Of a stretch of DNA of 64,000 nucleotides, positions 1 to 64,000 are shown piece after piece. Both the position numbers and the translations under genes were made by a program. The stretch covers positions 1 through 64,000 of the forward strand of contig NZ_LYVN01000003.1 of NCBI RefSeq assembly GCF_001990265.1, written 5' to 3'. The first letter of the stretch is position 1. Every line of letters begins with the position of its first letter. Origin of the DNA: Sphingopyxis sp. KK2 (GTDB lineage: Bacteria; Pseudomonadota; Alphaproteobacteria; Sphingomonadales; Sphingomonadaceae). The notes below the pieces were generated by a model, which did no database searches, had not been told where the DNA came from, and saw nothing but the letters and a program-made list of their open reading frames with translations.

Positions 1-119
1 CTCCCCTCCCGCTTGCGGGAGGGGTCGGGGGAGGGCCTGTTGCGTTGCCAAAACCCTCCCCGCTGCGACTAGGGCGCGGGGTGCCCAAGTCTCGCTGCCC
101 CTCCCGCAAGCGGAAGGGG
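1..119. repeat. Palindromic intergenic repeat, CTCCCCTCCCGC family, copy 1
   Basis: The segment starts and ends with G/C-rich hairpins built on CCCCTCCCGC and GCGGGAGGGG. Its reverse complement carries the same internal blocks (GGGGCAGCGAGACTT, then TAGTCGCAGCGGGG) as the copies at 15819-15937 and 18576-18711, so it is the same element in the opposite orientation. It may continue to the left of the window. I see no ORF in it. Confidence 0.8.
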
Positions 120-170
120 CAATAGGCTCGATCCTTAAGCGTCCGCAATCGGTCGTTAGCGGATATCCAA

Positions 171-305
171 ATCCTCCCTGTCGCGGAGCGATGGGGAGGG
201 GGACCGTCCGCGAAGCGGATGGTGGTGGGGCCAGCAACGCTGCGTATTGCCCCTCCGTCAGCGCTTCGCGCTGCCACCTCCCCATGGCTTCGCCACAGGG
301 AGGAT
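171..305. repeat. Palindromic intergenic repeat, ATCCTCCCTG family, copy 1
   Basis: The ends are inverted copies of each other: ATCCTCCCTGTCGC near 171 and CGCCACAGGGAGGAT at 305, with secondary hairpins between (for example CCTCCGTCAGCGCTTCGCGC). A second copy, in inverted orientation, lies at 9028-9136. It sits downstream of the ArsR-type gene that ends at 355. Together with copy 1 of the other family it fills the first 350 bases, where I see no coding signal. Confidence 0.75.
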
Positions 306-354
306 CATTATGTCTGCTAACGCCCGAAACCGGGCGGCAATCATTGGTCGCATC

Positions 355-678
355 TCAATCGGGCGACCCCGCCTTCGCCTTTTCCGCCAGCGCCTTCGAT
401 TCGGCCTTCAGCGGGCGCGAGACCGGGCAGACTTCCTGCACATATCCGTTGAGCACATTGGTCAGCGCATCGGGGATCAGGCGGTAGAAGACGAACTGGC
501 CGCGCTTTTCGCTGGCGATCAGCCCGGCGTTTTCGAGCACCGACAGATGCTGCGACACCGCGGGCTTGCTCATCTCGAAACGCGCGGCGATGTCGCCCGC
601 GCTGAGCTCCGCATGCGCGAGATAGGCGAGAATCCGCCGTCGCGGCGTCGATGCCAAGGCCTGAAAAACCCGTTCCAT
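355..678 (-). CDS. ArsR-family winged-helix transcriptional repressor
   Basis: This 107-residue protein is a typical ArsR/SmtB-family winged-helix DNA-binding protein. Residues 1-24 (ERVFQALASTPRRRILAYL) form the entry helices, 26-48 carry the recognition helix (MSKPAVSQHLSVLENAGL) and 53-67 the wing. The metal-binding ELCVCDL motif of true ArsR sensors is absent, so it resembles the SdpR-like autorepressor branch. A longer in-frame reading exists, but the ATG at 678 fits the family N-terminus. It is divergent from the desaturase gene and shares an A/T-rich control region holding the inverted repeat at 718-736. I infer that it represses itself and the desaturase unit. Confidence 0.88.
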   Translation of the reverse strand: MERVFQALASTPRRRILAYLAHAELSAGDIAARFEMSKPAVSQHLSVLENAGLIASEKRGQFVFYRLIPDALTNVLNGYVQEVCPVSRPLKAESKALAEKAKAGSPD

Positions 679-717
679 TGCCCCAAAATGGGCATGCCGC
701 CCGGCCTTGACAAGCAA

Positions 718-736
718 TAATTTATTTAAGAAATTA
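718..736. promoter_or_regulatory. Candidate ArsR-type operator between divergent genes
   Basis: A perfect inverted repeat TAATTT-N7-AAATTA lies in the very A/T-rich gap between the ArsR-type gene (start 678) and the desaturase (start 768). ArsR-family repressors typically bind A/T-rich imperfect palindromes of this kind over their own promoter. A TTGACA hexamer is present at 707-712 and TATATT at 739-744, but their spacing (26 bp) does not make one standard promoter. Confidence 0.55.
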
Positions 737-767
737 CTTATATTCTTTGCGGACAAGGAGTCGGACG

Positions 768-1730
768 ATGCGCGGCGATCATGATCCCCATGCGGTGAAT
801 TTCCTGATCGACGACCATGGTCCGGGCTATCGCCCCGATCCGGTCGCCGGCACCGTCCGCGCCGACGCACCGAGCATCTTGTGGAACGGCGGCATGGCGC
901 TGGTCGCGCTCGCCGCCGGCCCCTTCTTCGTCACGCCGGGAGCGATCGCGCTGTTCTTCCTTACCACCGGCGCCGCGCTGCTGCTCGGGCATAGCGTCGG
1001 CTATCACCGGATGATGATCCACGGCAGCTTTGCTGCGCCGCGCTGGCTGGCGCGGACGCTGATCTGGTTCGGCGCGTTCGTCGGCATGGCGGGACCCTAT
1101 GGCATCGTCCGCGCGCACGACACCCGCGACTGGGCGCAAAGGCAGGCGAATTGCCACCCCTTCCTGCGCCACGGCACGCATATCGTCCGCGACGCCTGGT
1201 GGCAGATTTATTGCCGGCTCGACCTCGACCGGCCGCCCCACTTCGATTTCGCGCCGCTCGACCGCGATCCCTTCATACGATGGCTGGAGAGAAGCTGGCG
1301 CTGGCAGCAATTGCCCGTCGCTTTGCTCTTCTTCGCGATCGGCGGCTGGGGCTGGGTGGTGTGGGGCGTCGCGGCGCGCGTCGCGGTCGCCAATCACGGC
1401 CATTGGCTCGTCGGCCATCTCGCGCACAATCGCGGGCCGCAGCACTGGACCGTCGATGCGCATGGCGTGCAGGCCTATGACGTGCCCTGGGCGGCGATCC
1501 CGACGATGGGCGAGGCGTGGCACAATAATCATCATGCCTATCCGGGCTCGGCGCGCATCGGGCTGCACCCGGGGCAGAGCGACTGGGGCTATGCGCTGAT
1601 CCGGCTCGGCGAACGGTTCGGGCTGCTGTGGGACGTGCAGACCCCCGAAACGCTCGGCGCGCGGCGCGGGCTGAGCCGCGTCGCGCCCGCGGCGGCGCTG
1701 CCCTCCGACGTCGCGGGGGCAGCGCGATGA
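768..1730 (+). CDS. Membrane fatty acid desaturase
   Basis: A 320-residue integral membrane di-iron desaturase. The histidine boxes are visible: HSVGYHRMMIH at 75-85, a second box reduced to RAHDTRDWAQ around 115-124, and HNNHH at 252-256. Hydrophobic stretches at about 45-75, 95-113 and 184-205 fit the four-helix membrane fold. The reaction is probably insertion of a double bond into an acyl chain of lipid or acyl-CoA. The start is the ATG at 768, preceded by AAGGAG at 755-760; a TTG start at 747 has no ribosome binding site. Its stop overlaps the next start (ATGA), so the two are translated together. The weak second box makes the exact substrate class uncertain. Confidence 0.87.
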   Translation: MRGDHDPHAVNFLIDDHGPGYRPDPVAGTVRADAPSILWNGGMALVALAAGPFFVTPGAIALFFLTTGAALLLGHSVGYHRMMIHGSFAAPRWLARTLIWFGAFVGMAGPYGIVRAHDTRDWAQRQANCHPFLRHGTHIVRDAWWQIYCRLDLDRPPHFDFAPLDRDPFIRWLERSWRWQQLPVALLFFAIGGWGWVVWGVAARVAVANHGHWLVGHLAHNRGPQHWTVDAHGVQAYDVPWAAIPTMGEAWHNNHHAYPGSARIGLHPGQSDWGYALIRLGERFGLLWDVQTPETLGARRGLSRVAPAAALPSDVAGAAR

Positions 1731-3118
1731 AGGGGCTGCTCCACCATCTGCGCACCCAGCTGCCCGCAGCGCTCTTCTATCTCGTGATCGCCACGGCGCT
1801 GATCCTGTCGCAGCATGCGATGGTCTTCCTCGCCTTTCTTGCGCTCGGCATGCCGCTCGGCCTCGACGACGCCTTCTGGCTCTTCCCGATCCGCCAGCTT
1901 GCGATACTGCCCGATGTCTCGCCGCTGGTCGCGATCTTCGGCTTTGCCTATTGCCTCGGCATCTCGGGCGCGCTCGCGATGCTCTCGCTGCGGCGCGCCG
2001 AGCGGCTCGGGCGCGGCGGCGGGCTCGCGCTCGCGGCGATGGTGCCGACGCTGCAGATCCTCGCGGTCATTGCGCTCGCGCTGCTGTGGCCGCGCCGCAG
2101 CGAAGCCGAGCTCCGGCGCGTCGGCGACCCGGCGCCACCGTACCAGCTCGCGATCGGCATCTTCGCCGGGACCGCGCTGGTCGTCGTCGCGGTCGCGGTG
2201 TCGGCGCTGACGATGGGCGCCTATGGCTGGGGACTGTTCGTCGCCACGCCGTTTCTCGTCGGGCTGATCACCGGCTTCCTCGTCAACCGCGGCCATGTGC
2301 GGAGCATGGCCGAAACCTTCGGCGCGGTCGCCGCGGCGGGCATGCTCGGCACGCTCGCGCTGCTGATGCTCGCGCTCGAGGGGCTGATGTGCGTGATCCT
2401 GATCCTGCCGCTCGCCGCGATCCTCGCGCTCGCGGGCGGCACAATCGGGCGCGCGGCGGCGAAGCGGCTCGTCGATCCGCGCCAGCCCTTCTACGGCCTC
2501 GCCGCACTGCCGCTGATCTTCCTCGTTGACGCCGCGATGCCGCCCGAAGTGCCGATCGACACGCACGCCGCCGTCACCATCGCCGCGCCGCCCGAGGCGG
2601 TGTGGGCCAGCCTGACCGCCGACCGCCCGGTGGCCGAAGCCCCGGGACTCGTCGGCCTCGCGGGCCTCGCCTATCCGATCGCGAGCCGCATCGTCGGCAC
2701 CGGCGAAGGCGCGCGGCGGATCGGCCGTTTTTCGACCGGCACCGCCGACGAACGGATCACGATTTGGCAGCCCGGCCGCGCGCTGGCGTTTCGCGTCGTG
2801 CGCCAGCCGCCCGCGATGGAGGAGATGAGCCCGTACCGCAAACTCCACACCCCGCACCTCATCGGATATTTCGACACCGGCGAGACGCGCTTCGACCTGG
2901 CGCCGCTGCCCGGCGGACGCACGCGGCTGACCGTGCGCGCGGGGCATGTGCTGCGCATCGACCCCGGCCTCTATTGGGAACCGATCGCGCGCTGGGCGAT
3001 CGGGCAGAATGTCGGGCGGGTGCTGACCGACATAAGGCGCGATGCCGAGGGTCGACACGAAGCCGGCTTGGCGGCACATTCGCGGCATGGAAAATCTCAC
3101 GCACAGCTGGCCCGCTGA
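1727..3118 (+). CDS. Multi-spanning membrane protein with C-terminal SRPBCC domain
   Basis: A 463-residue protein with two parts. Residues 1-275 contain about eight hydrophobic helices. Residues 285-450 look like a SRPBCC (START-like, ligand-binding) domain: an opening strand AAVTIAAPPEAVWASL and later strands ending in RTRLTVRAGH with a long final helix. SRPBCC domains bind hydrophobic ligands; coupling to a membrane part and to a desaturase suggests lipid sensing or modification, but the function is unknown. The start overlaps the desaturase stop as ATGA, so it is translationally coupled and probably under the same ArsR control. Confidence 0.75.
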   Translation: MKGLLHHLRTQLPAALFYLVIATALILSQHAMVFLAFLALGMPLGLDDAFWLFPIRQLAILPDVSPLVAIFGFAYCLGISGALAMLSLRRAERLGRGGGLALAAMVPTLQILAVIALALLWPRRSEAELRRVGDPAPPYQLAIGIFAGTALVVVAVAVSALTMGAYGWGLFVATPFLVGLITGFLVNRGHVRSMAETFGAVAAAGMLGTLALLMLALEGLMCVILILPLAAILALAGGTIGRAAAKRLVDPRQPFYGLAALPLIFLVDAAMPPEVPIDTHAAVTIAAPPEAVWASLTADRPVAEAPGLVGLAGLAYPIASRIVGTGEGARRIGRFSTGTADERITIWQPGRALAFRVVRQPPAMEEMSPYRKLHTPHLIGYFDTGETRFDLAPLPGGRTRLTVRAGHVLRIDPGLYWEPIARWAIGQNVGRVLTDIRRDAEGRHEAGLAAHSRHGKSHAQLAR

Positions 3119-4289
3119 GGCCGACAATATCCTTCCCGACCTCGTCGACCTGCGCCGCGCGATCCACCGCGAACCCGAGCTCGGCCTGCAGAACCCCAAG
3201 ACGCTCGCGAAGATCAAGGACGCGCTCGCGGGGCTGCCGCTCGAATTTCGCGAGGGACCGTCGACGACGGGGCTCGTCGCGACGCTGCGCGGCCCCGCCA
3301 ACGGGCGCACCGTGCTTCTGCGCGGCGACATGGATGCGTTGCCGCTCGTCGAGGACACGGGGCTCGACTTCACCTCCGAGACCAGCGGTGCGATGCACGC
3401 CTGCGGCCATGACACGCATGTTGCGATGCTCGTCGGCGCGGCGAAGCTGCTCTGCGCGGCACGCGATCGCCTGCCCGGCACCGTCCAGTTCATGTTCCAG
3501 CCCGGCGAGGAAGGCCATCATGGCGCGCGCTTCATGCTGGGCGACGGGCTGATCGACCCGCTGCCCGACGCGGCCTTTGCGCTCCACATCATGCCCAACG
3601 CGCCGCACGGCGTGTTCGCGGGGCGCGCCGGGCCGTTGCTCGCCTCGTCCGACGTGCTGTCGATCACCGTCAAGGGCGCGGGCGGCCACGCGTCGATGCC
3701 GCATGACGCGATCGACCCGATCCCGGTCGCCTGTTCGATCGTCACCGCGATCCAGACGATGGTGACGCGCCGCGTGTCGGTGTTCGACCCCGCGGTGATC
3801 ACGATCGCGAAGATCGCGGCGGGCACGACGAACAATATCATCCCCGAAACCGCCGAACTGCTCGGCACGATCCGCACCCTGTCGCCGCACCGCCGCGCCG
3901 CGGTCGCCGCCGAACTGAAGCGCCTCGCCCCCGCGATCGCCGAGGCGCATGGATGCACCGCCGAGGTCGAGATCGTCGAGGGCTTTCCCGTCACCGTATG
4001 CGACAGCCGCGCCGCCGCCTTCGGCCAGCGCGTCGTCGAAGAGACGTTCGGCGAGGCGGCGTGGCTGACGATGGACCATCCGGTGATGGGCGCCGAGGAT
4101 TTCGCCTATGTGCTCGAAAAGGTGCCCGGCGCGATGTTCTGGCTCGGCGCGAGCCACGAAGGGAGCGACTGGCGCAGCTGCTGCGGCCTGCATTCGAACC
4201 GCATGGTGCTCGACGAGAAAGTGATGGCACGCGGTGCGGCGCTGCACGCGGCGCTGGCGGAACGGTTCTTGAACGAGGGGTTCGGGTAG
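3087..4289 (+). CDS. M20-family amidohydrolase (hippurate hydrolase-like)
   Basis: About 400 residues of the M20D peptidase / N-acyl-amino-acid amidohydrolase family. Metal-binding and catalytic segments are clear: RGDMDALP, MHACGHDTHVAML, QPGEEGHHGARFM and a C-terminal DHPVMGAEDFAYVL. The dimerisation domain lies around GAGGHASMPHDAIDPI. The enzyme would hydrolyse an acyl-amino acid or related amide in the cytoplasm. Two starts are possible: ATG 3042, behind an AAGG, gives a 15-residue extension; ATG 3087 gives the usual N-terminus. Either overlaps the end of the preceding gene (3118), pointing to one transcript. Confidence 0.87.
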   Translation: MENLTHSWPAEADNILPDLVDLRRAIHREPELGLQNPKTLAKIKDALAGLPLEFREGPSTTGLVATLRGPANGRTVLLRGDMDALPLVEDTGLDFTSETSGAMHACGHDTHVAMLVGAAKLLCAARDRLPGTVQFMFQPGEEGHHGARFMLGDGLIDPLPDAAFALHIMPNAPHGVFAGRAGPLLASSDVLSITVKGAGGHASMPHDAIDPIPVACSIVTAIQTMVTRRVSVFDPAVITIAKIAAGTTNNIIPETAELLGTIRTLSPHRRAAVAAELKRLAPAIAEAHGCTAEVEIVEGFPVTVCDSRAAAFGQRVVEETFGEAAWLTMDHPVMGAEDFAYVLEKVPGAMFWLGASHEGSDWRSCCGLHSNRMVLDEKVMARGAALHAALAERFLNEGFG

Positions 4290-4297
4290 GAAAATTA

Positions 4298-4755
4298 TCT
4301 CACGCAAAGGCGCAAAGGCACAAAGAAGGAGATAAGGTGGACGTCGAGGAACTGGCGAGCATAGCTGTCGATTGCGGCTTCCATCTCCACAAGGAGTTGG
4401 GTCCCGGATTGCTGGAGTCGGCCTATGAGGCGATCATGGCCGACCAGCTTGCGCGGCGAGGCCTGAATGTCCTTCGCCAGGTGCCTATCCCGCTTCGGTA
4501 CGGGAGCGTCGAACTTGCCGAGGGGTTTCGAGCCGATCTGTTGATCGAAGGCCGATTGCTCGTCGAATTGAAATCCGTTGAGCGGCTTTCGCCGCTCTAT
4601 GGCAAACAAGTCCTGACCTATCTTCGTCTGCTCGACATGCCGCTCGGCCTTCTGATCAATTTCGGCGGGGAGACGTTCAAGGAGGGCGTGAAGCGCATCG
4701 TCAACAACCACCGTCCTTAGCGCCCTTCTTTGTGCCTTCGCGCCTTTGCGTGAGA
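4298..4755. mobile_element. GxxExxY element with 32-bp terminal inverted repeats (copy A)
   Basis: The left arm 4298-4329 begins TCTCACGCAAAGGCGC and continues with AAAGGCACAAAGAAGG. The right arm 4724-4755 is its reverse complement with one mismatch in 32 bases. The arms enclose only the GxxExxY coding region (4337-4720), and the left arm supplies half of that gene's AAGGAG. I see no target-site duplication. The arm type recurs at 30903-31110, 32226-32438, 42719-42966 and 57521-57557. That this is a mobile unit is inference from structure and copy number. Confidence 0.6.
4337..4720 (+). CDS. GxxExxY protein, PD-(D/E)XK nuclease-like
   Basis: A 127-residue protein with the family's eponymous motif at G24-E27-Y30 (GPGLLESAY) and the sequence D68...E77-L-K79 (VELKS), which matches the PD-(D/E)XK nuclease active-site pattern; Q91 follows on the next helix. 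The start is GTG at 4337, with AAGGAG at 4326-4331. Third-codon positions are visibly less G/C-rich than in neighbours, suggesting acquisition. The gene is bracketed exactly by the inverted repeats 4298-4329 and 4724-4755. No biological role is established for the family to my knowledge; nuclease activity is inferred from the motif only. Confidence 0.85.
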   Translation: MDVEELASIAVDCGFHLHKELGPGLLESAYEAIMADQLARRGLNVLRQVPIPLRYGSVELAEGFRADLLIEGRLLVELKSVERLSPLYGKQVLTYLRLLDMPLGLLINFGGETFKEGVKRIVNNHRP

Positions 4756-4826
4756 TTTGACGACCTCGACTTTGCAAACAGCCTCGCGGCCCTATGATTC
4801 CCCCACCCCATCCGAAGGACCACCCC

Positions 4827-5072
4827 ATGATCAACATTCTCAGCGCCATCATCTCGGGCCTCATCATCGGGGCGCTCGCGCGCTTCTTTTATCCCGGAGC
4901 GGTCGCGATGGGGTGGATCGCGACGATCCTGCTCGGGATCGGCGGCTCGCTGCTCGCGGGACTCGTCACCTCGCGCGGTCAACGCGAATTCCATGGCGCC
5001 GGCTGTTTCGCCTCGATCGTCGGCGCGATCGTGCTGATCTTCGTCGGGCGGCTGCTCAACATCGGCGGCTGA
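4827..5072 (+). CDS. GlsB/YeaQ/YmgE family small membrane protein
   Basis: An 81-residue protein with three hydrophobic helices (about 3-22, 27-45 and 55-76) and glycine patterns typical of the transglycosylase-associated / GlsB-YeaQ-YmgE family: ISGLIIGALARFFYPG, then a central GIGGSLLAG, then FASIVGAIVLIFVGRLL. These inner-membrane proteins are often stress-induced and have no defined reaction. The ATG at 4827 has GAAGGAC upstream at 4814-4820; an in-frame ATG at 4794 lacks a site. It stands alone between the GxxExxY element and the next gene. Confidence 0.87.
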   Translation: MINILSAIISGLIIGALARFFYPGAVAMGWIATILLGIGGSLLAGLVTSRGQREFHGAGCFASIVGAIVLIFVGRLLNIGG

Positions 5073-5152
5073 TCTTTCGCGGGTTTTGACGTCGGTCAAA
5101 GCCCGCCGCGGCGAATCGGCGCATCAGGACTCCATCGAAAAGGAGCCCTGCC

Positions 5153-5602
5153 ATGAGCAAGCCTATCCCCGCCGCCGCCTTCGAACGCGTTGCCGCGCCC
5201 GCGCCGCTCGCCGCCATCCTGAAAGCACCGCCCGCCGCCGACCACAGCGTGCATGTCGTCCGCAGCTTCGACCTGCCGACCGGCCTGTTCGCGACGACGG
5301 TCGCACTTTATTTCGCTTTCCTCGGCGTGATGGCCGCGACCTTTGCCGACAAGGGACTCGCGATCCCGATGGCGATTTTCTCCATCACCATCGTCATGGC
5401 CTTTGGCACCCCCGCGATGTGGGTGCGGATGACGCCCGACCATGTGGCGCGGCCGCTGACGTGGAGCCGCTTCGTGTCAGACGGGATAGAAACGCTGACC
5501 GGCCGCCTGAGCGGCGCGGGCGCAATAACGCAAATGCTGATGCTGCCGGTGCTGATCCTGGCGTGGGGCCTGATCGTCGCCGCGATCGTCGCGACGATCT
5601 GA
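5153..5602 (+). CDS. Hypothetical membrane protein
   Basis: A 149-residue protein I do not recognise. After a hydrophilic Ala/Pro-rich N-terminus of about 40 residues there are two adjacent hydrophobic helices (about 44-62 and 68-86) and one near the C-terminus (about 126-147). AAAAGGAG precedes the ATG with good spacing. It is convergent with nadB, 54 bases away. The arrangement suggests a small inner-membrane protein; no catalytic motif is visible. Confidence 0.7.
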   Translation: MSKPIPAAAFERVAAPAPLAAILKAPPAADHSVHVVRSFDLPTGLFATTVALYFAFLGVMAATFADKGLAIPMAIFSITIVMAFGTPAMWVRMTPDHVARPLTWSRFVSDGIETLTGRLSGAGAITQMLMLPVLILAWGLIVAAIVATI

Positions 5603-5656
5603 TCGCCCGGCACAGCCGGCGCGTCGCGGACGGGAGGTCTGCGGCGCGCCGTGTTC

Positions 5657-7243
5657 TTACGGCACCAGCACCGTGTCGTGCGCCTCGGGCAGCATCGCGG
5701 GATAGTCGAGCGTGTAGTGCAGCCCGCGGCTTTCCTTGCGGTGGAGCGCGCTCTTCACGATCAGCTCGGCGCATTGCAGCAGGTTGCGCAGCTCGATCAG
5801 GTCGGTGGTGACGCGGAAATGACCGTAATAATCCTCGACCTCGTGCGTCATCATGTCGATGCGGTGCCGCGCGCGTTCGAGGCGCTTGGTCGTGCGCACG
5901 ATGCCGACATAGTTCCACATGAAGCGGCGGATTTCGGTCCAGTTCTGCTTGATGATCACCTCTTCGTCCGAATCGGTGACGCGGCTTTCATCCCACGCGC
6001 GGATCGGCGGCGGCGTATCGAGCGCGTCCCAGCGCGCGACGATGTCCTTCGCCGCCGCCTCGCCGAAGACGAAGCATTCGAGCAGGCTGTTCGACGCGAG
6101 GCGGTTCGCCCCGTGCAGCCCGCTCTCGGTGCATTCGCCCGCCGCATAGAGCCCGGGGAGGTCGGTGCGGCCGTCGAGGTCGATCAAGATGCCGCCGCAG
6201 GTATAATGCTGCGCGGGCACGACCGGGATCGGCTGCTTCGTCATGTCGATGCCGAGCGTTAACAGCTTTTCATAGATGTTCGGAAAATGGCCCGCGACGA
6301 AATCGGGGTCGAGGTGACTGATGTCGAGATGGACATAGTCGAGCCCGTAGCGCTTGATCTGGTCGTCGTTCGCGCGCGCCACGACGTCGCGCGGCGCGAG
6401 TTCGGCGCGCGCGTCATAATCGGGCATATAGCGGTGGCCGGTGACGGGGTGCTTGAGGATGCCGCCCTCGCCGCGCACCGCCTCGGTGATCAGGAAATTC
6501 TTGACCTCGAGATTGTAGAGGCAGGTCGGGTGGAACTGCATCATCTCCATGTTCGAGACGCGTGCGCCCGCACGCCACGCCATCGCGATGCCGTCGCCGG
6601 TCGCGCCGCGCGGGGCCGTCGAGAACTGGTACACGCGCCCCGCGCCGCCGCTCGCGAGGATCGTCGCGCGGCCGACATGCGCGCGGACCTTGCCGCTCTT
6701 TTCGTCGAGCGCATAGACGCCCCAGACGCGGCCCGAGCCCGAATAGCGCTCCTCGTGCCGGCCGGTGATCAGGTCGATGCAAGCCTGCCCAGGCAGCAAA
6801 GTGATGTTCGGATGCGCTTCGGCGGTCTTCAGGAGCGCCGCCTGCACCGCCCAGCCGGTCGCGTCGTCGACATGGACGATGCGGCGGTGCGAATGCCCGC
6901 CCTCGCGCGTCAGGTGGAGCGCATCGCTGTCCTTGTTGAACGGCACCCCCATCTCGACGAGCCGCTCGATCGCATTGGGGGCGTTTTCGACGACGAACTC
7001 GACCGTCTCGCGCCGGTTGAGCCCCGCGCCCGCGACCATCGTGTCCTCGATATGATTTTCGAACGTATCGCCGGCATCGAGCACGGCGGCGATCCCGCCC
7101 TGCGCCCAGGCGGTCGACCCGCCGGTGAGCTCGCCCTTCGCGAGCACGAGCACGCGGCAATGATCGGCGAGCGCGATCGCGGCGGTGAGCCCGGCGGCGC
7201 CCGAGCCGACGATGATGACGTCGTGGGTCTCTTTATCTGACAT
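5657..7243 (-). CDS. nadB: L-aspartate oxidase
   Basis: A 528-residue flavoprotein of the succinate dehydrogenase/fumarate reductase flavoprotein family, matching L-aspartate oxidase. It oxidises L-aspartate to iminoaspartate, the first step of de novo NAD synthesis. The FAD-binding GSGAAGLTAA lies near the N-terminus, followed by GGSTAWAQGGIAA, the substrate-site GGHSHRRIVHVDD, and TCGGILIDLDGRT with GLYAAGECTESGLHGANRL. The ATG at 7243 is used; the TTG just upstream is less likely. No nadA or nadC adjoins it here, so the pathway genes are dispersed or outside the window. Confidence 0.94.
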   Translation of the reverse strand: MSDKETHDVIIVGSGAAGLTAAIALADHCRVLVLAKGELTGGSTAWAQGGIAAVLDAGDTFENHIEDTMVAGAGLNRRETVEFVVENAPNAIERLVEMGVPFNKDSDALHLTREGGHSHRRIVHVDDATGWAVQAALLKTAEAHPNITLLPGQACIDLITGRHEERYSGSGRVWGVYALDEKSGKVRAHVGRATILASGGAGRVYQFSTAPRGATGDGIAMAWRAGARVSNMEMMQFHPTCLYNLEVKNFLITEAVRGEGGILKHPVTGHRYMPDYDARAELAPRDVVARANDDQIKRYGLDYVHLDISHLDPDFVAGHFPNIYEKLLTLGIDMTKQPIPVVPAQHYTCGGILIDLDGRTDLPGLYAAGECTESGLHGANRLASNSLLECFVFGEAAAKDIVARWDALDTPPPIRAWDESRVTDSDEEVIIKQNWTEIRRFMWNYVGIVRTTKRLERARHRIDMMTHEVEDYYGHFRVTTDLIELRNLLQCAELIVKSALHRKESRGLHYTLDYPAMLPEAHDTVLVP

Positions 7244-7250
7244 CAAAATT

Positions 7251-7333
7251 CCGTTCGCATCGAGCGAAGTCGAGATGCCCCTCGGCTACGCACTTTCCTG
7301 AAGGGTGTCTCGACTTCGCTCGACACGAACGGG
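7251..7333. repeat. Inverted repeat, CGTTCG...CGACTTCGCTCG family
   Basis: Left arm CCGTTCGCATCGAGCGAAGT and right arm ACTTCGCTCGACACGAACGG are near-perfect reverse complements, separated by about 40 bases. The repeat occupies the gap between the ABC ATPase gene (ends 7343) and the nadB start. It is similar in plan to, but distinct in sequence from, the repeat at 52101-52190. Confidence 0.8.
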
Positions 7334-7342
7334 AACGAGGCT

Positions 7343-8266
7343 TCACCCATTCGCCGCGCGCGTCAGGTTGAGGAACACATCCTCGAGGTCGGCTTCGCGG
7401 GTCGAGACGTCGACGATGCCATGGCCCATCGCGTTGACCGCGGCGAGCACTTCGCCCGCGTTGACGCGATCCTTGTTGTAGTGGATCGCGAGGCCCCGCT
7501 CGCCCTCGCGCTCGACCTTGTCGAAGGCGGCGTGCGACGGCAGCTCGGTGACGTCGGCGTCGAGTGTCACCACCACGATCTTCTCGCGCGCCATGTCGAC
7601 CAGCTCGCGCGTCGGCTTGTTCGCGATGAGCTTGCCATGGTTGATGATCGCGATGCGGTCGCAGAGCTGCTCGGCCTCCTCGAGATAATGCGTCGTGAGC
7701 ACCACGGTGACGCCGCGGTCGTTGAGGCGCTGCACATAGTCCCAAAGCTGTTGCCGCAGTTCGATATCGACCCCGGCGGTCGGCTCGTCGAGCACGATGA
7801 TCGGCGGCGAATGCACCATCGCCTTGGCGACGAGCAGGCGGCGCTTCATCCCCCCCGACAACGTGCGCGCATAGGCGTCGCGCTTGTCGCTCAAATGCAC
7901 CGCGGCGAGCAGGTCGTCCGAAATGCGCTTGCCCTTGGGCACGCCATACAGCCCCGCCTGGTTCTCGAGCGTTTCGAACGGCGTGAAAAAGGGATCGAAG
8001 ACGATTTCCTGCGGCACGATGCCGATCGAATATTTGGCGTTGCGCGGATCGGCGTCGATGTCGAAGCCCCAGATGCTCGCCGACCCGCTCGTCTTGTTGA
8101 CCAGCCCCGCGAGGATGTTGATCAGCGTCGACTTGCCCGCGCCGTTCGGCCCGAGCAGCCCGAAGATCTGGCCGCGCGGCACATCGAAACTGACATTGTC
8201 GAGCGCCTGCTTGCCGCCGGCATAAAGTTTCGAGACGGCGTCGATGCGGATGGCGGCTTCACTCAT
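7343..8266 (-). CDS. ABC transporter ATP-binding protein (CcmA/ABC-2 type)
   Basis: A 307-residue ABC ATPase. Walker A is GPNGAGKS at 39-46, the Q-loop lies near VPQE (85-88), the signature is LSGGM at 136-140 and Walker B is IIVLDEP at 156-162, followed by the H-loop TTHYLEEAEQLCDRI. The C-terminal 80 residues form the extension usual for ABC-2 export ATPases. No permease gene adjoins it, so it is an orphan here and must pair with a membrane subunit encoded elsewhere. ATG 8266 is preferred because GGAGG lies immediately upstream, inside a longer reading frame that starts at 8278. Confidence 0.9.
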   Translation of the reverse strand: MSEAAIRIDAVSKLYAGGKQALDNVSFDVPRGQIFGLLGPNGAGKSTLINILAGLVNKTSGSASIWGFDIDADPRNAKYSIGIVPQEIVFDPFFTPFETLENQAGLYGVPKGKRISDDLLAAVHLSDKRDAYARTLSGGMKRRLLVAKAMVHSPPIIVLDEPTAGVDIELRQQLWDYVQRLNDRGVTVVLTTHYLEEAEQLCDRIAIINHGKLIANKPTRELVDMAREKIVVVTLDADVTELPSHAAFDKVEREGERGLAIHYNKDRVNAGEVLAAVNAMGHGIVDVSTREADLEDVFLNLTRAANG

Positions 8267-8365
8267 GGCCGCCTCCATAGCCGCGCGCAGGCGCGTGCGA
8301 AAGCCCGCGCTTCGGCAAGGATTTCTTTACCATGGCGGGTAAGCATATTTTGTCACCTTGGCCTT

Positions 8366-8938
8366 ATGGGGGGTGATGTGAGGACCAGACACACATTATG
8401 CCCGCCGCTTTCCCGGCGCGGCCTCGCTGCCATTGCGCTCGCTTTTGCGCCGTTCGCCGCCCCGTCGGCGCACGCGCAAAACAGCACGCAGGGCGAAGCC
8501 GAAGCCATCGTGCTGCGGCCGCTTTCCTTCTTCAAGGTTAACGACCTCGACTTCGGCGACATCATCGCGTCGACGACCGCAGGCACCGTGCGCCTTTATC
8601 CCGACGGATCGCGCACGCGCACCGGCGGGGTGACGCTGGCCGGCGGCGACGGCGAACCCGCGCGCTTCGCGGGACTGGGGACGTACAACCGCGAGGTCAA
8701 TATCTCGCTCGGCGCGAACCAGATCTGGATCACCGGGCCGGGCACGCAGATGCGGGTGCGCAATTTCGAGATCGGCAGCACGCCGACCGCGATATTGTCG
8801 ACCACCCCGACGCGTTTCCGCATCGCCAACGCATTGGGCAATTATAATTTCCCGGTCGGCGCGACGCTCGACGTCAATGCCAACCAGGCGCCCGGCGACT
8901 ACAGCGGCACCTTCACGATCACGCTCAACTATTTGTGA
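8366..8938 (+). CDS. Secreted DUF4402-family protein
   Basis: A 190-residue exported protein: a signal peptide ends near SAHAQ, followed by a beta-rich domain whose opening (LDFGDIIASTTAGTVRLYP) and closing (GDYSGTFTITLNYL) match the DUF4402 family. These small beta-sandwich proteins are common in sphingomonads and resemble pilus or surface-layer subunits, but no function is established. The start could be ATG 8366 or GTG 8378. A paralogue with the same closing motif is encoded at 9519-10067. Confidence 0.82.
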   Translation: MGGDVRTRHTLCPPLSRRGLAAIALAFAPFAAPSAHAQNSTQGEAEAIVLRPLSFFKVNDLDFGDIIASTTAGTVRLYPDGSRTRTGGVTLAGGDGEPARFAGLGTYNREVNISLGANQIWITGPGTQMRVRNFEIGSTPTAILSTTPTRFRIANALGNYNFPVGATLDVNANQAPGDYSGTFTITLNYL

Positions 8939-9027
8939 GACGCCCTTGGGTGGGGACGACGGCACCGGGGACCACTTGCGCATTTCGGGGGAGACGCGCT
9001 CGCCGGTGCCGTCATGGCGACATCATG

Positions 9028-9136
9028 ATCCTCCCTGTGGCGCAGCCATGGGGAGGTGGCAGCGGCGCAGCCGCTGACGGAGGGGCACGGACGCGACGTC
9101 GCTGGCCCCTCCACCACTCGCTTCGCGACAGGGAGG
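9028..9136. repeat. Palindromic intergenic repeat, ATCCTCCCTG family, copy 2
   Basis: ATCCTCCCTGTGGCGCAGCC opens the element and TCGCGACAGGGAGG closes it in inverted orientation, with internal GGGAGGTGGCAG and CCCCTCCACC blocks. It is the inverted counterpart of the copy at 171-305. It occupies the gap after the first DUF4402 gene and contains no credible coding sequence. Confidence 0.75.
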
Positions 9137-9188
9137 AAAATATCGTCCCGATTGCCCGCCGCCGATGCGCTTGCTATGGGCGCCTTCG

Positions 9189-9386
9189 ATGACCCAGCAC
9201 GCGCCCGAAACCATCCGCACGCCCAAGACCCGCATCGCCTGCGACGGCACCGGCGACGGCCTCGCCAACGCCGCGCTCGGCCACCCGCGCGTCTGGCTCG
9301 AAATCGACACCGACGAGGGCTATGCCGACTGCGGCTATTGCGACCGGCGCTTCGTGCTGATCGGCGGGATCGCCGACAAGGGTTAG
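9189..9386 (+). CDS. CHCC zinc-finger domain protein (NDUFS6-like)
   Basis: A 65-residue protein with the Cys-His-Cys-Cys zinc-finger pattern of the zf-CHCC family: C near RIACDG, H in LGHPRVWLEI, and CGYC in YADCGYCDRRFVL. The bacterial family is related to the zinc-binding subunit NDUFS6 of mitochondrial complex I; the bacterial role is not firmly assigned. The start ATG 9189 has only a weak ribosome binding site. The 3' end of the gene (the codons for GGIADKG) is the first unit of a 29-bp tandem repeat that continues past the stop codon. Confidence 0.8.
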   Translation: MTQHAPETIRTPKTRIACDGTGDGLANAALGHPRVWLEIDTDEGYADCGYCDRRFVLIGGIADKG

Positions 9387-9432
9387 GCCTCGGCGGGATC
9401 GCCGATAAAGGTTAAACGTCGGCGGGATCGCC
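9362..9432. repeat. 29-bp tandem duplication at a gene end
   Basis: Units start at 9362, 9391 and 9420 with CGGCGGGATCGCC. The first two are full length (29 bp, a few differences); the third diverges after 13 bases. The first unit covers the last codons and stop of the zinc-finger gene, so the array arose by duplicating its 3' end. Confidence 0.85.
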
Positions 9433-9518
9433 CAAGACGTAAACGCCGCCTTTACCAAGCCGACGCATCATCGATTCACATCCCGCTGGCATAGTCTGTG
9501 CCAGACAGGAGCAGAATC

Positions 9519-10067
9519 GTGGGGATTCAAGGGACCAGCCATCGTCGGGGCGCCGCGCGCATCCTGACCATCGCCGCCGCGCTGACCGCGCTGACGGCAC
9601 CCGCGCATGCCGCCGACATGCCCGGCACGACGACCGCGACGGTCGTCCGCCCGAACAGTCTCGTCAAGACCGACGACCTCGATTTCGGGACGATCGTCAG
9701 CGGCACGACCGGCGGCACCGTCAGCGTCAACGCCGTCACCGGCGCGCGCACCAGTAGCGGCGGCGCGACCACGGTCGGCAACGACGCGCAGCGCGCGCAG
9801 TTCCAGGGCACCGGCGGCATCCTGCTGATCACCGTGTCGGGCAGCACGTCCGTAACGCTGACCCGCGCCGGCGGCGGCGCGACGCCGATGACCGCGACGC
9901 TCGTCCGCGCCGCGAGCACCAGCGGCGGCGGCATCGCGCTGCTCGGCTCGACCTTGCTGCCGAGCGGGGTCCAGACCTATTATATCGGCGGCACGCTGAC
10001 CGTCCCCGCGAACCAGCCCGAGGGCGATTACAGCGGCACCTTCACGCTGACGGTCAATTATCTCTGA
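9519..10067 (+). CDS. Secreted DUF4402-family protein (second paralogue)
   Basis: A 182-residue paralogue of the protein at 8366-8938. A signal peptide ends near PAHAA; the mature part has the same opening (LDFGTIVSGTTGGTVSV) and the same end (GDYSGTFTLTVNYL). GTG at 9519 is chosen because AGGAG lies at 9507-9511, seven bases upstream; an earlier in-frame GTG at 9498 has no such site. The two genes probably came from local duplication, with the zinc-finger gene and a repeat between them. Role unknown; surface or pilus-like subunits are plausible. Confidence 0.82.
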   Translation: MGIQGTSHRRGAARILTIAAALTALTAPAHAADMPGTTTATVVRPNSLVKTDDLDFGTIVSGTTGGTVSVNAVTGARTSSGGATTVGNDAQRAQFQGTGGILLITVSGSTSVTLTRAGGGATPMTATLVRAASTSGGGIALLGSTLLPSGVQTYYIGGTLTVPANQPEGDYSGTFTLTVNYL

Positions 10068-10109
10068 CGGCGGTTTGCGCGGGCTCGCCCGCGCGCCTAT
10101 ATCGGCGGC

Positions 10110-11537
10110 ATGACCAGTCCCACCGATCCCCGCCGCTTCCTCTATCGCGCCGATGCGCTCGACCCCGATCTCGCGCAGAAGCTTGCGCGCGAGGCGCTCG
10201 CCAAGGCCGATGACGGCGAACTTTACCTGCAATATCGCGCGACCGAGAGCTTCGGCTTCGACGACGGGCGCCTGAAGACGGCGGATTACTCGACCGACGC
10301 GGGCTTCGGCCTGCGCGCGGTGTCGGGCGAGATGACGGGCTTTGCGCATGCGAGCGACATCAGCGCCCCCGCGATCCGCCGCGCCGCCGAGACGCTGGCG
10401 CTGCTCGACCCCGCGAACCAGCCGCACGCCGCCGCCCCGGCGCGCACCAACCGCCATCTCTACGGCGAGGCCAATCCGCTCGACCTCATCCCCTTCGCCA
10501 AGAAGGTCGCGCTGTGCCAGCAGATCGACGCCGCCGCGCGCGCGCGCGATCCGCGCATCGCACAGGTGTCGGTCGCGCTCGCGGGGAGCTGGTCGGTGGT
10601 CGAGATCGTCCGCGCCGACGGCTTCCTCGCGACCGATATCCGCCCGCTCGTCCGCCTCAACGTCAGCATCGTCGTCGAGGAAAACGGGCGCCGCGAGAGC
10701 GGCTATTTCGGCCTCGGCGGCCGGTACATGTACGACCATCTGTTCGAGGAAGCGCAATGGAACCGCGCGATCGACGAGGCGCTGGCGCAGGCGCTCGTCA
10801 ACCTCGAGGCGGTCGACGCCCCCGCGGGCGAGATGACCGTGCTGCTCGGCCCCGGCTGGCCCGGCGTCCTGCTCCATGAAGCGATCGGCCACGGGCTCGA
10901 GGGCGATTTCAACCGCAAGGGCACCAGCGCCTTTTCGGGCCGCATCGGCGAGCGCGTCGCCGCCCCGGGCGTCACCGTGGTCGACGACGGCAGCATCGCC
11001 GAACGCCGCGGATCGCTGAGCATCGACGACGAGGGCACCCCGACGAGCGAGACGGTGCTGATCGAGGACGGCATTTTGAAGGGCTATATGCAGGACCGGC
11101 TCAACGCGCGGCTGATGGGCATGGCGCCGACCGGCAACGGGCGCCGCGAAAGCTTTGCCCATGCGCCGATGCCGCGCATGACCAACACCTTCATGAAGGG
11201 CGGCAACGACGATCCCGCCGAGCTGCTGAGCCGCGTCAAGAACGGCATCTTTGCCAAGAGCATGGGCGGCGGACAGGTCGACATCGTGTCGGGCAAGTTC
11301 GTGTTCAGCTGCACCGAGGCGTATAAGATCGAGAATGGCAAGCTCGGCGCCCCGATCAAGGGCGCGACGCTGATCGGCGACGGGCCGAGCGTGCTCACCA
11401 AGGTCACCGGCATCGGCAACGACATGGCGCTCGACGAGGGCATCGGCGTATGCGGCAAGGGCGGCCAGAGCGTCCCCGCCGGGGTCGGCCAGCCTACCCT
11501 GCTGGTGAGCGGGCTGACGGTGGGCGGGACCGCCTGA
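10110..11537 (+). CDS. tldD: Metalloprotease TldD
   Basis: A 475-residue member of the TldD/PmbA metalloprotease family. The zinc-binding motif HEAIGHGLEGD starts at residue 256, and the family's conserved C-terminus (SGKFVFSCTEAYKIENGKL, then the GIGNDMALDEGIGVCGKGGQ region) is intact. TldD pairs with TldE/PmbA to degrade unfolded peptides and is known for maturing microcin B17 and helping CcdA turnover. No partner gene is adjacent. It ends 94 bases before the CHAT gene on the same strand. Confidence 0.93.
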   Translation: MTSPTDPRRFLYRADALDPDLAQKLAREALAKADDGELYLQYRATESFGFDDGRLKTADYSTDAGFGLRAVSGEMTGFAHASDISAPAIRRAAETLALLDPANQPHAAAPARTNRHLYGEANPLDLIPFAKKVALCQQIDAAARARDPRIAQVSVALAGSWSVVEIVRADGFLATDIRPLVRLNVSIVVEENGRRESGYFGLGGRYMYDHLFEEAQWNRAIDEALAQALVNLEAVDAPAGEMTVLLGPGWPGVLLHEAIGHGLEGDFNRKGTSAFSGRIGERVAAPGVTVVDDGSIAERRGSLSIDDEGTPTSETVLIEDGILKGYMQDRLNARLMGMAPTGNGRRESFAHAPMPRMTNTFMKGGNDDPAELLSRVKNGIFAKSMGGGQVDIVSGKFVFSCTEAYKIENGKLGAPIKGATLIGDGPSVLTKVTGIGNDMALDEGIGVCGKGGQSVPAGVGQPTLLVSGLTVGGTA

Positions 11538-11630
11538 TCCCGCGCCCCGCGCCCACCAAGTAAATTCCGGCTTGCCGCGCGGCCATGGTGCGATAACCAG
11601 AGCCCGGGTCGCGCGGACAAGGGGACGCGG

Positions 11631-14456
11631 GTGGGATTTTCGTTTCGATATAGCCTCTTGGCGCTCGCGCTGCTGTTCGCCCTTCCCGGCGCTGCGCGCG
11701 CCGAGCTGGCGGTCGCGCCGTTGCCGCCGAGCCCCGCGCTCGCCGAGGCGCTGGCCGCCGAGCGTTTCGACCAGGCGATGACGCTCGCGCGGCGCGAGCA
11801 TGAAGCGTGCATGGCGGCGAACGGCTTTGCGGCGTGCATCGGGCTGCTTGCGGCCGAGAGCGACGCGCTCACCGCCTGGGCCGAAGATCATGGCGATTTC
11901 GACCGCGACGAGCGCGGCGAAGGACTCGCGCTGCGCACCGCGCGCCGGCTCCACGACGAGGTGGGCAAGCTCGAGGGTTTCGACGGTCCGATCTTCGCCT
12001 CGGCCTACGGCAATCTGGGCGAGATGCTGACGATCTATGGCCGTCCGGTCGAGGGCGAGCAGCATCTGCGCGACGGGCTGCGCTACAACATCGTCCGCGC
12101 CATGGATTTTACGGGCACCACCCGGCTTTCCGATGCACCGCTCCGCAATGCGCTGCTGCGGCTCACGCGCAACCTGGCCGTGCAGGGCCGCACCGACGAG
12201 GCGCGCGGTTTCCTTGCCTCGGCCGACGGCCTGCTTTCGACCCTGACGCTGATCGGCTCGCCCGACGCCAAGCCGGCGCTGCCCGACTATCTCGCGGTGG
12301 CGGGACTCGTCCCCGACGCGCCGATCGCATCTGATCAGCCGGCCAGTTTCATCAGCGCCGATGTCGGTTATGAATTCGAACTCGAACGCAATGGCGAATT
12401 TTGGGATCCAGACCAATGGGACGCCGTGCGCGGGCGGCTCTCGCGCGACTATATCGCCTTCCTTGCCCGCACTGGACAACCGGCAAAGGCCATCGCGCGC
12501 CTCGACGCTGAGCCCGATCTGCTGCGCGGCGGCAGCGGCAGCTCGGCGCTCGAATTCCGCAGCCGGATCGGCGCGGCGCTTGTCGCCGAGGGGCGCGTCG
12601 AGGAGGGCGCGGCGATCCTCGACGAGGCGATTCCGGCCGTCGCCCGGACATGGGACCTGACCGACGACCGCCGTATTGACGCACATGTCGCGCGCGGGGC
12701 GGCGATTCTGGCGCGCGATCCCGCCGCGGGAGAGACCGCCGCCGCCGACTATCGCCAGGCCGTCGCGGGCGCCACCGCGCGCGTCGAGGCGACGCAGACC
12801 ACCGAAGGACTTGTCCTGGCCGTCCGCCGATATCGTCCCGCCTTCGAGGGCTTTCTCGGGGCCCTGTCCCCGGACACCGCAAGTTCCACCGCGCGCGCCG
12901 ACGCCTTTGCCGCGGCGCAATGGTCGTCGATCGGCGAGACCGCGGCGACACTGGCCAAGGTGGCCGCACAGACGTCGCGCAGCAGCGGACCGGTCGCCGA
13001 AAAGGAGCGGTTCCGGCAGGAGGTGCGCGACAGCGTCGCCGCGCTCAATCGGGACATCGCGCAATGGCTGTCGGTGCCTGGCGGCGACGATCAGGAGTTG
13101 CTGCGAAAATTCTATCTGCGCGACGTCGATGCCGTGATGGGCGACATGTCGACCGAAGAAATCGCCGCGATCGACCCTGCCTATGACGGGCTGGTCAAGC
13201 CGCGCCCGCTCGCCGCCGACCGCGTGCAGGCGCTGCTCGGCAAGGGCGAGGCGCTGCTCTTTTTCCTGCCCGACGCGCGCGGCACCTCGGTCTTCGCGCT
13301 GACGCAGCGCGGCTTCACCTGGCATCGTTCGGCGCTCACCCGCGACGCGCTCGCGCGCGACGTCGACACGCTGCGCGCGCAATTGAAGCGCGACATCAAG
13401 GAACGCTGGGTCGGGTCGGTCGACAATTTCGACGAGGCGCTGGCGTACCGGCTCTACCGCGAGCTGATCGCGCCGATCGAGCCCGCGCTCGGCGGCGCGA
13501 CGCGGCTGATGACGGTAACCCCGGGGCCGCTGAGCGGGCTGCCGCTCACGCTGCTCGTCACCGCACCGGTGCCGCCCGAGGGCGAGCCGGCGTTCCTGAT
13601 CGACCGTTATGAAGTGACCACCCTGCCCTCGGTCTCGAGCCTCTTTTCGATCCGCTGCCTGCTTCATGCCCAGGCCGAGCGCCCCGCCGCGTGCGGCGAC
13701 GGCCCCGCGCGCGCGCGCGACGCGTCGGCACCGACGCTGTTCGCCGCCGGGGCGCCCGCGCTCAAGGGCTTCCCCGGCGCCGACCGCGGCGTCGTCGAAT
13801 ATTCGGAAATTTTCGATCGCGGCGTCGCGAGCCCGGCGCGCATCCTCGAAATGTCGTACCTGCCCGGCGCGCAGCGCGAGATCGACGGGGTGCGCGCGCT
13901 GTTCCCCGGCGACACCGCGACCGCGCTGACCGGCCCCGCGGCGACCGAGGCGGTGATCAAGACGAGCCCGAATCTCAAAAAGGCGCGCTATGTCCTCTTC
14001 TCGACCCACGGACTGCTCGCGAGCGAGACCGGGCTCGACGGCGAGCCGGGGCTGGTCTTCACCCCGCCCGCCGAGGGCGCGCAGTCCGAGCTCGACGACG
14101 GGCTGCTCACCGCGTCGGAGGCGGCACAGCTCAAGCTCGCCGCCGACATCGTCATCCTGTCGGCGTGCAACACCGCGAGTTCGGCGAAGGGCGGCGATGC
14201 CGAGGGGCTGTCGGGACTGGCGCAGTCCTTCTTTTATGCCGGGGCGGGGGCGTTGCTGGTGTCGCACTGGCCGCTCGACGATGCATCGGGGGCGGCGATC
14301 GTCACCCGGCTGTTCGCCGCGATCGAGCAAAAACCCGGCGCGAGCAGCAGCGCCTTTCATAACGCGGTGCTCGCGCTGCGCCGCGACCCCGAGGCGTCGG
14401 CGCCCGCCTTCTGGGCGCCGCTCGTCTATGTCGGGACGACCGATCCGGCGCCGTGA
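11631..14456 (+). CDS. Exported CHAT-domain (caspase-like) protein
   Basis: A 941-residue protein with a signal peptide (cleavage near ARAEL), a long alpha-helical middle with TPR-like spacing (about 40-600), and a C-terminal CHAT domain (about 640-940). The CHAT catalytic pair is present: His793 in FSTHG and Cys846 in LSACNTA, followed by GLAQSFFYAGAGALLVSHWP. CHAT proteins are caspase/separase-like cysteine proteases, usually with TPR partners; an exported form would act in the periplasm. The GTG start at 11631 follows AAGGGG. No obvious substrate gene adjoins it. Confidence 0.88.
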   Translation: MGFSFRYSLLALALLFALPGAARAELAVAPLPPSPALAEALAAERFDQAMTLARREHEACMAANGFAACIGLLAAESDALTAWAEDHGDFDRDERGEGLALRTARRLHDEVGKLEGFDGPIFASAYGNLGEMLTIYGRPVEGEQHLRDGLRYNIVRAMDFTGTTRLSDAPLRNALLRLTRNLAVQGRTDEARGFLASADGLLSTLTLIGSPDAKPALPDYLAVAGLVPDAPIASDQPASFISADVGYEFELERNGEFWDPDQWDAVRGRLSRDYIAFLARTGQPAKAIARLDAEPDLLRGGSGSSALEFRSRIGAALVAEGRVEEGAAILDEAIPAVARTWDLTDDRRIDAHVARGAAILARDPAAGETAAADYRQAVAGATARVEATQTTEGLVLAVRRYRPAFEGFLGALSPDTASSTARADAFAAAQWSSIGETAATLAKVAAQTSRSSGPVAEKERFRQEVRDSVAALNRDIAQWLSVPGGDDQELLRKFYLRDVDAVMGDMSTEEIAAIDPAYDGLVKPRPLAADRVQALLGKGEALLFFLPDARGTSVFALTQRGFTWHRSALTRDALARDVDTLRAQLKRDIKERWVGSVDNFDEALAYRLYRELIAPIEPALGGATRLMTVTPGPLSGLPLTLLVTAPVPPEGEPAFLIDRYEVTTLPSVSSLFSIRCLLHAQAERPAACGDGPARARDASAPTLFAAGAPALKGFPGADRGVVEYSEIFDRGVASPARILEMSYLPGAQREIDGVRALFPGDTATALTGPAATEAVIKTSPNLKKARYVLFSTHGLLASETGLDGEPGLVFTPPAEGAQSELDDGLLTASEAAQLKLAADIVILSACNTASSAKGGDAEGLSGLAQSFFYAGAGALLVSHWPLDDASGAAIVTRLFAAIEQKPGASSSAFHNAVLALRRDPEASAPAFWAPLVYVGTTDPAP

Positions 14457-14581
14457 CGCGGCTGTGACCCCGCTCACTTGGCGTGCGCCCTCGCCGCGCC
14501 TATAGCCGGTTCAAACAAAAGCAGAATCGGGTCGCATAGGATTTTCCCCGGGGGCTCGGCCTCCGGTCGCAGGGAGGAATT

Positions 14582-15799
14582 ATGCACAAGATCTATCGAT
14601 TTGCGTCGGCGGCAGTGATCGCCGCGATGCTGAGCGCGCCGGTCGCGGCGCAGCAGAAGACCACGGGTCCCAAGGAACGCTATGAAATGGACGCCGCGAC
14701 GATGTCGGGCTTTGCCGCAATGGGCGGCAAGGGCGGCATGGGCGGCGCGATGAGCATGATGTTCGGCGGCGGCCCCGACAATGCGCTGGCGCGCCAGTTG
14801 ATGCTGCGCCTCGGGTCGAACGACCTGCCGACCGCGCCGCCGCCCAAGGGCGACCATTTCTTCCTGCCGCAGGCCAAGCTCGGCAAATCGGTGCCGCTGA
14901 TCGGGCGCGAGCGCAAGGAAGGCGATTATCCGACCGAGTTCGAACGGCCGAAGGGCCGGCTTCTGCTCTATTGGGGCTGCGGCGCCAAGGCGGGGCCGGG
15001 ACAGCCGGTGATCATCGACTTCGCCAAGGTTGCCGCAGGGCAGATTCCGCCGAACCTCTTCTCGACCGCGGTGCCGATCGTGCGCGAGGTGTCGCCCGAA
15101 AACAGCAAATCCTATGTCGAATGGCCGAACAGCAAGTCCACCAAGATGCCGTCCAAGGACAGCAGCCTGCTCGGCGCGCACCGCGTCGCGAGCAATTTCG
15201 GCGGCGACATCAACTTCACCCTCGCGCAGGATTATATGCCCGCGCTCCAGGCCTCGACCGCCGACCAGGCCGACGGATCGGTGACGATCCGCTGGAACCC
15301 GGTGACCAATGCGACGGGCTATGCCGCGTGGACAATCGGCGGCATGGGCAATGGAAACGGCAAGAACGACGTCGGCGACATCGTTTGGTGGACGAGCAGC
15401 GCGACGAAGGAATTCGGCGGCGGGCTGTGGGACTGGCTGCCGCCGTCGGTGGTCGCGAATTTGATCACCAAGAAGATCGTGATGCCGCCGTCGCAGACGA
15501 CGTGCCAGATCCCTGCCGAGGTCAAGAAGGCGTCGGGCGAGTTCATGATGGGCAACCTCAACGCCTTCGGCCCCGAGGCCAATTTCTCCTATCCGCCCAA
15601 GCCCGCCACGGGGGTGTGGAATATCGACTGGACCGCGAAGGTGCGCTTCCGCTCCTACACCATGCTGATGGTCGGCGCCGATTTCGGCGGGATGAGCGGC
15701 GGCGGGTCGAGCGGCGGCGAGGCCGCGCCCGCGGCGCCCGCCAAGAAGAAGAAGTGCAAGGGCCCGCTCGGCATCCCGCTGCCCGACGGCGCCTGCTGA
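14582..15799 (+). CDS. Secreted protein of unknown function
   Basis: A 405-residue protein with a clear signal peptide (cleavage near PVAAQQ). I do not recognise the family. The mature part contains a Met/Gly-rich segment (about 40-65), a segment with fibronectin-like wording (SVTIRWNPVTNATGYAAWTI, about 233-252) and a tail with a Gly/Ser/Ala linker ending in a Lys-rich patch and two Cys. GGGAGG precedes the ATG. It is flanked by a spacer from the CHAT gene and by a palindromic repeat downstream. Confidence 0.75.
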   Translation: MHKIYRFASAAVIAAMLSAPVAAQQKTTGPKERYEMDAATMSGFAAMGGKGGMGGAMSMMFGGGPDNALARQLMLRLGSNDLPTAPPPKGDHFFLPQAKLGKSVPLIGRERKEGDYPTEFERPKGRLLLYWGCGAKAGPGQPVIIDFAKVAAGQIPPNLFSTAVPIVREVSPENSKSYVEWPNSKSTKMPSKDSSLLGAHRVASNFGGDINFTLAQDYMPALQASTADQADGSVTIRWNPVTNATGYAAWTIGGMGNGNGKNDVGDIVWWTSSATKEFGGGLWDWLPPSVVANLITKKIVMPPSQTTCQIPAEVKKASGEFMMGNLNAFGPEANFSYPPKPATGVWNIDWTAKVRFRSYTMLMVGADFGGMSGGGSSGGEAAPAAPAKKKKCKGPLGIPLPDGAC

Positions 15800-15818
15800 G
15801 GGCACAGGTGGCGCGATG

Positions 15819-15937
15819 CTCCCCTCCCGCAAGCGGGAGGGGCAGCGAGACTTACGAGCTTGCTCGTTAGTCGCAGCGGGGTGGGCACTTGCAACGTTGC
15901 TGCCCACCCCCGACCCCTCCCGCCTGCGGGAGGGGAG
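15819..15937. repeat. Palindromic intergenic repeat, CTCCCCTCCCGC family, copy 2
   Basis: It opens with the hairpin CTCCCCTCCCGCAAGCGGGA and closes with CCCTCCCGCCTGCGGGAGGG. Between them is the block GCGAGACTTACGAGCTTGCT and TCGTTAGTCGCAGCGGGG, shared nearly verbatim with copy 3 (18576-18711). It lies 20 bases after the stop of the preceding gene. Confidence 0.85.
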
Positions 15938-16020
15938 AACAGGCGCCGGTCAGTTGTCGTTCAGACGAGGCGCCCTATATTGGCGGCAGAGGGTGTGTGT
16001 TGAATGACAGGAGTCGAACC

Positions 16021-16431
16021 ATGCGTCCGTTAATTGCCACCATCATTGCCGCCGCGGCGATCGCCGCCATGCCCGCCGCCGCATCGGCGAAGGACAAGCT
16101 GAGCGGCGAGGAGCAGCTCGCCAAATTGCTCGGCGACCGCGTCGCCGGCGAACCGCAGAATTGCATCCCGCTGTCGACCGCACGCAGCTCGACGATCATC
16201 GACGGCACCGCGATCGTCTATCGTGTCGGCAGCACGATGTGGGTCAACCGGCCGAAGGGCGGCGCCGCATCGCTCGACGACGACGATATCCTCGTCACCA
16301 AGACGATCGGCAGCCAGCTGTGCAGCATCGATGCGGTCCAGCTCGTCGACCGCACCAGCCATATGTACAGCGGTTTCGTCTCGCTCGGCGAGTTCGTGCC
16401 CTATCGCAAGGTCGATAGCGCCGCGAAATAA
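16021..16431 (+). CDS. Small secreted protein, unknown function
   Basis: A 136-residue protein with a signal peptide (MRPLIATIIAAAAIAAMPAA, cleavage near ASAK). The mature part contains two Cys (in PQNCIPLS and SQLCSIDAV) and a C-terminal FVSLGEFVPYRKV. ACAGGAG precedes the ATG with good spacing, which decides the start within a longer open frame. It is followed after three bases by the DUF924 gene, so they may be co-transcribed. I do not recognise a characterised homologue. Confidence 0.75.
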   Translation: MRPLIATIIAAAAIAAMPAAASAKDKLSGEEQLAKLLGDRVAGEPQNCIPLSTARSSTIIDGTAIVYRVGSTMWVNRPKGGAASLDDDDILVTKTIGSQLCSIDAVQLVDRTSHMYSGFVSLGEFVPYRKVDSAAK

Positions 16432-16434
16432 GCC

Positions 16435-17013
16435 ATGATGACCGACGACAACCGCGAAGCCGTCGCACCGCCCGCCGACTGGGCGGCGCAGCTGCTCGCC
16501 TTCTGGTTCGACGGCCATGGCATGGACGACTGGTATGGCGGCGGCGATGCTTTCGACGCCGCCATCCGGTCGCTCGCGGGCGACTGGCTGGCGGCGCTGC
16601 GTTCGCTGCCCGCCGAACATTTCCTGACCGATCCCGACACCGCGCTCGCTGCGGCGATCCTGTTCGACCAGGTGCCGCGCAACATCCATCGCGGCAGCGC
16701 CGAGGCTTTCGCGACCGACGACCTCGCCCGCGCGATCGCGCGCGGCATCGTTGCGAAGGGCTGGGACCGGGGCTGGCCCGACGAGCGGCGGCAATTCGCC
16801 TATCTCCCCTATCAGCATAGCGAGGATATCGCCGACCAGCGCGAATCGCTGCGGCTGTTCGGCCAGCTCGCCGATCCGCAGTTCCACGATTATGCGCAGA
16901 AGCATTTTGACGTGATCGATCGCTTCGGCCGCTTCCCGCACCGCAACGCGGTGCTCGGCCGGGCGACGCGACCCGGCGAGGAAGCGGCGGTGGAGGAAGG
17001 CAGCCAATGGTGA
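16435..17013 (+). CDS. DUF924 family protein
   Basis: A 192-residue soluble protein matching DUF924: LLAFWFDGHGMDDWYGGGDA at the N-terminus, FDQVPRNIHRGSAEAFATDD in the middle, and YLPYQHSEDIADQRESL with HFDVIDRFGRFPHRN near the end. The fold is an all-helical TPR-like one; the molecular function is not established. Two adjacent ATG codons (16435, 16438) are possible. The nearby genes (PNPOx-like, DUF2007, exonuclease-like) form a loose run on the same strand. Confidence 0.87.
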   Translation: MMTDDNREAVAPPADWAAQLLAFWFDGHGMDDWYGGGDAFDAAIRSLAGDWLAALRSLPAEHFLTDPDTALAAAILFDQVPRNIHRGSAEAFATDDLARAIARGIVAKGWDRGWPDERRQFAYLPYQHSEDIADQRESLRLFGQLADPQFHDYAQKHFDVIDRFGRFPHRNAVLGRATRPGEEAAVEEGSQW

Positions 17014-17047
17014 TAGGGGTGCGCCACATTCTCGCGGAGCCCCGACC

Positions 17048-17614
17048 ATGGCCGATTTCACCGATACCCTGACCGACAAGCATATCGCCTTCATCGAAAG
17101 GCAGCCGGTCTATTTCACCGCCACCGCCGCCGAGGGGGCGCGGATCAACCTGTCGCCCAAGGGCTATGCCGACAGCTTTCGCGTGCTGTCCGAAAACCGC
17201 GTCGCCTATCTCGACCTCGGCGGTTCGGGCAACGAAACGCACGCGCATCTGGCCGCCGACGGGCGGATCACGATCATGTTCTGCGCCTTCGACCGCAGCG
17301 CGCTGATCCTGCGCATCTATGGCCGCGGCCGCGCGGTGTTGCCGCAGGACGCCGACTGGGACGCGATCGCCGCGCATTTCAAGCTGATCCCCGGCACCCG
17401 CCAGATTTTCGTGATCGACGTCGACAGCGTCCAGACGAGCTGCGGCTGGGGCGTGCCGATGATGGAACTCAGCCACGAGCGCGACACGCTGCAGAAATAT
17501 CACCGCCAGGCCGACCCGGTGGCGTGGGTCGAGAAAACCAAGGGGCGGACGAAGAGCATCGACGGCCTGCCCGCACGCCCGACCGACCGCTTCATCGCCG
17601 GCGATCCCGCCTGA
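17048..17614 (+). CDS. Pyridoxamine 5'-phosphate oxidase family protein
   Basis: A 188-residue protein of the PNPOx-like split-barrel superfamily. Segments such as FYFTATAAEGARINLSPKG-type wording (here QPVYFTATAAEGARINLSP), YLDLGGSGNETHAHL and ILRIYGRGRAVLP match F420/FMN-binding split barrels of unassigned substrate. It is not PdxH itself, which has a different C-terminus. Its stop codon shares one base with the start of the downstream DUF2007 gene, implying coupled translation. Confidence 0.85.
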   Translation: MADFTDTLTDKHIAFIERQPVYFTATAAEGARINLSPKGYADSFRVLSENRVAYLDLGGSGNETHAHLAADGRITIMFCAFDRSALILRIYGRGRAVLPQDADWDAIAAHFKLIPGTRQIFVIDVDSVQTSCGWGVPMMELSHERDTLQKYHRQADPVAWVEKTKGRTKSIDGLPARPTDRFIAGDPA

Positions 17615-17826
17615 TGCCGCTCGTCGAGCTCATACGGCTGCCGAACGGGGTCGAGGCCGAGCTGCTGCGCGGCCGGCTCGAGAGCGCGGGCGTGCATGCC
17701 GTGTGCTTCGACGCCGGCATGAACATCGCCGAAAGCGTCGGGTTGCTCATCCCGGTGCGCGTGATGGTGCTCGACGAGGATCTCACCGAGGCACAGGCGC
17801 TGATGGCCGAGTTCGGCACCGTCTGA
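17614..17826 (+). CDS. DUF2007 putative signal-transducing protein
   Basis: A 70-residue protein of the DUF2007 (putative signal transducing) family: ELIRLPNGVEAELLRGRLES, then GVHAVCFDAGMNIAE, then IPVRVMVLDEDLTEAQALM. These domains have a ferredoxin-like fold related to PII proteins and often stand next to enzymes; no ligand is established. The ATG overlaps the previous stop by one base. Confidence 0.82.
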   Translation: MPLVELIRLPNGVEAELLRGRLESAGVHAVCFDAGMNIAESVGLLIPVRVMVLDEDLTEAQALMAEFGTV

Positions 17827-17877
17827 ACGCAACCTAAGCCCGCGTCGAACGTCCCTAATCCTGTGAAAAAGCCCGAG

Positions 17878-18573
17878 ATGATCAAGGTCGCCAGCTATAA
17901 TATGCGCAAGGGCATCGGGCTCGACCGGCGCCGCGACCCCGGGCGGGTGCTCTCGGTGCTGCGCGAACTCGACGCCGATGTCGTCGCGCTGCAGGAGGCC
18001 GACCGCCGTTTCGGGACCCGCGCCAGCGCGATCCCGCCGCACATGTTCGAGGAGCATAGCGATTATGTGCCGGTCGACCTGCTCGGCGGCCGCCCCTATG
18101 CGATCGGCTGGCACGGCAATGCGCTGCTCGTCCGCAAGGGCGTCGCGGTCGAGGAAAGCCACGCGCTGCACCTGCCGACGCTCGAACCGCGCGGCGCGGT
18201 CGCGGCGACGCTGCGCATCGGCGACACACGCTTGCGCGTGGTCGGCATGCATCTCGACATTTCGGGGCTGCGGCGCCGGCAACAGGCGCGCGCGATCCTC
18301 CACCATGTTTCGGAAGGCGAGGAATTGCCGACGATCCTGATGGGCGACTGCAACGAGTGGCGCAACCAGGGCGGCTGCCTCCATGATTTCGGCGAGCGCC
18401 ACCGGCTGGTCGACACCGGCCACAGTTTCCACAGCCGCCGCCCGGTCGCCAAGCTCGACCGCATCTTCGCCTCGCCCGACCTGCAGCCGGTCGACGCCGG
18501 GGTGCATCGCAGCGCGCTCGCGGCGCGCGCATCGGACCATCTGCCGATCTGGGCGCGGTTCGAGCGGGCCTAG
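17878..18573 (+). CDS. Endonuclease/exonuclease/phosphatase family protein
   Basis: A 231-residue enzyme of the EEP superfamily (DNase I-like fold). The metal-dependent phosphodiesterase motifs are visible: VASYNMRKGIG near the start, ALQEADRR with the catalytic Glu, the GMHLDISG and MGDCNEW blocks, and the C-terminal SDHLPIWARF. The substrate could be a nucleic acid, phospholipid or phosphoester; sequence alone does not decide. GTG 17863 would add five residues. It is the last gene before a palindromic repeat. Confidence 0.85.
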   Translation: MIKVASYNMRKGIGLDRRRDPGRVLSVLRELDADVVALQEADRRFGTRASAIPPHMFEEHSDYVPVDLLGGRPYAIGWHGNALLVRKGVAVEESHALHLPTLEPRGAVAATLRIGDTRLRVVGMHLDISGLRRRQQARAILHHVSEGEELPTILMGDCNEWRNQGGCLHDFGERHRLVDTGHSFHSRRPVAKLDRIFASPDLQPVDAGVHRSALAARASDHLPIWARFERA

Positions 18574-18575
18574 GT

Positions 18576-18711
18576 CTCCCCTCCCGCAGGCGGGAGGGGC
18601 AGCGAGACTTACGAGCTTGCTCGTTAGTCGCAGCGGGGTGGGCAGTTGTGCCGTCGATTGCTCGCTACGCTCGCGCCCACCCCTAACCCCTCCCGCAAGC
18701 GGGAGGGGGAG
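18576..18711. repeat. Palindromic intergenic repeat, CTCCCCTCCCGC family, copy 3
   Basis: This copy has the same ends and central GCGAGACTTACGAGCTTGCT block as the copy at 15819-15937, plus an extra hairpin TTGCTCGCTACGCTCGCGCC in its second half. It begins two bases after the stop of the EEP-family gene and precedes the glnK promoter region. Confidence 0.85.
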
Positions 18712-18807
18712 CGGCCTGCCTAAAATTTGGGCACAACACTGCCTCGCCTGCCCATATCGCTGACTCAATCGGTCGCGTGCGGGGTCCAATTCGTCACAAA
18801 ATGTTAA

Positions 18808-19218
<411 letters not shown>

Positions 19219-19235
19219 CGATAAAGGGGGAAGCA

Positions 19236-20615
<1,380 letters not shown>

Positions 20616-20697
20616 TTACGAGACTGGATACCCGCCGCCGCTCTCTCCTCTTTCAAAAGGCGGCGGGGTCCAACCCAGGTTCCTCCTGCGAACCACT

Positions 20698-20728
20698 GGC
20701 CGGGGCGAAGTCCCCGGCCTCTTTTTTT
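20698..20728 (+). terminator. Rho-independent terminator after amtB
   Basis: A GGCCGGGG stem, a short CGAAG loop and TCCCCGGCC are followed by TC and seven T. It ends the glnK-amtB unit. An additional long-loop hairpin (CCCGCCGCC at 20631, GGCGGCGGG at 20659) lies between the amtB stop and this terminator. The rest of the gap to the receptor gene at 20917 shows no coding sequence. Confidence 0.9.
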
Positions 20729-20916
20729 GATCGCGGCGGCCGGACCGGCAAGAGGGGCTGACCGATCGCACGCCGCCGCTGTGGCCGCGATGCAACAGCG
20801 CGCCGACATTTTATTGCGCACCCCCCGCGACCCCATTGCGGATTTGTGACAACAGGCGCACTTCTCTTGCCGCGACGGGACAACATAGTCCCGCGCTGCT
20901 CAGAGAGGAAAACATC

Positions 20917-23286
20917 ATGCATGCTCGCACTATGCTGCTGGCCGGGCTTTCGACGCTCGCGCTGGCCTCTTTCGTCACGCCCGCCGCCGCGCAGACCGCC
21001 GGCGCCGAAGAGGATGACGGCAACATCATCATCGTCACCGCGACCAAGCGCGACGCCAATCTCCAGGACATCCCCTTCTCGATCAACGCGCAGACCGCCG
21101 AGGACATTCAGAAATCCGGGGCGGTGACGCTCGAGGACCTGTCGCGCAACGTCGCGGGCCTGTCGGTGCAGAACCTCGGCCCCGGCCAGAGCCAGGTGTC
21201 GGTCCGCGGCGTGTCGGCGGGGCAGGTCGTACGCGACCAGCCCGGCGTCAAGGAACAGGTCGGCGTCTATCTCGACGAAAGCGTGATCTCGCTCTCGCTC
21301 TTCACCCCCGACATCGATCTTTACGACCTCAACCGCGTCGAAACGCTGCGCGGCCCGCAGGGCACGCTGTTCGGCTCGGGCTCGGTCGGCGGCACGATCC
21401 GCTACATCACCAACCAGCCCAAGCTCGGTACGACCGAGGGCAGCGTCGAGGCGAACCTCAACCTCGTCGACGGCGACGATATCGGCGGCCATCTGAAGGG
21501 CGCGATCAACCTGCCGCTCGGCGACAAGGCGGCAGTGCGCGCGGTCGGCTATTACACGCGCTACGGCGGCTTCATCAACGCGGTCAGCCCCGCTGGCGGC
21601 AACGACGTCAACAGCGGCGAACGCTATGGCGGCCGCCTCGCGCTGACCTTCGAGCCTGTCGACGACGTCTCGATCACCCCGCGCATCGTCTATCAGAAGG
21701 TGACCGCCGACGGCTTCAACCGCCAGGACATCTACAATCTCTATGGCAATCGCTTCACCACAACGCGGCCGCAGGTGACCTATGACGAGCGCGAGCAATA
21801 TCTGTTGCTGCGCGAGGCATTCGAGGACGAAACGCTGATCGCCGACCTCAACATCAATGTGGGGCTGGGCGGCGCCAAGCTGACGTCGGTGACCAGCTAT
21901 ATCAACCGCGACATCCTGGTGAGCCGCGACGCGAGCGCGCTCACCGGATCGGTGTCGGTCGACCTCGGCTTCCCGACCGCGGGCGTGTTGCTGCCGTCGA
22001 ACCTGGTCGACACCACCGACCTCGAAACCTGGACGCAGGAACTGCGGCTGGCATCGGACAATGACAGCCCGTTCCAGTGGGTGGTCGGCGCCTTCTATTC
22101 GAAGATCGACCGCGTCTACACCCAGACGCTGCCGACCCCCGGTTACGACGCGGTCACCGACGCGACGCTCGGCGCGGGGACCTCGGCGGCGGTCGCCAAC
22201 GGCTTCGGTCCGAATTCGCCGTACAACGCGTTCCTGCCCTATGACATCAAGCAGTTCGCACTGTTCGGCGAGGTCAGCTACGATATCACCGACGCCTTCA
22301 CCGCAACCGCGGGCGGGCGCTATTACGACTTCAAGGAAACGCGCAGCTTCGTGTCGGGCGGCCTGTTCGCCAATGGCGACAACCGCACCGACAGCACCAA
22401 GTCGAGCGGCTTCACCCCGCGCTTCCTGCTCTCCTACGACGTCGCCGACAATGTCAGCGTCAATGCGCAGGCGTCGAAGGGTTTCCGCCTCGGCGGGGTC
22501 AACGACCCGCTCAACCTGCCGCTCTGCTCGCCCGCCGACGCGGCGCTGTTCGGCGGTTTCCAGAGCTATGACGACGAAAGCCTGTGGAACTACGAGGTCG
22601 GCGTGAAATCGCAGGGGCGCGGTTTCACCTTCAACACCGCCGCCTTCTACAACGACATCCGCAACCTCCAGGTCACGCTCGACGCGGGCAGCTGCTCGTC
22701 GCGCATCGTGTTCAACGTCCCCGAAGCGCATTCGATGGGCGTCGAATTCGAACTCGGGCTGAACCCTGCCGACGGGCTCGACCTCAGCCTGTCGGGCAGC
22801 CTGATCGAGGCCGAGTTCGACACCACCCTGCCCGGTGCGCTGACCACCGCAACGGGGATTCGCGAGGGCAACCGCCTGCCGTCGGTGCCGAAATTCCAGC
22901 TGTCGGCTTCGGGCAGCTATGAATTCCCGGTCTCGGATACCGCCTCGGCCTATGTCTCGGCGTCGTTCCAGCATGTCGGCACGCGCTATACCCAGCCGGC
23001 GGATCAGGAAAACAACCCGCGGACCTTCGTCCACGGCCTGCCCTTCGGCGGCGCCCCGGCGAACGCCTCGACGACGGTCGACCTGCAGCTGCCCGACTAT
23101 CAGCTCGTCAACCTGAGCGCCGGGGTCGACATGGAGAATGGCCTGTCGCTGATCGTCTATGTCAACAATCTGTTCGACGAGAATGCGCTGCTCTCGTTCG
23201 ATCGCGAACGCGGCGGGCGCGCCCGCCTCGGCTACACCGTCGGCCAGCCGCGCACCTTCGGCATCACCGCGCGCAAGAGCTTCTAG
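20917..23286 (+). CDS. TonB-dependent receptor
   Basis: A 789-residue outer-membrane receptor. Signal peptide to about residue 26 (TPAAAQ), then a TonB-box-like NIIIVTATKR, a plug domain (DIPFSINAQTAEDIQ ... VETLRGPQGTLFGSGSVGGT) and a 22-strand barrel ending with the typical terminal Phe (RTFGITARKSF). It imports an unknown ligand; the plug resembles the sphingomonad receptor class that handles large organic substrates rather than classic siderophore receptors, which is inference only. GAGAGGA precedes the ATG. No transporter or hydrolase gene adjoins it, so context gives no substrate. Confidence 0.93.
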   Translation: MHARTMLLAGLSTLALASFVTPAAAQTAGAEEDDGNIIIVTATKRDANLQDIPFSINAQTAEDIQKSGAVTLEDLSRNVAGLSVQNLGPGQSQVSVRGVSAGQVVRDQPGVKEQVGVYLDESVISLSLFTPDIDLYDLNRVETLRGPQGTLFGSGSVGGTIRYITNQPKLGTTEGSVEANLNLVDGDDIGGHLKGAINLPLGDKAAVRAVGYYTRYGGFINAVSPAGGNDVNSGERYGGRLALTFEPVDDVSITPRIVYQKVTADGFNRQDIYNLYGNRFTTTRPQVTYDEREQYLLLREAFEDETLIADLNINVGLGGAKLTSVTSYINRDILVSRDASALTGSVSVDLGFPTAGVLLPSNLVDTTDLETWTQELRLASDNDSPFQWVVGAFYSKIDRVYTQTLPTPGYDAVTDATLGAGTSAAVANGFGPNSPYNAFLPYDIKQFALFGEVSYDITDAFTATAGGRYYDFKETRSFVSGGLFANGDNRTDSTKSSGFTPRFLLSYDVADNVSVNAQASKGFRLGGVNDPLNLPLCSPADAALFGGFQSYDDESLWNYEVGVKSQGRGFTFNTAAFYNDIRNLQVTLDAGSCSSRIVFNVPEAHSMGVEFELGLNPADGLDLSLSGSLIEAEFDTTLPGALTTATGIREGNRLPSVPKFQLSASGSYEFPVSDTASAYVSASFQHVGTRYTQPADQENNPRTFVHGLPFGGAPANASTTVDLQLPDYQLVNLSAGVDMENGLSLIVYVNNLFDENALLSFDRERGGRARLGYTVGQPRTFGITARKSF

Positions 23287-23390
23287 GAGCCGGCGGGGGC
23301 GGGTTTCCCGGGCCGGAGACCCGCCTTCGCAGATGCACAATAAATAGGCAGTGGTGATGCAAATTTAGGCCTTTTCAGGATGACATTAAT

Positions 23391-23432
23391 ATGGCATTCA
23401 ACACTCAAGAGTTTCAGGAGGGGAGAGCCTGA
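23391..23432 (+). other. Mini-ORF directly before a strong terminator (candidate small RNA or leader peptide)
   Basis: ATG at 23391 opens a 13-codon frame (MAFNTQEFQEGRA, then TGA) between the receptor stop and the terminator at 23439-23471. The flanking 23340-23470 stretch is clearly less G/C-rich than its surroundings. It could be only the receptor 3' UTR, or an independent small transcript. There is no ribosome binding site of note before the ATG, so translation is doubtful. Confidence 0.25.
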
Positions 23433-23438
23433 AAGGCT

Positions 23439-23471
23439 GGGCCGGGACGCAAGTCCCGGCCCTCTTTTTTT
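23439..23471 (+). terminator. Rho-independent terminator
   Basis: GGGCCGGGAC, loop GCAA, GTCCCGGCCC, then TC and seven T: a perfect 10-bp stem with U-tract. It closes the receptor transcript. From here to the VOC gene end at 23745 I see no gene, only a hairpin near 23695. Confidence 0.92.
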
Positions 23472-23694
23472 GTGCGCAGCACGCGCCGCTCCGAAAACAC
23501 GCAGAAAAACGTGCCTCACTTTGCGGCAGTCGCGCCTGCTCCCCGATCCGGCCCGCGAATCATTGCTGCGCGAATCATCCTGTTTTGCTGCACAAATTTT
23601 TTCGGGAACCATCGCCGGCAGGGCGCGTTTCAATAGTCCAATCGATCGAAAGAAAGACTGGAATCGCTTCGCGTCTCCGGACGCAAGCATCGGA

Positions 23695-23722
23695 AGCCCC
23701 GCCGCAGAGATGCGGCGGGGCT
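23695..23722 (-). terminator. Hairpin after the VOC gene, probable terminator
   Basis: AGCCCCGCCGC and GCGGCGGGGCT form a perfect 11-bp stem around a 6-base loop, 23 bases past the stop of the minus-strand VOC gene. The following T-tract is short on that strand, so efficiency is uncertain. Confidence 0.5.
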
Positions 23723-23744
23723 TATCCGTTTCGGGCAGACCGTC

Positions 23745-24125
23745 TCAGGCCGCCGCGCCCATCTCCGACTGCGAGAACATGAAGGCGTTTCCGTCGGGAT
23801 CGTAGAAGGTCAGCAATTTCACCAGCCCCGGGATATGCTGGATATCGCCGTCCTGCCGCACGCCTTCGGCATCGAGATGCGCCTTCGCCGCGTCGATATC
23901 CTCGACCTCGAACACATTGGTCGCGCCGCCGCCCTGCACCACCGCCTCGACCTGGCTCAGCCCGATATTCACCCCCGCCATCGGGGTCCGGAGTTCGCAC
24001 CAGCCGATCTCGTCGGCGCGGTAGAGCAGCTCGCACAGCATCACCCGCTCGTACCAGGCGATCGATGCGGTCATGTCGCTGACCCCCATCGAACAGGTGA
24101 GTTCGGATCCGATCTTCAACGCCAT
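23745..24125 (-). CDS. VOC (glyoxalase/bleomycin resistance) family protein
   Basis: A 126-residue protein with the two beta-alpha-beta-beta-beta repeats of the vicinal oxygen chelate fold. It opens SMGVSDMTASIAWYERVM and closes VKLLTFYDPDGNAFMFSQSE, where a metal-binding Glu/His is expected near the end. Substrate cannot be assigned. It is divergent from the HxlR-type regulator at 24211, separated by 85 bases, a usual arrangement in which the regulator controls the enzyme gene. Confidence 0.85.
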   Translation of the reverse strand: MALKIGSELTCSMGVSDMTASIAWYERVMLCELLYRADEIGWCELRTPMAGVNIGLSQVEAVVQGGGATNVFEVEDIDAAKAHLDAEGVRQDGDIQHIPGLVKLLTFYDPDGNAFMFSQSEMGAAA

Positions 24126-24210
24126 AAATTGCTCCCTCTGCCGGCCGCGCGAACGATGTCGCGCGCGATTCCCGTTGCACCACTGGTACGGTTTGTATAG
24201 TTACTGGCAA

Positions 24211-24750
24211 ATGCCGTCAAGAAGCCCCGATCCGCTGCTCGCGCAGCTCGGCAGCCATCGCTGGCTGGTGCCGCTGCTCGCCGATCTCGCGGCGCACAAG
24301 GGCGCGCGCTTCGTCGGGCTGGTGAACCGGTTGCAGCTCTCGCGCGACAGCCTGACCCGCACGCTCGGCGCCGCAGCGGCGATCGGCTGGGTGCAGCGAA
24401 ACCCCGGTCACGGCCATCCGCTGCGCCCCGAATATATCCTCACCGAAGCGGGCCACGCCGCCGCGCTGCGCGCCGCGACGATCGCCGAAGCGCAGGCGGC
24501 GATCGGCTTGCCGCCGGGCGCGGCGACGCGCTGGGGGCTGCCGCTGGTCGCGGGGATCGGCGCGGGACACGACCGCTTCAACGCGCTGTCACGATTGCTC
24601 GCGCCCGCGACCCCGCGCGCGCTGTCGCAAGGACTGACCGCGCTGGGCGAGCACGGACTGGTCGTGCGCGACGTGATCGACGGGCGGCCGCCGAGCAGCC
24701 TTTATGCGCTGACGGCGAATGGCCGGGTGCTGGCGGAGGCGTGCGCTTAG
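24211..24750 (+). CDS. Transcriptional regulator with two HxlR-like winged helices
   Basis: A 179-residue protein that seems to contain two HxlR-type winged-helix units in tandem. Unit 1 (about 8-85): HRWLVPLLADLA, LSRDSLTRTLGAA, then a wing ending in YILTEAGHAA. Unit 2 (about 100-178): RWGLPLVAGIGAG, RALSQGLTALGEHGLVVRDV, then a wing ending in YALTANGRVLAE. Typical HxlR proteins have one unit and dimerise; this one could work as a pseudo-dimer. It is divergent from the VOC gene and probably regulates it. The start at 24211 is the first ATG after the shared gap; the Shine-Dalgarno is poor. Confidence 0.78.
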   Translation: MPSRSPDPLLAQLGSHRWLVPLLADLAAHKGARFVGLVNRLQLSRDSLTRTLGAAAAIGWVQRNPGHGHPLRPEYILTEAGHAAALRAATIAEAQAAIGLPPGAATRWGLPLVAGIGAGHDRFNALSRLLAPATPRALSQGLTALGEHGLVVRDVIDGRPPSSLYALTANGRVLAEACA

Positions 24751-24821
24751 CGTTCCCCGGCGAAAGCCGGGGTCCAGATACCGAGCGCCACCGGTCATGG
24801 GCCCCGGCTTTCGACGGGGAT
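24751..24821. repeat. Palindromic repeat between convergent genes (CCCCGGCGAAAGCCGGGG type)
   Basis: CCCCGGCGAAAGCCGGGGTC and GGGCCCCGGCTTTCGACGGG form an inverted pair. The element fills the whole gap between the regulator stop (24750) and the oxidoreductase stop (24826), and could act as a bidirectional terminator. It resembles the family found at 34267-34342 and inside ileS. Confidence 0.75.
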
Positions 24822-24825
24822 CAAT

Positions 24826-26412
24826 TCACGCCAACGCCGCCTTCACGAAATCGGCCGCGCGTTCGCCGATCATGATGCTCGGCGCATTGGTGTTGCCGCT
24901 GACCAGCCGCGGCATGATGCTCACGTCGGCGACCCACAGCCCGTCGATGCCATTGGCCTTCAAGGTCGGGTCGACCACCGCATCGGCGTCGCTGCCCATG
25001 CGGCACGTCCCCACCGGATGATAGACGGTGTCGGCGCGGCTGCGGATCAGCGCGTCGAGCGCCGCATCATCGTCGATATCGACCGGATGCCGATCGACCC
25101 CGGCATAGTCGCTGAGCGGCGGCGCCGCCGCGATGCGGTGCATCATCCGCACGCCGGCGCGCAAGGTCGCGATGTCGCGGTCGTCGGTCAGAAAGCCCGG
25201 GTCGATCGCCGGCGCGGCGCCGGCGTCGCCCGACGCCAGCCGCACCGTGCCGCGGCTCTCGGGGCGCAGCACGCAAGCGTGGATCGAAAAGCCATGCCCC
25301 TTCACCTTGGTCCGGCCATGATCCTCGAGCATCGCGGGGACGAAATGATATTGGATGTCGGGCGCGGGCAGGTCGGGGTGCGATTTCCAGAACCCCCCCG
25401 CCTCGGCAAAGCAGGTCGTCATGATGCCGGTGCGTTTCAGCCGATGCTCGAAGATCGCCTTGACCATCCGCCAGCTACCGCCGGGGCTGTCGCCGAAGGG
25501 ATCGGTCGACCTCGTCTCCCAGCTCGACACATAGTCGATATGATCCTGCAGATCGGCGCCCACCGCGGCGCGATCGGCCACCACGTCGATGCCATGCTCG
25601 GCCAGATGCGCGCCGGGACCGATGCCCGACAGCATCAAAATCTGCGGGCTGTTGAATGCGCCCGCCGACAGCACCACCCCGCCGCGCACGCGCAAAGTCT
25701 CGCGCCGCCCGCCGCGCCGGATGACGACCCCCGCCGCGCGGCCGTCCTCGACGAGGATCTTCTCGACCAGCGCCTTGGTGCGGATGTCGAGATTGGCGCG
25801 CCCGCGCAAGGGCTCGACATAGGCGCGCGCCGCCGACCAGCGCTCGCCCGCCTTTTGCGTCGTCTGGTAGAGGCCGAAACCTTCCTGGTTGGCGCCGTTG
25901 AAATCGGGGGTGCGCGGCAATTGCAGCGCCGCGGCGCTTTCGACGAAACGCCGGCTCGTCACATTGGGCCAGCGCTGGTCCATGACGCTCAGCGGCCCGT
26001 CGGCGCCGTGAAACGCGTCGGCGCCGCGCTCATTGCCTTCGCTGCGCCGGAACCAGGGCAGCACATCGGCATAGCTCCAGCCCGTCGCCCCCAGCGCCTC
26101 CCACTGGTCGTAATCGAATTTGTGGCCGCGAATATAGACCATCGCGTTGATCGCGCTCGACCCGCCGAGCCCGCGACCGCGCGGCTGATATCCGATGCGG
26201 CCGTTCAGCCCCTTTTGCGGGAGCGTGTCATATTGATAGTTCGACGCCTTCGGAATGAAGGGCATGAAGCCTGGGGTCTTGATGCGGATGATGTCGTTCG
26301 TCCCGCCCGCCTCGACGAGGCACACGCTGCGCGTGCCATCCTCGGCAAGCCGCCCCGCCGCCGCGCTCCCCGCACTGCCGCCGCCGATGACGATGATGTC
26401 GAACTGATCCAT
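24826..26412 (-). CDS. GMC-family FAD oxidoreductase (choline dehydrogenase-like)
   Basis: A 528-residue flavoenzyme of the glucose-methanol-choline family. The N-terminal FAD-binding motif [17 protein letters not shown], the GMC signature [19 protein letters not shown], the second signature [16 protein letters not shown] and the catalytic C-terminal [11 protein letters not shown] and [16 protein letters not shown] are intact. It would oxidise a primary alcohol; the family includes choline and alkanol dehydrogenases, and substrate is not resolvable here. No neighbouring betaine genes are present. Confidence 0.92.
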
Positions 26413-26495
26413 ATACCGCTCCCCTCGCCACCCGTTCGGTGGTCGTCGAGATGCTTACATGAATGTCATTAGCGGGTGTGGCAAGGGGGGCGTTC

Positions 26496-26591
26496 GTCAT
26501 TGCGAGCGAAGCGAAGCAATCTCCAGCCATCCAGCTTGCGCGCGTCCGATGGCTGGAGATTGCCGCGTCGCCTTCGGCTCCTCGCAATGAC
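26496..26591. repeat. Inverted repeat, GTCATTGCGAG family
   Basis: GTCATTGCGAGCGAAGCGAA at the left end and CTCCTCGCAATGAC at the right end are inverted, as are the inner blocks CAATCTCCAGCCATC and GATGGCTGGAGATTG. The element ends six bases before the stop of the minus-strand hydroxylase gene. It is a palindromic type widespread in proteobacteria, here seen once. Confidence 0.85.
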
Positions 26592-26597
26592 AGAAAA

Positions 26598-27512
26598 TTA
26601 TTCCGCCGGTTCCTCGACCGGCCGCCCCGCCGCCCAGCGTTCCTTGATCGTCGCGCTCGTCGCGCGGCTGCCGTCGTGGCTCCAGCCGGGTTCGCGCCAC
26701 ATATAGCTGAGCTTGTGCCGCCAAGGCGCGTGCCAGACGTCCTTCGCGATCCCGACCCATTCATGGACCGCGGCCCAGAGGATGTTGAAGCTGCCGAGCT
26801 GCTTGACGATGCCATAGCGGACCGGCTCGTCGTCGCGCTCGGGAACGAAGCTACCGAACATCTTGTCCCAGATGATGAACACGCCGGCATAGTTGGCGTC
26901 GAGGTAGCGCGGATTGACGCCATGGTGGACGCGGTGGTGCGACGGGGTGTTCATCACCGCCTCGAACCAGCGCGGCAGCCGCTTGATCGCCTCGGTATGG
27001 ATCCAGAACTGGTAGATCAGGTTCAGCCCCGCGCAGAAAAAGACCATCGCGGGCGGGAAGCCGATCAGGAACAGCGGCAGGCGGAAGAGGAAGGTCAGGC
27101 TGAAGAAGCCGGTCCAGGTCTGCCGCAGCGCGGTCGACAGATTATAATGCTGGCTGCTGTGGTGGATGACATGGCTCGCCCAGAACCAGCGCACGCGATG
27201 CGCGCTGCGGTGGAAGGCGTAATAGGCCAGATCGTCGAGGAAGAAGCAGAGGATCCACGCCCACCACCAAGTGGCGAAATCGAGCCCGATGTCGAACAGC
27301 CGGTACTGGTACACCCACACCGACATCCCGACGACCGCCGCGCCGACGAGCGCACCCGCGACCTGGCTGACCGTGCCGAGCATCAGCGAGGTAAGCGTAT
27401 CGCGCGCCTCGTAGCGGCTTTTGTCCTTGCGCAGCGAATAGAGCATCTCGGCGATCAGCAGCAGGATGAACGCCGGCACCGCATAGACGACCGGATCGGG
27501 CAATTTATCCAT
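26598..27512 (-). CDS. Sterol desaturase / fatty acid hydroxylase family protein
   Basis: A 304-residue membrane di-iron hydroxylase. The histidine clusters are FHRSAHRVRWFWASHVIHHS and, later, TEAIKRLPRW ... SHHRVHHGVNPRYLD; four or so hydrophobic helices (about 10-25, 42-70, 80-98, 135-165) precede and separate them. It hydroxylates or desaturates an unknown lipid in the inner membrane. Its start overlaps the preceding gene's end by eight bases, and the three genes 28343-26598 form one operon. A second, different hydroxylase is encoded at 28463-29296. Confidence 0.88.
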   Translation of the reverse strand: MDKLPDPVVYAVPAFILLLIAEMLYSLRKDKSRYEARDTLTSLMLGTVSQVAGALVGAAVVGMSVWVYQYRLFDIGLDFATWWWAWILCFFLDDLAYYAFHRSAHRVRWFWASHVIHHSSQHYNLSTALRQTWTGFFSLTFLFRLPLFLIGFPPAMVFFCAGLNLIYQFWIHTEAIKRLPRWFEAVMNTPSHHRVHHGVNPRYLDANYAGVFIIWDKMFGSFVPERDDEPVRYGIVKQLGSFNILWAAVHEWVGIAKDVWHAPWRHKLSYMWREPGWSHDGSRATSATIKERWAAGRPVEEPAE

Positions 27513-27912
27513 GCGCCAGGTTCCGCATCCGCGCCGCCCACACCCCGGCCTCCTTGCCGAGGTTGAGCGTCGCCGCGCCGAAGGTCCGCTCGGGCGGGGT
27601 CAGCGTCAGGAAATCCTTGTCGAGCCGCGCGATCACCTGCCGGTCGACGGGCCGTGCCGCGAAATGATTGCCATGCGCGCGCACCAGCATCATCCGCCCC
27701 TCGGCATTTTGCACGATCGCGGCGAAGCCCGCGCGGTCGCGTGCGACCTCGGTGCCCCCGAAGCCCGCCTCGGCCTCTTCGGCGAGGCGGATCGCATGCG
27801 CGTCGTCGGCGATGCGCGGGTCGGCGCCGAGCCCGAGCTTGCCGACGAGCCACGCGACGAACAGCACCGCGACCAGCGAGGCGCCCAGCTGGATGAGGTC
27901 GGCGAGGCTCAT
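27505..27912 (-). CDS. Hypothetical membrane-anchored protein
   Basis: A 135-residue protein with one N-terminal hydrophobic helix (LIQLGASLVAVLFVAWLVGK) and a soluble domain with strands such as FAAIVQNAEGRMMLVRAHGN. I do not recognise the family. Its start overlaps the preceding stop as ATGA and its end overlaps the hydroxylase start, so it is tightly coupled to both and may serve the hydroxylase. Confidence 0.75.
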   Translation of the reverse strand: MSLADLIQLGASLVAVLFVAWLVGKLGLGADPRIADDAHAIRLAEEAEAGFGGTEVARDRAGFAAIVQNAEGRMMLVRAHGNHFAARPVDRQVIARLDKDFLTLTPPERTFGAATLNLGKEAGVWAARMRNLAHG

Positions 27913-28343
27913 TTCTCGCCCGCGAGCGCGTCCATCATCGGCCGCAGCCCGCTCAGGTCGTAACCCGCATTCGCCGCCGCATCGACGATGCCCCCGACAT
28001 CGTCGCCCGCGCGCGCGCGCGTCAGCGCCCACAGATGCGTCGAGCGCGTGCCCGAGCGGCAATAGGCGAGGATCGGGCCCGTCGCATCCTTCAGCAGGGT
28101 TTCGAGCGCGTCGAGCTGCGGATGGCTGAAGCCCGCATGGCCGACGGGGATCGCGGCATAGGCCAGCCCCTCGGCCGCCGCGGCATGCGCGATATCGTCG
28201 CCCTGCGGCGCCGAAGGCTCCTCGCCGTCGGGTCGGTTGTTGACGATCATCGCAAAACCCGCGGCCTTGGCCTCGGCGACATCCTCGATCGAGATTTGCG
28301 GGGCGACGCTATAGTCGGCGGACAGGGTTCGAAAATCGCTCAT
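27909..28343 (-). CDS. TIGR01244 / DUF442-type phosphatase-like sulfur transferase
   Basis: A 144-residue protein of the beta-lactamase-hydrolase-like (DUF442, TIGR01244) family with a dual-specificity phosphatase fold. The active-site-like loop AYCRSGTRSTHLWAL contains Cys95; NNRPDGEEPSAPQGDDI near 35-50 is the second conserved block. In other bacteria the domain is fused to or neighbours sulfide-oxidising proteins (Blh/ETHE1), where it acts as a sulfur transferase. Here it heads an operon with a hypothetical protein and a lipid hydroxylase, an unusual setting. Confidence 0.85.
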   Translation of the reverse strand: MSDFRTLSADYSVAPQISIEDVAEAKAAGFAMIVNNRPDGEEPSAPQGDDIAHAAAAEGLAYAAIPVGHAGFSHPQLDALETLLKDATGPILAYCRSGTRSTHLWALTRARAGDDVGGIVDAAANAGYDLSGLRPMMDALAGEK

Positions 28344-28462
28344 GGCGCCGATCTACTCCCGCCGCCCGCTTGCTGACAAGCGCGAATACCCGGGGGCGCC
28401 TCGGCCCCCGGGCCTCCCGCTTTCCCGTCCCGGACCCCTCGCCCGGGACGGCGGAAAAACGA

Positions 28463-29296
28463 TCATGCGGCGACGGGCGCGGCGGCCGGAACCTCGGTCG
28501 GGCGCTCGCCGGGCAGGACGCGGTCGCCCGCGACCACCTCGGCGAAGCGCTCGGCATATTTGGGATGCTCGGTGCCCATCCATTTGTCCCACCAGGTGAA
28601 ATAGAGCCCGTAATTCCGGTTGAAGCCGCCATTATGATGAAGGTCGTGGTGCGTCGTCGTGTTGATCCAGCGCGTCAGCGGGGTCGACAGCCACCAGCGC
28701 GGGTGGAGCTCGAAGCCCGCATGCCCCATCGCGTTGCGCAAAATCTGGAACAGGATCCAGGTCAGCATCACCCAGCCCGGGGTGGGCACGAAGAACAGCC
28801 AGATCGGCACGAAGGCGATCATCACGAACGCCTCGGGGATCGCGAAGCTGTACGCCGCCCACGGCGTCGGGGTGACCGAGCGGTGATGCGCGCGGTGGAA
28901 GGTCTTGAACAGTTTCGGATGATGCATCGCGCGGTGCACCCAATAGAAATAGGCGTCATGCGCGACGATGATCGCCGCGAGCAGTGCAAGATCGCCCGCC
29001 CAGCCATAGCTGCCCTCGAAGCGGTGGAGCACGCCGGCGTCGACGCCCCAGATGATGAAGGCCGAGACGAGCGTATAGACGCCGACCGTCTGCACCGACT
29101 GCGCAACCTCGCGGCGGCGATCGGCGATCGTCGCCTCGCGCGCCTGGATCTTGCGGGTGCGCAGGGCCGTCCGGCGCAGCACCCATACGACCGCCGTCAC
29201 CAGCGCGGCGGCGGCGAGGTAGCGCCCGAAGTCGAAGGCAAAGACGATGGGGCCCTTGTGGACCAGATTGGCGAGGGGAGGAAAGGCGTCGAGCAT
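28463..29296 (-). CDS. Sterol desaturase / fatty acid hydroxylase family protein (second type)
   Basis: A 277-residue membrane hydroxylase with histidine clusters WVHRAMHHPKLFKTFHRAHH and THHDLHHNGGFNRNYG ... WWDKWMGTEHP. It differs from the protein at 26598 in the spacing of the clusters and in lacking the long C-terminal tail. Helices lie at about 18-36, 68-85, 92-112 and 145-175. The ATG at 29296 has AGGAC upstream; the longer frame to 29368 lacks a site. It lies between the DUF442 operon and the AraC-type regulator on the same strand. Lipid substrate unknown. Confidence 0.87.
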   Translation of the reverse strand: MLDAFPPLANLVHKGPIVFAFDFGRYLAAAALVTAVVWVLRRTALRTRKIQAREATIADRRREVAQSVQTVGVYTLVSAFIIWGVDAGVLHRFEGSYGWAGDLALLAAIIVAHDAYFYWVHRAMHHPKLFKTFHRAHHRSVTPTPWAAYSFAIPEAFVMIAFVPIWLFFVPTPGWVMLTWILFQILRNAMGHAGFELHPRWWLSTPLTRWINTTTHHDLHHNGGFNRNYGLYFTWWDKWMGTEHPKYAERFAEVVAGDRVLPGERPTEVPAAAPVAA

Positions 29297-29374
29297 CGGG
29301 GCGTCCTGCTGGCGGATCGGAACCCCGCTTGCAGCATAGCGGCGCGCCTCGCGCTCCCCGCTGTCCAAATCTGG

Positions 29375-30451
29375 CTAGCCGATTCCGGAATCGGCCAGCC
29401 GCCCATCCAGTCGCCGCGCCCGATATTCGCTCGGCGTCATCCCCTCGGCCTCGCGAAAGGCGCGGTTGAACGGCCCGAGCGAGCCGAAGCCGGCGTCGAG
29501 CGCGATCGTCAGGATCGGCACCTCGCGCTGCTCGGGGTCGGCAAGTGCGGCGCGCACCTCATCGAGGCGGAAGCCGTTGAGGAAAGCGGTGAAGTTGCGA
29601 AAGCCCATCTCGCCGTTGATCGCGCGGCGGACGCGATATTCGGGCTCGCCGAGCCGCGCCGCGAGCATCGCGATCGAAAAACCCTCAGCGCGATAGGCGC
29701 GCTCCTCGGCCATCGTCGCGCCGAGCCGCTGCGCCAGCGGCGAAGGTTCGGCGCGCGGCGCGGCGGCATCGGGGTCGGGGCGCGGACCGGGCGCCGCGAA
29801 CAGCTCGGCGGATCGAAAGCGATAGAGGCCGACCGAGACGATGAAGGTCGCGGCGAGGATCGCGGCGAGCGTCACCGCGCGCCAGCCCTCGTGCCCGCCC
29901 TCCCGGTTATGAAACATCTCGATAAAGGTGACGAGCAGGATGAAGCCGCCGATCGCGCCGATCAGCGCGAGGCGAAAGCCGCGCCGCGCCTCGACGAGGT
30001 CGGTGGTCCGTCCGCGCCACGCGATCCACATGCCCGCGATCGCGAAGCCGAACATGCCGATGCGCACGACCGCCCATATCGCCCGGCTGAAGTCCCCGGT
30101 CGCCGCGATCATCGCGAATTGCGCGAGCGGCAGCGCGGCAAAGGCGAGCACGGGGCACCAGCTCCGCCAGCCGATCTCGGCGCGGTCGTCGAACCACAAT
30201 CGCGCGAACAGCCAGAACAGCGCCGGCACCATCACCGACATCATGTCGAACAGGATATAGGGGAGCAGCGCGGTCCCGTGCGGGCGGAACAGGCCCGACA
30301 GCAGATAGGCGATGATCGTGACGTTCATCGCGATCGCGACGCGCGCCGCCGCGACGCCGCGATGATCGCGTGCAAGCAGCGCGATCCACAGCAGGAACAG
30401 CGAAATGCTCCCGCCGCGAATCATCGGATCGATTATCTCGAGCATCGCCAT
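29375..30451 (-). CDS. Membrane-bound AraC-family transcriptional regulator
   Basis: A 358-residue protein with about seven hydrophobic helices in the first 215 residues and a C-terminal AraC-type double helix-turn-helix (about 245-345): GFSIAMLAARLGEPEYRVRR, then FLNGFRLDEVRAALADPEQ, and the family's closing GFGSLGPFNRAFREAEGMTP. Membrane-bound AraC regulators sense an envelope or hydrophobic signal. It lies upstream of the hydroxylase gene on the same strand, 79 bases away, and may regulate it. Confidence 0.87.
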   Translation of the reverse strand: MAMLEIIDPMIRGGSISLFLLWIALLARDHRGVAAARVAIAMNVTIIAYLLSGLFRPHGTALLPYILFDMMSVMVPALFWLFARLWFDDRAEIGWRSWCPVLAFAALPLAQFAMIAATGDFSRAIWAVVRIGMFGFAIAGMWIAWRGRTTDLVEARRGFRLALIGAIGGFILLVTFIEMFHNREGGHEGWRAVTLAAILAATFIVSVGLYRFRSAELFAAPGPRPDPDAAAPRAEPSPLAQRLGATMAEERAYRAEGFSIAMLAARLGEPEYRVRRAINGEMGFRNFTAFLNGFRLDEVRAALADPEQREVPILTIALDAGFGSLGPFNRAFREAEGMTPSEYRARRLDGRLADSGIG

Positions 30452-30466
30452 CTGCTATCGCAGGAG

Positions 30467-30769
30467 TCAGCGCGCCGCCAGTTGCTGTGCCCGCTGGCTG
30501 CCAAGCTGCGCGAAGGCGTCGCGCCGCGCCGCCTCGCGGCACTGGCGCGCCGAACGCCGTCCGCCGAGGCTGAGATGCTCGACATCGTTGCGACAAAAGG
30601 CACCGACCGCGCGGTCGATCCGCCGCTGCGCCGCTTCGGTGCCGCGCGGGGTGGTGAGGTCGATATCGTCGAGGCTGATGCGCAGCGTCGCGGCTGGTTC
30701 GGCCGCGAGCGCGGCGGGGAACGGCGCCGCCGCGGCGACGAACAGGCTGGCAAGGATCGCATATTTCAT
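30467..30769 (-). CDS. UrcA family protein
   Basis: A 100-residue exported protein: signal peptide to about residue 22 (ALAAE), then the UrcA pattern LDDIDLTTPRGTEAAQRRID, a Cys (GAFCRND) and a second Cys before the C-terminus (RQCREAARRDAFAQL). The family is frequent in sphingomonads and Caulobacterales; function is unknown, and the two Cys may form a disulfide. It precedes the AraC-type gene by 15 bases and may share its transcript. Confidence 0.82.
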   Translation of the reverse strand: MKYAILASLFVAAAAPFPAALAAEPAATLRISLDDIDLTTPRGTEAAQRRIDRAVGAFCRNDVEHLSLGGRRSARQCREAARRDAFAQLGSQRAQQLAAR

Positions 30770-30902
30770 GGGCTTCACTCCTTTGACCACCGGCGCCGTG
30801 GATGAGGGGAGAGCGCCGATGGGCGAGCAATGAAGCAGCCCGCGCCGCGGGTCGCGGCGGGTTTGGAAAATGGCTAGCCCGTTTCGGAATCGGCGGTTGC
30901 GG

Positions 30903-31110
30903 AAGGCCGCGAGGGCGCAAAAAAGGGGGAAAGGGACTCACACAAAGACACAAAGAGGGCAGCTTTTTCGCGCACCGCTGCTCCAGGGTCGCGCGAAGCG
31001 CCTTATGGAGGGTCGCCTGCGGCGACGCGCGACGCCCGCCATGTGGTGCGCCCTCTTTGTGTCTTTGTGTGAGATCCTTCTTCTTGGCGCCTTCGCGCCT
31101 TTGCGTGAGA
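30903..31110. repeat. Nested inverted-repeat element, gene-less copy B
   Basis: The inner arms 30937-30960 and 31049-31072 are perfect 24-bp reverse complements (CTCACACAAAGACACAAAG plus AGGGC). The outer right arm 31085-31110 ends CGCCTTTGCGTGAGAT, as in copy A; the outer left arm is decayed (GAGGGCGCAAAAAAGG near 30911). The 88-base loop shares the block TCGCCTGCGGCGACG and GACGCCCGC with copy D. It ends 32 bases from the stop of the next minus-strand gene. Confidence 0.8.
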
Positions 31111-31141
31111 TTATTTCAGAACCCACTCCCGCAGATCAAAT

Positions 31142-32125
31142 CTACCCGTCGGGATATTGGTCGATGCAGGTCTGCATTTCGGCCCACAGCCCGCCCGCAG
31201 CAGCCATCGGGATCACACCGACTTCCTTGCCCAATAGCTTGACCCGCAGCTCCTTGCCGGCCTTGAGCTCATCCCAATAGAGGCTCTGGATGCTGCCGAG
31301 GCGATAGCGGGTCGCGCCATCCTCGGTCAGGCCGAGATCATAATGCGCGGTCAGCGCGCCGTCGGTGAACAGCCCGGTTCCCGCGAAATTGGCGTAGGTC
31401 GTCGCGGGCGCCATTTGCCATCCCTCGCTGCCCGCCTCGTCGAACACCAGCCCCTTGCGATGCTTTGCGGCCAGCGCTTCGTCCTGATCTTCGGGCACCG
31501 GCGACAGCCCTTTGCCCGACAGCCAGATCGACCCGTCGTTGAAATTGGTGAAGCGCAGTTCGAGCGTCAGCGCCTTGCCGAGCGGGCGCATCGCGGTGCA
31601 ATTATTGCCGCGCGACTGGAAGGTCCAGCCGTCGCCAAAGCTCAGGTCCTTGCGCGGGATCGGCGGCGGTTCCCGGCCCTGCCGCGCGAGCGCGGCGTCG
31701 CCGGCGAATTGCGCGGCATCGGCGGTCGCGAGAAATTCGGCGGTGTCGCGATAATCCTCATAATGGGCCCGGCGCAGCTTGTCGCAGGCGGTCAGCCGCG
31801 TCAGCATATGGTCGTGGCGTGCGCTGCCCTCGGCGGGCAGCGCGACCACCGCCTCGCCTTCCTCGGTGTGGACCCTGTCGAACGCCGCCTTTTGCCCCGC
31901 CTCGTCGAGCGAGGTGTCGCCGCCCGCGAGCGTGAACCAGGTCAGCGCCGCCGCGGTGCGCTGGCGCGATTTTTCGGCATCACCCTCTTCGAGCACCCCC
32001 ATCAGGCTGTTGAGCACCCCGCAGCGCGCCGCCTCGCCATAGGTCAGCGGCGGCGGATCGTCGGCGGCGAGCGCAGGAGCGGCGAGCAGCAGGGCGGGCA
32101 AGATCGGCAGGGCATAGCGCAGCAT
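31142..32125 (-). CDS. Secreted protein of unknown function
   Basis: A 327-residue protein with a signal peptide (MLRYALPILPALLLAAPALA). The mature part is mostly helical in the first half, with Cys in AARCGVLNSL and TACDKLRRAHYEDY, and beta-rich in the second, with Cys in GNNCTAMRPLG and MQTCIDQYPDG; four Cys could form two disulfides. I do not recognise a family. ATG 32125 follows TTGGAG; the ATG at 32137 would extend by four residues. It lies between element copies B and C. Confidence 0.72.
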   Translation of the reverse strand: MLRYALPILPALLLAAPALAADDPPPLTYGEAARCGVLNSLMGVLEEGDAEKSRQRTAAALTWFTLAGGDTSLDEAGQKAAFDRVHTEEGEAVVALPAEGSARHDHMLTRLTACDKLRRAHYEDYRDTAEFLATADAAQFAGDAALARQGREPPPIPRKDLSFGDGWTFQSRGNNCTAMRPLGKALTLELRFTNFNDGSIWLSGKGLSPVPEDQDEALAAKHRKGLVFDEAGSEGWQMAPATTYANFAGTGLFTDGALTAHYDLGLTEDGATRYRLGSIQSLYWDELKAGKELRVKLLGKEVGVIPMAAAGGLWAEMQTCIDQYPDG

Positions 32126-32225
32126 GGCAGGCTCCAACGGCCGCGACCCTTGCGCGCCTGATGCTCGGCGTGAGCGATGCTGTCAATCTGGCGGTACGGA
32201 AGACGGCGATCGCGGTGCAATTATG

Positions 32226-32438
32226 TCTCACGCAAAGGCGCGAAAGCGCAAAGAAAGAGACTCACACAAAGACACAAAGAGGGCGTTCCTGCCCCGCTGG
32301 CGTCGGCCCGTCGCCGAAGGCGACCGTGTAAAATGCGCTTTGCGCGGGATCCGGCCCTTCGGGCAGCGGCGTCGCCTGCCCTCTTTGTGTCTTTGTGTGA
32401 GATAATTCTTCTTCGCGCCTTCGCGCCTTTGCGTGAGA
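32226..32438. repeat. Nested inverted-repeat element, gene-less copy C
   Basis: Outer arms 32226-32255 and 32409-32438 (TCTCACGCAAAGGCGC and its complement) match at 28 of 30 positions. Inner arms 32261-32284 and 32378-32401 are perfect 24-bp complements identical to those of copy B. The 93-base loop read on the minus strand aligns with the loop of copy D (GCGCAAAGCGCATTTTA ... TCGCCTTCGGCGACGG). The element stops five bases before the recQ stop codon. Confidence 0.88.
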
Positions 32439-32443
32439 TTTTT

Positions 32444-34219
32444 CTAGAACTGCCGGATCACCGCGAGGAAAGGATCGCCCCAGGCTTCGAGCTTCTTCGC
32501 GCCGACGCCGGGGATACGCGACAGCTCGGCGTGCGTCGTCGGGCGGTCGTTCGCCATCGCGCGCAGCACCGCGTCGTGGAAGATGACATAGGGCGGCACC
32601 CCCGCGTCGATCGCGATCTCGCGCCGCATCGCGCGCAGCGCATCGAACAGCGGGTCGCCGACCGGGTTCGCCACCGCGCCGGCGCCGCGCGATCCCCGCT
32701 GGCTGCGCTTCGCAGGCGGCTCGGCGATCATCACCGCCACCTCGCCCTTCATCATCGCGCGCGCGGCGGGGCCGAACATCAGCCCGCCATGCTCGGTGGT
32801 CTCGAGCGCCTCGCGCGCGACGAGCGTGCGGACGAGCGGCTTGATCAGCCGCGCCTCGTCGCCGCCGACGATGCCGAACACCGATAATTTGTCGTGACCA
32901 CGGCTCGCGATGCGTTCGTCGCTACGTCCGGTCAGCACCGCCTCGACATGCCCCGCGCCGAAACTCTGCCCGGTGCGATAGACCGCCGAGAGCAATTTCT
33001 GCGCGAGCACCGAGGCGTCGATCTGCGCGGGCGGTTCGAGGCAATTGTCGCAATTGCCGCAGCGTTCGGGCGGAGTCTCGCCGAAATGGCGGAGCAGCAG
33101 CGCGCGGCGGCACTCGACCGTCTCGACCAGCGCCGCCATCGCGTTGAGCCGCACGCGCTCGCTCGCGATGCGCGCCTCGGGCAGTTCGGACAGGCGCATC
33201 CGCGCGCGCGCAAAATCCTCGGCGCCCCACAGCATCAGCGTCTCGGCAGGGTCGCCGTCGCGGCCGCCGCGCCCGGTTTCCTGATAATAGGCCTCGATCG
33301 ATTTGGGCAGCCCGGCATGCGCGACGAAGCGCACGTCGGGCTTGTCGATCCCCATGCCGAAGGCGACCGTCGCGGTGACGATGCCGTCCTCCGACGCGAC
33401 GAAGTCGTGCTGCACCCGCGCGCGCCGTTCGGGATCGAGCCCGGCGTGATAGGCGGCGACGCTGCGCCCGGTCGCCGCCGCCAGCCGCTCGGCCATGCGT
33501 TCGGTCCCGTCGCGCGTCGGGCAATAGACGATGCCGGGACCCGGATTGGCGGCGATGAAGTCGGCGATCTGCTTCGCGGGGCTGATGCGCGGGGTCACCC
33601 GATACCGGATGTTCGGCCGGTCGAAGCCCGCGAGCACCAGCCCCTCGGCCGGGATGCCGAGCTGGACGAGGATATCCTCGCGCGTGTGCTTGTCGGCGGT
33701 GGCAGTGAGCGCGAGCCGGGGAACCGCGGGAAAGGCGTCGAGCAGCGGGCGCAGCAGGCGATAGTCGGGGCGGAAATCATGCCCCCATTCGGACACGCAA
33801 TGCGCCTCGTCGATCGCGAACAGCGCCGGCTCGCGGGCCTGCATCAGCGAGCGGAAGCCCTCGCCGGTCGCGCGCTCGGGCGCGATATAGAGAAGGTCGA
33901 GGGTGCCGTCGCGATAGGCCTGGCGCGTGTCGGCCCAGTCGGCATCGACGCTGGTCAGCGACGCGGCGCGGATTCCCGCCGCGCGCGCACCGCGGAGCTG
34001 GTCGTGCATCAGCGCGATCAGCGGCGACACGACGACGACGCAGCCGGGCAGCGCGACCGCGGGCAGCTGATAGGTCAGCGACTTGCCCGCGCCGGTCGGC
34101 ATCACCGCAAGCGTGCGCTGTCCCGCCATAACGCGGTCGACGACATCGGCCTGACGCCCACGAAAATGGTCGAAGCCGAAGGTCGATTTGAGGAGCGGGA
34201 GAAGCGCGTCGGCGGACAT
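32444..34219 (-). CDS. recQ: ATP-dependent DNA helicase RecQ
   Basis: A 591-residue RecQ-type 3'-5' helicase for recombination and fork repair. The N-terminal zone FGFDHFRGRQADVV, Walker A MPTGAGKS, DEAH box IDEAHCVSEWGHDFRPDY, motif VI YYQETGRGGRDG, the zinc-binding CRRALLLRHFGE ... CGNCDNC and a C-terminal HRDC domain (YVIFHDAVLRAMA ... SRIPGVGAKKLEAWG) are all present. The ATG at 34219 begins the usual family N-terminus. The upstream antiporter gene is on the same strand, separated by a palindromic repeat; the downstream end abuts element copy C. Confidence 0.95.
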   Translation of the reverse strand: MSADALLPLLKSTFGFDHFRGRQADVVDRVMAGQRTLAVMPTGAGKSLTYQLPAVALPGCVVVVSPLIALMHDQLRGARAAGIRAASLTSVDADWADTRQAYRDGTLDLLYIAPERATGEGFRSLMQAREPALFAIDEAHCVSEWGHDFRPDYRLLRPLLDAFPAVPRLALTATADKHTREDILVQLGIPAEGLVLAGFDRPNIRYRVTPRISPAKQIADFIAANPGPGIVYCPTRDGTERMAERLAAATGRSVAAYHAGLDPERRARVQHDFVASEDGIVTATVAFGMGIDKPDVRFVAHAGLPKSIEAYYQETGRGGRDGDPAETLMLWGAEDFARARMRLSELPEARIASERVRLNAMAALVETVECRRALLLRHFGETPPERCGNCDNCLEPPAQIDASVLAQKLLSAVYRTGQSFGAGHVEAVLTGRSDERIASRGHDKLSVFGIVGGDEARLIKPLVRTLVAREALETTEHGGLMFGPAARAMMKGEVAVMIAEPPAKRSQRGSRGAGAVANPVGDPLFDALRAMRREIAIDAGVPPYVIFHDAVLRAMANDRPTTHAELSRIPGVGAKKLEAWGDPFLAVIRQF

Positions 34220-34266
34220 GGTGGGGGCGATAGGAAGTTTGGGGGAGCGGGGGAAGCCCCCATTCC

Positions 34267-34342
34267 GTCGCCCCCGCGGAGGCGGGGGCCGCTGGCAACC
34301 CGGCGCAAGGCCGATTGCGGCCCCCGCCTGCGCGGGGGCGAC
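34267..34342. repeat. Palindromic repeat, GTCGCCCCCGCGGAGGCGGG family
   Basis: GTCGCCCCCGCGGAGGCGGG at the left and CCCGCCTGCGCGGGGGCGAC at the right are inverted, and each arm is itself a hairpin. It ends two bases from the stop of the antiporter gene (34345). The arms are the same type as those in the palindrome inside ileS (56006-56087). Confidence 0.85.
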
Positions 34343-34344
34343 GA

Positions 34345-35982
34345 TCAGGCCCGCGCCAGCATCGCACGCTCGGCCATGCGCGACGCGGTCTCGCGCTCGG
34401 CCATCACGACATGGTCGGCGCCGCGGCGCACGAGGTCGGCGACCTCCTCGTCCGAATGCGCGCGCGCGACGATCAGCAGCTTGGGGTTGATCGCGCGCGC
34501 CTTGCGTACCACCGCGCCCGCCTCGACCCCCTCGGGGATCGCGATCAGCAAGGTCGCGGCCTCCTCGATTCCCGCCTGCCGCAGGATGCTGTCCTTGGTC
34601 GCATCGCCGATAATCACCGTCGCCCCCGCCTCGCGCGCCGCCGCCGCCATGTCCTTCTGGTCCTCGATCACGGTCAGCCCCTCGCCGCGCCCGCAGATCA
34701 GGCTGCCGATATGGCTTCCGACGCGGCCATAGCCGATCAGCACCACCCCGGCGTTGCACGCTGCAGGGACGTCGTCGCCGACCGCCTCGGGCTCGGGAAC
34801 GTCATCGGCGCGGATGCGCTTGACCATCAGCGTGAAGAAGACCGGGTTGAACAGGATCGACAGGATCGACCCCGCAAGAATCAGGTCGCGCGCCTCGTCG
34901 GGCATCACCTTGAGCGCGACGCCGAGTCCCGCGAGGATGAAGGAGAATTCGCCGATCTGCGACAGGCTGACCGCGACGGTGAGCGCGGTCTGGTTCGGAT
35001 GGCCGAAGGCGCGCACGATCGCCCAGGCGGCGAGCGACTTGCCGAAGACGATGATCGCCACCGTCGCGATCACCGGCCCCGGCTGCTCGATCAGCACCCA
35101 GGGGTCGAAGAGCATGCCGACCGAGACGAAGAAGAGCACCGCAAAGGCGTCGCGCAGCGGCAGCGTTTCCTCCGCCGCGCGGCGGCTCAATTGCGTCTCG
35201 CCGAGGATCATGCCCGCAAAGAAAGCCCCTAGCGCGAAGCTCACGTCGAACACCACCGCCGCGCCGAAGGCGACGCCGAGCGCGATCGCCAGCACCGCAA
35301 GGCGGAAGAGTTCGCGCGATCCCGTATGCGCGACCCAGTGCAGCACCCAGGGCAATATGCGCCGCGCGACGATCAGCATGAAGGCGACGAAGCCGACGAC
35401 CTTCAGCCCGACGATGCCCGCCGACTGCCACAGCCCGATGCCATTGCCCTCGTCGCCGCGCGACCCGAACATCGCGGGCAGCAGGACGAGCGCGAGCACC
35501 ATCGCGAGATCCTCGACGATCAGCCAGCCGACCGCGATGCGGCCCTTTTCGGTTTCGACCATGTCGCGCGCCTGCAGCGCGCGCAGCAGCACGACGGTCG
35601 AGGCGACCGACAGCGCGAGCCCGAAGATCGCGCTGCCCGCGAGCGTCCAGCCCTGCCACAGCCCGAGCGCGATGCCGAGTCCGGTCGCAACCGCCATCTG
35701 GACGATCGCCCCCGGCACCGCGATCCGGCGCACCGAGAGCAGGTCCTTGAGCGAAAAATGCAGGCCGACCCCGAACATCAGCAGGATCACGCCGATTTCG
35801 GCGAGCTGGAGCGCGAGGCCCGTGTCGGCGACGAAGCCCGGGGTGAAGGGCCCGACCATCACGCCCGCGAGCAGATAGCCCGCGATCGGCGAAATCTTCA
35901 GCCGATGCGCGAGCGCCCCCATCAGGAACGCAACCCCCAGGCCCGCAACCACGGTTCCGATCAATGTCGTGTCGTGCGGCAT
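34345..35982 (-). CDS. CPA2 cation:proton antiporter, YbaL/KefC-like
   Basis: A 545-residue inner-membrane antiporter. Residues 1-395 carry about 12-13 helices with the CPA2 landmarks LAGVMVGPFTPGFVAD, LLMFGVGLHFSL, ASTVVLLRAL and ALGAFFAGMILGE; residues 410-530 are a cytosolic TrkA-N (RCK) domain with the Rossmann motif LIGYGRVGSHIG and IIGDATKDSILRQAGI. It likely exchanges K+ or Na+ for H+. There is no KefF/KefG-type oxidoreductase next to it, favouring the YbaL branch. It is upstream of recQ on the same strand. Confidence 0.9.
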   Translation of the reverse strand: MPHDTTLIGTVVAGLGVAFLMGALAHRLKISPIAGYLLAGVMVGPFTPGFVADTGLALQLAEIGVILLMFGVGLHFSLKDLLSVRRIAVPGAIVQMAVATGLGIALGLWQGWTLAGSAIFGLALSVASTVVLLRALQARDMVETEKGRIAVGWLIVEDLAMVLALVLLPAMFGSRGDEGNGIGLWQSAGIVGLKVVGFVAFMLIVARRILPWVLHWVAHTGSRELFRLAVLAIALGVAFGAAVVFDVSFALGAFFAGMILGETQLSRRAAEETLPLRDAFAVLFFVSVGMLFDPWVLIEQPGPVIATVAIIVFGKSLAAWAIVRAFGHPNQTALTVAVSLSQIGEFSFILAGLGVALKVMPDEARDLILAGSILSILFNPVFFTLMVKRIRADDVPEPEAVGDDVPAACNAGVVLIGYGRVGSHIGSLICGRGEGLTVIEDQKDMAAAAREAGATVIIGDATKDSILRQAGIEEAATLLIAIPEGVEAGAVVRKARAINPKLLIVARAHSDEEVADLVRRGADHVVMAERETASRMAERAMLARA

Positions 35983-36043
35983 GTCCCCTGCCTAGGGGGC
36001 GGGGGCGCCGGGGGTCAAGTTTGTGCGGCGCAAAAATGCAAAA

Positions 36044-36080
36044 GAGCGGGGATCGCGACCGATCCCCGCTCGTTTTTTTT
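36044..36080. terminator. Bidirectional-looking terminator between SDR and antiporter genes
   Basis: GAGCGGGGATC and GATCCCCGCTC form a perfect 11-bp stem around GCGACC, with eight T on the plus side and TTTTGCATTTTT on the minus side. It follows the SDR gene (stop at 36095, minus strand) and would end that transcript before the antiporter gene. Confidence 0.88.
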
Positions 36081-36094
36081 CAGCGCCCCGCGTG

Positions 36095-36859
36095 TCAGCT
36101 GCGCGTGATCGAGGCGCCGCCGTCGAGCAGCGAGGCGGTGCCGGTGACGAAGCTCGCATCGTCCGAGGCGAGGTAGAGCACCGATTTCGCAATCTCGATC
36201 GGCTGCGCGACCCTCTTCAGCGCATGCAGGTTCGTGACGAAATCCTGCTTTTCGGCGCTGTCGTTCACCGCCTCGAACATGTCGGTCGCGACCGCGCCGG
36301 GGAGCACCGCGTTGACGCGCACCGCCTGCGGCCCATATTCGGCGGCGAGCGCCTGCGTCAGCCCGATCAGCCCCGACTTGCTCGCTGAGTAAGCGGCGCT
36401 GCCGGGGAAGGCGAAGCTGTAGCCGACGAAGGTCGAGGTGAAGATCACCGACCCGCCGCCATGCTTCACCATTTCGGCGATCTGGTGCTTGGCGCCGAGG
36501 AACGATGCGGTGAGGTTGACCGCGAGCGCGTCGCTGAAGCCCGCGGCGCTGACTTCGGTGCTGGGGCCGGCTTCGCCGAACACCCCGGCATTGTTGAAGG
36601 CGATGTCGAGGCGGCCGTAATTGTCGACCGCGGCGGCAACCAGCGCTTCATGAAAGGCTTCGCTGCGCACGTCGCCTGCGACGGCGACCGCCTCGCCGCC
36701 CGCGGCCCTGATTTCGGCGACGAGGCTGTCGAGTTCGGCCTGGCGGCGCGCGCCGACGACGACGCGGGCACCTTCGGCGGCAAAGAGTTTCGCGGTTTCG
36801 CGGCCGATGCCGGCGCTGGCGCCGGTGACGATCGCAACCTTGTTGTTCAGACGGTCCAT
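36095..36859 (-). CDS. SDR family oxidoreductase
   Basis: A 254-residue classical short-chain dehydrogenase/reductase. The cofactor motif TGASAGIG is at 12-19, NNAG follows in the middle, the catalytic Ser is in VIFTSTF and the Tyr/Lys pair in AAYSASKSG. It is an NAD(P)H-dependent alcohol/carbonyl oxidoreductase of unknown substrate. The C-terminal GTASLLDGGASITRS is family-typical. It is divergent from a LysR-type regulator, with which it shares a 119-bp control region containing a GTTCGGAA/TTCCGAAC inverted repeat. Confidence 0.9.
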   Translation of the reverse strand: MDRLNNKVAIVTGASAGIGRETAKLFAAEGARVVVGARRQAELDSLVAEIRAAGGEAVAVAGDVRSEAFHEALVAAAVDNYGRLDIAFNNAGVFGEAGPSTEVSAAGFSDALAVNLTASFLGAKHQIAEMVKHGGGSVIFTSTFVGYSFAFPGSAAYSASKSGLIGLTQALAAEYGPQAVRVNAVLPGAVATDMFEAVNDSAEKQDFVTNLHALKRVAQPIEIAKSVLYLASDDASFVTGTASLLDGGASITRS

Positions 36860-36928
36860 GATCTTTCTCCTGTTCGGCGGCGGGCCCGATGCCCGTGGTC
36901 GATGAGGGGAAAGTGGACTTTGCAGGCC

Positions 36929-36977
36929 GTTCGGAATAGACGGCATTTCTTGGTTCTATAATTCGGGATTTCCGAAC
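36929..36977. promoter_or_regulatory. Candidate LysR operator and promoter between SDR and regulator
   Basis: GTTCGGAA at 36929-36936 and TTCCGAAC at 36970-36977 are perfect inverted arms 33 bases apart. A TATAAT lies at 36957-36962 facing the LysR gene, whose start follows at 36979. LysR regulators often bind paired sites upstream of a divergent target and over their own promoter, which this layout suits. Confidence 0.6.
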
Positions 36978-36978
36978 A

Positions 36979-37881
36979 ATGATCCGCATCGAGGGCATCG
37001 CCGCCTTTATCGCCACGGTCGAGCAGGGCTCGATCAGCGGCGCCGCGCGCCAGCTCCGGCTGTCGAAATCGGTGGTCAGCGAACGCCTCGCCGAACTCGA
37101 ACGCTCGCTCGGCAGCGCGCTGCTCCACCGCACGACGCGCAAACTCGGGCTGACCGAGGACGGCAGCGCCTTCCTGCCGCGCGCGCAGCGCATCGTCCGC
37201 GACGTGACCGAGGCGGCGGCCGACATCGCCGAGCGGCGCGGCACGCTGTCGGGGCCGCTGCGCATCGCGGCGCCGGTGACCTTCGGCCATATGCACCTCG
37301 GCCCCGCGCTCTATCCGTTCCTGAAAGCGCATCCCGAGCTGCAGCTGACGCTCGACCTCGACGACCGCCGCATCGACGTCGCGTCGAGCGGGCATGACGC
37401 AATCATCCGCCAGGGGGTGATCGACGACAGCCGGCTGATCGTGTGGAAACTCGCGAAGAGCCGCCGCATCCTCACCGCCTCGGCCGCCTATCTCGCCGAA
37501 TATGGCACGCCGCGGACGCTCGAGGATCTGCGCGCGCATCGCGGCATCTTCTACACCAACCGCGGCGTCGCCGACTGGCATTTTCGCACCAAGGACGGGC
37601 CGGTGGCGATTCAGGCGAAGCAGGCGCTCGGGGTCAACAATGGCGACATGATCCGCGACGCGGTCGCGGCGGGGCTCGGCATCGCGATGCTCCCCGCCTT
37701 CATCGCCGGCCCCGCAATCAAGGCGGGCCGGCTCGTCGCCATCCCGCTCGACCTCGCCCCCGACGAGGAGTGGATTTACATGGCGCATGGCCAGGGGCGC
37801 GAGCCGTCGGCGAAATTACGCGCGCTCCGCGATCATTTGCAGACGGCGTTCGGCGACCCGCCTTATTGGGACGCGAGCTAG
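36979..37881 (+). CDS. LysR-family transcriptional regulator
   Basis: A 300-residue LTTR. The N-terminal winged helix-turn-helix (about 3-62) reads AFIATVEQGSISGAARQLRL then SKSVVSERLAELERSLGSAL; the effector domain begins near 90 (GPLRIAAPVTFGHMHLGPAL). It belongs to the AaeR/DsdC-like aromatic-response type by overall pattern. It probably controls the divergent SDR gene in response to a small molecule. Its 3' end overlaps the convergent MHYT-GGDEF-EAL gene by four bases. Confidence 0.9.
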   Translation: MIRIEGIAAFIATVEQGSISGAARQLRLSKSVVSERLAELERSLGSALLHRTTRKLGLTEDGSAFLPRAQRIVRDVTEAAADIAERRGTLSGPLRIAAPVTFGHMHLGPALYPFLKAHPELQLTLDLDDRRIDVASSGHDAIIRQGVIDDSRLIVWKLAKSRRILTASAAYLAEYGTPRTLEDLRAHRGIFYTNRGVADWHFRTKDGPVAIQAKQALGVNNGDMIRDAVAAGLGIAMLPAFIAGPAIKAGRLVAIPLDLAPDEEWIYMAHGQGREPSAKLRALRDHLQTAFGDPPYWDAS

Positions 37882-39890
37882 GCGACCGCCGCCGCGGCGC
37901 CGCCACCGGCGACATCGCGGCCCGGGCGCCCGATCAGGAAGCCTTGCGCCTCGTCGCAGCCCTCGCGGCGCAGCACGTCGAGCTGCTCGCGCGTCTCGAT
38001 CCCTTCCGCCAGGATCGGGATCGACAGGCTCTTGCCCAGCGCGAGCACCGCACGCAGGATCGCGGTCGACTGGATATTGCCCTCGAGCTCGGCGGCGAAG
38101 AAGCGGTCGAGCTTGATCTTGTCGAACGGAAAGGCGCGCAAGGTTTCGAGCGACGAATAGCCGGTGCCGAAATCGTCGAGCGCGACCCCGATGCCCAGCG
38201 CCTTGATCTGGCGCAGCACGTGCAGCGCGCGCTCGCGATCGGCGATGATCGCGGTCTCGGTCAGCTCGATCTCCAGCCGCCGCGGCGGCAGCCCGGTATC
38301 GAGCAATATCTGGTGGAACAGCCGCGGCAGGTCGGCGTGCGACAGCTGCAGCGGCGACACATTGACCGCGACCTTCGCGCCATGCGTCCAGCCCGCGGCG
38401 TCGGCGCAGGCGCGGCGCAGCACCCATTCGCCGAGCGTCAGGATAAAGCCGTTCGATTCGGCGATCGGGATGAAGGTCACGGGGGGAATCGGGCCGCGCA
38501 GCGGGTGCGTCCAGCGCAGCAGCGCCTCGTAACCCGTGACCTCGCCGGTGTTGACCGAGGTCTGCACCTGGTAATGGACGTCGAGCTCGTTGCGGTCGAT
38601 CGCGCGGCGCAGGTCGGCGGCCAGCTCGCGCTGGTCGCGGATCGCCTCGTCGAGCGCCGAATCATAGGGAACCGGCACCGGCGCGGCGTCGGCCTTGGCG
38701 CGGTACATCGCGAGGTCGGCGTTGTTCGCGAGCATGTCGGCGCTGATCGCGTCGTCGGGATAGACCGCGATGCCGATGCTCGCGCCCAGCCGCGCCTCGA
38801 ATTCCTCGAACGCCAGCGGCGCCTTCAGCTCGGCGTCGAGCCGCGCGGCAAAGGCATGGATCTGCGCGCGGTCGGTGAAGCGCGTCAGCGCGACGAATTC
38901 GTCGCCGCCGAGGCGCGCGACGAACTCCTGTTCGCCCAATGCGCCGCGCAGCCGCTGCGCGATCCGCACCAGCACCGCGTCGCCCGCCTTGTGGCCATGG
39001 ACGTCGTTGACTTCCTTGAAACGGTCGAGGTCGATCGCGCACAGCCCGACGCGCTCGCCGCTGGTGCTCGCGATCGCGATCTGGCGCCCCAGCTCCTCGC
39101 GGAACGCGACGCGGTTGGGCAGCCCGGTCAGGCTGTCGTTCATCGCCATGCGGGTCAGTTCGCGCATCGCGTCCGAGCGCGTCTGGCGGTCGAGCATCGC
39201 CGCGAACACCCCCGCGGCGATCACGATCGCGCCGACCAGCACCGTCGCCAGCGCCAGCGCGTTGAACTCCGACGGACGCAGCGGCGTCGCGTCGAGCGCC
39301 ATCGGGGTGATCCGCATCGCGGTCATCGACAGGAAATGCAGCGACGCGATCGCAAGCACGATCAGCGCGGTGGCGACCGGCACGCGGTGGCGGACCGTAC
39401 GGCGCGTGCGCAGCGTCGCGACCGCGACCGACGACAGGACGATCCCCATCACGATCGCGGTGACGACATAGACCATGTCCCATTCGACGATGCCGTCGAC
39501 GCGGTACGCGGTCATGCCGGTGAAATGCATCGCGGCGATCGCCGCGCCGAACAGCGCGCCGCCGACCGCGCCATAGGCTTCGTGCCGCCCCCAGGCGGCG
39601 ACCGCGAAGCCCATGAAACAGCCGACCATCGCGACCATCAGCGACGCGATCGTCAGCACGGGGTCGAGCGTCACCGGCGCCTTCGCCTCGAAGGCGAGCA
39701 TCGCGACGAAATGGGTGCACCAGATCGTCGCGCTCGCGGCGACCGAGATCAGGAAGGCCCAGGCCAGCCCCTGCCCCCGCGCCGCACCGCGCGCGCGTTC
39801 GAACATCTGGACGATCGAAAAGGCGCCGACACCGCAGACAAGCACCGCGAGCGCGACGAGCCACGGGTCGTGCTCGACCGCGATGCACAT
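37878..39890 (-). CDS. MHYT-GGDEF-EAL cyclic-di-GMP signalling protein
   Basis: A 670-residue membrane signalling protein. Residues 1-225 contain about seven helices with the MHYT metal-sensor repeats visible as THFVAML, MHFTGMTAYRV and LHFLSMTAMRI. A GGDEF domain follows (about 235-400) with an intact ARLGGDEFVAL, then an EAL domain (about 415-660) with YEALLRW, DDFGTGYSS and ILAEGIET. Both catalytic motifs look active, so it could make or degrade c-di-GMP. MHYT domains are thought to sense O2, CO or NO through copper. The start could also lie at GTG 39917; the ATG at 39890 has the better context. Confidence 0.92.
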   Translation of the reverse strand: MCIAVEHDPWLVALAVLVCGVGAFSIVQMFERARGAARGQGLAWAFLISVAASATIWCTHFVAMLAFEAKAPVTLDPVLTIASLMVAMVGCFMGFAVAAWGRHEAYGAVGGALFGAAIAAMHFTGMTAYRVDGIVEWDMVYVVTAIVMGIVLSSVAVATLRTRRTVRHRVPVATALIVLAIASLHFLSMTAMRITPMALDATPLRPSEFNALALATVLVGAIVIAAGVFAAMLDRQTRSDAMRELTRMAMNDSLTGLPNRVAFREELGRQIAIASTSGERVGLCAIDLDRFKEVNDVHGHKAGDAVLVRIAQRLRGALGEQEFVARLGGDEFVALTRFTDRAQIHAFAARLDAELKAPLAFEEFEARLGASIGIAVYPDDAISADMLANNADLAMYRAKADAAPVPVPYDSALDEAIRDQRELAADLRRAIDRNELDVHYQVQTSVNTGEVTGYEALLRWTHPLRGPIPPVTFIPIAESNGFILTLGEWVLRRACADAAGWTHGAKVAVNVSPLQLSHADLPRLFHQILLDTGLPPRRLEIELTETAIIADRERALHVLRQIKALGIGVALDDFGTGYSSLETLRAFPFDKIKLDRFFAAELEGNIQSTAILRAVLALGKSLSIPILAEGIETREQLDVLRREGCDEAQGFLIGRPGRDVAGGGAAAAVA

Positions 39891-39978
39891 GGCCAGCCTG
39901 ATCAAAATCCCCACCTTTCGACGCAAAAACGCCCCACCGGACGGGCGGGACGATTGCTGCCGAAATGGCGGTAATTGC

Positions 39979-39992
39979 TTACAAATTTGTAA
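39979..39992. promoter_or_regulatory. 14-bp A/T palindrome in a divergent promoter region
   Basis: TTACAAATTTGTAA is a perfect palindrome in the 224-bp gap between the MHYT-GGDEF-EAL gene (start 39890) and the hypothetical gene at 40115. The 39960-40010 stretch is the most A/T-rich part of the neighbourhood, and TTGACG follows on the plus strand. It could be an operator or simply promoter DNA. Confidence 0.4.
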
Positions 39993-40114
39993 ATTTTATT
40001 GACGGTGGGGGCGGCGATTTCGCGACAGGGCGGTCGGCACACGCTCTCAACTGTGGCCTATCTCCGACCCCTCAGCTATGAGACTTCATATCACGCCATC
40101 GAAGGCCGGACACC

Positions 40115-40831
40115 ATGACCACCGCCACGCCCCCGTCGGCCCCAAAGTCGCGCAGGCTTCGGATTCTTCACGGCATCGGCTACCTGACCACCACCCTCGT
40201 CGGCATCCAGTTGCTCTTCATCGCCTTCATGGTCGGATCGGATTGGTGGGACAGACGCCAGATTGACCTGCGATACCGCGAGTCGACCCGCACCCATGAC
40301 GGCCCATTGACCAATATTGGATCGGAGGGTCTCGAAGAATCCGCGGCACTGCTCGCGGCGCTGCCGACGGCATCGCAGGATGCACCCGATTCCTTCCGGA
40401 TCGTTATTGAGCCCTCGCTGAGCCTGCACAGTTACGCGCTCTCGCTGATCCCGGCTAATAAACGCGAGTCCTCGGTCGCGGCCGAGTTTGTGACGCTATC
40501 GGAGGATGCCTGCGACTCTCGCGCGCCCTTGGCGATGAAGCGCCGCACCTTCACGCTGTCGCCAACCGATTATCGCCAGTTCGCGTCATGGTTCGATGCG
40601 AAAACCGAAGGATATGACGGCAGCAACGAAGGCGTCCTCGATGGCACGAGCGTCAGCTTCGAGCGGCGCAAGGCGGGCCGAACAACCTCGGGAAGCGGCA
40701 ATGTCCCGGATCACCATGGCGAACTCGCCGCCCGGTTGCTCCAGTTGGTGAAGCCGCACATCAAGGGCGCCGATATTCCGACCGATCCGAGCTGGCATAT
40801 CGCGGTGACGACGAAGGACTGCGAAAACTAA
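40115..40831 (+). CDS. Hypothetical single-span membrane protein
   Basis: A 238-residue protein with a basic N-terminus, one hydrophobic helix (about 24-42) and a soluble domain of about 190 residues outside or inside the membrane. No family is recognised. Its codons use A and T at third positions more than the neighbours do (for example GGATCGGAG, AACAACCTC-type stretches), suggesting transfer or low expression. Its stop codon TAA overlaps the stop of the convergent ABC exporter gene. Confidence 0.68.
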   Translation: MTTATPPSAPKSRRLRILHGIGYLTTTLVGIQLLFIAFMVGSDWWDRRQIDLRYRESTRTHDGPLTNIGSEGLEESAALLAALPTASQDAPDSFRIVIEPSLSLHSYALSLIPANKRESSVAAEFVTLSEDACDSRAPLAMKRRTFTLSPTDYRQFASWFDAKTEGYDGSNEGVLDGTSVSFERRKAGRTTSGSGNVPDHHGELAARLLQLVKPHIKGADIPTDPSWHIAVTTKDCEN

Positions 40832-42642
40832 ACCGTCCCCTCCTCCTTCTCCGCCTGCTGCCGCGCCCACATGTCGGCATAGAGCCCGCGCATCCGCAGC
40901 AGCTCTTCGTGCGTCCCCGTCTCCGCCACGCGGCCGCGGTCGAGCACGATGATCCGGTCGGCGTTCACCACCGTCGACAGCCGGTGCGCGATCACCAGCG
41001 TCGTGCGCCGCTCCGCAATCCGCTCGAGCGTTGCCTGGATCGCGGCCTCGGTGCGGCTGTCGAGCGCGCTCGTCGCTTCGTCGAGGATCAGGATCGGCGG
41101 GTTTTTCAGCAGGGTGCGCGCGATCGCGACGCGCTGCTTCTCGCCGCCCGACAGCTTGAGCCCGCGCTCGCCGACCTCGGTGTCATAGCCCTGCGGCAGC
41201 AGCGCGATGAAGCTGTCGATCGCCGCGCCCTCGGCCGCCGCCGCGATATCACCGGCGCTCGCGCCCTCGCGGCCATAGGCGATATTATAGCCGATGCTGT
41301 CGTTGAACAGCACCGTGTCCTGCGGGACGATGCCGATCTCGCCGCGCAGGCTGGCCTGCGTGACCTTGGCGATATCCTGATCGTCGATCGTGATCCGCCC
41401 GCCCTGCGGGTCATAGAAGCGGAAGAGCAGCCGCGCGATCGTCGACTTGCCCGCACCCGACGGCCCGACGATCGCCAGCGTCTCGCCCGCGCCGACCGCG
41501 AAGCTGACGCCGTTCAGGATCGTGCGGTCGGGCTCGTAACCGAACACGACATTGTCGAACGCCACCGCGCCGCCGCTCACGACGAGCGGCCAGGCGCCCT
41601 CGGCGTCGCGCACCTCGGGCGGGGTGTCGATCAGGCGGAACATCGCCTCCATGTCGATCAGCCCCTGGCGGATCACGCGATAGACCATGCCGAGCATGTC
41701 GAGCGGGCGGAACAGCTGCGCGAGCAAGGTGTTCACCAGCACGACGTCGCCGACCTTATATTCGCCGGTCGACCAGCCCCACACGGTATAGGCCATCGCC
41801 CCCGCCATCGCGGCGTTGGTGATGAAACTCTGCCCGATGTTGAGCCAGGCGAGGCTGTTCTCGCTCTTCACCGCGGCGCGCGCATATTGGTCGGCGACGT
41901 CGCGATAGCGCGCCGCCTCGCGCTCCTCGGCGCCGAAATATTTGACCGTCTCGTAATTGAGCAGGCTGTCGACGCTGCGCCCGACGGTCAGCGTATCGAG
42001 GTCGTTCATCCGCACGCGCAGCGCGTTGCGCCAGTCGGTCACCTTGCGCGTGAAGATGATATAGAGGATCACCATCAGCGCGGTCGCGCTGGCGAGCCCG
42101 AAGCTGAACTTGGTCCAGAAGATCACCAGCACCGCGACCAGCTCGATCACCGTCGGCGCGATGTTGAAAAGCAGGAAATAAAGCATCGTGTCGATGCTCT
42201 TGGTCCCGCGCTCGATCACCTTGGTCACCTCGCCGGTCCGCCGCGCGAGGTGGAAGCGCAGGCTCAGCGCGTGGAGGTGGGTGAAGGTCGCGATCGCGAG
42301 TTCGCGCGTCGCATCCTGCCCGACGCGCTCGAACACGACGTTGCGCATATTGTCGAACAGCACCCCGGCAAAGCGCGCGCCGGCATAGGCAAGCACCAGT
42401 CCGATCGCGAGCGCGACGCCCTCTTCCATCCCCGGCGCCATCTTGTCGATCGCGGCGCCATAGAGAAAGCCCATCGACAGCTGCACGCCCTTCGACGCGA
42501 GCACGATGAGCGCCGCGGCGACGATGCGGATCTTGTGCTCGGTGTGTCCGGCGGGCCAGAGATAGGGAAGGAAGCGCCGCAACGTCGCGAGGACGGGCGG
42601 TTCGCTGGCCGCCTCGGCGGAAGTTTGCGTATCGGGCGGCAT
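40828..42642 (-). CDS. ABC exporter, ATM/HMT type (half-transporter)
   Basis: A 604-residue fused membrane-plus-ATPase exporter. Six helices lie in 1-320; the nucleotide-binding domain has Walker A VGPSGAGKST, signature LSGGEKQRVAIART and Walker B ILILDEATSALD, with the H-loop VIAHRLSTVVNADRI. The sequence follows bacterial Atm1-type transporters (HARRTGEVTKVIERGTKSID-like coupling region), which export glutathione-metal or persulfide conjugates. It would act as a homodimer. The upstream flank carries element copy D. Confidence 0.92.
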   Translation of the reverse strand: MPPDTQTSAEAASEPPVLATLRRFLPYLWPAGHTEHKIRIVAAALIVLASKGVQLSMGFLYGAAIDKMAPGMEEGVALAIGLVLAYAGARFAGVLFDNMRNVVFERVGQDATRELAIATFTHLHALSLRFHLARRTGEVTKVIERGTKSIDTMLYFLLFNIAPTVIELVAVLVIFWTKFSFGLASATALMVILYIIFTRKVTDWRNALRVRMNDLDTLTVGRSVDSLLNYETVKYFGAEEREAARYRDVADQYARAAVKSENSLAWLNIGQSFITNAAMAGAMAYTVWGWSTGEYKVGDVVLVNTLLAQLFRPLDMLGMVYRVIRQGLIDMEAMFRLIDTPPEVRDAEGAWPLVVSGGAVAFDNVVFGYEPDRTILNGVSFAVGAGETLAIVGPSGAGKSTIARLLFRFYDPQGGRITIDDQDIAKVTQASLRGEIGIVPQDTVLFNDSIGYNIAYGREGASAGDIAAAAEGAAIDSFIALLPQGYDTEVGERGLKLSGGEKQRVAIARTLLKNPPILILDEATSALDSRTEAAIQATLERIAERRTTLVIAHRLSTVVNADRIIVLDRGRVAETGTHEELLRMRGLYADMWARQQAEKEEGTV

Positions 42643-42718
42643 GCGCGGCCTATGTAGGGTGGCGGGCGTGCGACGCCAAGCCGGGTTGGCCGGACCTTCG
42701 GGCGCGGTGTTATTTTCG

Positions 42719-42966
42719 TCTCACGCAAAGGCGCAAAGGCGCAAAGAAAAGGGGCTCACACAAAGACACAAAGAGGGCAGTCCATGCCGCCGGCGCGGGG
42801 CGAGGCTCGCGCGAAGCGCAATTGGAAATATCGCCTGCGGCGACGGGACGACGCCCGCTGGCCAGGCGCGCCCTCTTTGTGTCTTCGTGTGAGAATCTCT
42901 TTCTTCTTCACGCCTTTGCGCCCCTTCGACTGCCTTGCGGGCGCTCAGGACAGGCTTTGCGTGAGA
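42719..42966. repeat. Nested inverted-repeat element, gene-less copy D with an inserted repeat
   Basis: Outer left arm 42719-42750 (TCTCACGCAAAGGCGCAAAG ...) and outer right arm 42901-42966. Inner arms 42755-42778 and 42870-42893 are 24-bp complements with one mismatch. The outer right arm is interrupted by about 33 bases at 42923-42955 (CCTTCGACTGCC ... GCTCAGGACAGG) that resemble the repeat family of 52101-52190. The loop matches copy B and, inverted, copy C. Confidence 0.85.
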
Positions 42967-42996
42967 TTCTTCTTCCTGCTTCCTGCGCGGGACAGC

Positions 42997-43149
42997 CTAC
43001 CGCGAATCGCGATAGCCCGCGCGCCGCAACAGGCGGTCGATCAGCCGCCGTTCGTCGGGGGTCGGCCCCGCGAGTTCGGGGGTTTCGATCGTGGTCAGGC
43101 GCCGGCCGAACAGGGGACGGCGCGGCGGAAGCAGGGGGGAGAAGCGCAT
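42997..43149 (-). CDS. Small hypothetical protein
   Basis: A 50-residue basic protein (MRFSPLLPPRRPLFGRRLTT then TIETPELAGPTPDERRLIDR, ending RRAGYRDSR). The acidic-to-basic amphipathic C-terminal helix and lack of stop codons on the coding strand make it plausible, but it is short and has a weak ribosome binding site. It lies downstream of lptA on the same strand, in the place where lptB is often found. Confidence 0.45.
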   Translation of the reverse strand: MRFSPLLPPRRPLFGRRLTTIETPELAGPTPDERRLIDRLLRRAGYRDSR

Positions 43150-43303
43150 AGGGGGCAAGGCGCCTTTCGTTGCGCGGCTTTGCACCCCCCGGTGCCGCAG
43201 ATGATCTGGTCCCGCCGCGACCTTGGCGCGCGATGGTGAAGGACGCGTGCAGGGAAAGGGCGGACGCGCCCTTTACCATCTTCGCGCCGCGCTGCGGGGC
43301 GGC

Positions 43304-43885
43304 TTACTGCTTGCGTTCGGGGACGGTGAAGGTGCCGGTCACCCGGCCGCCCGCACCCGGCACGACATTACCGTCGGGTCCGCGCGTGGCGCCGCGGCCG
43401 TCGACCGTCGCGCGCCCCGAATTGAGGTCGATCACCAGCCGCCCGCCGTTCAGCCGGTTGCCGCGCTGGGTCAGCTGGACATTGCCGACCATCGTGATCA
43501 GCCGCCGGTCGAGGTCGTAAATCGCGACATTGCCCGTCGCGCGTTCGTCGCCCTTGGTCACCACGACGCCGCCGGTCGCGTCGAGCCGATTGACGTCGGT
43601 GCCGCCCTGCCGCGTGTAGGCGACGGTCATCCGCTGCGACGTCACGGTCATGCCCGCCTGCGTCACGGTGACCCCGCCCGACAGCACGACGCGGTCGGAA
43701 CGGTCCTGCACCTCGATGCTGCCGGCGCTGAAATCGACCGGCGCATTGCTGTTGTGGTTGGCGAGCGCCTGCGCCTGCGCCGGGGCGCCGCTGCCGCTCG
43801 ACAGGATCGCGAGGCTGGTCAGCACGAAGCTCGCCCCGGCGATCGCCAGGCTGCGCGGACCCCACAGGCGCGACGTTGCGGTCAT
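43304..43885 (-). CDS. lptA: LptA/OstA family lipopolysaccharide transport protein
   Basis: A 193-residue periplasmic OstA-like protein: N-terminal signal-like helix (to about 38), then the LptA fold with VDFSAGSIEVQDRSDRVVLS, VTSQRMTVAYTRQ and NRLNGGRLVIDLNSGRATVD. It bridges inner and outer membrane in the Lpt machine that carries LPS. Its start overlaps the lptC stop by four bases (ATGA). Sphingomonads make glycosphingolipids instead of LPS, so the cargo here could be that lipid; this is inference. Confidence 0.88.
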   Translation of the reverse strand: MTATSRLWGPRSLAIAGASFVLTSLAILSSGSGAPAQAQALANHNSNAPVDFSAGSIEVQDRSDRVVLSGGVTVTQAGMTVTSQRMTVAYTRQGGTDVNRLDATGGVVVTKGDERATGNVAIYDLDRRLITMVGNVQLTQRGNRLNGGRLVIDLNSGRATVDGRGATRGPDGNVVPGAGGRVTGTFTVPERKQ

Positions 43886-44520
43886 TTCAGCACTCCCTGA
43901 TTGATTCGCAGCCGGGCGTTGCCCGACAGGCGGACGACGCGCGTGTCGAGGTCGGCCGACAGCGCGTTGGCCGAAAAATTGCCGATGTTCAATGCGCCCG
44001 TGACACCGCCGCTGCCCGTCAGGCTGCGCGACTTCAGATCGATCGCGACATTGCTCGCGTCGATCCGGTATCCGTTGGCGCTGCGCACGCGCACCGCGCC
44101 GGGGACCGCGACCTGTTCGGTATCCATATTATATTGCCCCGCCGCCGCCGCGATCGTCGCGGGGCCGTCGGCGAGGTTGATCGCGCCCGACAATTGCTCC
44201 ATCCGCACCACCGGTTCGGCCGAGCTTTTCTGCACCGCGCTGCCCGCGACGAGCGCGAAGGGCTGGCCCTTGGTGTCCTGCCCGCGATATTCGGCGCGCG
44301 TCACCTTCATCCGCTCCTTGGCGACCTCGACCTTGTCCTTGGAGAGCAGGAAGCTGACCTCGGCGCGCTGGGTGAAGGGCGAAAAGATCAGCACCGCGCC
44401 GACAACGCCGATCACCAGCGGCAGGCCGAAGCGCAGGATCTTGATGACGCGGTCGTGGCTCGACCCGCTGGTCGCCCACAGCTGGCGCATCGTGCGGTCA
44501 TGGTCGGCGCGCGCGGACAT
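43882..44520 (-). CDS. lptC: LPS export ABC transporter periplasmic protein LptC
   Basis: A 212-residue bitopic protein: one helix at about 30-48 (RFGLPLVIGVVGAVLIFSPF), then a periplasmic OstA-fold domain (GAINLADGPATIAAAAGQYN, and a region ending RVVRLSGNARLRINQGVLK). It joins LptBFG in the inner membrane to LptA. It follows the ribonuclease D gene by 13 bases and overlaps lptA by four, so rnd-lptC-lptA is one operon. Confidence 0.87.
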   Translation of the reverse strand: MSARADHDRTMRQLWATSGSSHDRVIKILRFGLPLVIGVVGAVLIFSPFTQRAEVSFLLSKDKVEVAKERMKVTRAEYRGQDTKGQPFALVAGSAVQKSSAEPVVRMEQLSGAINLADGPATIAAAAGQYNMDTEQVAVPGAVRVRSANGYRIDASNVAIDLKSRSLTGSGGVTGALNIGNFSANALSADLDTRVVRLSGNARLRINQGVLK

Positions 44521-44533
44521 GCGAATCGCCCCT

Positions 44534-45151
44534 TCAGCTATGCGCGAAAATATCGGCCTCGGGCCAGCCGGCGAGGTCGAGCGCCGCGCGCGTCGGCAGG
44601 AAGTCGAAACAGGATTGCGCGATTTCCATGCGTCCCTCGCGCACCAGCCGCGCGTCGAGGATCTCCTTCATCGCGTGCAGGAAGCGCACGTCGCTCGCGG
44701 CATAGTCGCGCTGCGCATCGGTCAGCACCGCGGCGCCCCAGTCGCTCGACTGCTGCTGCTTCGACACTTCCTGGCCGAGCAATTCGCGCACCAGTTCCTT
44801 GAGTCCGTGGCGGTCGGTGTAGGTGCGGATCAGCCGCGAGGCGATCTTGGTGCAATAGACGGGCGCGGTAACGACGCCGAGCGCATGCTGCAGCGCGGCG
44901 ATGTCGAATCGTGCAAAATGGAACAATTTCAAACGGTTGGGATCGGTCAATATCGCCTTGAGCACCGGCGCGTCATAGGCGCTGCCAGGACCGAAGCGCA
45001 CCAGATGCTCGTCGCCCGACCCGTCGCTGATCTGGACGAGGCACAGCCGGTCGCGCAGCGGGTTCAAACCCATCGTCTCGGTATCGATCGCAACGGCACC
45101 CGGACCCAGCACGCCCTCGGGCAGATCCTCTTCATGGAAATAGACAGTCAT
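44534..45151 (-). CDS. rnd: Ribonuclease D-type 3'-5' exonuclease
   Basis: A 205-residue DEDDy exonuclease, shorter than E. coli RNase D because it lacks the HRDC domains. ExoI AIDTETMGL carries the D and E, ExoII lies in LFHFARFDIAAL, and ExoIII in DYAASDVRFLH carries the Tyr and Asp. It trims 3' ends of structured RNA. ATG 45151 is chosen over an upstream in-frame codon because the catalytic domain begins at once. This short form standing before lptC-lptA is the common alphaproteobacterial layout. Confidence 0.9.
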   Translation of the reverse strand: MTVYFHEEDLPEGVLGPGAVAIDTETMGLNPLRDRLCLVQISDGSGDEHLVRFGPGSAYDAPVLKAILTDPNRLKLFHFARFDIAALQHALGVVTAPVYCTKIASRLIRTYTDRHGLKELVRELLGQEVSKQQQSSDWGAAVLTDAQRDYAASDVRFLHAMKEILDARLVREGRMEIAQSCFDFLPTRAALDLAGWPEADIFAHS

Positions 45152-45295
45152 GCCGCTCGCCTTAGGCCAAGCGGCCTTGCTGCTCAATGACTGGTTTTAC
45201 CCGCGGCATGGGGGTGGCACAGGCGTGCGACGGATGCTGCCCGCAACGCGACGGGCCCCTTGAATTTTCTGTTCGCAGGACGCTCGCATTTAGGT

Positions 45296-45303
45296 TATAT
45301 ATT
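45296..45303 (+). promoter_or_regulatory. Putative -10 region of the cold-shock gene
   Basis: TATATATT lies in a short A/T-rich patch (45285-45303) within G/C-rich DNA, about 110 bases before the cold-shock coding region. No convincing -35 hexamer is seen at the standard distance. A start near 45310 would give a leader of about 100 nucleotides that includes the mini-ORF at 45375. The rest of 45152-45374 shows no gene. Confidence 0.4.
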
Positions 45304-45374
45304 GCGCCGTTAGCGGCACGGGGCGAGTCTGTGTCCAGGGTGAACTGCGTCTCCGTCCGGCGCAAGGAGCCGGT

Positions 45375-45416
45375 ATGACGGAGCGTGGACGACCGAAAGC
45401 GACTATCAGACAATGA
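45375..45416 (+). CDS. Upstream mini-ORF coupled to the cold-shock gene
   Basis: ATG at 45375 follows AAGGAG (45364-45369) at ideal spacing and opens MTERGRPKATIRQ, then TGA. Its stop overlaps the start of the cold-shock gene as ATGA (45413-45416). The main gene has no ribosome binding site of its own, so it would be translated by re-initiation after this 13-residue peptide. It may be a leader peptide or simply a coupling device; whether the peptide has a role is unknown. Confidence 0.55.
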   Translation: MTERGRPKATIRQ

Positions 45417-46192
45417 GTTTCAACAAAGACCGCCGTGGCCATCGGGGGCGCGGTAAGCGCGATGATTTCGGCAATTTCGACAGCTTCGAACCGGCACCCT
45501 ATGGCGGCGACAGCTATGGCGGCGGCAACCGTGGCGGCTTCGGCGATCGCGACCGTGGGGGCGGTTTCGGCGGCGGTGACCGCGGCGGCTTCGGCGGCGG
45601 CGATCGTGGCGGCGGTGGCTTCGGCGGCGGACGTGGCGGCGGCATGCCGGCGCAGGTCGTCGGCGAAGGCAATGGCACCGTCAAATTCTTCAACCCGTCG
45701 AAGGGCTTCGGCTTCGTCGCACGCGACGATGGCGGCGAAGATGTGTTCGTGCACATCAGCGCGGTCGAACAGGCGGGGCTTCAGGGCCTGGCCTCGGGCC
45801 AGCCGCTCGGCTTCACCCTCGTCGAACGCAATGGCAAGGTGTCGGCCATCGATCTCAAGATCGAAGGCGAACCGATGCCGATCGAAGACAGCCCGCCGCG
45901 CCGTGACGACCGCGGCGGCTTCGGCGGCGACCGTCCGGCACCGGGCGGTGCGCGCGGCCGGCGCCAGCTGACCGGCGAACGCACCTCGGGCACGGTGAAG
46001 TTCTTCAACACCACCAAGGGCTTCGGCTTCATCGCGCGCGACGACGGACAGGCCGACGCCTTTGTCCACATCAGCGCGGTGCAGCGTGCGGGCATGGCCG
46101 GCCTCGAGGAAGGCGACCGCGTCGCTTTCGACATCGAAGTCGATGATCGCGGCAAATTCGCTGCGGTGAATATCCAGCCGTCGCAGGACTGA
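45413..46192 (+). CDS. Two-domain cold-shock protein with RG/GG-rich N-terminus
   Basis: A 259-residue protein. Residues 1-80 are low-complexity, rich in Gly, Arg and Phe with repeated GGGDRGGFGGG-type units, like RGG RNA-binding tails. Cold-shock domain 1 spans about 86-152 (GTVKFFNPSKGFGFVARDD, DVFVHISAV) and domain 2 about 191-256 (GTVKFFNTTKGFGFIARDD, AFVHISAV); a Pro/Arg/Gly linker joins them. Both RNP1 and RNP2 motifs are intact. It should bind single-stranded RNA or DNA as a chaperone. Double-CSD proteins are usual in alphaproteobacteria, but the long RGG-like head is uncommon. Start as in the mini-ORF entry. Confidence 0.9.
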   Translation: MSFNKDRRGHRGRGKRDDFGNFDSFEPAPYGGDSYGGGNRGGFGDRDRGGGFGGGDRGGFGGGDRGGGGFGGGRGGGMPAQVVGEGNGTVKFFNPSKGFGFVARDDGGEDVFVHISAVEQAGLQGLASGQPLGFTLVERNGKVSAIDLKIEGEPMPIEDSPPRRDDRGGFGGDRPAPGGARGRRQLTGERTSGTVKFFNTTKGFGFIARDDGQADAFVHISAVQRAGMAGLEEGDRVAFDIEVDDRGKFAAVNIQPSQD

Positions 46193-46214
46193 TTTCGGTT
46201 CGAACGGACAAGGA

Positions 46215-46242
46215 AAAGGGCGGCCGAGAGGCCGCCCTTTTT
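46215..46242 (+). terminator. Rho-independent terminator after the cold-shock gene
   Basis: AAAGGGCGGCC, loop GAGA, GGCCGCCCTTT, then TT and C: an 11-bp stem with a five-T tail (46238-46242). It begins 22 bases after the stop codon. Confidence 0.9.
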
Positions 46243-46285
46243 CGTTGGGGGAATATTGACGGCTCGGTGACGGGGCGGGCATGCA

Positions 46286-46445
46286 CTCCTCTCCCCTTGA
46301 GGGAGAGGATAGCGCAGCTTGCTCCGTCAGGAGCTAGCGAAGCTTGGTGAGGGGGTGCAGCGCAGGCAGACGCAAAATCCCCTCTCAACTGCGGCTAGGC
46401 AGCAAGCTGCCAAGCCTTCGTATCTCTCCCTCAAGGGGAGAGAGC
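46286..46445. repeat. Inverted repeat, CTCTCCCCTTGAGGGAGAGG family
   Basis: Near-identical palindromes stand at both ends: CTCTCCCCTTGAGGGAGAGG at 46289 and CTCTCCCTCAAGGGGAGAG at 46424. Inner blocks AGCGCAGCTTGCTCCGTC and GGCAGCAAGCTGCCAAGCC add hairpins. The element fills the gap between the cold-shock terminator and the dps stop codon (46451). Confidence 0.85.
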
Positions 46446-46450
46446 AGTAA

Positions 46451-46906
46451 TCAATAGCCTGCCGTCGCCTCCAGGAACCAGATCCGCTGTTCGGTTTCGT
46501 CGGCCCAGCCGTCGACCAGCCCGCTCGTCGCGATGTCGGCGTCGCGTTCGGCGGCGGCCTTCACCTCTTTGAGCTGCGCGAGCAGCGTGCGGTTGTCGGC
46601 GGCGAGCGCCTTGACCATCGCCTCGGCGTCGACACCCGCAGCGTCATCGTCCTTGATCGACTGGCGGCGGCCGACGTCGCCGATCGAGCGCAAGGTCGCG
46701 GCGCCATTCTTGCGCACGCGCTCGGCGATCAGGTCGGTGGTGGCGAGGACCTGCGTCGCCTGTTCGTCGAACAGCAGGTGGAGCTCGCGAAAGCGCGGCC
46801 CCTGGACGTGCCAGTGATAATTTTTCGTCTTGAGATAGAGAGCGAAACTGTCGGCGAGCAGCGCGTTGAGCGCGTCGGCGACCTTGGGCTGATTATGTTC
46901 GGGCAT
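46451..46906 (-). CDS. dps: Dps-family DNA-binding ferritin
   Basis: A 151-residue Dps protein. The ferroxidase region HWHVQGPRFRELHLLFDEQA is intact, with the conserved His, Asp and Glu ligands, and the four-helix core extends to the end. It forms dodecamers that store iron and protect DNA from peroxide. AAAGGAGG precedes the ATG. Upstream on the minus strand are a TATAAT-like -10 and a 17-bp palindrome (46981-46997), likely an operator for peroxide or iron control. Confidence 0.93.
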   Translation of the reverse strand: MPEHNQPKVADALNALLADSFALYLKTKNYHWHVQGPRFRELHLLFDEQATQVLATTDLIAERVRKNGAATLRSIGDVGRRQSIKDDDAAGVDAEAMVKALAADNRTLLAQLKEVKAAAERDADIATSGLVDGWADETEQRIWFLEATAGY

Positions 46907-46980
46907 GGGACCCTCCTTTCCTGTCGCCCGGATATAGAGAGGTCGGGCGCCACATGCCCACTTAGACTTTCATATTATAT

Positions 46981-46997
46981 GATCGATAAAATCGATC
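46981..46997. promoter_or_regulatory. Palindrome in the dps promoter
   Basis: GATCGAT-AAA-ATCGATC is a perfect palindrome. On the minus strand it stands immediately upstream of a TATAAT-type -10 (in CATATAATATG), i.e. between the -35 and -10 positions, a typical site for a repressor or activator. The recognised regulator cannot be named from sequence alone. Confidence 0.55.
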
Positions 46998-47009
46998 AAA
47001 CTTCGACTT

Positions 47010-47579
47010 TTATCCCAGCAGGCCGAAAGCCGCCATGCCGCTGCGCAGCCCCCAGACCGCGAGCACCAAAACGCCCAGCCAGCGCACGACCTTCGCCGCG
47101 CGCTGCCCGGCGAGTTCGGGGCCGAAGGCGAGGAACGGCAGCATCGCGAGGATCCACCCGGCGAGGCCGCCCGCCGCGGCCCAATGGCCCGCGCCGCTCG
47201 TCGCCGCGAGCGCGCCGATCAGGAAATGGCTGCGGTCGCCGAACTGGAGCAGCAGCATCCGCCCGCCGAGCAGCGGCGCCGGCGTTTCCGCCAGACTCTC
47301 CGCCTCGGGTCCGGTCCGCCACGGCCAGGCGAGCGACACCGCCGCCGACAGCAGGGCAAAGGCGACGAGCAGGATGACGATGCCCTGCCCGATCATCCGG
47401 TTGGCGACCGATCCGGCGACCGCCGCGATCACCGCATTGACGATAAAGGCGCCGACCGCGAGGCCGAATACCAGCCGCCGGTCGCCGCGCACCGCAAGCA
47501 GTCGCGACAGGAAACTGCCCGTCCGCCCGTCGGCATTGGCCAGCGCCACCGCGACGAGCGCAACCATGATCGCATCCAT
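47010..47579 (-). CDS. TMEM165/GDT1-family membrane protein
   Basis: A 189-residue protein of six to seven helices related to the TMEM165/GDT1 (UPF0016) transporters of Mn2+/Ca2+. The two signature positions are present but altered: ANADGRTGSF near 14-22 and LQFGDRSHFLIGAL near 110-123, where the classical motif is E-x-G-D-[KR]-[TS]. The first glutamate is lost and the second is Gln, so transport function may be changed. It lies upstream of dps on the same strand, separated by the dps promoter. Confidence 0.75.
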   Translation of the reverse strand: MDAIMVALVAVALANADGRTGSFLSRLLAVRGDRRLVFGLAVGAFIVNAVIAAVAGSVANRMIGQGIVILLVAFALLSAAVSLAWPWRTGPEAESLAETPAPLLGGRMLLLQFGDRSHFLIGALAATSGAGHWAAAGGLAGWILAMLPFLAFGPELAGQRAAKVVRWLGVLVLAVWGLRSGMAAFGLLG

Positions 47580-47602
47580 GAAAAACCGGTCCTGCTAAGC
47601 GC

Positions 47603-47932
47603 TCAATGCCCGAGGCGCAGCGCCACCGATGCGAGCCAGGCTTCCTGCGCGGCGGGCGCCATCGGCCCGCGCGGTACGCTGGCGGCGTCGCTCATCGCGT
47701 CGAGATAGGTGAGGATCGCGGCGCGATAGCCGCCCGCGGCGACCGCCGATTCGAGCCGGCTCGCCAGCGTCTCGACCGCGGCGAAGCCATGGTCGCGCGC
47801 GAGGCAGCGGATATCGTCGACGCCCTGGACGATCTGCGTCAGCGCGCAATGCGGCAGCGCTTCGGCGAGCGCGCCGATCTGCCCGGTAATCCGGCTCTGG
47901 ATATCGTGGTTCGGGTCATGGTGATGCAACAT
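47603..47932 (-). CDS. Hypothetical protein
   Basis: A 109-residue soluble, mostly helical protein (LEALPHCALTQIVQGVDDIR-type helix, then GFAAVETLASRLESAVAAGG). The order of helices with a His-rich N-terminus resembles small Hpt-like or DUF proteins, but I cannot assign a family. It precedes the GDT1-type gene by 23 bases on the same strand, suggesting co-transcription. Confidence 0.65.
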   Translation of the reverse strand: MLHHHDPNHDIQSRITGQIGALAEALPHCALTQIVQGVDDIRCLARDHGFAAVETLASRLESAVAAGGYRAAILTYLDAMSDAASVPRGPMAPAAQEAWLASVALRLGH

Positions 47933-48000
47933 CTGACGCCCCCTGGTCCTTTAGGCGTCCGACGATGCGCTCATTTGGTTAATGCGCGGTTTAGAGACCG

Positions 48001-48645
48001 TCAGCGGTGCCCGAGCGGGCGATCCTGCCCCTGCTTGCAGCGATACATGTCGCGGTCGGCGGCCGCGAGGATGTCCGATTCGGTCATGTCGGGCGCGAGC
48101 ATCGCGACCCCGAAGCACGCCGACAGCGCGATCTCGCGCCCGTCATAGACGGCGGGGGCGGCCGCAAGCACCTCGCAGAGCCGCTCGACCTGCGCACGCG
48201 CGCCGGCCTCGGTCGACTGGTCGAGGATCAGCCCGAACTCGTCGCCGCCGATGCGCGCCGCGACATCGGTCGCGCGGATCGACGACAGCAGGCGGTCGGC
48301 GATCTGGATCAGCGCGAAATCGCCCGCGGCATGGCCGAAGCTGTCGTTGATGAACTTGAGCTGGTTGACGTCGGCGAACACCACCGCGGCGCTTTCGGCG
48401 TGCCGTGCGAAGCGCGCGAGGCGCTGGTGGATCGCGGTCAGGAAATAGCGGCGGTTGAACAGCGGGGTCAGCGTGTCGCGTTCGGACACGCGCTCAAGCT
48501 CGGCGACCGCGATCTTGAGCACGCGATTCTCGCGGCGCAGCGCGTCGCGTTCGCGGCGAACGTCGCGCAGCTGGTCCTCGATGGAGACGACGGGTACGGC
48601 GGTCAGATGATCGACCGCGATCCGTGCCCCCCCAATGCTGTCCAT
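48001..48645 (-). CDS. Diguanylate cyclase (GGDEF)
   Basis: A 214-residue protein with a short N-terminal region ending in a coiled-coil stretch (LRDVRRERDALRRENRVLKI, about 26-45) and a GGDEF domain (about 55-210). The active motif is RIGGDEFGLIL, with the substrate-binding Asp/Asn in FADVNQLKFINDSFGH. No I-site RxxD is evident before the motif. It makes c-di-GMP in the cytoplasm; the coiled coil would drive dimerisation. It is transcribed towards the hypothetical gene at 47932, 68 bases away. Confidence 0.87.
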   Translation of the reverse strand: MDSIGGARIAVDHLTAVPVVSIEDQLRDVRRERDALRRENRVLKIAVAELERVSERDTLTPLFNRRYFLTAIHQRLARFARHAESAAVVFADVNQLKFINDSFGHAAGDFALIQIADRLLSSIRATDVAARIGGDEFGLILDQSTEAGARAQVERLCEVLAAAPAVYDGREIALSACFGVAMLAPDMTESDILAAADRDMYRCKQGQDRPLGHR

Positions 48646-48831
48646 CCCAAATCCCCGCAGCGAACCCACGCCGGCCGGACGCCGACAGTCTCTTGTGAGC
48701 GCCGATGCTAGCGACCACTTGATACCAATCGGTAAACGCCGGGCATGAGATTTCATGCCGTTGCCCGCGCGGGGGCGAGCCGCTAGGGGATGGGCGCGGC
48801 GATGACTCGCCGCGACAGGGAGATATGAGGG

Positions 48832-49329
<498 letters not shown>

Positions 49330-49333
49330 CGCC

Positions 49334-50410
49334 TTGCTGCCCCCCGGTTCGACGATCGGCATCCTCGGCGGCGGCCAGCTCGGCCGCATGCTCGCGGTCG
49401 CCGCCGCGCAATTGGGCTTCAAGGTCCATATCTATGCGCCGGATGCGGAAAGTGTGGCGGCCGAGGTCACCGCGCACCACAGCCAGGCGGCGTGGGACGA
49501 CGAGCCGCGCCTCGCCGCCTTTGCCGCCGCCTGCGATGCGGTGACCTTCGAATTCGAAAATGTCCCCGTCGACACCGTGCGTTTCCTGTCGGGGCATGTC
49601 GCGGTGCGCCCCGGCGCCGCCGGGCTCGAGATCGCGCAGGACCGGCTCACCGAAAAAAGCTTCGTCGCCGACCTCGGCGGCCGCCCCGCGCCGTTCGCCG
49701 CGGTGCCGGGCCGCGCCGCGCTCGATGGCGCAATCGCGGGCATCGGCACGCCCGCGATCCTCAAGACCGTGCGCATGGGCTATGACGGCAAGGGGCAGGC
49801 GCGCCTCGCCACGTCCGAAGACGCCGACACCGCATGGGAAAGCATCGGCCGCCATTCGGCGGTGCTCGAAGGCTTCGTCGACTTCGCCCATGAATTTTCG
49901 GTGATCCTCGTGCGCGGCATCGATGGCGAGATCCGCTATTGGGATTCGACGGTCAACGTCCATGACGCCGGCATCCTCGCGACCGCGAGCCTGCCGCCGC
50001 CGCCGATCGTCCTCGAACAGCAGGATGCGGCGCGCGCGATGATGGCCGGCATCGCCGACGCGCTCGACTATGTCGGCGTGCTCACCGGCGAATTTTTCGC
50101 GACCGACGACGGCCCGGTCTTCAACGAGATGGCGCCGCGCGTCCACAACAGCGGCCATTGGACGATCGAGGGGGCCGAGACGAGCCAGTTCGAAAATCAT
50201 ATCCGCGCGGTCGCAGGACTGCCGCTCGGCAGCACCGCGACGCGCGCGCTGCCGGTGACAATGCGCAACCTGATCGGCGCGGACATCGCCGCGGTACCCG
50301 ACCTGCTCGCCGACCCGCATTGCCACGTCCACCATTACAGCAAGACCGAGGTGCGCCCCGGGCGCAAGCTCGGTCACGCAACTTGGGTGGGTTCGGAACC
50401 CGCGGCATGA
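49334..50410 (+). CDS. purK: 5-(carboxyamino)imidazole ribonucleotide synthase
   Basis: A 358-residue ATP-grasp enzyme that carboxylates AIR with bicarbonate to N5-CAIR. GILGGGQLGRMLAVAA opens it, with VTFEFENVP, ILKTVRMGYDGKGQARL, VLEGFVDFAHEFSVI, FFATDDGPVFNEMAPRVHNS following. It starts at TTG 49334, behind GAGGG at 49320-49324; no ATG fits the domain start, so the weak start codon may limit PurK relative to PurE. Its stop overlaps folA as ATGA. Confidence 0.93.
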   Translation: MLPPGSTIGILGGGQLGRMLAVAAAQLGFKVHIYAPDAESVAAEVTAHHSQAAWDDEPRLAAFAAACDAVTFEFENVPVDTVRFLSGHVAVRPGAAGLEIAQDRLTEKSFVADLGGRPAPFAAVPGRAALDGAIAGIGTPAILKTVRMGYDGKGQARLATSEDADTAWESIGRHSAVLEGFVDFAHEFSVILVRGIDGEIRYWDSTVNVHDAGILATASLPPPPIVLEQQDAARAMMAGIADALDYVGVLTGEFFATDDGPVFNEMAPRVHNSGHWTIEGAETSQFENHIRAVAGLPLGSTATRALPVTMRNLIGADIAAVPDLLADPHCHVHHYSKTEVRPGRKLGHATWVGSEPAA

Positions 50411-50904
50411 ACCACCCCGAAATCACGCTCATCATGGCACGCGCGGCGAACGGCGTGATCGGCGCCAATGGCAAGATGCCCTGGCACCTGCCCGCCGACC
50501 TCCGCCGTTTCAAGCAGCTCACCATGGGGCGCCCGATGATCATGGGGCGCAAGACCTTCGACAGCCTGCCCGCGATCCTCGAGGGCCGCCGCCATATCGT
50601 GCTCACCCGCGATCCCGACTGGCAGGAAGAAGGCGCCGAGCCCGTCGCAAGCATCGACGATGCGCTGCGCCTCGCCAATGCGCCGCATGTCATGGTGATC
50701 GGCGGCGCCGAAATCTATGCGATGTTCCTGCCCCTCGCCGACCGTATCGAGCTGACCGAGGTCGCGCTCACCCCCGCGGGCGACGCGTCGATCGCCTATC
50801 CCGACCCCGCCGGCTGGGTCGAGGCGGCGCGCGAGGACCATGGCGCCGACGACGCCGGCCGCCCCGCCTACAGCTTCGTCACCTTCACCCGAAAGGACCG
50901 CTGA
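50407..50904 (+). CDS. folA: Dihydrofolate reductase
   Basis: A 165-residue DHFR. MARAANGVIGANGKMPWHLP, DLRRFKQLTMGRPMIMGRKT and the TVLRANAPHVMVIGGAEIYA-like NADPH segment (here LANAPHVMVIGGAEIY) are intact; the active-site acid is the Asp in ADLRRF. It reduces dihydrofolate to tetrahydrofolate, and its place beside purE-purK links one-carbon and purine supply. Both ends overlap neighbours by one to four bases, so the operon is tightly coupled. Confidence 0.95.
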   Translation: MNHPEITLIMARAANGVIGANGKMPWHLPADLRRFKQLTMGRPMIMGRKTFDSLPAILEGRRHIVLTRDPDWQEEGAEPVASIDDALRLANAPHVMVIGGAEIYAMFLPLADRIELTEVALTPAGDASIAYPDPAGWVEAAREDHGADDAGRPAYSFVTFTRKDR

Positions 50905-52085
50905 TGCGCCGCTGGATCACCGGCATCCTGCTCGTCGTCGCGCTCGCCGCGCTCGCTTTCTTCAGCTTCGCGCCCGGCGTCATCGAACGCGGGCTCAACA
51001 AGATCGACGGCAAGCCGCTGCCGCAGGTCAGCGCGCGGGCAAAGGCGCTGCACGCGACCTTGACCATCGTCGACCTGCACAGCGACAGCCTGCTGTGGAG
51101 CCGCGATTTCCTGACGCGCGCCGACCGCGGCCATATGGACCTGCCGCGCTTGCAGGACGGCCATGTCGCGCTGCAGGTCCTCGCGAGCACGACCCAGTCG
51201 CCCAAGGGGCAGAATTACGACGCCAATGGCGCCGACAGCGACAATATCACCGGCCTCGTCATCGCGCAGCTCCAGCCGATCCGCACTTGGGATTCGCTGC
51301 TCGAACGATCGCTGTGGCATGCGACCAAGCTCCACCGAGATGCCAAGGCGTCGAACGGCCAGCTCCGCGCAGTCGCGACCCCCGAAGACATTGAGGCGCT
51401 CCTTTCAGCGCGGCAGGGCAAGCCGCTCGCCACCGGCGCGATGCTCAGCATCGAGGGGCTGCACAATCTCGAAGGCGACATCGCCAATTTGGACAAGCTC
51501 TACGCCGCCGGTTTCCGCATGGCGGGGCTCACCCATTTCTTCGACAACGACCTCGCGGGGTCGATGCACGGGCTCAAGAAGGGCGGGCTCACCCCGCTCG
51601 GGCGGCAGGTCGTGAGCCGCATGGAAGCCAAGGGCATGATCGTCGACGTCGCGCATTGCTCGAAGGCGTGCGTCGCCGATATCCTCAAGATGGCGCGCCG
51701 TCCCGTGGTGTCGAGCCATGGCGGGGTGCAGGCGACGTGCAAGGTCAACCGCAACCTCGACGACGCGCAAATCCGCGGCGTCGCGGCGACCGGCGGGCTG
51801 ATCGGCATCGGCTATTGGGACGCCGCCGTGTGCGACACCTCGCCCGCGAGCATCGCGAAGGCGATGAAGCATGTCCGCGACCTCGTCGGCATCCAGCATG
51901 TAGCGCTCGGCAGCGACTATGACGGCGCCACCACGGTGCGTTTCGACACCGCGCAGCTCGTCCAGATCACCCAGGCGCTGATCGACGCGGGCTTCAGCGA
52001 CGACGAGATTCGCGCCGCGATGGGCGGCAATGCGATCCGCGTGCTGAGCGCGGGGCTCGTCCCGCTGACCCCGCCCGCTCCATGA
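50904..52085 (+). CDS. M19-family membrane dipeptidase
   Basis: A 393-residue protein with an N-terminal anchor (about 3-26) and a renal-dipeptidase-like zinc amidohydrolase fold. Metal and substrate residues lie in VDLHSDSLLW (HxD), SIEGLHNLEG, THFFDNDLAGS, VDVAHCSKACV and SSHGGVQAT, with HVALGSDYDGA late in the protein. The family cleaves dipeptides with a D- or beta-residue on the C side; sphingomonad substrates are not known. It shares one base with the folA stop and is probably the last gene of purE-purK-folA. Confidence 0.9.
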   Translation: MRRWITGILLVVALAALAFFSFAPGVIERGLNKIDGKPLPQVSARAKALHATLTIVDLHSDSLLWSRDFLTRADRGHMDLPRLQDGHVALQVLASTTQSPKGQNYDANGADSDNITGLVIAQLQPIRTWDSLLERSLWHATKLHRDAKASNGQLRAVATPEDIEALLSARQGKPLATGAMLSIEGLHNLEGDIANLDKLYAAGFRMAGLTHFFDNDLAGSMHGLKKGGLTPLGRQVVSRMEAKGMIVDVAHCSKACVADILKMARRPVVSSHGGVQATCKVNRNLDDAQIRGVAATGGLIGIGYWDAAVCDTSPASIAKAMKHVRDLVGIQHVALGSDYDGATTVRFDTAQLVQITQALIDAGFSDDEIRAAMGGNAIRVLSAGLVPLTPPAP

Positions 52086-52100
52086 CGCGCCCCTCCCAAT

Positions 52101-52190
52101 CCGTTCGCCCTGAGCTTGTCGAAGGGCTGTTCTTTCTTTCCACGGCGGGAAAGAGAAGGACGGTGCTTCGACAAGCTCAGCACGAACGGG
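52101..52190. repeat. Inverted repeat, CGTTCG...GCTTGTCGAAG family
   Basis: CCGTTCGCCCTGAGCTTGTC and GACAAGCTCAGCACGAACGG are reverse complements apart from a few positions, separated by about 50 bases that hold a second hairpin (TTTCTTTCCACGGCGGGAAA). The repeat lies between the dipeptidase stop and the ribF start and may end the upstream operon. A fragment of the same family interrupts element copy D. Confidence 0.85.
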
Positions 52191-52203
52191 GAGAGGTGCG
52201 ATC

Positions 52204-53133
52204 ATGATCCGCCTCGACGGCCACCAGCGGATCGCGGGCGATCTGCGCGGCGGCGTGATCGCGCTCGGCAATTTCGACGGCTTCCACGCCGGGCACCAGG
52301 CGGTCGTCGGCCGCGCGGTGCGCCATGCGCAGGATGAGGGTCGCCCGGCGATCGTCGCGACCTTCGACCCGCATCCGGTGCGCTTCTTCAAGCCCGACGC
52401 CGCCCCCTTCCGCCTCACCACGCTCGACCAAAGGCAGGAGCTGTTCGCCGCCGCCGGTGCCGACGCGATGCTCGTCCTCCCCTTCGATGCCGCGCTCGCG
52501 GGCACGAGCGCCGAGGATTTCATCACCGAATTGCTGCTGGGTCGCTACGGCGCCAAGGGCGTGGTCACCGGCGCCGACTTCGTCTTCGGCAAGGGTCGCG
52601 GCGGCGACGTCGTGACGCTCGCCGACCATGCCCGCCGCCTCGGCTTCTTCACCGAAATGGTCGCGCCGGTCGATGCCGATGACGCGGTGATCTCGTCGAG
52701 CCGCATCCGTGAGGCGCTGCAGGCGGGCGACTGCGCGACCGCCGCACACCTGCTGACCCGCCCCTTCACCGTGCGCGGCATCGTCCAGCACGGCGACAAG
52801 AACGGCCGCCTGCTCGGTTTCCCGACCGCGAATATCGACATGGGCAATTATCTCCGCCCGCGTTACGGCATATATGCGGTGACCGGCCGGCTGCCTGACG
52901 GTCGCATGCTCAAGGGCGCCGCCAACCTCGGCATCCGCCCGAGCTTCGATCCGCCCAAGGAGTTGCTCGAACCGCATTTCTTCGACTTCGCCGAAGATCT
53001 CTACGGCCAGGAAATCGACGTCGCCTTCCACGCCTTTATCCGGCCGGAGGCGAAATTCGACGGGATGGACTCGCTGATGGCGCAGATCGCAGTCGACTGC
53101 GACGAGGCGAAGGCACTGCTCACCGACATATGA
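52204..53133 (+). CDS. ribF: Bifunctional riboflavin kinase / FAD synthetase
   Basis: A 309-residue RibF. The FAD synthetase half begins with IALGNFDGFHAGHQAVV and has TFDPHPVRFF and the ISSSRIREAL nucleotide-binding block; the kinase half has GIVQHGDKNGRLLGFPTANI and YGIYAVTGRL. It makes FMN from riboflavin, then FAD. It opens the run ribF-ileS-lspA-lipoprotein, with a repeat-bearing 247-bp gap before ileS. Confidence 0.95.
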   Translation: MIRLDGHQRIAGDLRGGVIALGNFDGFHAGHQAVVGRAVRHAQDEGRPAIVATFDPHPVRFFKPDAAPFRLTTLDQRQELFAAAGADAMLVLPFDAALAGTSAEDFITELLLGRYGAKGVVTGADFVFGKGRGGDVVTLADHARRLGFFTEMVAPVDADDAVISSSRIREALQAGDCATAAHLLTRPFTVRGIVQHGDKNGRLLGFPTANIDMGNYLRPRYGIYAVTGRLPDGRMLKGAANLGIRPSFDPPKELLEPHFFDFAEDLYGQEIDVAFHAFIRPEAKFDGMDSLMAQIAVDCDEAKALLTDI

Positions 53134-53318
53134 TTCGCGCAGAGGCGCAGAGGCCGCAGAGAGCGCAGAGTTTCTATTCGCGCGGAGACGCGGAGACGCG
53201 GAGAAGAAATGAGAGTGGCGGCTTCGCCGCCCTTATTTCCCTCCCCTCTGCAGCCTCTGCGGCCTCTGCCCGAATCCCCTCTATCTTTTTCCTCCGCGTC
53301 TCCGCGTCTCCGCGTGAA
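53134..53318. repeat. Crossed inverted-repeat element (GCAGAGGC and GCGGAGAC arms)
   Basis: Left side: arm a (GCGCAGAGGCGCAGAGGC, 53137) then arm b (CGCGGAGACGCGGAGACGCG, about 53180). Right side: a' (CTCTGCGGCCTCTGC, about 53255) then b' (CTCCGCGTCTCCGCGTCTCC, about 53292). Thus a-b is followed by a'-b', not the nested b'-a' order of copies B to D. A GGCGGCTTCGCCGCC hairpin is in the middle. It is related in style to the CTCACGCAAAGG elements, starting right at the ribF stop. Confidence 0.8.
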
Positions 53319-53380
53319 CCCCATCCAGCCCAACCCATAAGCTTTGCGCCCACGCGAATCTGCGCTAAGCGCCGCGCACC

Positions 53381-56300
53381 ATGACCGACAGCACGCCCAC
53401 CGCCGAGCAGCGCGACTATCGCGACACCGTCTTCCTGCCCAAGACCGACTTCCCGATGAAGGCCGGCCTGCCGCAGAAGGAGCCGGCAATTCTCGCCAAA
53501 TGGATCGCGGGCAATCTGGAGGCGCAGATTCGCGAAAGCCGCAAGGGCCGCGACCAGTTCATCCTCCACGACGGCCCGCCCTACGCCAATGGCGACATGC
53601 ACATCGGCCATGCGCTCAACCATATCCTCAAGGACATGGTCGTCCGCACCCAGACGCTGAAGGGCAAGGACGCCCCGTACGTCCCCGGCTGGGACTGCCA
53701 CGGCCTGCCCATCGAGTGGAAGGTCGAGGAGCAGTATCGCAAGAAAAAGCTCAACAAGGACGAGGTTCCGGTCGAGGAGTTCCGCGCCGAATGCCGCGCC
53801 TATGCGCAGCATTGGGTCGATACCCAGCGCGAGCAGCTGAAGCGCCTCGGCATCGGCGGCGACTGGGACCATCCGTACCTGACGATGGATTATGAGGCCG
53901 AGGCCACCATCGTCCGCGAACTGCTGAAGTTCGCCGCGAACGACATGCTCTATCGCGGCGCCAAGCCGGTGATGTGGTCGCCGGTCGAAAAGACCGCGCT
54001 CGCCGAGGCCGAGGTCGAATATGAGGATATCGTCTCGACCCAGATCGACGTGGCGTTCGAGATCGTCGAAAGTCCGATCGCCGAGCTGGTCGGCGCGCAT
54101 GCCGTGATCTGGACGACCACCCCGTGGACGATCCCGGTCAACCAGGCTTTGGCCTATGGGCCGGAGATCGAATATTGGCTGGTCGAAAGCTTTCACGCGG
54201 AAAACCCCGCGGTTGGCGAGCCGGGATTCTATTTGATTGCCAAAGACCTCGTCAAAGAGGCTGAAGCCCGATTCAAGAAGGGCTTTGGCGACCTTGGCAC
54301 GGCATTCTTTTCCGAGCCGAAATTATCCATCAAAGGTTCCGACCTCGCCGGTACCATCGCCCGCCACCCGATGCACGCGCTCGGCGGCTTCTTCGCGCGC
54401 CCGCGTCCCTTCCTCGCGGGCGATTTCGTCACCACCGACAGCGGCACCGGGCTCGTCCATATGGCGCCCGACCATGGCGAGGACGACTTCGACCTGTGCA
54501 AGGCGAACGGGCTCGACCCCGTCTTCGCGGTCGAGGGCGACGGCAAGTACCGCGCCGACTGGGGCTGGCTCGGCGGTCAGGGATCGGTGATCAACCCCAA
54601 GTTCAACGCCCCCGACGGCCCGATCTGCACCGACCTGCGCGAAGCCGGCGGCCTGCTCGCGGCGTCGGCCGATTACCAGCACAGCTATCCGCACAGCTGG
54701 CGTTCGAAGGCCAAGGTCATCTTCCGCTGCACCCCGCAATGGTTCGTGCCGATGGACAAGGTGATGACGCATATCGAGCCCAAGACCCCGCGCGAAAAGC
54801 GCTGGGAGAATGAGGGCGGCGCGATCAATCCGCATGAGGAGGATCTGTGCGACGCCCCGACGCTGCGGCAGGCGGCGATGCAGGCGATCGCCGACACGCG
54901 CTTCGTCCCCGCCAAGGGCCGCAACCGCATCGGATCGATGGTCGAGGGCCGCCCCGACTGGGTGCTGTCGCGCCAGCGTGCATGGGGCGTGCCGATCACG
55001 CTCTTCGTCGACCGCAAGACCGGGCAGTATCTGAACGATCCGGTCGTCAACGACCGCATCGTCGCGGCGGTGCGCGAGGGCGGCGTCGACGCGTGGAACG
55101 ACGCGCGCGCGCAGGACTATCTCGGCGACAAATATGACGCCGCCGATTTTGAGCGCATCACCGACATTCTCGACGTCTGGTTCGATTCGGGCTGCACCCA
55201 CGCCTTCGTGCTGGAGAGTGGCAGGTGGCCCGCGCTCGTCCGCCACGACGGCGGCACGCACAGCGCCGACCTCTATCTCGAAGGCAGCGACCAGCATCGC
55301 GGCTGGTTCCAGTCGAGCCTGCTCGAAAGCTGCGGCACGCGCGGGCAGGCGCCGTATAAGGCGGTGCTGACGCACGGCTTCACGATGGACAGCAAAGGCT
55401 TCAAACAGTCGAAGTCGCTCGGCAACACGACCGACCCGGTTAAGGTGATGGAAACCAACGGCGCCGACATCATCCGCCTGTGGGCGCTTTCGGTAGACTT
55501 CACCGAGGACCACCGCATCGGCGACGAAATCCTCAAGGGCGTCGCCGACCAGTATCGCAAGCTGCGCAACACCTTCCGCTACCTGCTCGGCGCGCTCGAC
55601 GGGTTCAGCGAGGAGGAACGCATCACCGACGTCGCCGCGATGCCCGAGCTCGAGCGCTATATGCTCTCGCTGCTCGCCGAGCTCGATACGAAGATGGCGC
55701 AGGCGGTCGATGATTTCGACTTCAACAGCTACACACGCCTCTTGTCGGATTTCTGCAACGAAGACCTGTCGGCCTTCTATTTCGATATCCGCAAGGACGT
55801 CCTCTACTGCGACCTCGGCCCCGCCGCGCCGCTCGGCACCGACACCCGCCGCGCGTATCGCAGCGTGCTCGACATCCTCTTCCACGCGCTCGTCCGCTAC
55901 GCCGCGCCGGTGCTGGTGTTCACGAGCGAAGAGACATGGGGCACGCGCTATCCCGACGCGGGCAGCGTGCATCTGCTGGAGTGGCCCAACCTCGACACCT
56001 TAATCCGTCACCCCCGCGAAGGCGGGGGTCCAGCTTCTTCCAGCAACGAAGGCGAAAAGCTGGATTCCCGCCTTCGCGGGAATGACGAGTTGATGAAGCG
56101 TTGGGCGCAGTTGCGCGCGCTGCGCTCGCACGTCAACGAAGCTATCGAGCCTCTCCGCCGAGAGAAGGTTGTTCGTTCCAGTTTGGAAGCAAATGTCGTC
56201 CTCGCCAACTCTGGCTTGGACGATTGGACGGACGAAACCTTCGACTTCCAAGAACTCTTTATCTCCGGCCAAGTCGGTTTGTTGGCGATGGTGGAGACCG

Positions 56301-56461
56301 ACGGTGAGACCAATGTCGTTCCCATTCAAGAATACGGCGACGGTGTATTGATCGGTGTTTCACGAACCACCGACCACAAATGCGGCCGCTGCTGGCGCCA
56401 CCTGCCCGAGGTCGTCGAGGACGGCGCCTTGTGCAATCGCTGCGACACGGTATTGAGCTAA
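53381..56461 (+). CDS. ileS: Isoleucyl-tRNA synthetase
   Basis: A 1026-residue class I synthetase, longer than the usual bacterial form of about 940. HIGH is at 74-77; the KMSKS position reads KQSKS at 675-679 (GFKQSKSLGN). The connective editing domain spans about 200-400, the tRNA-binding C-terminal part follows 710, and the zinc finger CGRCWRHLPEVV ... CNRCD closes the protein. Codons from about 876 to 902 are a palindromic DNA repeat read in frame (RHPREGGGPASSSNEGEK and following), which accounts for some extra length. Segments near 54185-54345 and 56095-56395 use more A/T at third positions than the rest. Confidence 0.95.
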   Translation: MTDSTPTAEQRDYRDTVFLPKTDFPMKAGLPQKEPAILAKWIAGNLEAQIRESRKGRDQFILHDGPPYANGDMHIGHALNHILKDMVVRTQTLKGKDAPYVPGWDCHGLPIEWKVEEQYRKKKLNKDEVPVEEFRAECRAYAQHWVDTQREQLKRLGIGGDWDHPYLTMDYEAEATIVRELLKFAANDMLYRGAKPVMWSPVEKTALAEAEVEYEDIVSTQIDVAFEIVESPIAELVGAHAVIWTTTPWTIPVNQALAYGPEIEYWLVESFHAENPAVGEPGFYLIAKDLVKEAEARFKKGFGDLGTAFFSEPKLSIKGSDLAGTIARHPMHALGGFFARPRPFLAGDFVTTDSGTGLVHMAPDHGEDDFDLCKANGLDPVFAVEGDGKYRADWGWLGGQGSVINPKFNAPDGPICTDLREAGGLLAASADYQHSYPHSWRSKAKVIFRCTPQWFVPMDKVMTHIEPKTPREKRWENEGGAINPHEEDLCDAPTLRQAAMQAIADTRFVPAKGRNRIGSMVEGRPDWVLSRQRAWGVPITLFVDRKTGQYLNDPVVNDRIVAAVREGGVDAWNDARAQDYLGDKYDAADFERITDILDVWFDSGCTHAFVLESGRWPALVRHDGGTHSADLYLEGSDQHRGWFQSSLLESCGTRGQAPYKAVLTHGFTMDSKGFKQSKSLGNTTDPVKVMETNGADIIRLWALSVDFTEDHRIGDEILKGVADQYRKLRNTFRYLLGALDGFSEEERITDVAAMPELERYMLSLLAELDTKMAQAVDDFDFNSYTRLLSDFCNEDLSAFYFDIRKDVLYCDLGPAAPLGTDTRRAYRSVLDILFHALVRYAAPVLVFTSEETWGTRYPDAGSVHLLEWPNLDTLIRHPREGGGPASSSNEGEKLDSRLRGNDELMKRWAQLRALRSHVNEAIEPLRREKVVRSSLEANVVLANSGLDDWTDETFDFQELFISGQVGLLAMVETDGETNVVPIQEYGDGVLIGVSRTTDHKCGRCWRHLPEVVEDGALCNRCDTVLS
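56006..56087. repeat. Palindromic repeat inserted in frame in ileS
   Basis: The left arm 56006-56036 (CGTCACCCCCGCGAAGGCGG then GGGTCCAGCTT) and right arm 56057-56087 (AAGCTGGATTCCCGCC then TTCGCGGGAATGACG) are inverted copies differing at four positions; each contains its own hairpin. The arm type matches the intergenic repeat 34267-34342. It keeps the frame open through the ileS coding sequence. Confidence 0.88.
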
Positions 56462-56464
56462 GCC

Positions 56465-56986
56465 ATGCCCAGCACCCGTTCGCCGCACCTGAAGTTCGGC
56501 CTGATCATCGCCGCCTTCGCCTTCCTGCTCGACCAGGTCAGCAAGTGGATCGTCATCGCCCCGCTGTCGCTCGAGGCGAAGCGCGTGATCGACATCTTGC
56601 CGATCTTCCGCCTGACCTGGGCCGAAAATACCGGGATCTCGCTGTCGCTGTTCGCCGACGGGGGCGAGACGATGCGCTGGATCCTCGTCGCGGTGACCGC
56701 CGCGGTGGCGAGCGCGGTGCTGATCTGGATGACGCGCGAAAAGGCTAAGGGCGACGTTTTCGCGCTGGCGCTGATCTTCGGCGGCGCGCTCGGCAACATC
56801 GTCGACCGCGTCCGCTTCGGCTATGTCGTCGACTTCGCCGACCTGCATTTCGGCGATTTCCGCCCCTTCCTCATCTTCAACGTCGCCGATGCGTGCATCA
56901 CCATCGGGGTGCTTTTGCTGGTTGCGCGCGCGCTGCTCTTGGGCGAAAAGGCCCCGAAGGCGGACGACAAGCCCGCCGCGAATTAA
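56465..56986 (+). CDS. lspA: Lipoprotein signal peptidase
   Basis: A 173-residue signal peptidase II with four helices. The aspartyl catalytic pair is D114 (GNIVDRVRFG) and D142 (NVADACITIG), and the family blocks FLLDQVSKWIV and WAENTGIS are intact. It cleaves prolipoproteins in the inner membrane after Lgt modification. It starts three bases after ileS, and the next gene encodes a lipoprotein substrate. Confidence 0.95.
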   Translation: MPSTRSPHLKFGLIIAAFAFLLDQVSKWIVIAPLSLEAKRVIDILPIFRLTWAENTGISLSLFADGGETMRWILVAVTAAVASAVLIWMTREKAKGDVFALALIFGGALGNIVDRVRFGYVVDFADLHFGDFRPFLIFNVADACITIGVLLLVARALLLGEKAPKADDKPAAN

Positions 56987-57012
56987 ACGGGGCGTACAGG
57001 AGTGATTTTCAA

Positions 57013-57429
57013 GTGAACCGGACCACCGCCATCCTTTGCGCCGCCCTGGCCGCATCGACGCTCGCCGCCTGCGGGTCGAACAATCTGTTCAGCCGCGACC
57101 GTCCCGACGAAATGCGCGTCTCGCGCCAGGCGCCGCTGATCGTGCCGCCCGACTATTCGCTAACCCCGCCCGCCCCCGGCGCCGCGCGTCCCGGCGGCGA
57201 AACCACCGCCGAACAGACGCTGCGCGCGCTCTTCGGCGGCGCCGCACCGCGCAGCGCGACCGAGGGTGCGATCATCGGCAGCGCCGACGGCAACCGCGCC
57301 GACCCCGGCATCCGCAGCCAGGTCGGCAGCCCGACCACCGACGTCGTCGACAAGGGCCTCGTCACCCGCGACATCCTCGTCTCGCCCGAAGGCGACGGCC
57401 GCGACGCGAGCGCCGCAATCCCCGGCTGA
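57013..57429 (+). CDS. DUF3035 lipoprotein (BamF-like)
   Basis: A 138-residue lipoprotein: signal with lipobox LAAC at 17-20 (Cys20), then the DUF3035 motif RDRPDEMRVSRQAPLIVPPD and a low-complexity Gly/Ala/Pro tail. In Caulobacter the family member BamF belongs to the outer-membrane protein assembly complex. GTG 57013 has AGGAG ten bases upstream, the best available start. It is probably the last gene of the ribF-ileS-lspA run and needs LspA for maturation. Confidence 0.82.
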   Translation: MNRTTAILCAALAASTLAACGSNNLFSRDRPDEMRVSRQAPLIVPPDYSLTPPAPGAARPGGETTAEQTLRALFGGAAPRSATEGAIIGSADGNRADPGIRSQVGSPTTDVVDKGLVTRDILVSPEGDGRDASAAIPG

Positions 57430-57455
57430 TCGGGGTCATCATCGAAAACGGAAAC

Positions 57456-57476
57456 GGGCGGCCTCGGCCGCCCTTT
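57456..57476 (+). terminator. Terminator after the DUF3035 gene
   Basis: GGGCGGC, loop CCTCGG in part, GCCGCCC, followed by TTT: a 7-8 bp G/C stem 26 bases after the stop. The T-run is only three long, so it may be leaky. Confidence 0.65.
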
Positions 57477-57520
57477 CCATATCCGGCGCCGGGACGGCAC
57501 GCGACCAGGCCGCATGGTTG

Positions 57521-57557
57521 CGCCCTCTTCTTCATGCCTTTGCGCCTTTGCGTGAGA
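57521..57557. repeat. Solo right arm of the CTCACGCAAAGG family (copy E)
   Basis: CGCCCTCTTCTTCATGCC followed by TTTGCGCCTTTGCGTGAGA matches the outer right arms of copies A, C and D. No left arm is present within the 90-bp gap, so it is a fragment. It lies between the lipoprotein terminator and the end of the minus-strand membrane gene (57582). Confidence 0.8.
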
Positions 57558-57581
57558 TTTTCCTGACGCTGCCGAGCGGGA

Positions 57582-58250
57582 TCAGTTGAACAGGCTCGAC
57601 AGCGCAACCATCGCGACCAGGCTTTCGACCATCGCGCGCGACGCATGGCCAAAGGCGCGCAGCCGGCCGCATTTCAGATGCTGGTTGAACCACGCCGTCT
57701 GCAGGAAACCGAACCAAAGGAGGCCGAAGATCGCGAGCGCAGCGCCCGCGAGGATCGACCAGTCGTGCCCCAGCTTGATCAGGATCACCCCGGTCCCGAG
57801 CAGCATCGCGAGCACCGCGGCGACATAGCATTGGCTGTAAAAGGGCGCGCGCAGCGTGTCGCGGTTGACCTGCAAGCCCTTCGCCCGCACCAGCCGCGTC
57901 GCCATCATCACCGGGAACAGGCTGTAGGTGACGATGCGCAGGATGATCAGGTCGGTGTTGGTGCTGACGAACGCCGACAGCCCGACCTTGCTCGCCACCA
58001 CCGCGTCATTGCCGACCAGCGCGATCTCGGCGGCATGGACGAGGATCAGCGACAGCAGCAGGAACAGCGGCGGACTCAGCGTGTCGGTATATTGCTGGTC
58101 GCTCGCGTCGCCCTGCTCGAGGTCCGAATAATCCATCATCTGCAGCGGCCGCACGAGCGTGCGCCACAAGGTGATCGGGTAGAAGACCAGCCACGACATC
58201 ACCTCGTACAACAGCTCGTCGAGCGATTGCAGAAGGTTGAAGAAGTTCAT
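57582..58250 (-). CDS. Hypothetical membrane protein
   Basis: A 222-residue protein with four or five helices (about 22-40, 62-82, 95-120, 138-160, 165-185) of unknown family; a short acidic stretch (DYSDLEQGDASDQQYTDTLS) lies after the first helix. ATG 58250 overlaps the stop of the upstream gene as ATGA. It is the third gene of the dxs operon and may be a small permease-like or Yip1-type protein, without firm support. Confidence 0.72.
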   Translation of the reverse strand: MNFFNLLQSLDELLYEVMSWLVFYPITLWRTLVRPLQMMDYSDLEQGDASDQQYTDTLSPPLFLLLSLILVHAAEIALVGNDAVVASKVGLSAFVSTNTDLIILRIVTYSLFPVMMATRLVRAKGLQVNRDTLRAPFYSQCYVAAVLAMLLGTGVILIKLGHDWSILAGAALAIFGLLWFGFLQTAWFNQHLKCGRLRAFGHASRAMVESLVAMVALSSLFN

Positions 58251-58675
58251 TCGGCGGCGTCCGCCGCGGGCGCAAGCCCGGACTGCAGCCAGCGCGCGAA
58301 ATTGCGGACCGTCGTCGGCCGGTTCCGGTCCCAGTTCGCCCAGCGCTGCCAATCGAGCCCCCGGCTGTCGCAATAATGCTCGAACCAGTCCTGCGGCTCC
58401 TCGTCGTCGATCGGCAGGTCCTTTAGATAATCATCGTCGGGATGCGGGGTCAGCCCCGCGTACCAACAACTCCATTCGGGCAGCAGCTCGTCCCACAGGA
58501 ACTCGGCGACGTCGCGCTCACAATCGCCGGCCAGCATGACCGGAAATTCTTCCCGGCTCGGATTCGGCCGCCGCTCGGCCAGCGCGAGCGCCTGCTTTCT
58601 CCATTTTCTGGCCGAGAAAGCCCACAGCAGCAGGTAAAGTCCGACGCAGCCAGCGGCGAACCACCAGCCGTTCAA
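58247..58675 (-). CDS. Hypothetical membrane-anchored protein
   Basis: A 142-residue protein with one N-terminal helix ([17 protein letters not shown]) and an acidic, tryptophan-rich soluble part: Cys in AGDCERD, WSCWYAG and HYCDSRG, and the stretch [15 protein letters not shown]. No family is recognised. It overlaps dxs by four bases and the next gene by four, so translation is coupled through all three. Confidence 0.72.
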
Positions 58676-60600
58676 GCCCGCGCGCCCGCCTCTTCGACAC
58701 CCGCGCTGTTGTGGCGCAGCGCCTTCAACACCGTATCGACGATCTGCGGCGCGTTGAGCCCCGCCGCGTCATATTGCTTGTCGGGCGAATCCTGGTCCTG
58801 GAAGGCGTCGGGCAGGCGCATCGTGCGCAGCTTCAGCCCCGCGTCGATCAGCCCCTCGTCGCTCGCCAGCGTCAGCACATGCGCGCCCAGCCCGCCGACG
58901 CTATTCTCCTCGATCGTCACGCAGACCTCATGGTTTGCGAGCGTCTTGCGGATCAGCTCCTCGTCGAGCGGCTTGGCGAAGCGCAGGTCGATCACGCTGG
59001 TGGAAAGTCCGCGCGCCTCGAGCGTGTCCGCCGCCTTCAGCGCCTCGGCGAGCCTTGTGCCGAGCGACAGGATCGCCACCGTCTTGCCGCTGCGCACGAC
59101 GCGCCCCTTGCCGATCTCGAGCTTCAGCGGAACCTCGGGCAGCGGCACCCCGGTGCCATTGCCGCGCGGATAGCGGAAGGCGATCGGGCCGTCGTCATAT
59201 TCGGCCGCCGTATAGGTCATATGGACGAGCTCGGCCTCGTCGGCCGCCGCCATCACCACCATGTTCGGCAGCGTCGCGAGGTAGGTCACATCGAACGAGC
59301 CGGCATGCGTCGAACCGTCGGCGCCGACCAGCCCGGCGCGATCGATCGCGAAACGCACCGGCAAATTCTGGATCGCCACATCGTGCACGACTTGGTCGTA
59401 AGCGCGCTGGAGGAAGGTCGAGTAGATGGCGGCGAACGGCCGCATCCCCTGCGCCGCCAAACCGGCGGCAAAGGTCACCGCATGCTGTTCGGCAATGCCG
59501 ACGTCGAAAGTCCGGTCGGGATGCGCCTTCGCGAATTTGTCGACCCCGGTCCCCGACGGCATCGCGGCGGTGATCGCGACGATGCGCTTGTCGGTGTCGG
59601 CGAGCTTGGCGAGCGTTTCGCCGAAGACATTCTGATATTGCGGCGGTCCGGGCGGTGCCTTCGCCTGCACGCCCGTCACGACGTCGAATTTCTGGACGCC
59701 ATGATATTTGTCGGCCGCCGCCTCGGCGGGGGCATAGCCCTTGCCCTTGACCGTGACGGCATGGATCAGCACCGGGCCATGGTCGCTGTCGCGGACATTT
59801 TCGAGCACCGGGATCAGATGGTCGAGATTATGCCCGTCGATCGGGCCGACATAATAAAAGCCGAGCTCCTCGAACAGCGTGCCGCCCATCGCCATGCCGC
59901 GCGCATATTCGTCGGTCTTCTTCGCCGCCTTGTGCAAAGGCTCGGGCAGCTTGCGCGCAAAGCGCCGCGCGATCTCGCGCAGCTCGATGAACGGCCGCGA
60001 CGACACCAGCTTGGCGAGATAGGCGCTGAGGCCCCCGACCGGCGGCGCGATCGACATGTCGTTGTCGTTGAGGATCACGATCAGCCGGTTGCCCGCCGCG
60101 GCGGCATTGTTCATCGCCTCATAGGCCATGCCCGCCGACATCGACCCGTCGCCGATCACCGCGATCGCGCGGCCGGGCTCGTCCTTCAGCTTGTTCGCGA
60201 TCGCAAAGCCAAGCGCGGCGCTGATCGAGGTCGAGCTGTGCGCGGCGCCGAACGGATCGTATTCGCTCTCGCTGCGCTTGGTGAAGCCCGACAGCCCGCC
60301 GCCGGTGCGCAGGGTGCGGATACGGTCGCGGCGCCCCGTGATGATCTTGTGCGGATAGCATTGGTGTCCGACGTCCCAGACGATCTTGTCGCGCGGGGTG
60401 TCGAACACATAGTGGAGCGCGGTGGTCAGCTCGACCACGCCCAGCCCGCTGCCCAGATGCCCGCCGGTCGTGCCGACGGCCGAAATCATCTCGGCGCGCA
60501 GCTCGTCGGCGAACTGGCGGAGGTCTTCGGGCTTCAGCTTGCGGAGGTCGGCGGGGACATCCACCGTGTCGAGCAGCGGTGTGGACGGACGATCGGTCAT
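58672..60600 (-). CDS. dxs: 1-deoxy-D-xylulose-5-phosphate synthase
   Basis: A 642-residue thiamine-diphosphate enzyme. The TPP motif lies in [19 protein letters not shown], the catalytic histidine region is at [13 protein letters not shown], and the pyrimidine-domain glutamate is in [15 protein letters not shown]. It condenses pyruvate and glyceraldehyde 3-phosphate to start the MEP route to isoprenoids, which supplies carotenoids and quinones in sphingomonads. ATG 60600 is chosen; the open frame reaches far upstream but overlaps the divergent gene at 60775. It heads a three-gene operon with two unknown membrane proteins. Confidence 0.95.
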
Positions 60601-60774
60601 CGCGCCGTCATACCGGGTGCCGCCGAAGCTGTCGAACGAAAAGGGTCCGGCCGAAACCGCGCTGTCGATAACGCGGCGCGGCGCTACCAATTTGTTTCGA
60701 GTTGCAATTTGCCCGCCGATCGACTCAGCTTCGCGCGCGCCCGATCGTGGGGACATCGCGCAGAGGGACCGGCT

Positions 60775-61728
60775 ATGACGACATTCAGGACATGGGCATC
60801 GACGATCGGCGGCGTTTGTGCGGCGGCATGCTTCGCACTGGCCCCGGCGCCCGCCGCGGCGCAGACCGACGACGCCAATTACGGCCCCTATGCCGGAACG
60901 ACCTGGTCGCTCCAGACCGTCAAGAAAGGCACCGGCCAGTGCATGATGATCGCCAACCATGGCGGCATGGGGCTCGACCGCGCGGGGACCAAATTCGTCA
61001 AGGAACGCTATGGATCGGGCGGGGTGACGCTGCTCGAATGGACCGGCGCGTGCGACGCGAACGGGCTGATCAGCGGCAAGGGCACGCTCTACATCGACCT
61101 TGACGAGACCGGCGACTATTATTCGAAGCGCTTCATCGGCACCGCCGACCGCGGCGTCCTGAACGGTCCGGTCAGCTACAATGCCTATTATGATATCGAG
61201 GCCGAGGAGTTCGACGAACTCGACCCCGACCAGCCGGTGACCTTCGTCAACGGCTGCAACAATTGGGCGGGCAAGCGCGCGAACAATTGCGACACCAGGC
61301 AAGCCGACCGGCTGCGCAGCGACTATCTCTCGGGACGCGGCACCGCTGCCGCCAAGCCCGCCGCACCCGCCAATCCCAAACCCGCGCCCAAGCCCGTCGC
61401 CGCGACCCCGGCCAAGCCGGCAGGCCCCGTGCCGGTCGAGCTGCCGCCGTCGCAGACCGGCACGCTCAACGCCGAGCAGAATGCCGCCGCCGCCGCCTGG
61501 CTGAAGGCCGATACCGAGGCAAAGCGCATCCAGGCCGAAAAGGTCGCCGACTTCGAACGCAAAAAGGCCGAATTCGACCGCAAGCAGGCGGAGTATGAAA
61601 AGCAGCAGGCCGATTATCGCGCCGCCACCGCCGCGCATCAGGCCGAGGTCGCGCGCATTGCCAAGGCCAATGCCGATATCGACGCGTGCAACAAGGGCGA
61701 CCGCTCGCGCTGCCCGGCGCCGAACTGA
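60775..61728 (+). CDS. Secreted protein with low-complexity linker and coiled-coil tail
   Basis: A 317-residue protein: signal peptide (cleavage near AAAQTD), a domain of about 160 residues with Cys in [27 protein letters not shown] and NNCDTRQA, then an Ala/Pro/Lys linker (about 185-230) and a charged helical tail rich in [16 protein letters not shown] that should be a coiled coil, ending in two Cys. The family is not recognised. Divergent from dxs; AGAGGGA precedes the ATG. Confidence 0.72.
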
Positions 61729-61734
61729 CGCGCG

Positions 61735-61986
61735 CTAGCCGGCGGCGTCGTCCTTGCCGGCTTCGGACGCCTCCTCGGCGCGCTTCGCGGCATCGACCTG
61801 CGCATAAAGCCCGCGCACCATCAGGTCGGTGAACACCAGCATGACGCCGATCATGCCGAGCAGCAGCGCGACCGCGGCGACCGGGAACGGCCCGACCGAG
61901 GTCATCTGCCCGCTGCGCATCGCGATCGCGAGCAGCACGGCGCCCGCCATCAGCGCATAGCCGATCAGGCGTCCCGCACGGTTCAT
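61735..61986 (-). CDS. Small hypothetical membrane protein
   Basis: An 83-residue protein with two helices (about 8-24 and 33-55) and a charged tail (AAKRAEEASEAGKDDAA). It ends six bases before the convergent stop of the preceding gene. The pattern is common for small inner-membrane proteins of unknown role. Confidence 0.65.
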   Translation of the reverse strand: MNRAGRLIGYALMAGAVLLAIAMRSGQMTSVGPFPVAAVALLLGMIGVMLVFTDLMVRGLYAQVDAAKRAEEASEAGKDDAAG

Positions 61987-62100
61987 CGTCTCGTCCTCAT
62001 AGGCATCCGCACGCCGCTAAAGCGATTTCGAGTGAAATGGAACATTCCACGGCTCGGAAATCACGGCAACGCAAGAATCCGGCGCGCGCCGCCGGCAAAG

Positions 62101-62910
62101 TCAGCCGCCGCTGCCCTGTCCCCACGGATCGTCACGCCATTTCGTGCGAAAGCTCTTTTCGCGCAGCCGTTCGATCTGCTCGTGCTGCCGGGCCGCGCAT
62201 TCGGGGGTCCGGTCGCCCGCGCAATCCTCGATCGTTCCCGTCTCGACGCGCGTCGCGGGCGGGGGGTTCTGCAGCGACAGCGCCGACGCCTTGTAGGTGC
62301 CGACAAAGGCGCCGATCGGCAGCCCGATCCCCTGCTCGACATCGCGCGACAGCCGGTCGAGCGGCGCCCCGATGCGATAGACCCACGCCGGATCGCCGCA
62401 ATCGGCGCTCCGACCGTCGCGGCTCGCGGCGGGGACCGGGGCGGCGGCCGGGTCATTGCCGCCGACCAGCACCGGCCCCCGGTCGGCGTCGCTGATGCGC
62501 AGCGACACCAGCCGGACGGGCATATCGCGCGGCGCGCCGACGACCTGCGGCCGATAATAGCCATAGGCGACGATGCCGCGCAGGTCGTTTTCGGCGACCG
62601 CCGACACGTCCCAGATGACGGGCTCATAGGAGGAGAGGATCAGCACTTCGGGGCCGCGCCCGTCGCCCGTCTCGACCGCGACGCGCATCGGCCGATGTTC
62701 GCGAAATTCGCGCGGCCGCTCGCCCGGACCGGGCTCGCCCTCATAGACGCCGAACAGCGCCACCGCCGTTTCGACCGGCAGGTCGGTGCCCAGGCAGCGC
62801 GATGCGACCGTGCGTCCCGACAGCGGCGGCGGCGCGGGCGCGCTCGAACAGGCGACCAGCGCGCCCGCCAGGCCCGTTGCCATCGCCATGATCGTGATGC
62901 GTCCGCGCAT
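62101..62910 (-). CDS. Hypothetical lipoprotein
   Basis: A 269-residue protein with lipobox LVAC at 18-21 (Cys21) and then a Pro-rich stretch. The mature part is beta-rich (LILSSYEPVIWDVSAV, VRLVSLRISDADRGPVLVGG), with Cys in RTVASRCLG, RSADCGDPAW, EDCAGDR and TPECAARQH. It may sit in the outer membrane. Family unknown. It is 54 bases upstream of the next gene on the same strand. Confidence 0.72.
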   Translation of the reverse strand: MRGRITIMAMATGLAGALVACSSAPAPPPLSGRTVASRCLGTDLPVETAVALFGVYEGEPGPGERPREFREHRPMRVAVETGDGRGPEVLILSSYEPVIWDVSAVAENDLRGIVAYGYYRPQVVGAPRDMPVRLVSLRISDADRGPVLVGGNDPAAAPVPAASRDGRSADCGDPAWVYRIGAPLDRLSRDVEQGIGLPIGAFVGTYKASALSLQNPPPATRVETGTIEDCAGDRTPECAARQHEQIERLREKSFRTKWRDDPWGQGSGG

Positions 62911-62964
62911 AGCCGCCCCCCTCGCCGTTCGCCGAAGCCTAAGCGGATCAGTCGAAACAAGCGG

Positions 62965-63849
62965 TTAAGACGGCGCTCCGGCGGCGGGCACGCCATAGTC
63001 GGCAAGGTCGACCGCCATGACGTCAGCCGCTATGTCGCGCCGCGCAACATAGCGCGCGGCATGTTTCAGGTCGCTCGCGAGGTGCGGCTTCAGATAGGGT
63101 ACCGCCGCCATCGGATCGCGCCCCGCCAGCATCTCGCTGATCGCGAGCGCCGACATCAACGCGCGTTCGGACAAATAGCCCTGCGAACCCGACAGATACC
63201 ATCCGCCGATCTGTCCGGCCTCGGCGGGCGTGTGACCGGCATAACGCGCGCTGTTGCCCAGGAAGATGCCAAAGCCCAGGAACACCGCGGTCAGGTCGGT
63301 CAGCAGTTCGTGGCAATCCTCGCCGCCCGGCATCGGACGGTCGCTGCTCGACAGCAGATAATGCGCGACCTCATGCGCCAGCGTCGCGACGAGCGCCGCC
63401 TCGTCGCGCAATTGCTGGCGGCTCGCGACGATCTCGGCGAGCCGGCCGCCCTCGCCGTCGTCGACCAACTGGAACGTCCCCAGCGCCCAGCCGGTTTCGG
63501 GCGTGATCGCATGCATTTGCGACACCGCGCGCAATTCGGGTTCGCCATCTTCCATGACCAGCCGGACCGGCCAGTCGGATATCTCGGATATGGTCATGAT
63601 CTGGCGCAGCAGTTCCTCGGCGCGGGCATCGCCGCGAAGCGTGCTGTCGGGAAAACAGGCGCCGTCGGGCGTCGCCAACAGGCTCGCCCGATGCTTGTCG
63701 AGGCCATCGAATTCCTCGAGCAGCCAGCGAAAACCGGCGAGCTGCCATTCCCATTCCGCGGCTCCCAGCGGCCGCTTCGGCCCGAACAGCGCCATCAACG
63801 GTTCGGGCAGCGGTTCAGGCGCGCGCAAGGCGGCGAAGGGCAGAAACAT
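62965..63849 (-). CDS. HExxH metallopeptidase-like protein
   Basis: A 294-residue soluble protein with HEVAH at 159-163 (TLAHEVAHYLLS), a long helix carrying the second half, and ELLTDLTAVFLGFG at 181-194 whose Glu181 could be the third zinc ligand. The arrangement is that of a gluzincin-type metallopeptidase. No signal peptide is evident, so it probably acts in the cytoplasm. No homologue with known substrate is recognised; it precedes the lipoprotein gene on the same strand. Confidence 0.72.
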   Translation of the reverse strand: MFLPFAALRAPEPLPEPLMALFGPKRPLGAAEWEWQLAGFRWLLEEFDGLDKHRASLLATPDGACFPDSTLRGDARAEELLRQIMTISEISDWPVRLVMEDGEPELRAVSQMHAITPETGWALGTFQLVDDGEGGRLAEIVASRQQLRDEAALVATLAHEVAHYLLSSSDRPMPGGEDCHELLTDLTAVFLGFGIFLGNSARYAGHTPAEAGQIGGWYLSGSQGYLSERALMSALAISEMLAGRDPMAAVPYLKPHLASDLKHAARYVARRDIAADVMAVDLADYGVPAAGAPS

Positions 63850-63928
63850 CGGGTCATCGCCCCGTCATGGGAACTAAATACGGCCTCGACAAGTCTCTGT
63901 CTTTCCAAGACCCCTTGCTTCACTTACA

Positions 63929-63944
63929 CCCCTGTCGACAGGGG
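63929..63944. promoter_or_regulatory. 16-bp palindrome in a divergent promoter
   Basis: CCCCTGTCGACAGGGG is a perfect palindrome, flanked by CTTGC (63914) and GCAAG (63944) that extend its symmetry. It stands in the 120-bp gap between the divergent minus-strand metallopeptidase-like gene and a plus-strand start at 63970; an operator or hairpin are both possible. Confidence 0.5.
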
Positions 63945-63969
63945 CAAGACCAACAGGAACCGACACCGC

Positions 63970-64000
63970 ATGCCGATGCCCGCCTTTCTCTCCCGTTTCG
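63970..64000 (+). CDS. Start of a plus-strand gene, cut off by the window end
   Basis: ATG at 63970, with AGGAACC upstream, opens MPMPAFLSRF before the window ends. The first residues could be a signal or membrane start, but ten codons do not allow a call. It is divergent from the metallopeptidase-like gene. Confidence 0.4.
   Translation, partial: MPMPAFLSRF

What the first reader, a model, noticed from the sequence alone, without database searches (positions are those of the whole stretch)
4298..4755. GxxExxY nuclease-like gene bounded by 32-bp terminal inverted repeats
Seen: the coding region 4337-4720 is framed by arms that match as reverse complements at 31 of 32 positions, and the left arm even supplies part of the ribosome binding site. 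The product has G24-E27-Y30 and a D68...E77-x-K79 nuclease pattern. Known: GxxExxY proteins are widespread and uncharacterised (PD-(D/E)XK-like). Inference: gene plus arms form a compact element, in which the nuclease-like protein may act on its own ends or on hairpin RNA/DNA made by related gene-less copies. This would be a new kind of minimal selfish or regulatory unit.
Basis: partly seen in the sequence, partly recalled or inferred. Interest (0 to 1): 0.78.

Follow-up and report, generated by a model that had tools for sequence, protein, structure and literature searches.

The report
Nuclease gene with dispersed hairpin arms
A small nuclease-like gene sits between two mirror-image DNA arms, and the same arms, without the gene, are scattered through the genomes that carry it, as if the protein looks after or spreads a population of small DNA hairpins; similar arrangements turn up in several bacterial phyla.

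Summary
In detail: a GxxExxY gene (TIGR04256/PF13366, PD-(D/E)XK fold) at 4337-4720 lies between 33-nt inverted arms (32 of 33 matched). Arms flank 113 of 138 distinct GxxExxY genes examined (64 of 65 Sphingopyxis, 38 of 60 in other phyla) against 0 of 230 control placements. Arms are tandem short units, mostly period 8, 8-11 in distant phyla, and co-vary with protein clade. In 80 Sphingopyxis genomes arm motifs outside the gene are abundant mainly where the gene exists (median 34 against 2.5) and gene-less copies are polymorphic between relatives. 61 armed Sphingopyxis genes occupy six neighbourhoods; 20 chosen gene-less copies occupied 19. Interiors flip in two neighbourhoods. No target duplication was detected; few plasmids (8 of 72,556) and no phages (of 50,697) matched. 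It works like RAYT-REPIN (sedentary gene plus dispersed hairpins) but with an unrelated nuclease, so it is not a member. That the protein moves or maintains the hairpins is inferred, not shown. Unexpectedly, S23/four-helix (TIGR02436) genes share the design with mostly period-7 arms (44 of 61 loci). No description was found in the open literature searched.

The parts
4297..4756 (+). whole gene-bearing element (arm, gene, arm)
   Evidence: in the 30 best-matching Sphingopyxis loci (of 80 genomes searched) 16 show no arm element at this spot (sorted by eye)
4297..4329 (+). left arm: tandem octamer units ACGCAAAG/GCGCAAAG/GCACAAAG after TCTC
4337..4720 (+). GxxExxY protein gene, 127 aa, PD-(D/E)XK fold, G24 E27 Y30 D67 E77 K79 Q91
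4724..4756 (-). right arm, reverse complement of the left arm at 32 of 33 positions
30937..31111 (.). gene-less element: inner CACAAAGACACAAAG arms, plus an outer CGCAAAGGCGC-type right arm
32226..32440 (.). gene-less nested element: outer CGCAAAGGCGC-type arms around inner CACAAAGACACAAAG arms and a GC-rich loop
   Evidence: the same place holds other arm elements or none in relatives
42719..42968 (.). gene-less nested element of the same build; the outer right arm is interrupted
57526..57559 (-). lone right arm

Best explanation
The locus is the gene-bearing copy of a two-part hairpin-repeat system. Part one is a mostly sedentary chromosomal gene for a small PD-(D/E)XK nuclease (GxxExxY), enclosed by inverted arms of about three tandem octamers. 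Part two is a population of gene-less hairpins (75-233 bp among the 20 measured) built from the same arms, dispersed at many sites, often nested in one another. Proposed working: the protein recognises its own clade's arm units when the arms form a hairpin, cruciform or four-way junction, cuts there, and host replication and repair copy the hairpin into new sites or invert the interior. Shown: arms around most homologues examined, arm-protein co-variation, co-occurrence, polymorphic gene-less copies, interiors in both directions, few gene neighbourhoods in one genus, nuclease fold. Inferred: that this protein binds or cuts the arms, and that it is what spreads the hairpins.
For: Arms in 113 of 138 distinct genes against 0 of 230 placements (earlier tally 97 of 109 against 2 of 327). 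Arm distance follows protein distance: Mantel rho 0.557 over 96 armed genes, null maximum 0.212; 0.596 within 58 Sphingopyxis genes, null maximum 0.109. Motif hits minus two per gene: median 34 in 40 genomes with the gene, 2.5 in 40 without, p 3e-9. Type-specific: CGCGGAG-type copies median 15.5 in 14 genomes with that gene clade, 2.5 in 26 with only other types (p 8e-4), 0 in 40 with none. 61 armed Sphingopyxis genes in six neighbourhoods, against 19 neighbourhoods for 20 gene-less CGCGGAG elements that I chose from three genomes. At the site of L257 7 of 27 resolved loci carry an arm element and 20 do not. Gene orientation is 8 to 7 in one neighbourhood, 5 changes on the protein tree. L107 keeps the 3' end of a GxxExxY gene between arms: an internally deleted copy. 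RAYT-type Y1 transposase is found in only 15 of 80 genomes and not in G000, G009, G013, G062, G063, G064 or G073, which have 36-169 motif hits. Nearest solved folds: Cas4 SSO0001, Z 9.1 over 100 residues, rmsd 4.3; Holliday resolvase Hjc, Z 6.5 over 87, rmsd 3.4.
Against: Seven of 40 genomes without the gene still have 20-46 motif hits (relics of lost genes would explain this, untested). G019 has four genes and only 29 hits, and G033, G058 and G074 have a gene with 3 or fewer extra hits. The CGCAGAG type is only borderline specific (own gene against other types p 0.052). In one search two genomes with the matching gene (G058, G019) count as -2 because their genes' own arms are missing or do not fit the pattern. 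Relatedness of genomes was not corrected. Arm-protein co-variation would also follow from joint inheritance. No activity was tested. 25 of 138 genes show no arms at the threshold, 22 of them in other phyla. Orientation labels are spread over the tree no less than shuffled ones, so re-insertion is not excluded. Sedentariness was tested in one genus only; other phyla have up to 22 family matches in a genome, fragments included. Z under 8 is common by chance in such searches, so the Hjc resemblance is weak (note).
Confidence: 0.52

Rival explanations
1. A conventional transposon-like unit: gene plus arms moves as an insertion-sequence analogue with the nuclease as transposase, and gene-less copies are its MITEs made by internal deletion.
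For: Terminal inverted arms, gene-less derivatives, and one clear internally deleted copy, L107, 83% identical over 64 nt to a gene element's 3' end, E 9e-14; several copies in some genomes of other phyla, 22 matches (fragments included) in G091; sparse cross-phylum distribution. Within the window's own neighbourhood genes use two spots, on either side of the Transgly_assoc gene.
Against: No target-site duplication: mean longest flanking direct repeat 2.64 against 2.69 +/- 0.10 expected, n = 98. Armed genes confined to six neighbourhoods in 61 cases. With this protein as query 8 of 72,556 plasmid records and 0 of 50,697 phage records match. The interiors of 23 gene-less elements (20 CGCGGAG, 3 of the window) have no match to gene elements better than E 0.025.
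Confidence: 0.2
2. The gene is a passenger: hairpins are spread by host recombination, replication slippage or another enzyme, and the gene merely happens to be enclosed by arms (or is protected by them).
For: 20 or more motif hits persist in 7 of 40 genomes without any GxxExxY gene; hairpins of other families share the same intergenic sites.
Against: Enclosure of 64 of 65 Sphingopyxis genes, arm-clade match, type-specific co-occurrence; the one Sphingopyxis gene without arms (G058, L046) sits in a genome with only two motif hits, none of the CGCGGAG type of its clade.
Confidence: 0.14
3. The arms act in RNA: the transcript folds into a long stem that hides the ribosome-binding site or is cut (by RNase III or by the protein), giving autoregulation or mRNA processing as in 23S rRNA intervening sequences; the dispersed hairpins are processing or termination signals.
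For: Left arm overlaps the ribosome-binding region; 20 gene-less elements fold at -52 to -104 kcal/mol; elements often lie just after stop codons (by eye); S23 proteins, known from rRNA intervening sequences, have the same gene-in-arms design (PMC4990558).
Against: Does not by itself explain dispersal, polymorphism between relatives, or interiors in both directions. Closest folds are mostly DNA nucleases, though tRNA-splicing endonucleases also appear.
Confidence: 0.1
4. An addiction or defence module in which the nuclease is restrained by, or targets, arm-like DNA.
For: PD-(D/E)XK fold; patchy presence, 40 of 80 Sphingopyxis genomes.
Against: No second gene fits inside the 460-bp element; few plasmid and no phage matches. 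PADLOC was not searched.
Confidence: 0.04

Closest known systems
RAYT-REPIN (REP-associated tyrosine transposase with REP doublets forming hairpins; PMC3116915, passages read)
   Same: Gene flanked by the repeat and, in Sphingopyxis, sedentary; dispersed inverted-pair hairpins; several 'flavours' each tied to one gene clade; hairpins inserted into or next to each other.
   Different: The protein is a PD-(D/E)XK nuclease-like GxxExxY, not a Y1/HUH transposase; arms are about three tandem units of 8-11 bp enclosing the gene on both sides; Y1_Tnp was found in only 15 of 80 of these genomes.
23S rRNA intervening sequences encoding S23 (PMC4990558, abstract and introduction read)
   Same: A small ORF inside complementary arms; patchy distribution. 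Intervening sequences replace rRNA tetraloops; some elements here lie inside another hairpin.
   Different: The protein is a four-helix bundle; the element lies in rRNA and is cut out by RNase III. Here the element is intergenic. S23-type genes fetched here share the arm design but mostly with period-7 units.
MITEs and their parent insertion sequences
   Same: Terminal inverted arms, gene-less copies, an internally deleted derivative.
   Different: No target-site duplication detected, no known transposase, gene mostly sedentary in Sphingopyxis, gene-less interiors not recognisably derived from the gene.
Cas4 / lambda-exonuclease / Hjc-type PD-(D/E)XK nucleases
   Same: Fold and D, ExK, Q residues (that these mark the superfamily is recalled).
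   Different: Only 127 aa; no sequence match in the PDB at E 0.1 or better.

Membership tests
GxxExxY family (TIGR04256) / PF13366 PDDEXK_3 | score over curated cut-off | tested here: met
   119.4 bits against 35; 116.6 bits against 22
GxxExxY family (TIGR04256) / PF13366 PDDEXK_3 | GxxExxY motif and D...ExK nuclease residues conserved | tested here: met
   invariant in 32 aligned sequences
PD-(D/E)XK fold | core fold | tested here: met
   AF2 pLDDT 94, pTM 0.88; Cas4 4ic1 Z 9.1, rmsd 4.3, 100 aligned; no Foldseek match at E 0.001 or better
RAYT-REPIN | partner protein is a Y1 (HUH) tyrosine transposase | tested here: not met
   protein is PF13366; no Y1_Tnp match in G000
RAYT-REPIN | dispersed inverted-pair hairpins related to the gene's flanking repeat | tested here: met
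RAYT-REPIN | gene few-copy and not self-mobile | tested here: inconclusive
   in Sphingopyxis 1-4 genes per gene-bearing genome and six neighbourhoods for 61 genes; in other phyla up to 22 matches, fragments included
RAYT-REPIN | excision or transposition of hairpins seen in reads | not testable with these tools
   no read data
Insertion sequence / MITE | terminal inverted repeats | tested here: met
   113 of 138 genes
Insertion sequence / MITE | target-site duplication | tested here: not met
   98 gene-bearing elements, no excess over shuffled pairs
Insertion sequence / MITE | gene itself relocates | tested here: inconclusive
   six neighbourhoods in Sphingopyxis, but two spots within one of them and up to 22 matches in one genome of another phylum
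23S rRNA intervening sequence | located in rRNA, S23 ORF | tested here: not met
   intergenic, between ORF 3042-4289 and a Transgly_assoc gene; protein is PF13366
Known RNA family (Rfam) | gathering-score match in the window | tested here: not met
   0 matches

The most novel reading that the evidence does not exclude
There is an unrecognised, phylum-spanning class of 'arm elements': small proteins of unrelated folds (GxxExxY PD-(D/E)XK nuclease; S23 four-helix bundle) each enclosed by inverted arms of tandem short units with a class-typical period (8-11 against mostly 7), each arm dialect read by its own protein, with gene-less hairpins as the replicating population and hairpin loops as a preferred landing place. 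GxxExxY would be a junction- or cruciform-specific nuclease that drives copying and flipping, and 23S rRNA intervening sequences would be the S23 branch landed in rRNA loops.
Probability: 0.3. Interest if true: 0.93.

Novelty: new variant of a known kind. Interest (0 to 1): 0.78.

Why it matters
GxxExxY and S23/four-helix proteins are widely annotated families whose function, as far as I found or recall, is unknown. A recurrent arm architecture gives both a concrete, testable substrate. If the nuclease maintains the hairpins, bacteria have evolved a second, unrelated answer to the RAYT-REPIN arrangement, which speaks to the open question of how short palindromic repeats persist and spread in genomes.

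Tried and rejected
Target-site duplication: tested on 98 elements, none found. Rfam: 0 matches in the window. Solved-structure sequence search: best E 0.17, lmo1582, not trusted. RAYT as the hidden driver: Y1_Tnp in 15 of 80 genomes, absent from many motif-rich ones. Genes nested inside a second inverted pair: 0 of 61 at score 12 or more, control 7 of 302. For gene-less CGCGGAG elements 6 of 20 lie inside an outer CGCAGAG pair, but the mis-paired control is not informative because those arms are alike everywhere (51 of 189). Mis-paired flank control: 3 of 81 for GxxExxY, 1 of 91 for S23. Gene-less interiors as gene remnants: 23 interiors, best E 0.025, rejected except for L107. Orientation labels in the amidohydrolase neighbourhood are not clustered on the tree (5 changes; 54% of shuffles do no worse), so flips may be frequent, but the same pattern could come from re-insertion. 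In the 114-row tree the L001 row was translated in the wrong frame by my script (that misframed protein was also a tblastn query) and is ignored; its flanks are measured at nearly the right place. One search scored '-' strand loci in the wrong direction and was superseded. One search ended with a write error after printing its results, and with an attribute error after printing the tree. Literature: 'GxxExxY' occurs in two papers, in passing (passages read); PF13366/TIGR04256 in one unrelated paper (listing only); 'PDDEXK_3' or 'inverted repeat' gave 16,107 papers of which the ten listed hold no PDDEXK_3 (listing only); six arm strings in one unrelated fish eDNA paper (listing only); intervening-sequence terms, listing of 15 of 17; S23/four-helix terms in 21 papers, listing only except passages of PMC8700078 and PMC10910872, none of which described flanking arms; Sphingopyxis plus repeats, 10 of 14 listed, listing only; RAYT plus plasmids, nothing used. 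Subscription papers and NCBI family notes were not visible, so prior notice of these arms cannot be excluded. No PADLOC, PHROGs or viral fold-library search was made.

Full report
WHAT IS THERE. The window lies in a Sphingopyxis-like genome (G000, 4.34 Mb in 320 contigs; the closest protein matches are from Sphingopyxis). ORF 4337-4720 encodes 127 aa and is a GxxExxY protein. It is enclosed by arms 4297-4329 and 4724-4756, complementary at 32 of 33 positions. The arm reads TCTC-ACGCAAAG-GCGCAAAG-GCACAAAG, a tandem of octamers. A second GxxExxY gene in the same genome is enclosed by CTCACACAAAGGCACAAAGGCAC arms. The window also holds three gene-less inverted pairs and one lone arm, two of the pairs nested (CGCAAAG-type arms around CACAAAG-type arms).

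ARE THE ARMS TIED TO THE GENE? I collected GxxExxY loci from Sphingopyxis genomes (65 matches in 40 of 80 genomes), from a scan of 84,980 species genomes with the window protein (42 loci) and from 17 genomes of other phyla found by that scan, and scored the best inverted match between the 300-bp flanks. After removing duplicates 113 of 138 genes score 14 or more. By the script's groups this is 61 of 62, 14 of 16 and 38 of 60; the middle group holds three further Sphingopyxis genes, all armed, so the figures are 64 of 65 for Sphingopyxis, 11 of 13 for other Pseudomonadota and 38 of 60 for other phyla. Random placements of the same geometry give 0 of 230. Earlier tallies: 97 of 109 against 2 of 327 with 180-bp flanks; 24 of 45 against 1 of 90 for 30 loci from other phyla plus 15 that were distant or had failed before, some of them the same gene; 20 of 28 against 3 of 81 mis-paired flanks for a further set from other phyla that overlaps the others in part. 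removes the duplicates. Arms in distant phyla differ in sequence (for example ATCCGCAGATTACGCAGATTTCGCAGA, ACCACCAAGGCACTAAGACACCAAG, TGACAGGATAACAGGATA) but keep a build of short tandem units. The best self-match period is 8 in 71 of 91 arms of at least 22 nt in the main set, 9 in 12, 10 in 6, other in 2; in the extra other-phyla set it is 10 in 9, 9 in 3, 8 in 3 and 11 in 2 of 17.

CO-VARIATION. On a tree of 114 proteins the arm types follow protein clades (CGCGGAG, CGCAGAG, TTTCGCGCAAAG, TTCGCACRAAG, CTCGCACAAAG, and CACAAAG together with CGCAAAG, read by eye; few columns, many forks unresolved). Mantel rho is 0.557 for 96 genes (null maximum 0.212) and 0.596 for 58 Sphingopyxis genes (null maximum 0.109). 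Within an element the two arms match at mean score 25.4; arms of different elements match at 22.7 if the proteins are close and 7.7 if they are distant. Arms thus diverge between clades while staying complementary within each element.

GENE-LESS COPIES. The motif [18 protein letters not shown] (up to 1 mismatch) was counted in 80 Sphingopyxis genomes. After subtracting two per gene the median is 34 in the 40 genomes with the gene and 2.5 in the 40 without (p 3e-9; Spearman 0.72). Exceptions: seven genomes without the gene have 20-46 hits, and G033, G058 and G074 have a gene and 3 or fewer extra hits. Type-specific patterns: CGCGGAG copies median 15.5 with the matching gene clade (n = 14), 2.5 with only other types (n = 26, p 8e-4), 0 with none (n = 40); CGCAGAG copies 13.5 (n = 10), 3 (n = 30, p 0.052), 0 (n = 40); the ratio of the two types separates the two groups (p 5.5e-4). 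Two matching-gene genomes count as -2 because their genes' arms are missing or do not fit the pattern. Relatedness was not corrected. Twenty gene-less CGCGGAG elements that I chose from three genomes are 83-233 bp by one boundary rule and 75-191 bp by another, with predicted RNA energies of -52 to -104 kcal/mol; many carry inner GCCGCGAAGCGGC and GGGCC...GGCCC palindromes. Their interiors and those of the window's three elements have no match to gene elements better than E 0.025.

MOVEMENT AND FLIPPING. At the window's own spot the 30 best-matching loci of 80 Sphingopyxis genomes show: gene in the same direction 6 (L094-L099, the last with an in-frame stop), gene reversed 3 (L106, L117, L123), gene-less hairpin 3 (L105, L111, L112), an internally deleted gene copy 1 (L107), a stub 1 (L120), none 16, of which 12 have the amidohydrolase-like and Transgly_assoc genes directly joined (sorted by eye; two of these 12, L110 and L122, carry a GxxExxY gene beyond the Transgly_assoc gene). 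L107's interior matches the 3' end of a gene element at 83% over 64 nt. At the site of L257 27 of the 30 best-matching loci could be resolved: 7 carry an arm element and 20 do not, some of these holding other hairpins. The interior of the gene-less element is in one direction in G009, G046 and G036 and in the other in G022, G038 and G011, relative to the same host genes (read by eye). Comparison with the arm-free G045 and G032 shows no duplication of target bases, by eye and within the limits of about 90% identity. Across 98 gene-bearing elements flanking direct repeats are no longer than in shuffled pairs. The armed genes are sedentary in this genus: 61 of them fall into six neighbourhoods (23, 15, 11, 8, 2, 2), nearly every pair within a neighbourhood sharing flanks directly (245 of 253, 105 of 105, 55 of 55, 28 of 28 pairs). 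Orientation is fixed in five and 8 to 7 in the sixth, with 5 changes on the protein tree; that sixth neighbourhood is the window's own and comprises spots on both sides of the Transgly_assoc gene. Twenty chosen gene-less copies fall into 19 neighbourhoods. With the window protein as query 8 of 72,556 plasmid records (all predicted non-mobilizable) and 0 of 50,697 phage records match.

THE PROTEIN. Invariant residues are G24, E27, Y30, F64, D67, E77, K79, Q91, with Y95 nearly so; Q-x3-Y after D...ExK is, from recall, a mark of RecB/Cas4-type nucleases. The AlphaFold2 model has pLDDT 94. Foldseek lists LHK-Exo and Cas4 SSO0001 (4ic1 chain B, probability 1.00, TM 0.56 of the query) among its best, none at E 0.001 or better; tRNA-splicing endonucleases and Holliday resolvases are also listed. 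The second look gives 4ic1 Z 9.1, 3ijm Z 8.4, Hjc Z 6.5. This supports a nuclease of the exonuclease or junction-resolvase type but proves no substrate.

MECHANISM. I propose that the protein recognises its arm dialect in a folded form (hairpin, cruciform or four-way junction) and cuts it, and that replication and repair then invert the interior or lay down copies elsewhere. Interiors in both directions, lack of target duplication, sedentary genes and dispersed hairpins all fit. The cutting itself, and causation, are inferred. Nesting of one arm type within another suggests that existing hairpins are favoured landing places; [quoted passage not shown] No control for this preference was informative here.

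AN UNEXPECTED SECOND FAMILY. Four-helix/S23 proteins (TIGR02436) occur in 17 of 22 genomes searched, up to 24 matches each, fragments included. Their flanks also hold inverted arms of tandem units: 20 of 30 loci against 1 of 90 placements and 24 of 31 against 1 of 91 mis-paired flanks, together 44 of 61. In the second set the period is 7 in 17 and 8 in 6 of 23. So two small protein families of unrelated fold (four-helix bundle by its family name) share one element design with different typical periods.

COMPARISON. It works like RAYT-REPIN and resembles an intervening sequence in its gene-in-arms anatomy, but it fails the defining protein test of the first and the location and protein tests of the second; as an insertion sequence it fails the duplication test. 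It is a member of the GxxExxY protein family. I found no description of the arms in the open literature searched, which does not cover most subscription journals.

VERDICT. Observation confirmed; interpretation partly supported and widened. The association is very strong, the mechanism moderate.

Noticed in passing
L217-L246 and L296-L326 (mostly other phyla): TIGR02436 four-helix/S23 genes are enclosed by inverted arms of tandem units of about 7 bp (AGGTAGC, AGTGATG, GTCAGAG and the like) in 44 of 61 loci.
   Followed up: partly
window 4295-4335: Read in frame, the left arm encodes SHAKAQRHKE just upstream of the gene (ORF 3953-4720), so gene callers may start GxxExxY proteins inside the arm; the L081 stretch aligned begins with SHAKPRS from its arm.
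   Followed up: no
L260 and site B loci L159, L168, L171: A different palindromic repeat (TTCGACAAGCTC type) sits in the loop of several arm elements.
   Followed up: no
G000 contigs C43, C85, C171, C237: Several arm copies lie within about 200 bases of contig ends, so these repeats may break short-read assemblies and copy numbers may be underestimates.
   Followed up: no
L224 (G073:C243:10254-10574): The only TIGR02436 match among the five Sphingopyxis genomes searched; it has an in-frame TGA but identical AGGTAGC-unit arms on both sides.
   Followed up: no
L046 (G058:C1:178914-179261): A GxxExxY gene without detectable arms, in a 2.3-Mb genome with only two arm-motif hits and none of the CGCGGAG type; perhaps a gene that lost its hairpins.
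   Followed up: partly
model m42f84ab5845b: Wolbachia CinA/CinB complex chains rank third and fourth in the fold comparison (Z 7.6 and 7.3), close to other nuclease-fold chains.
   Followed up: no
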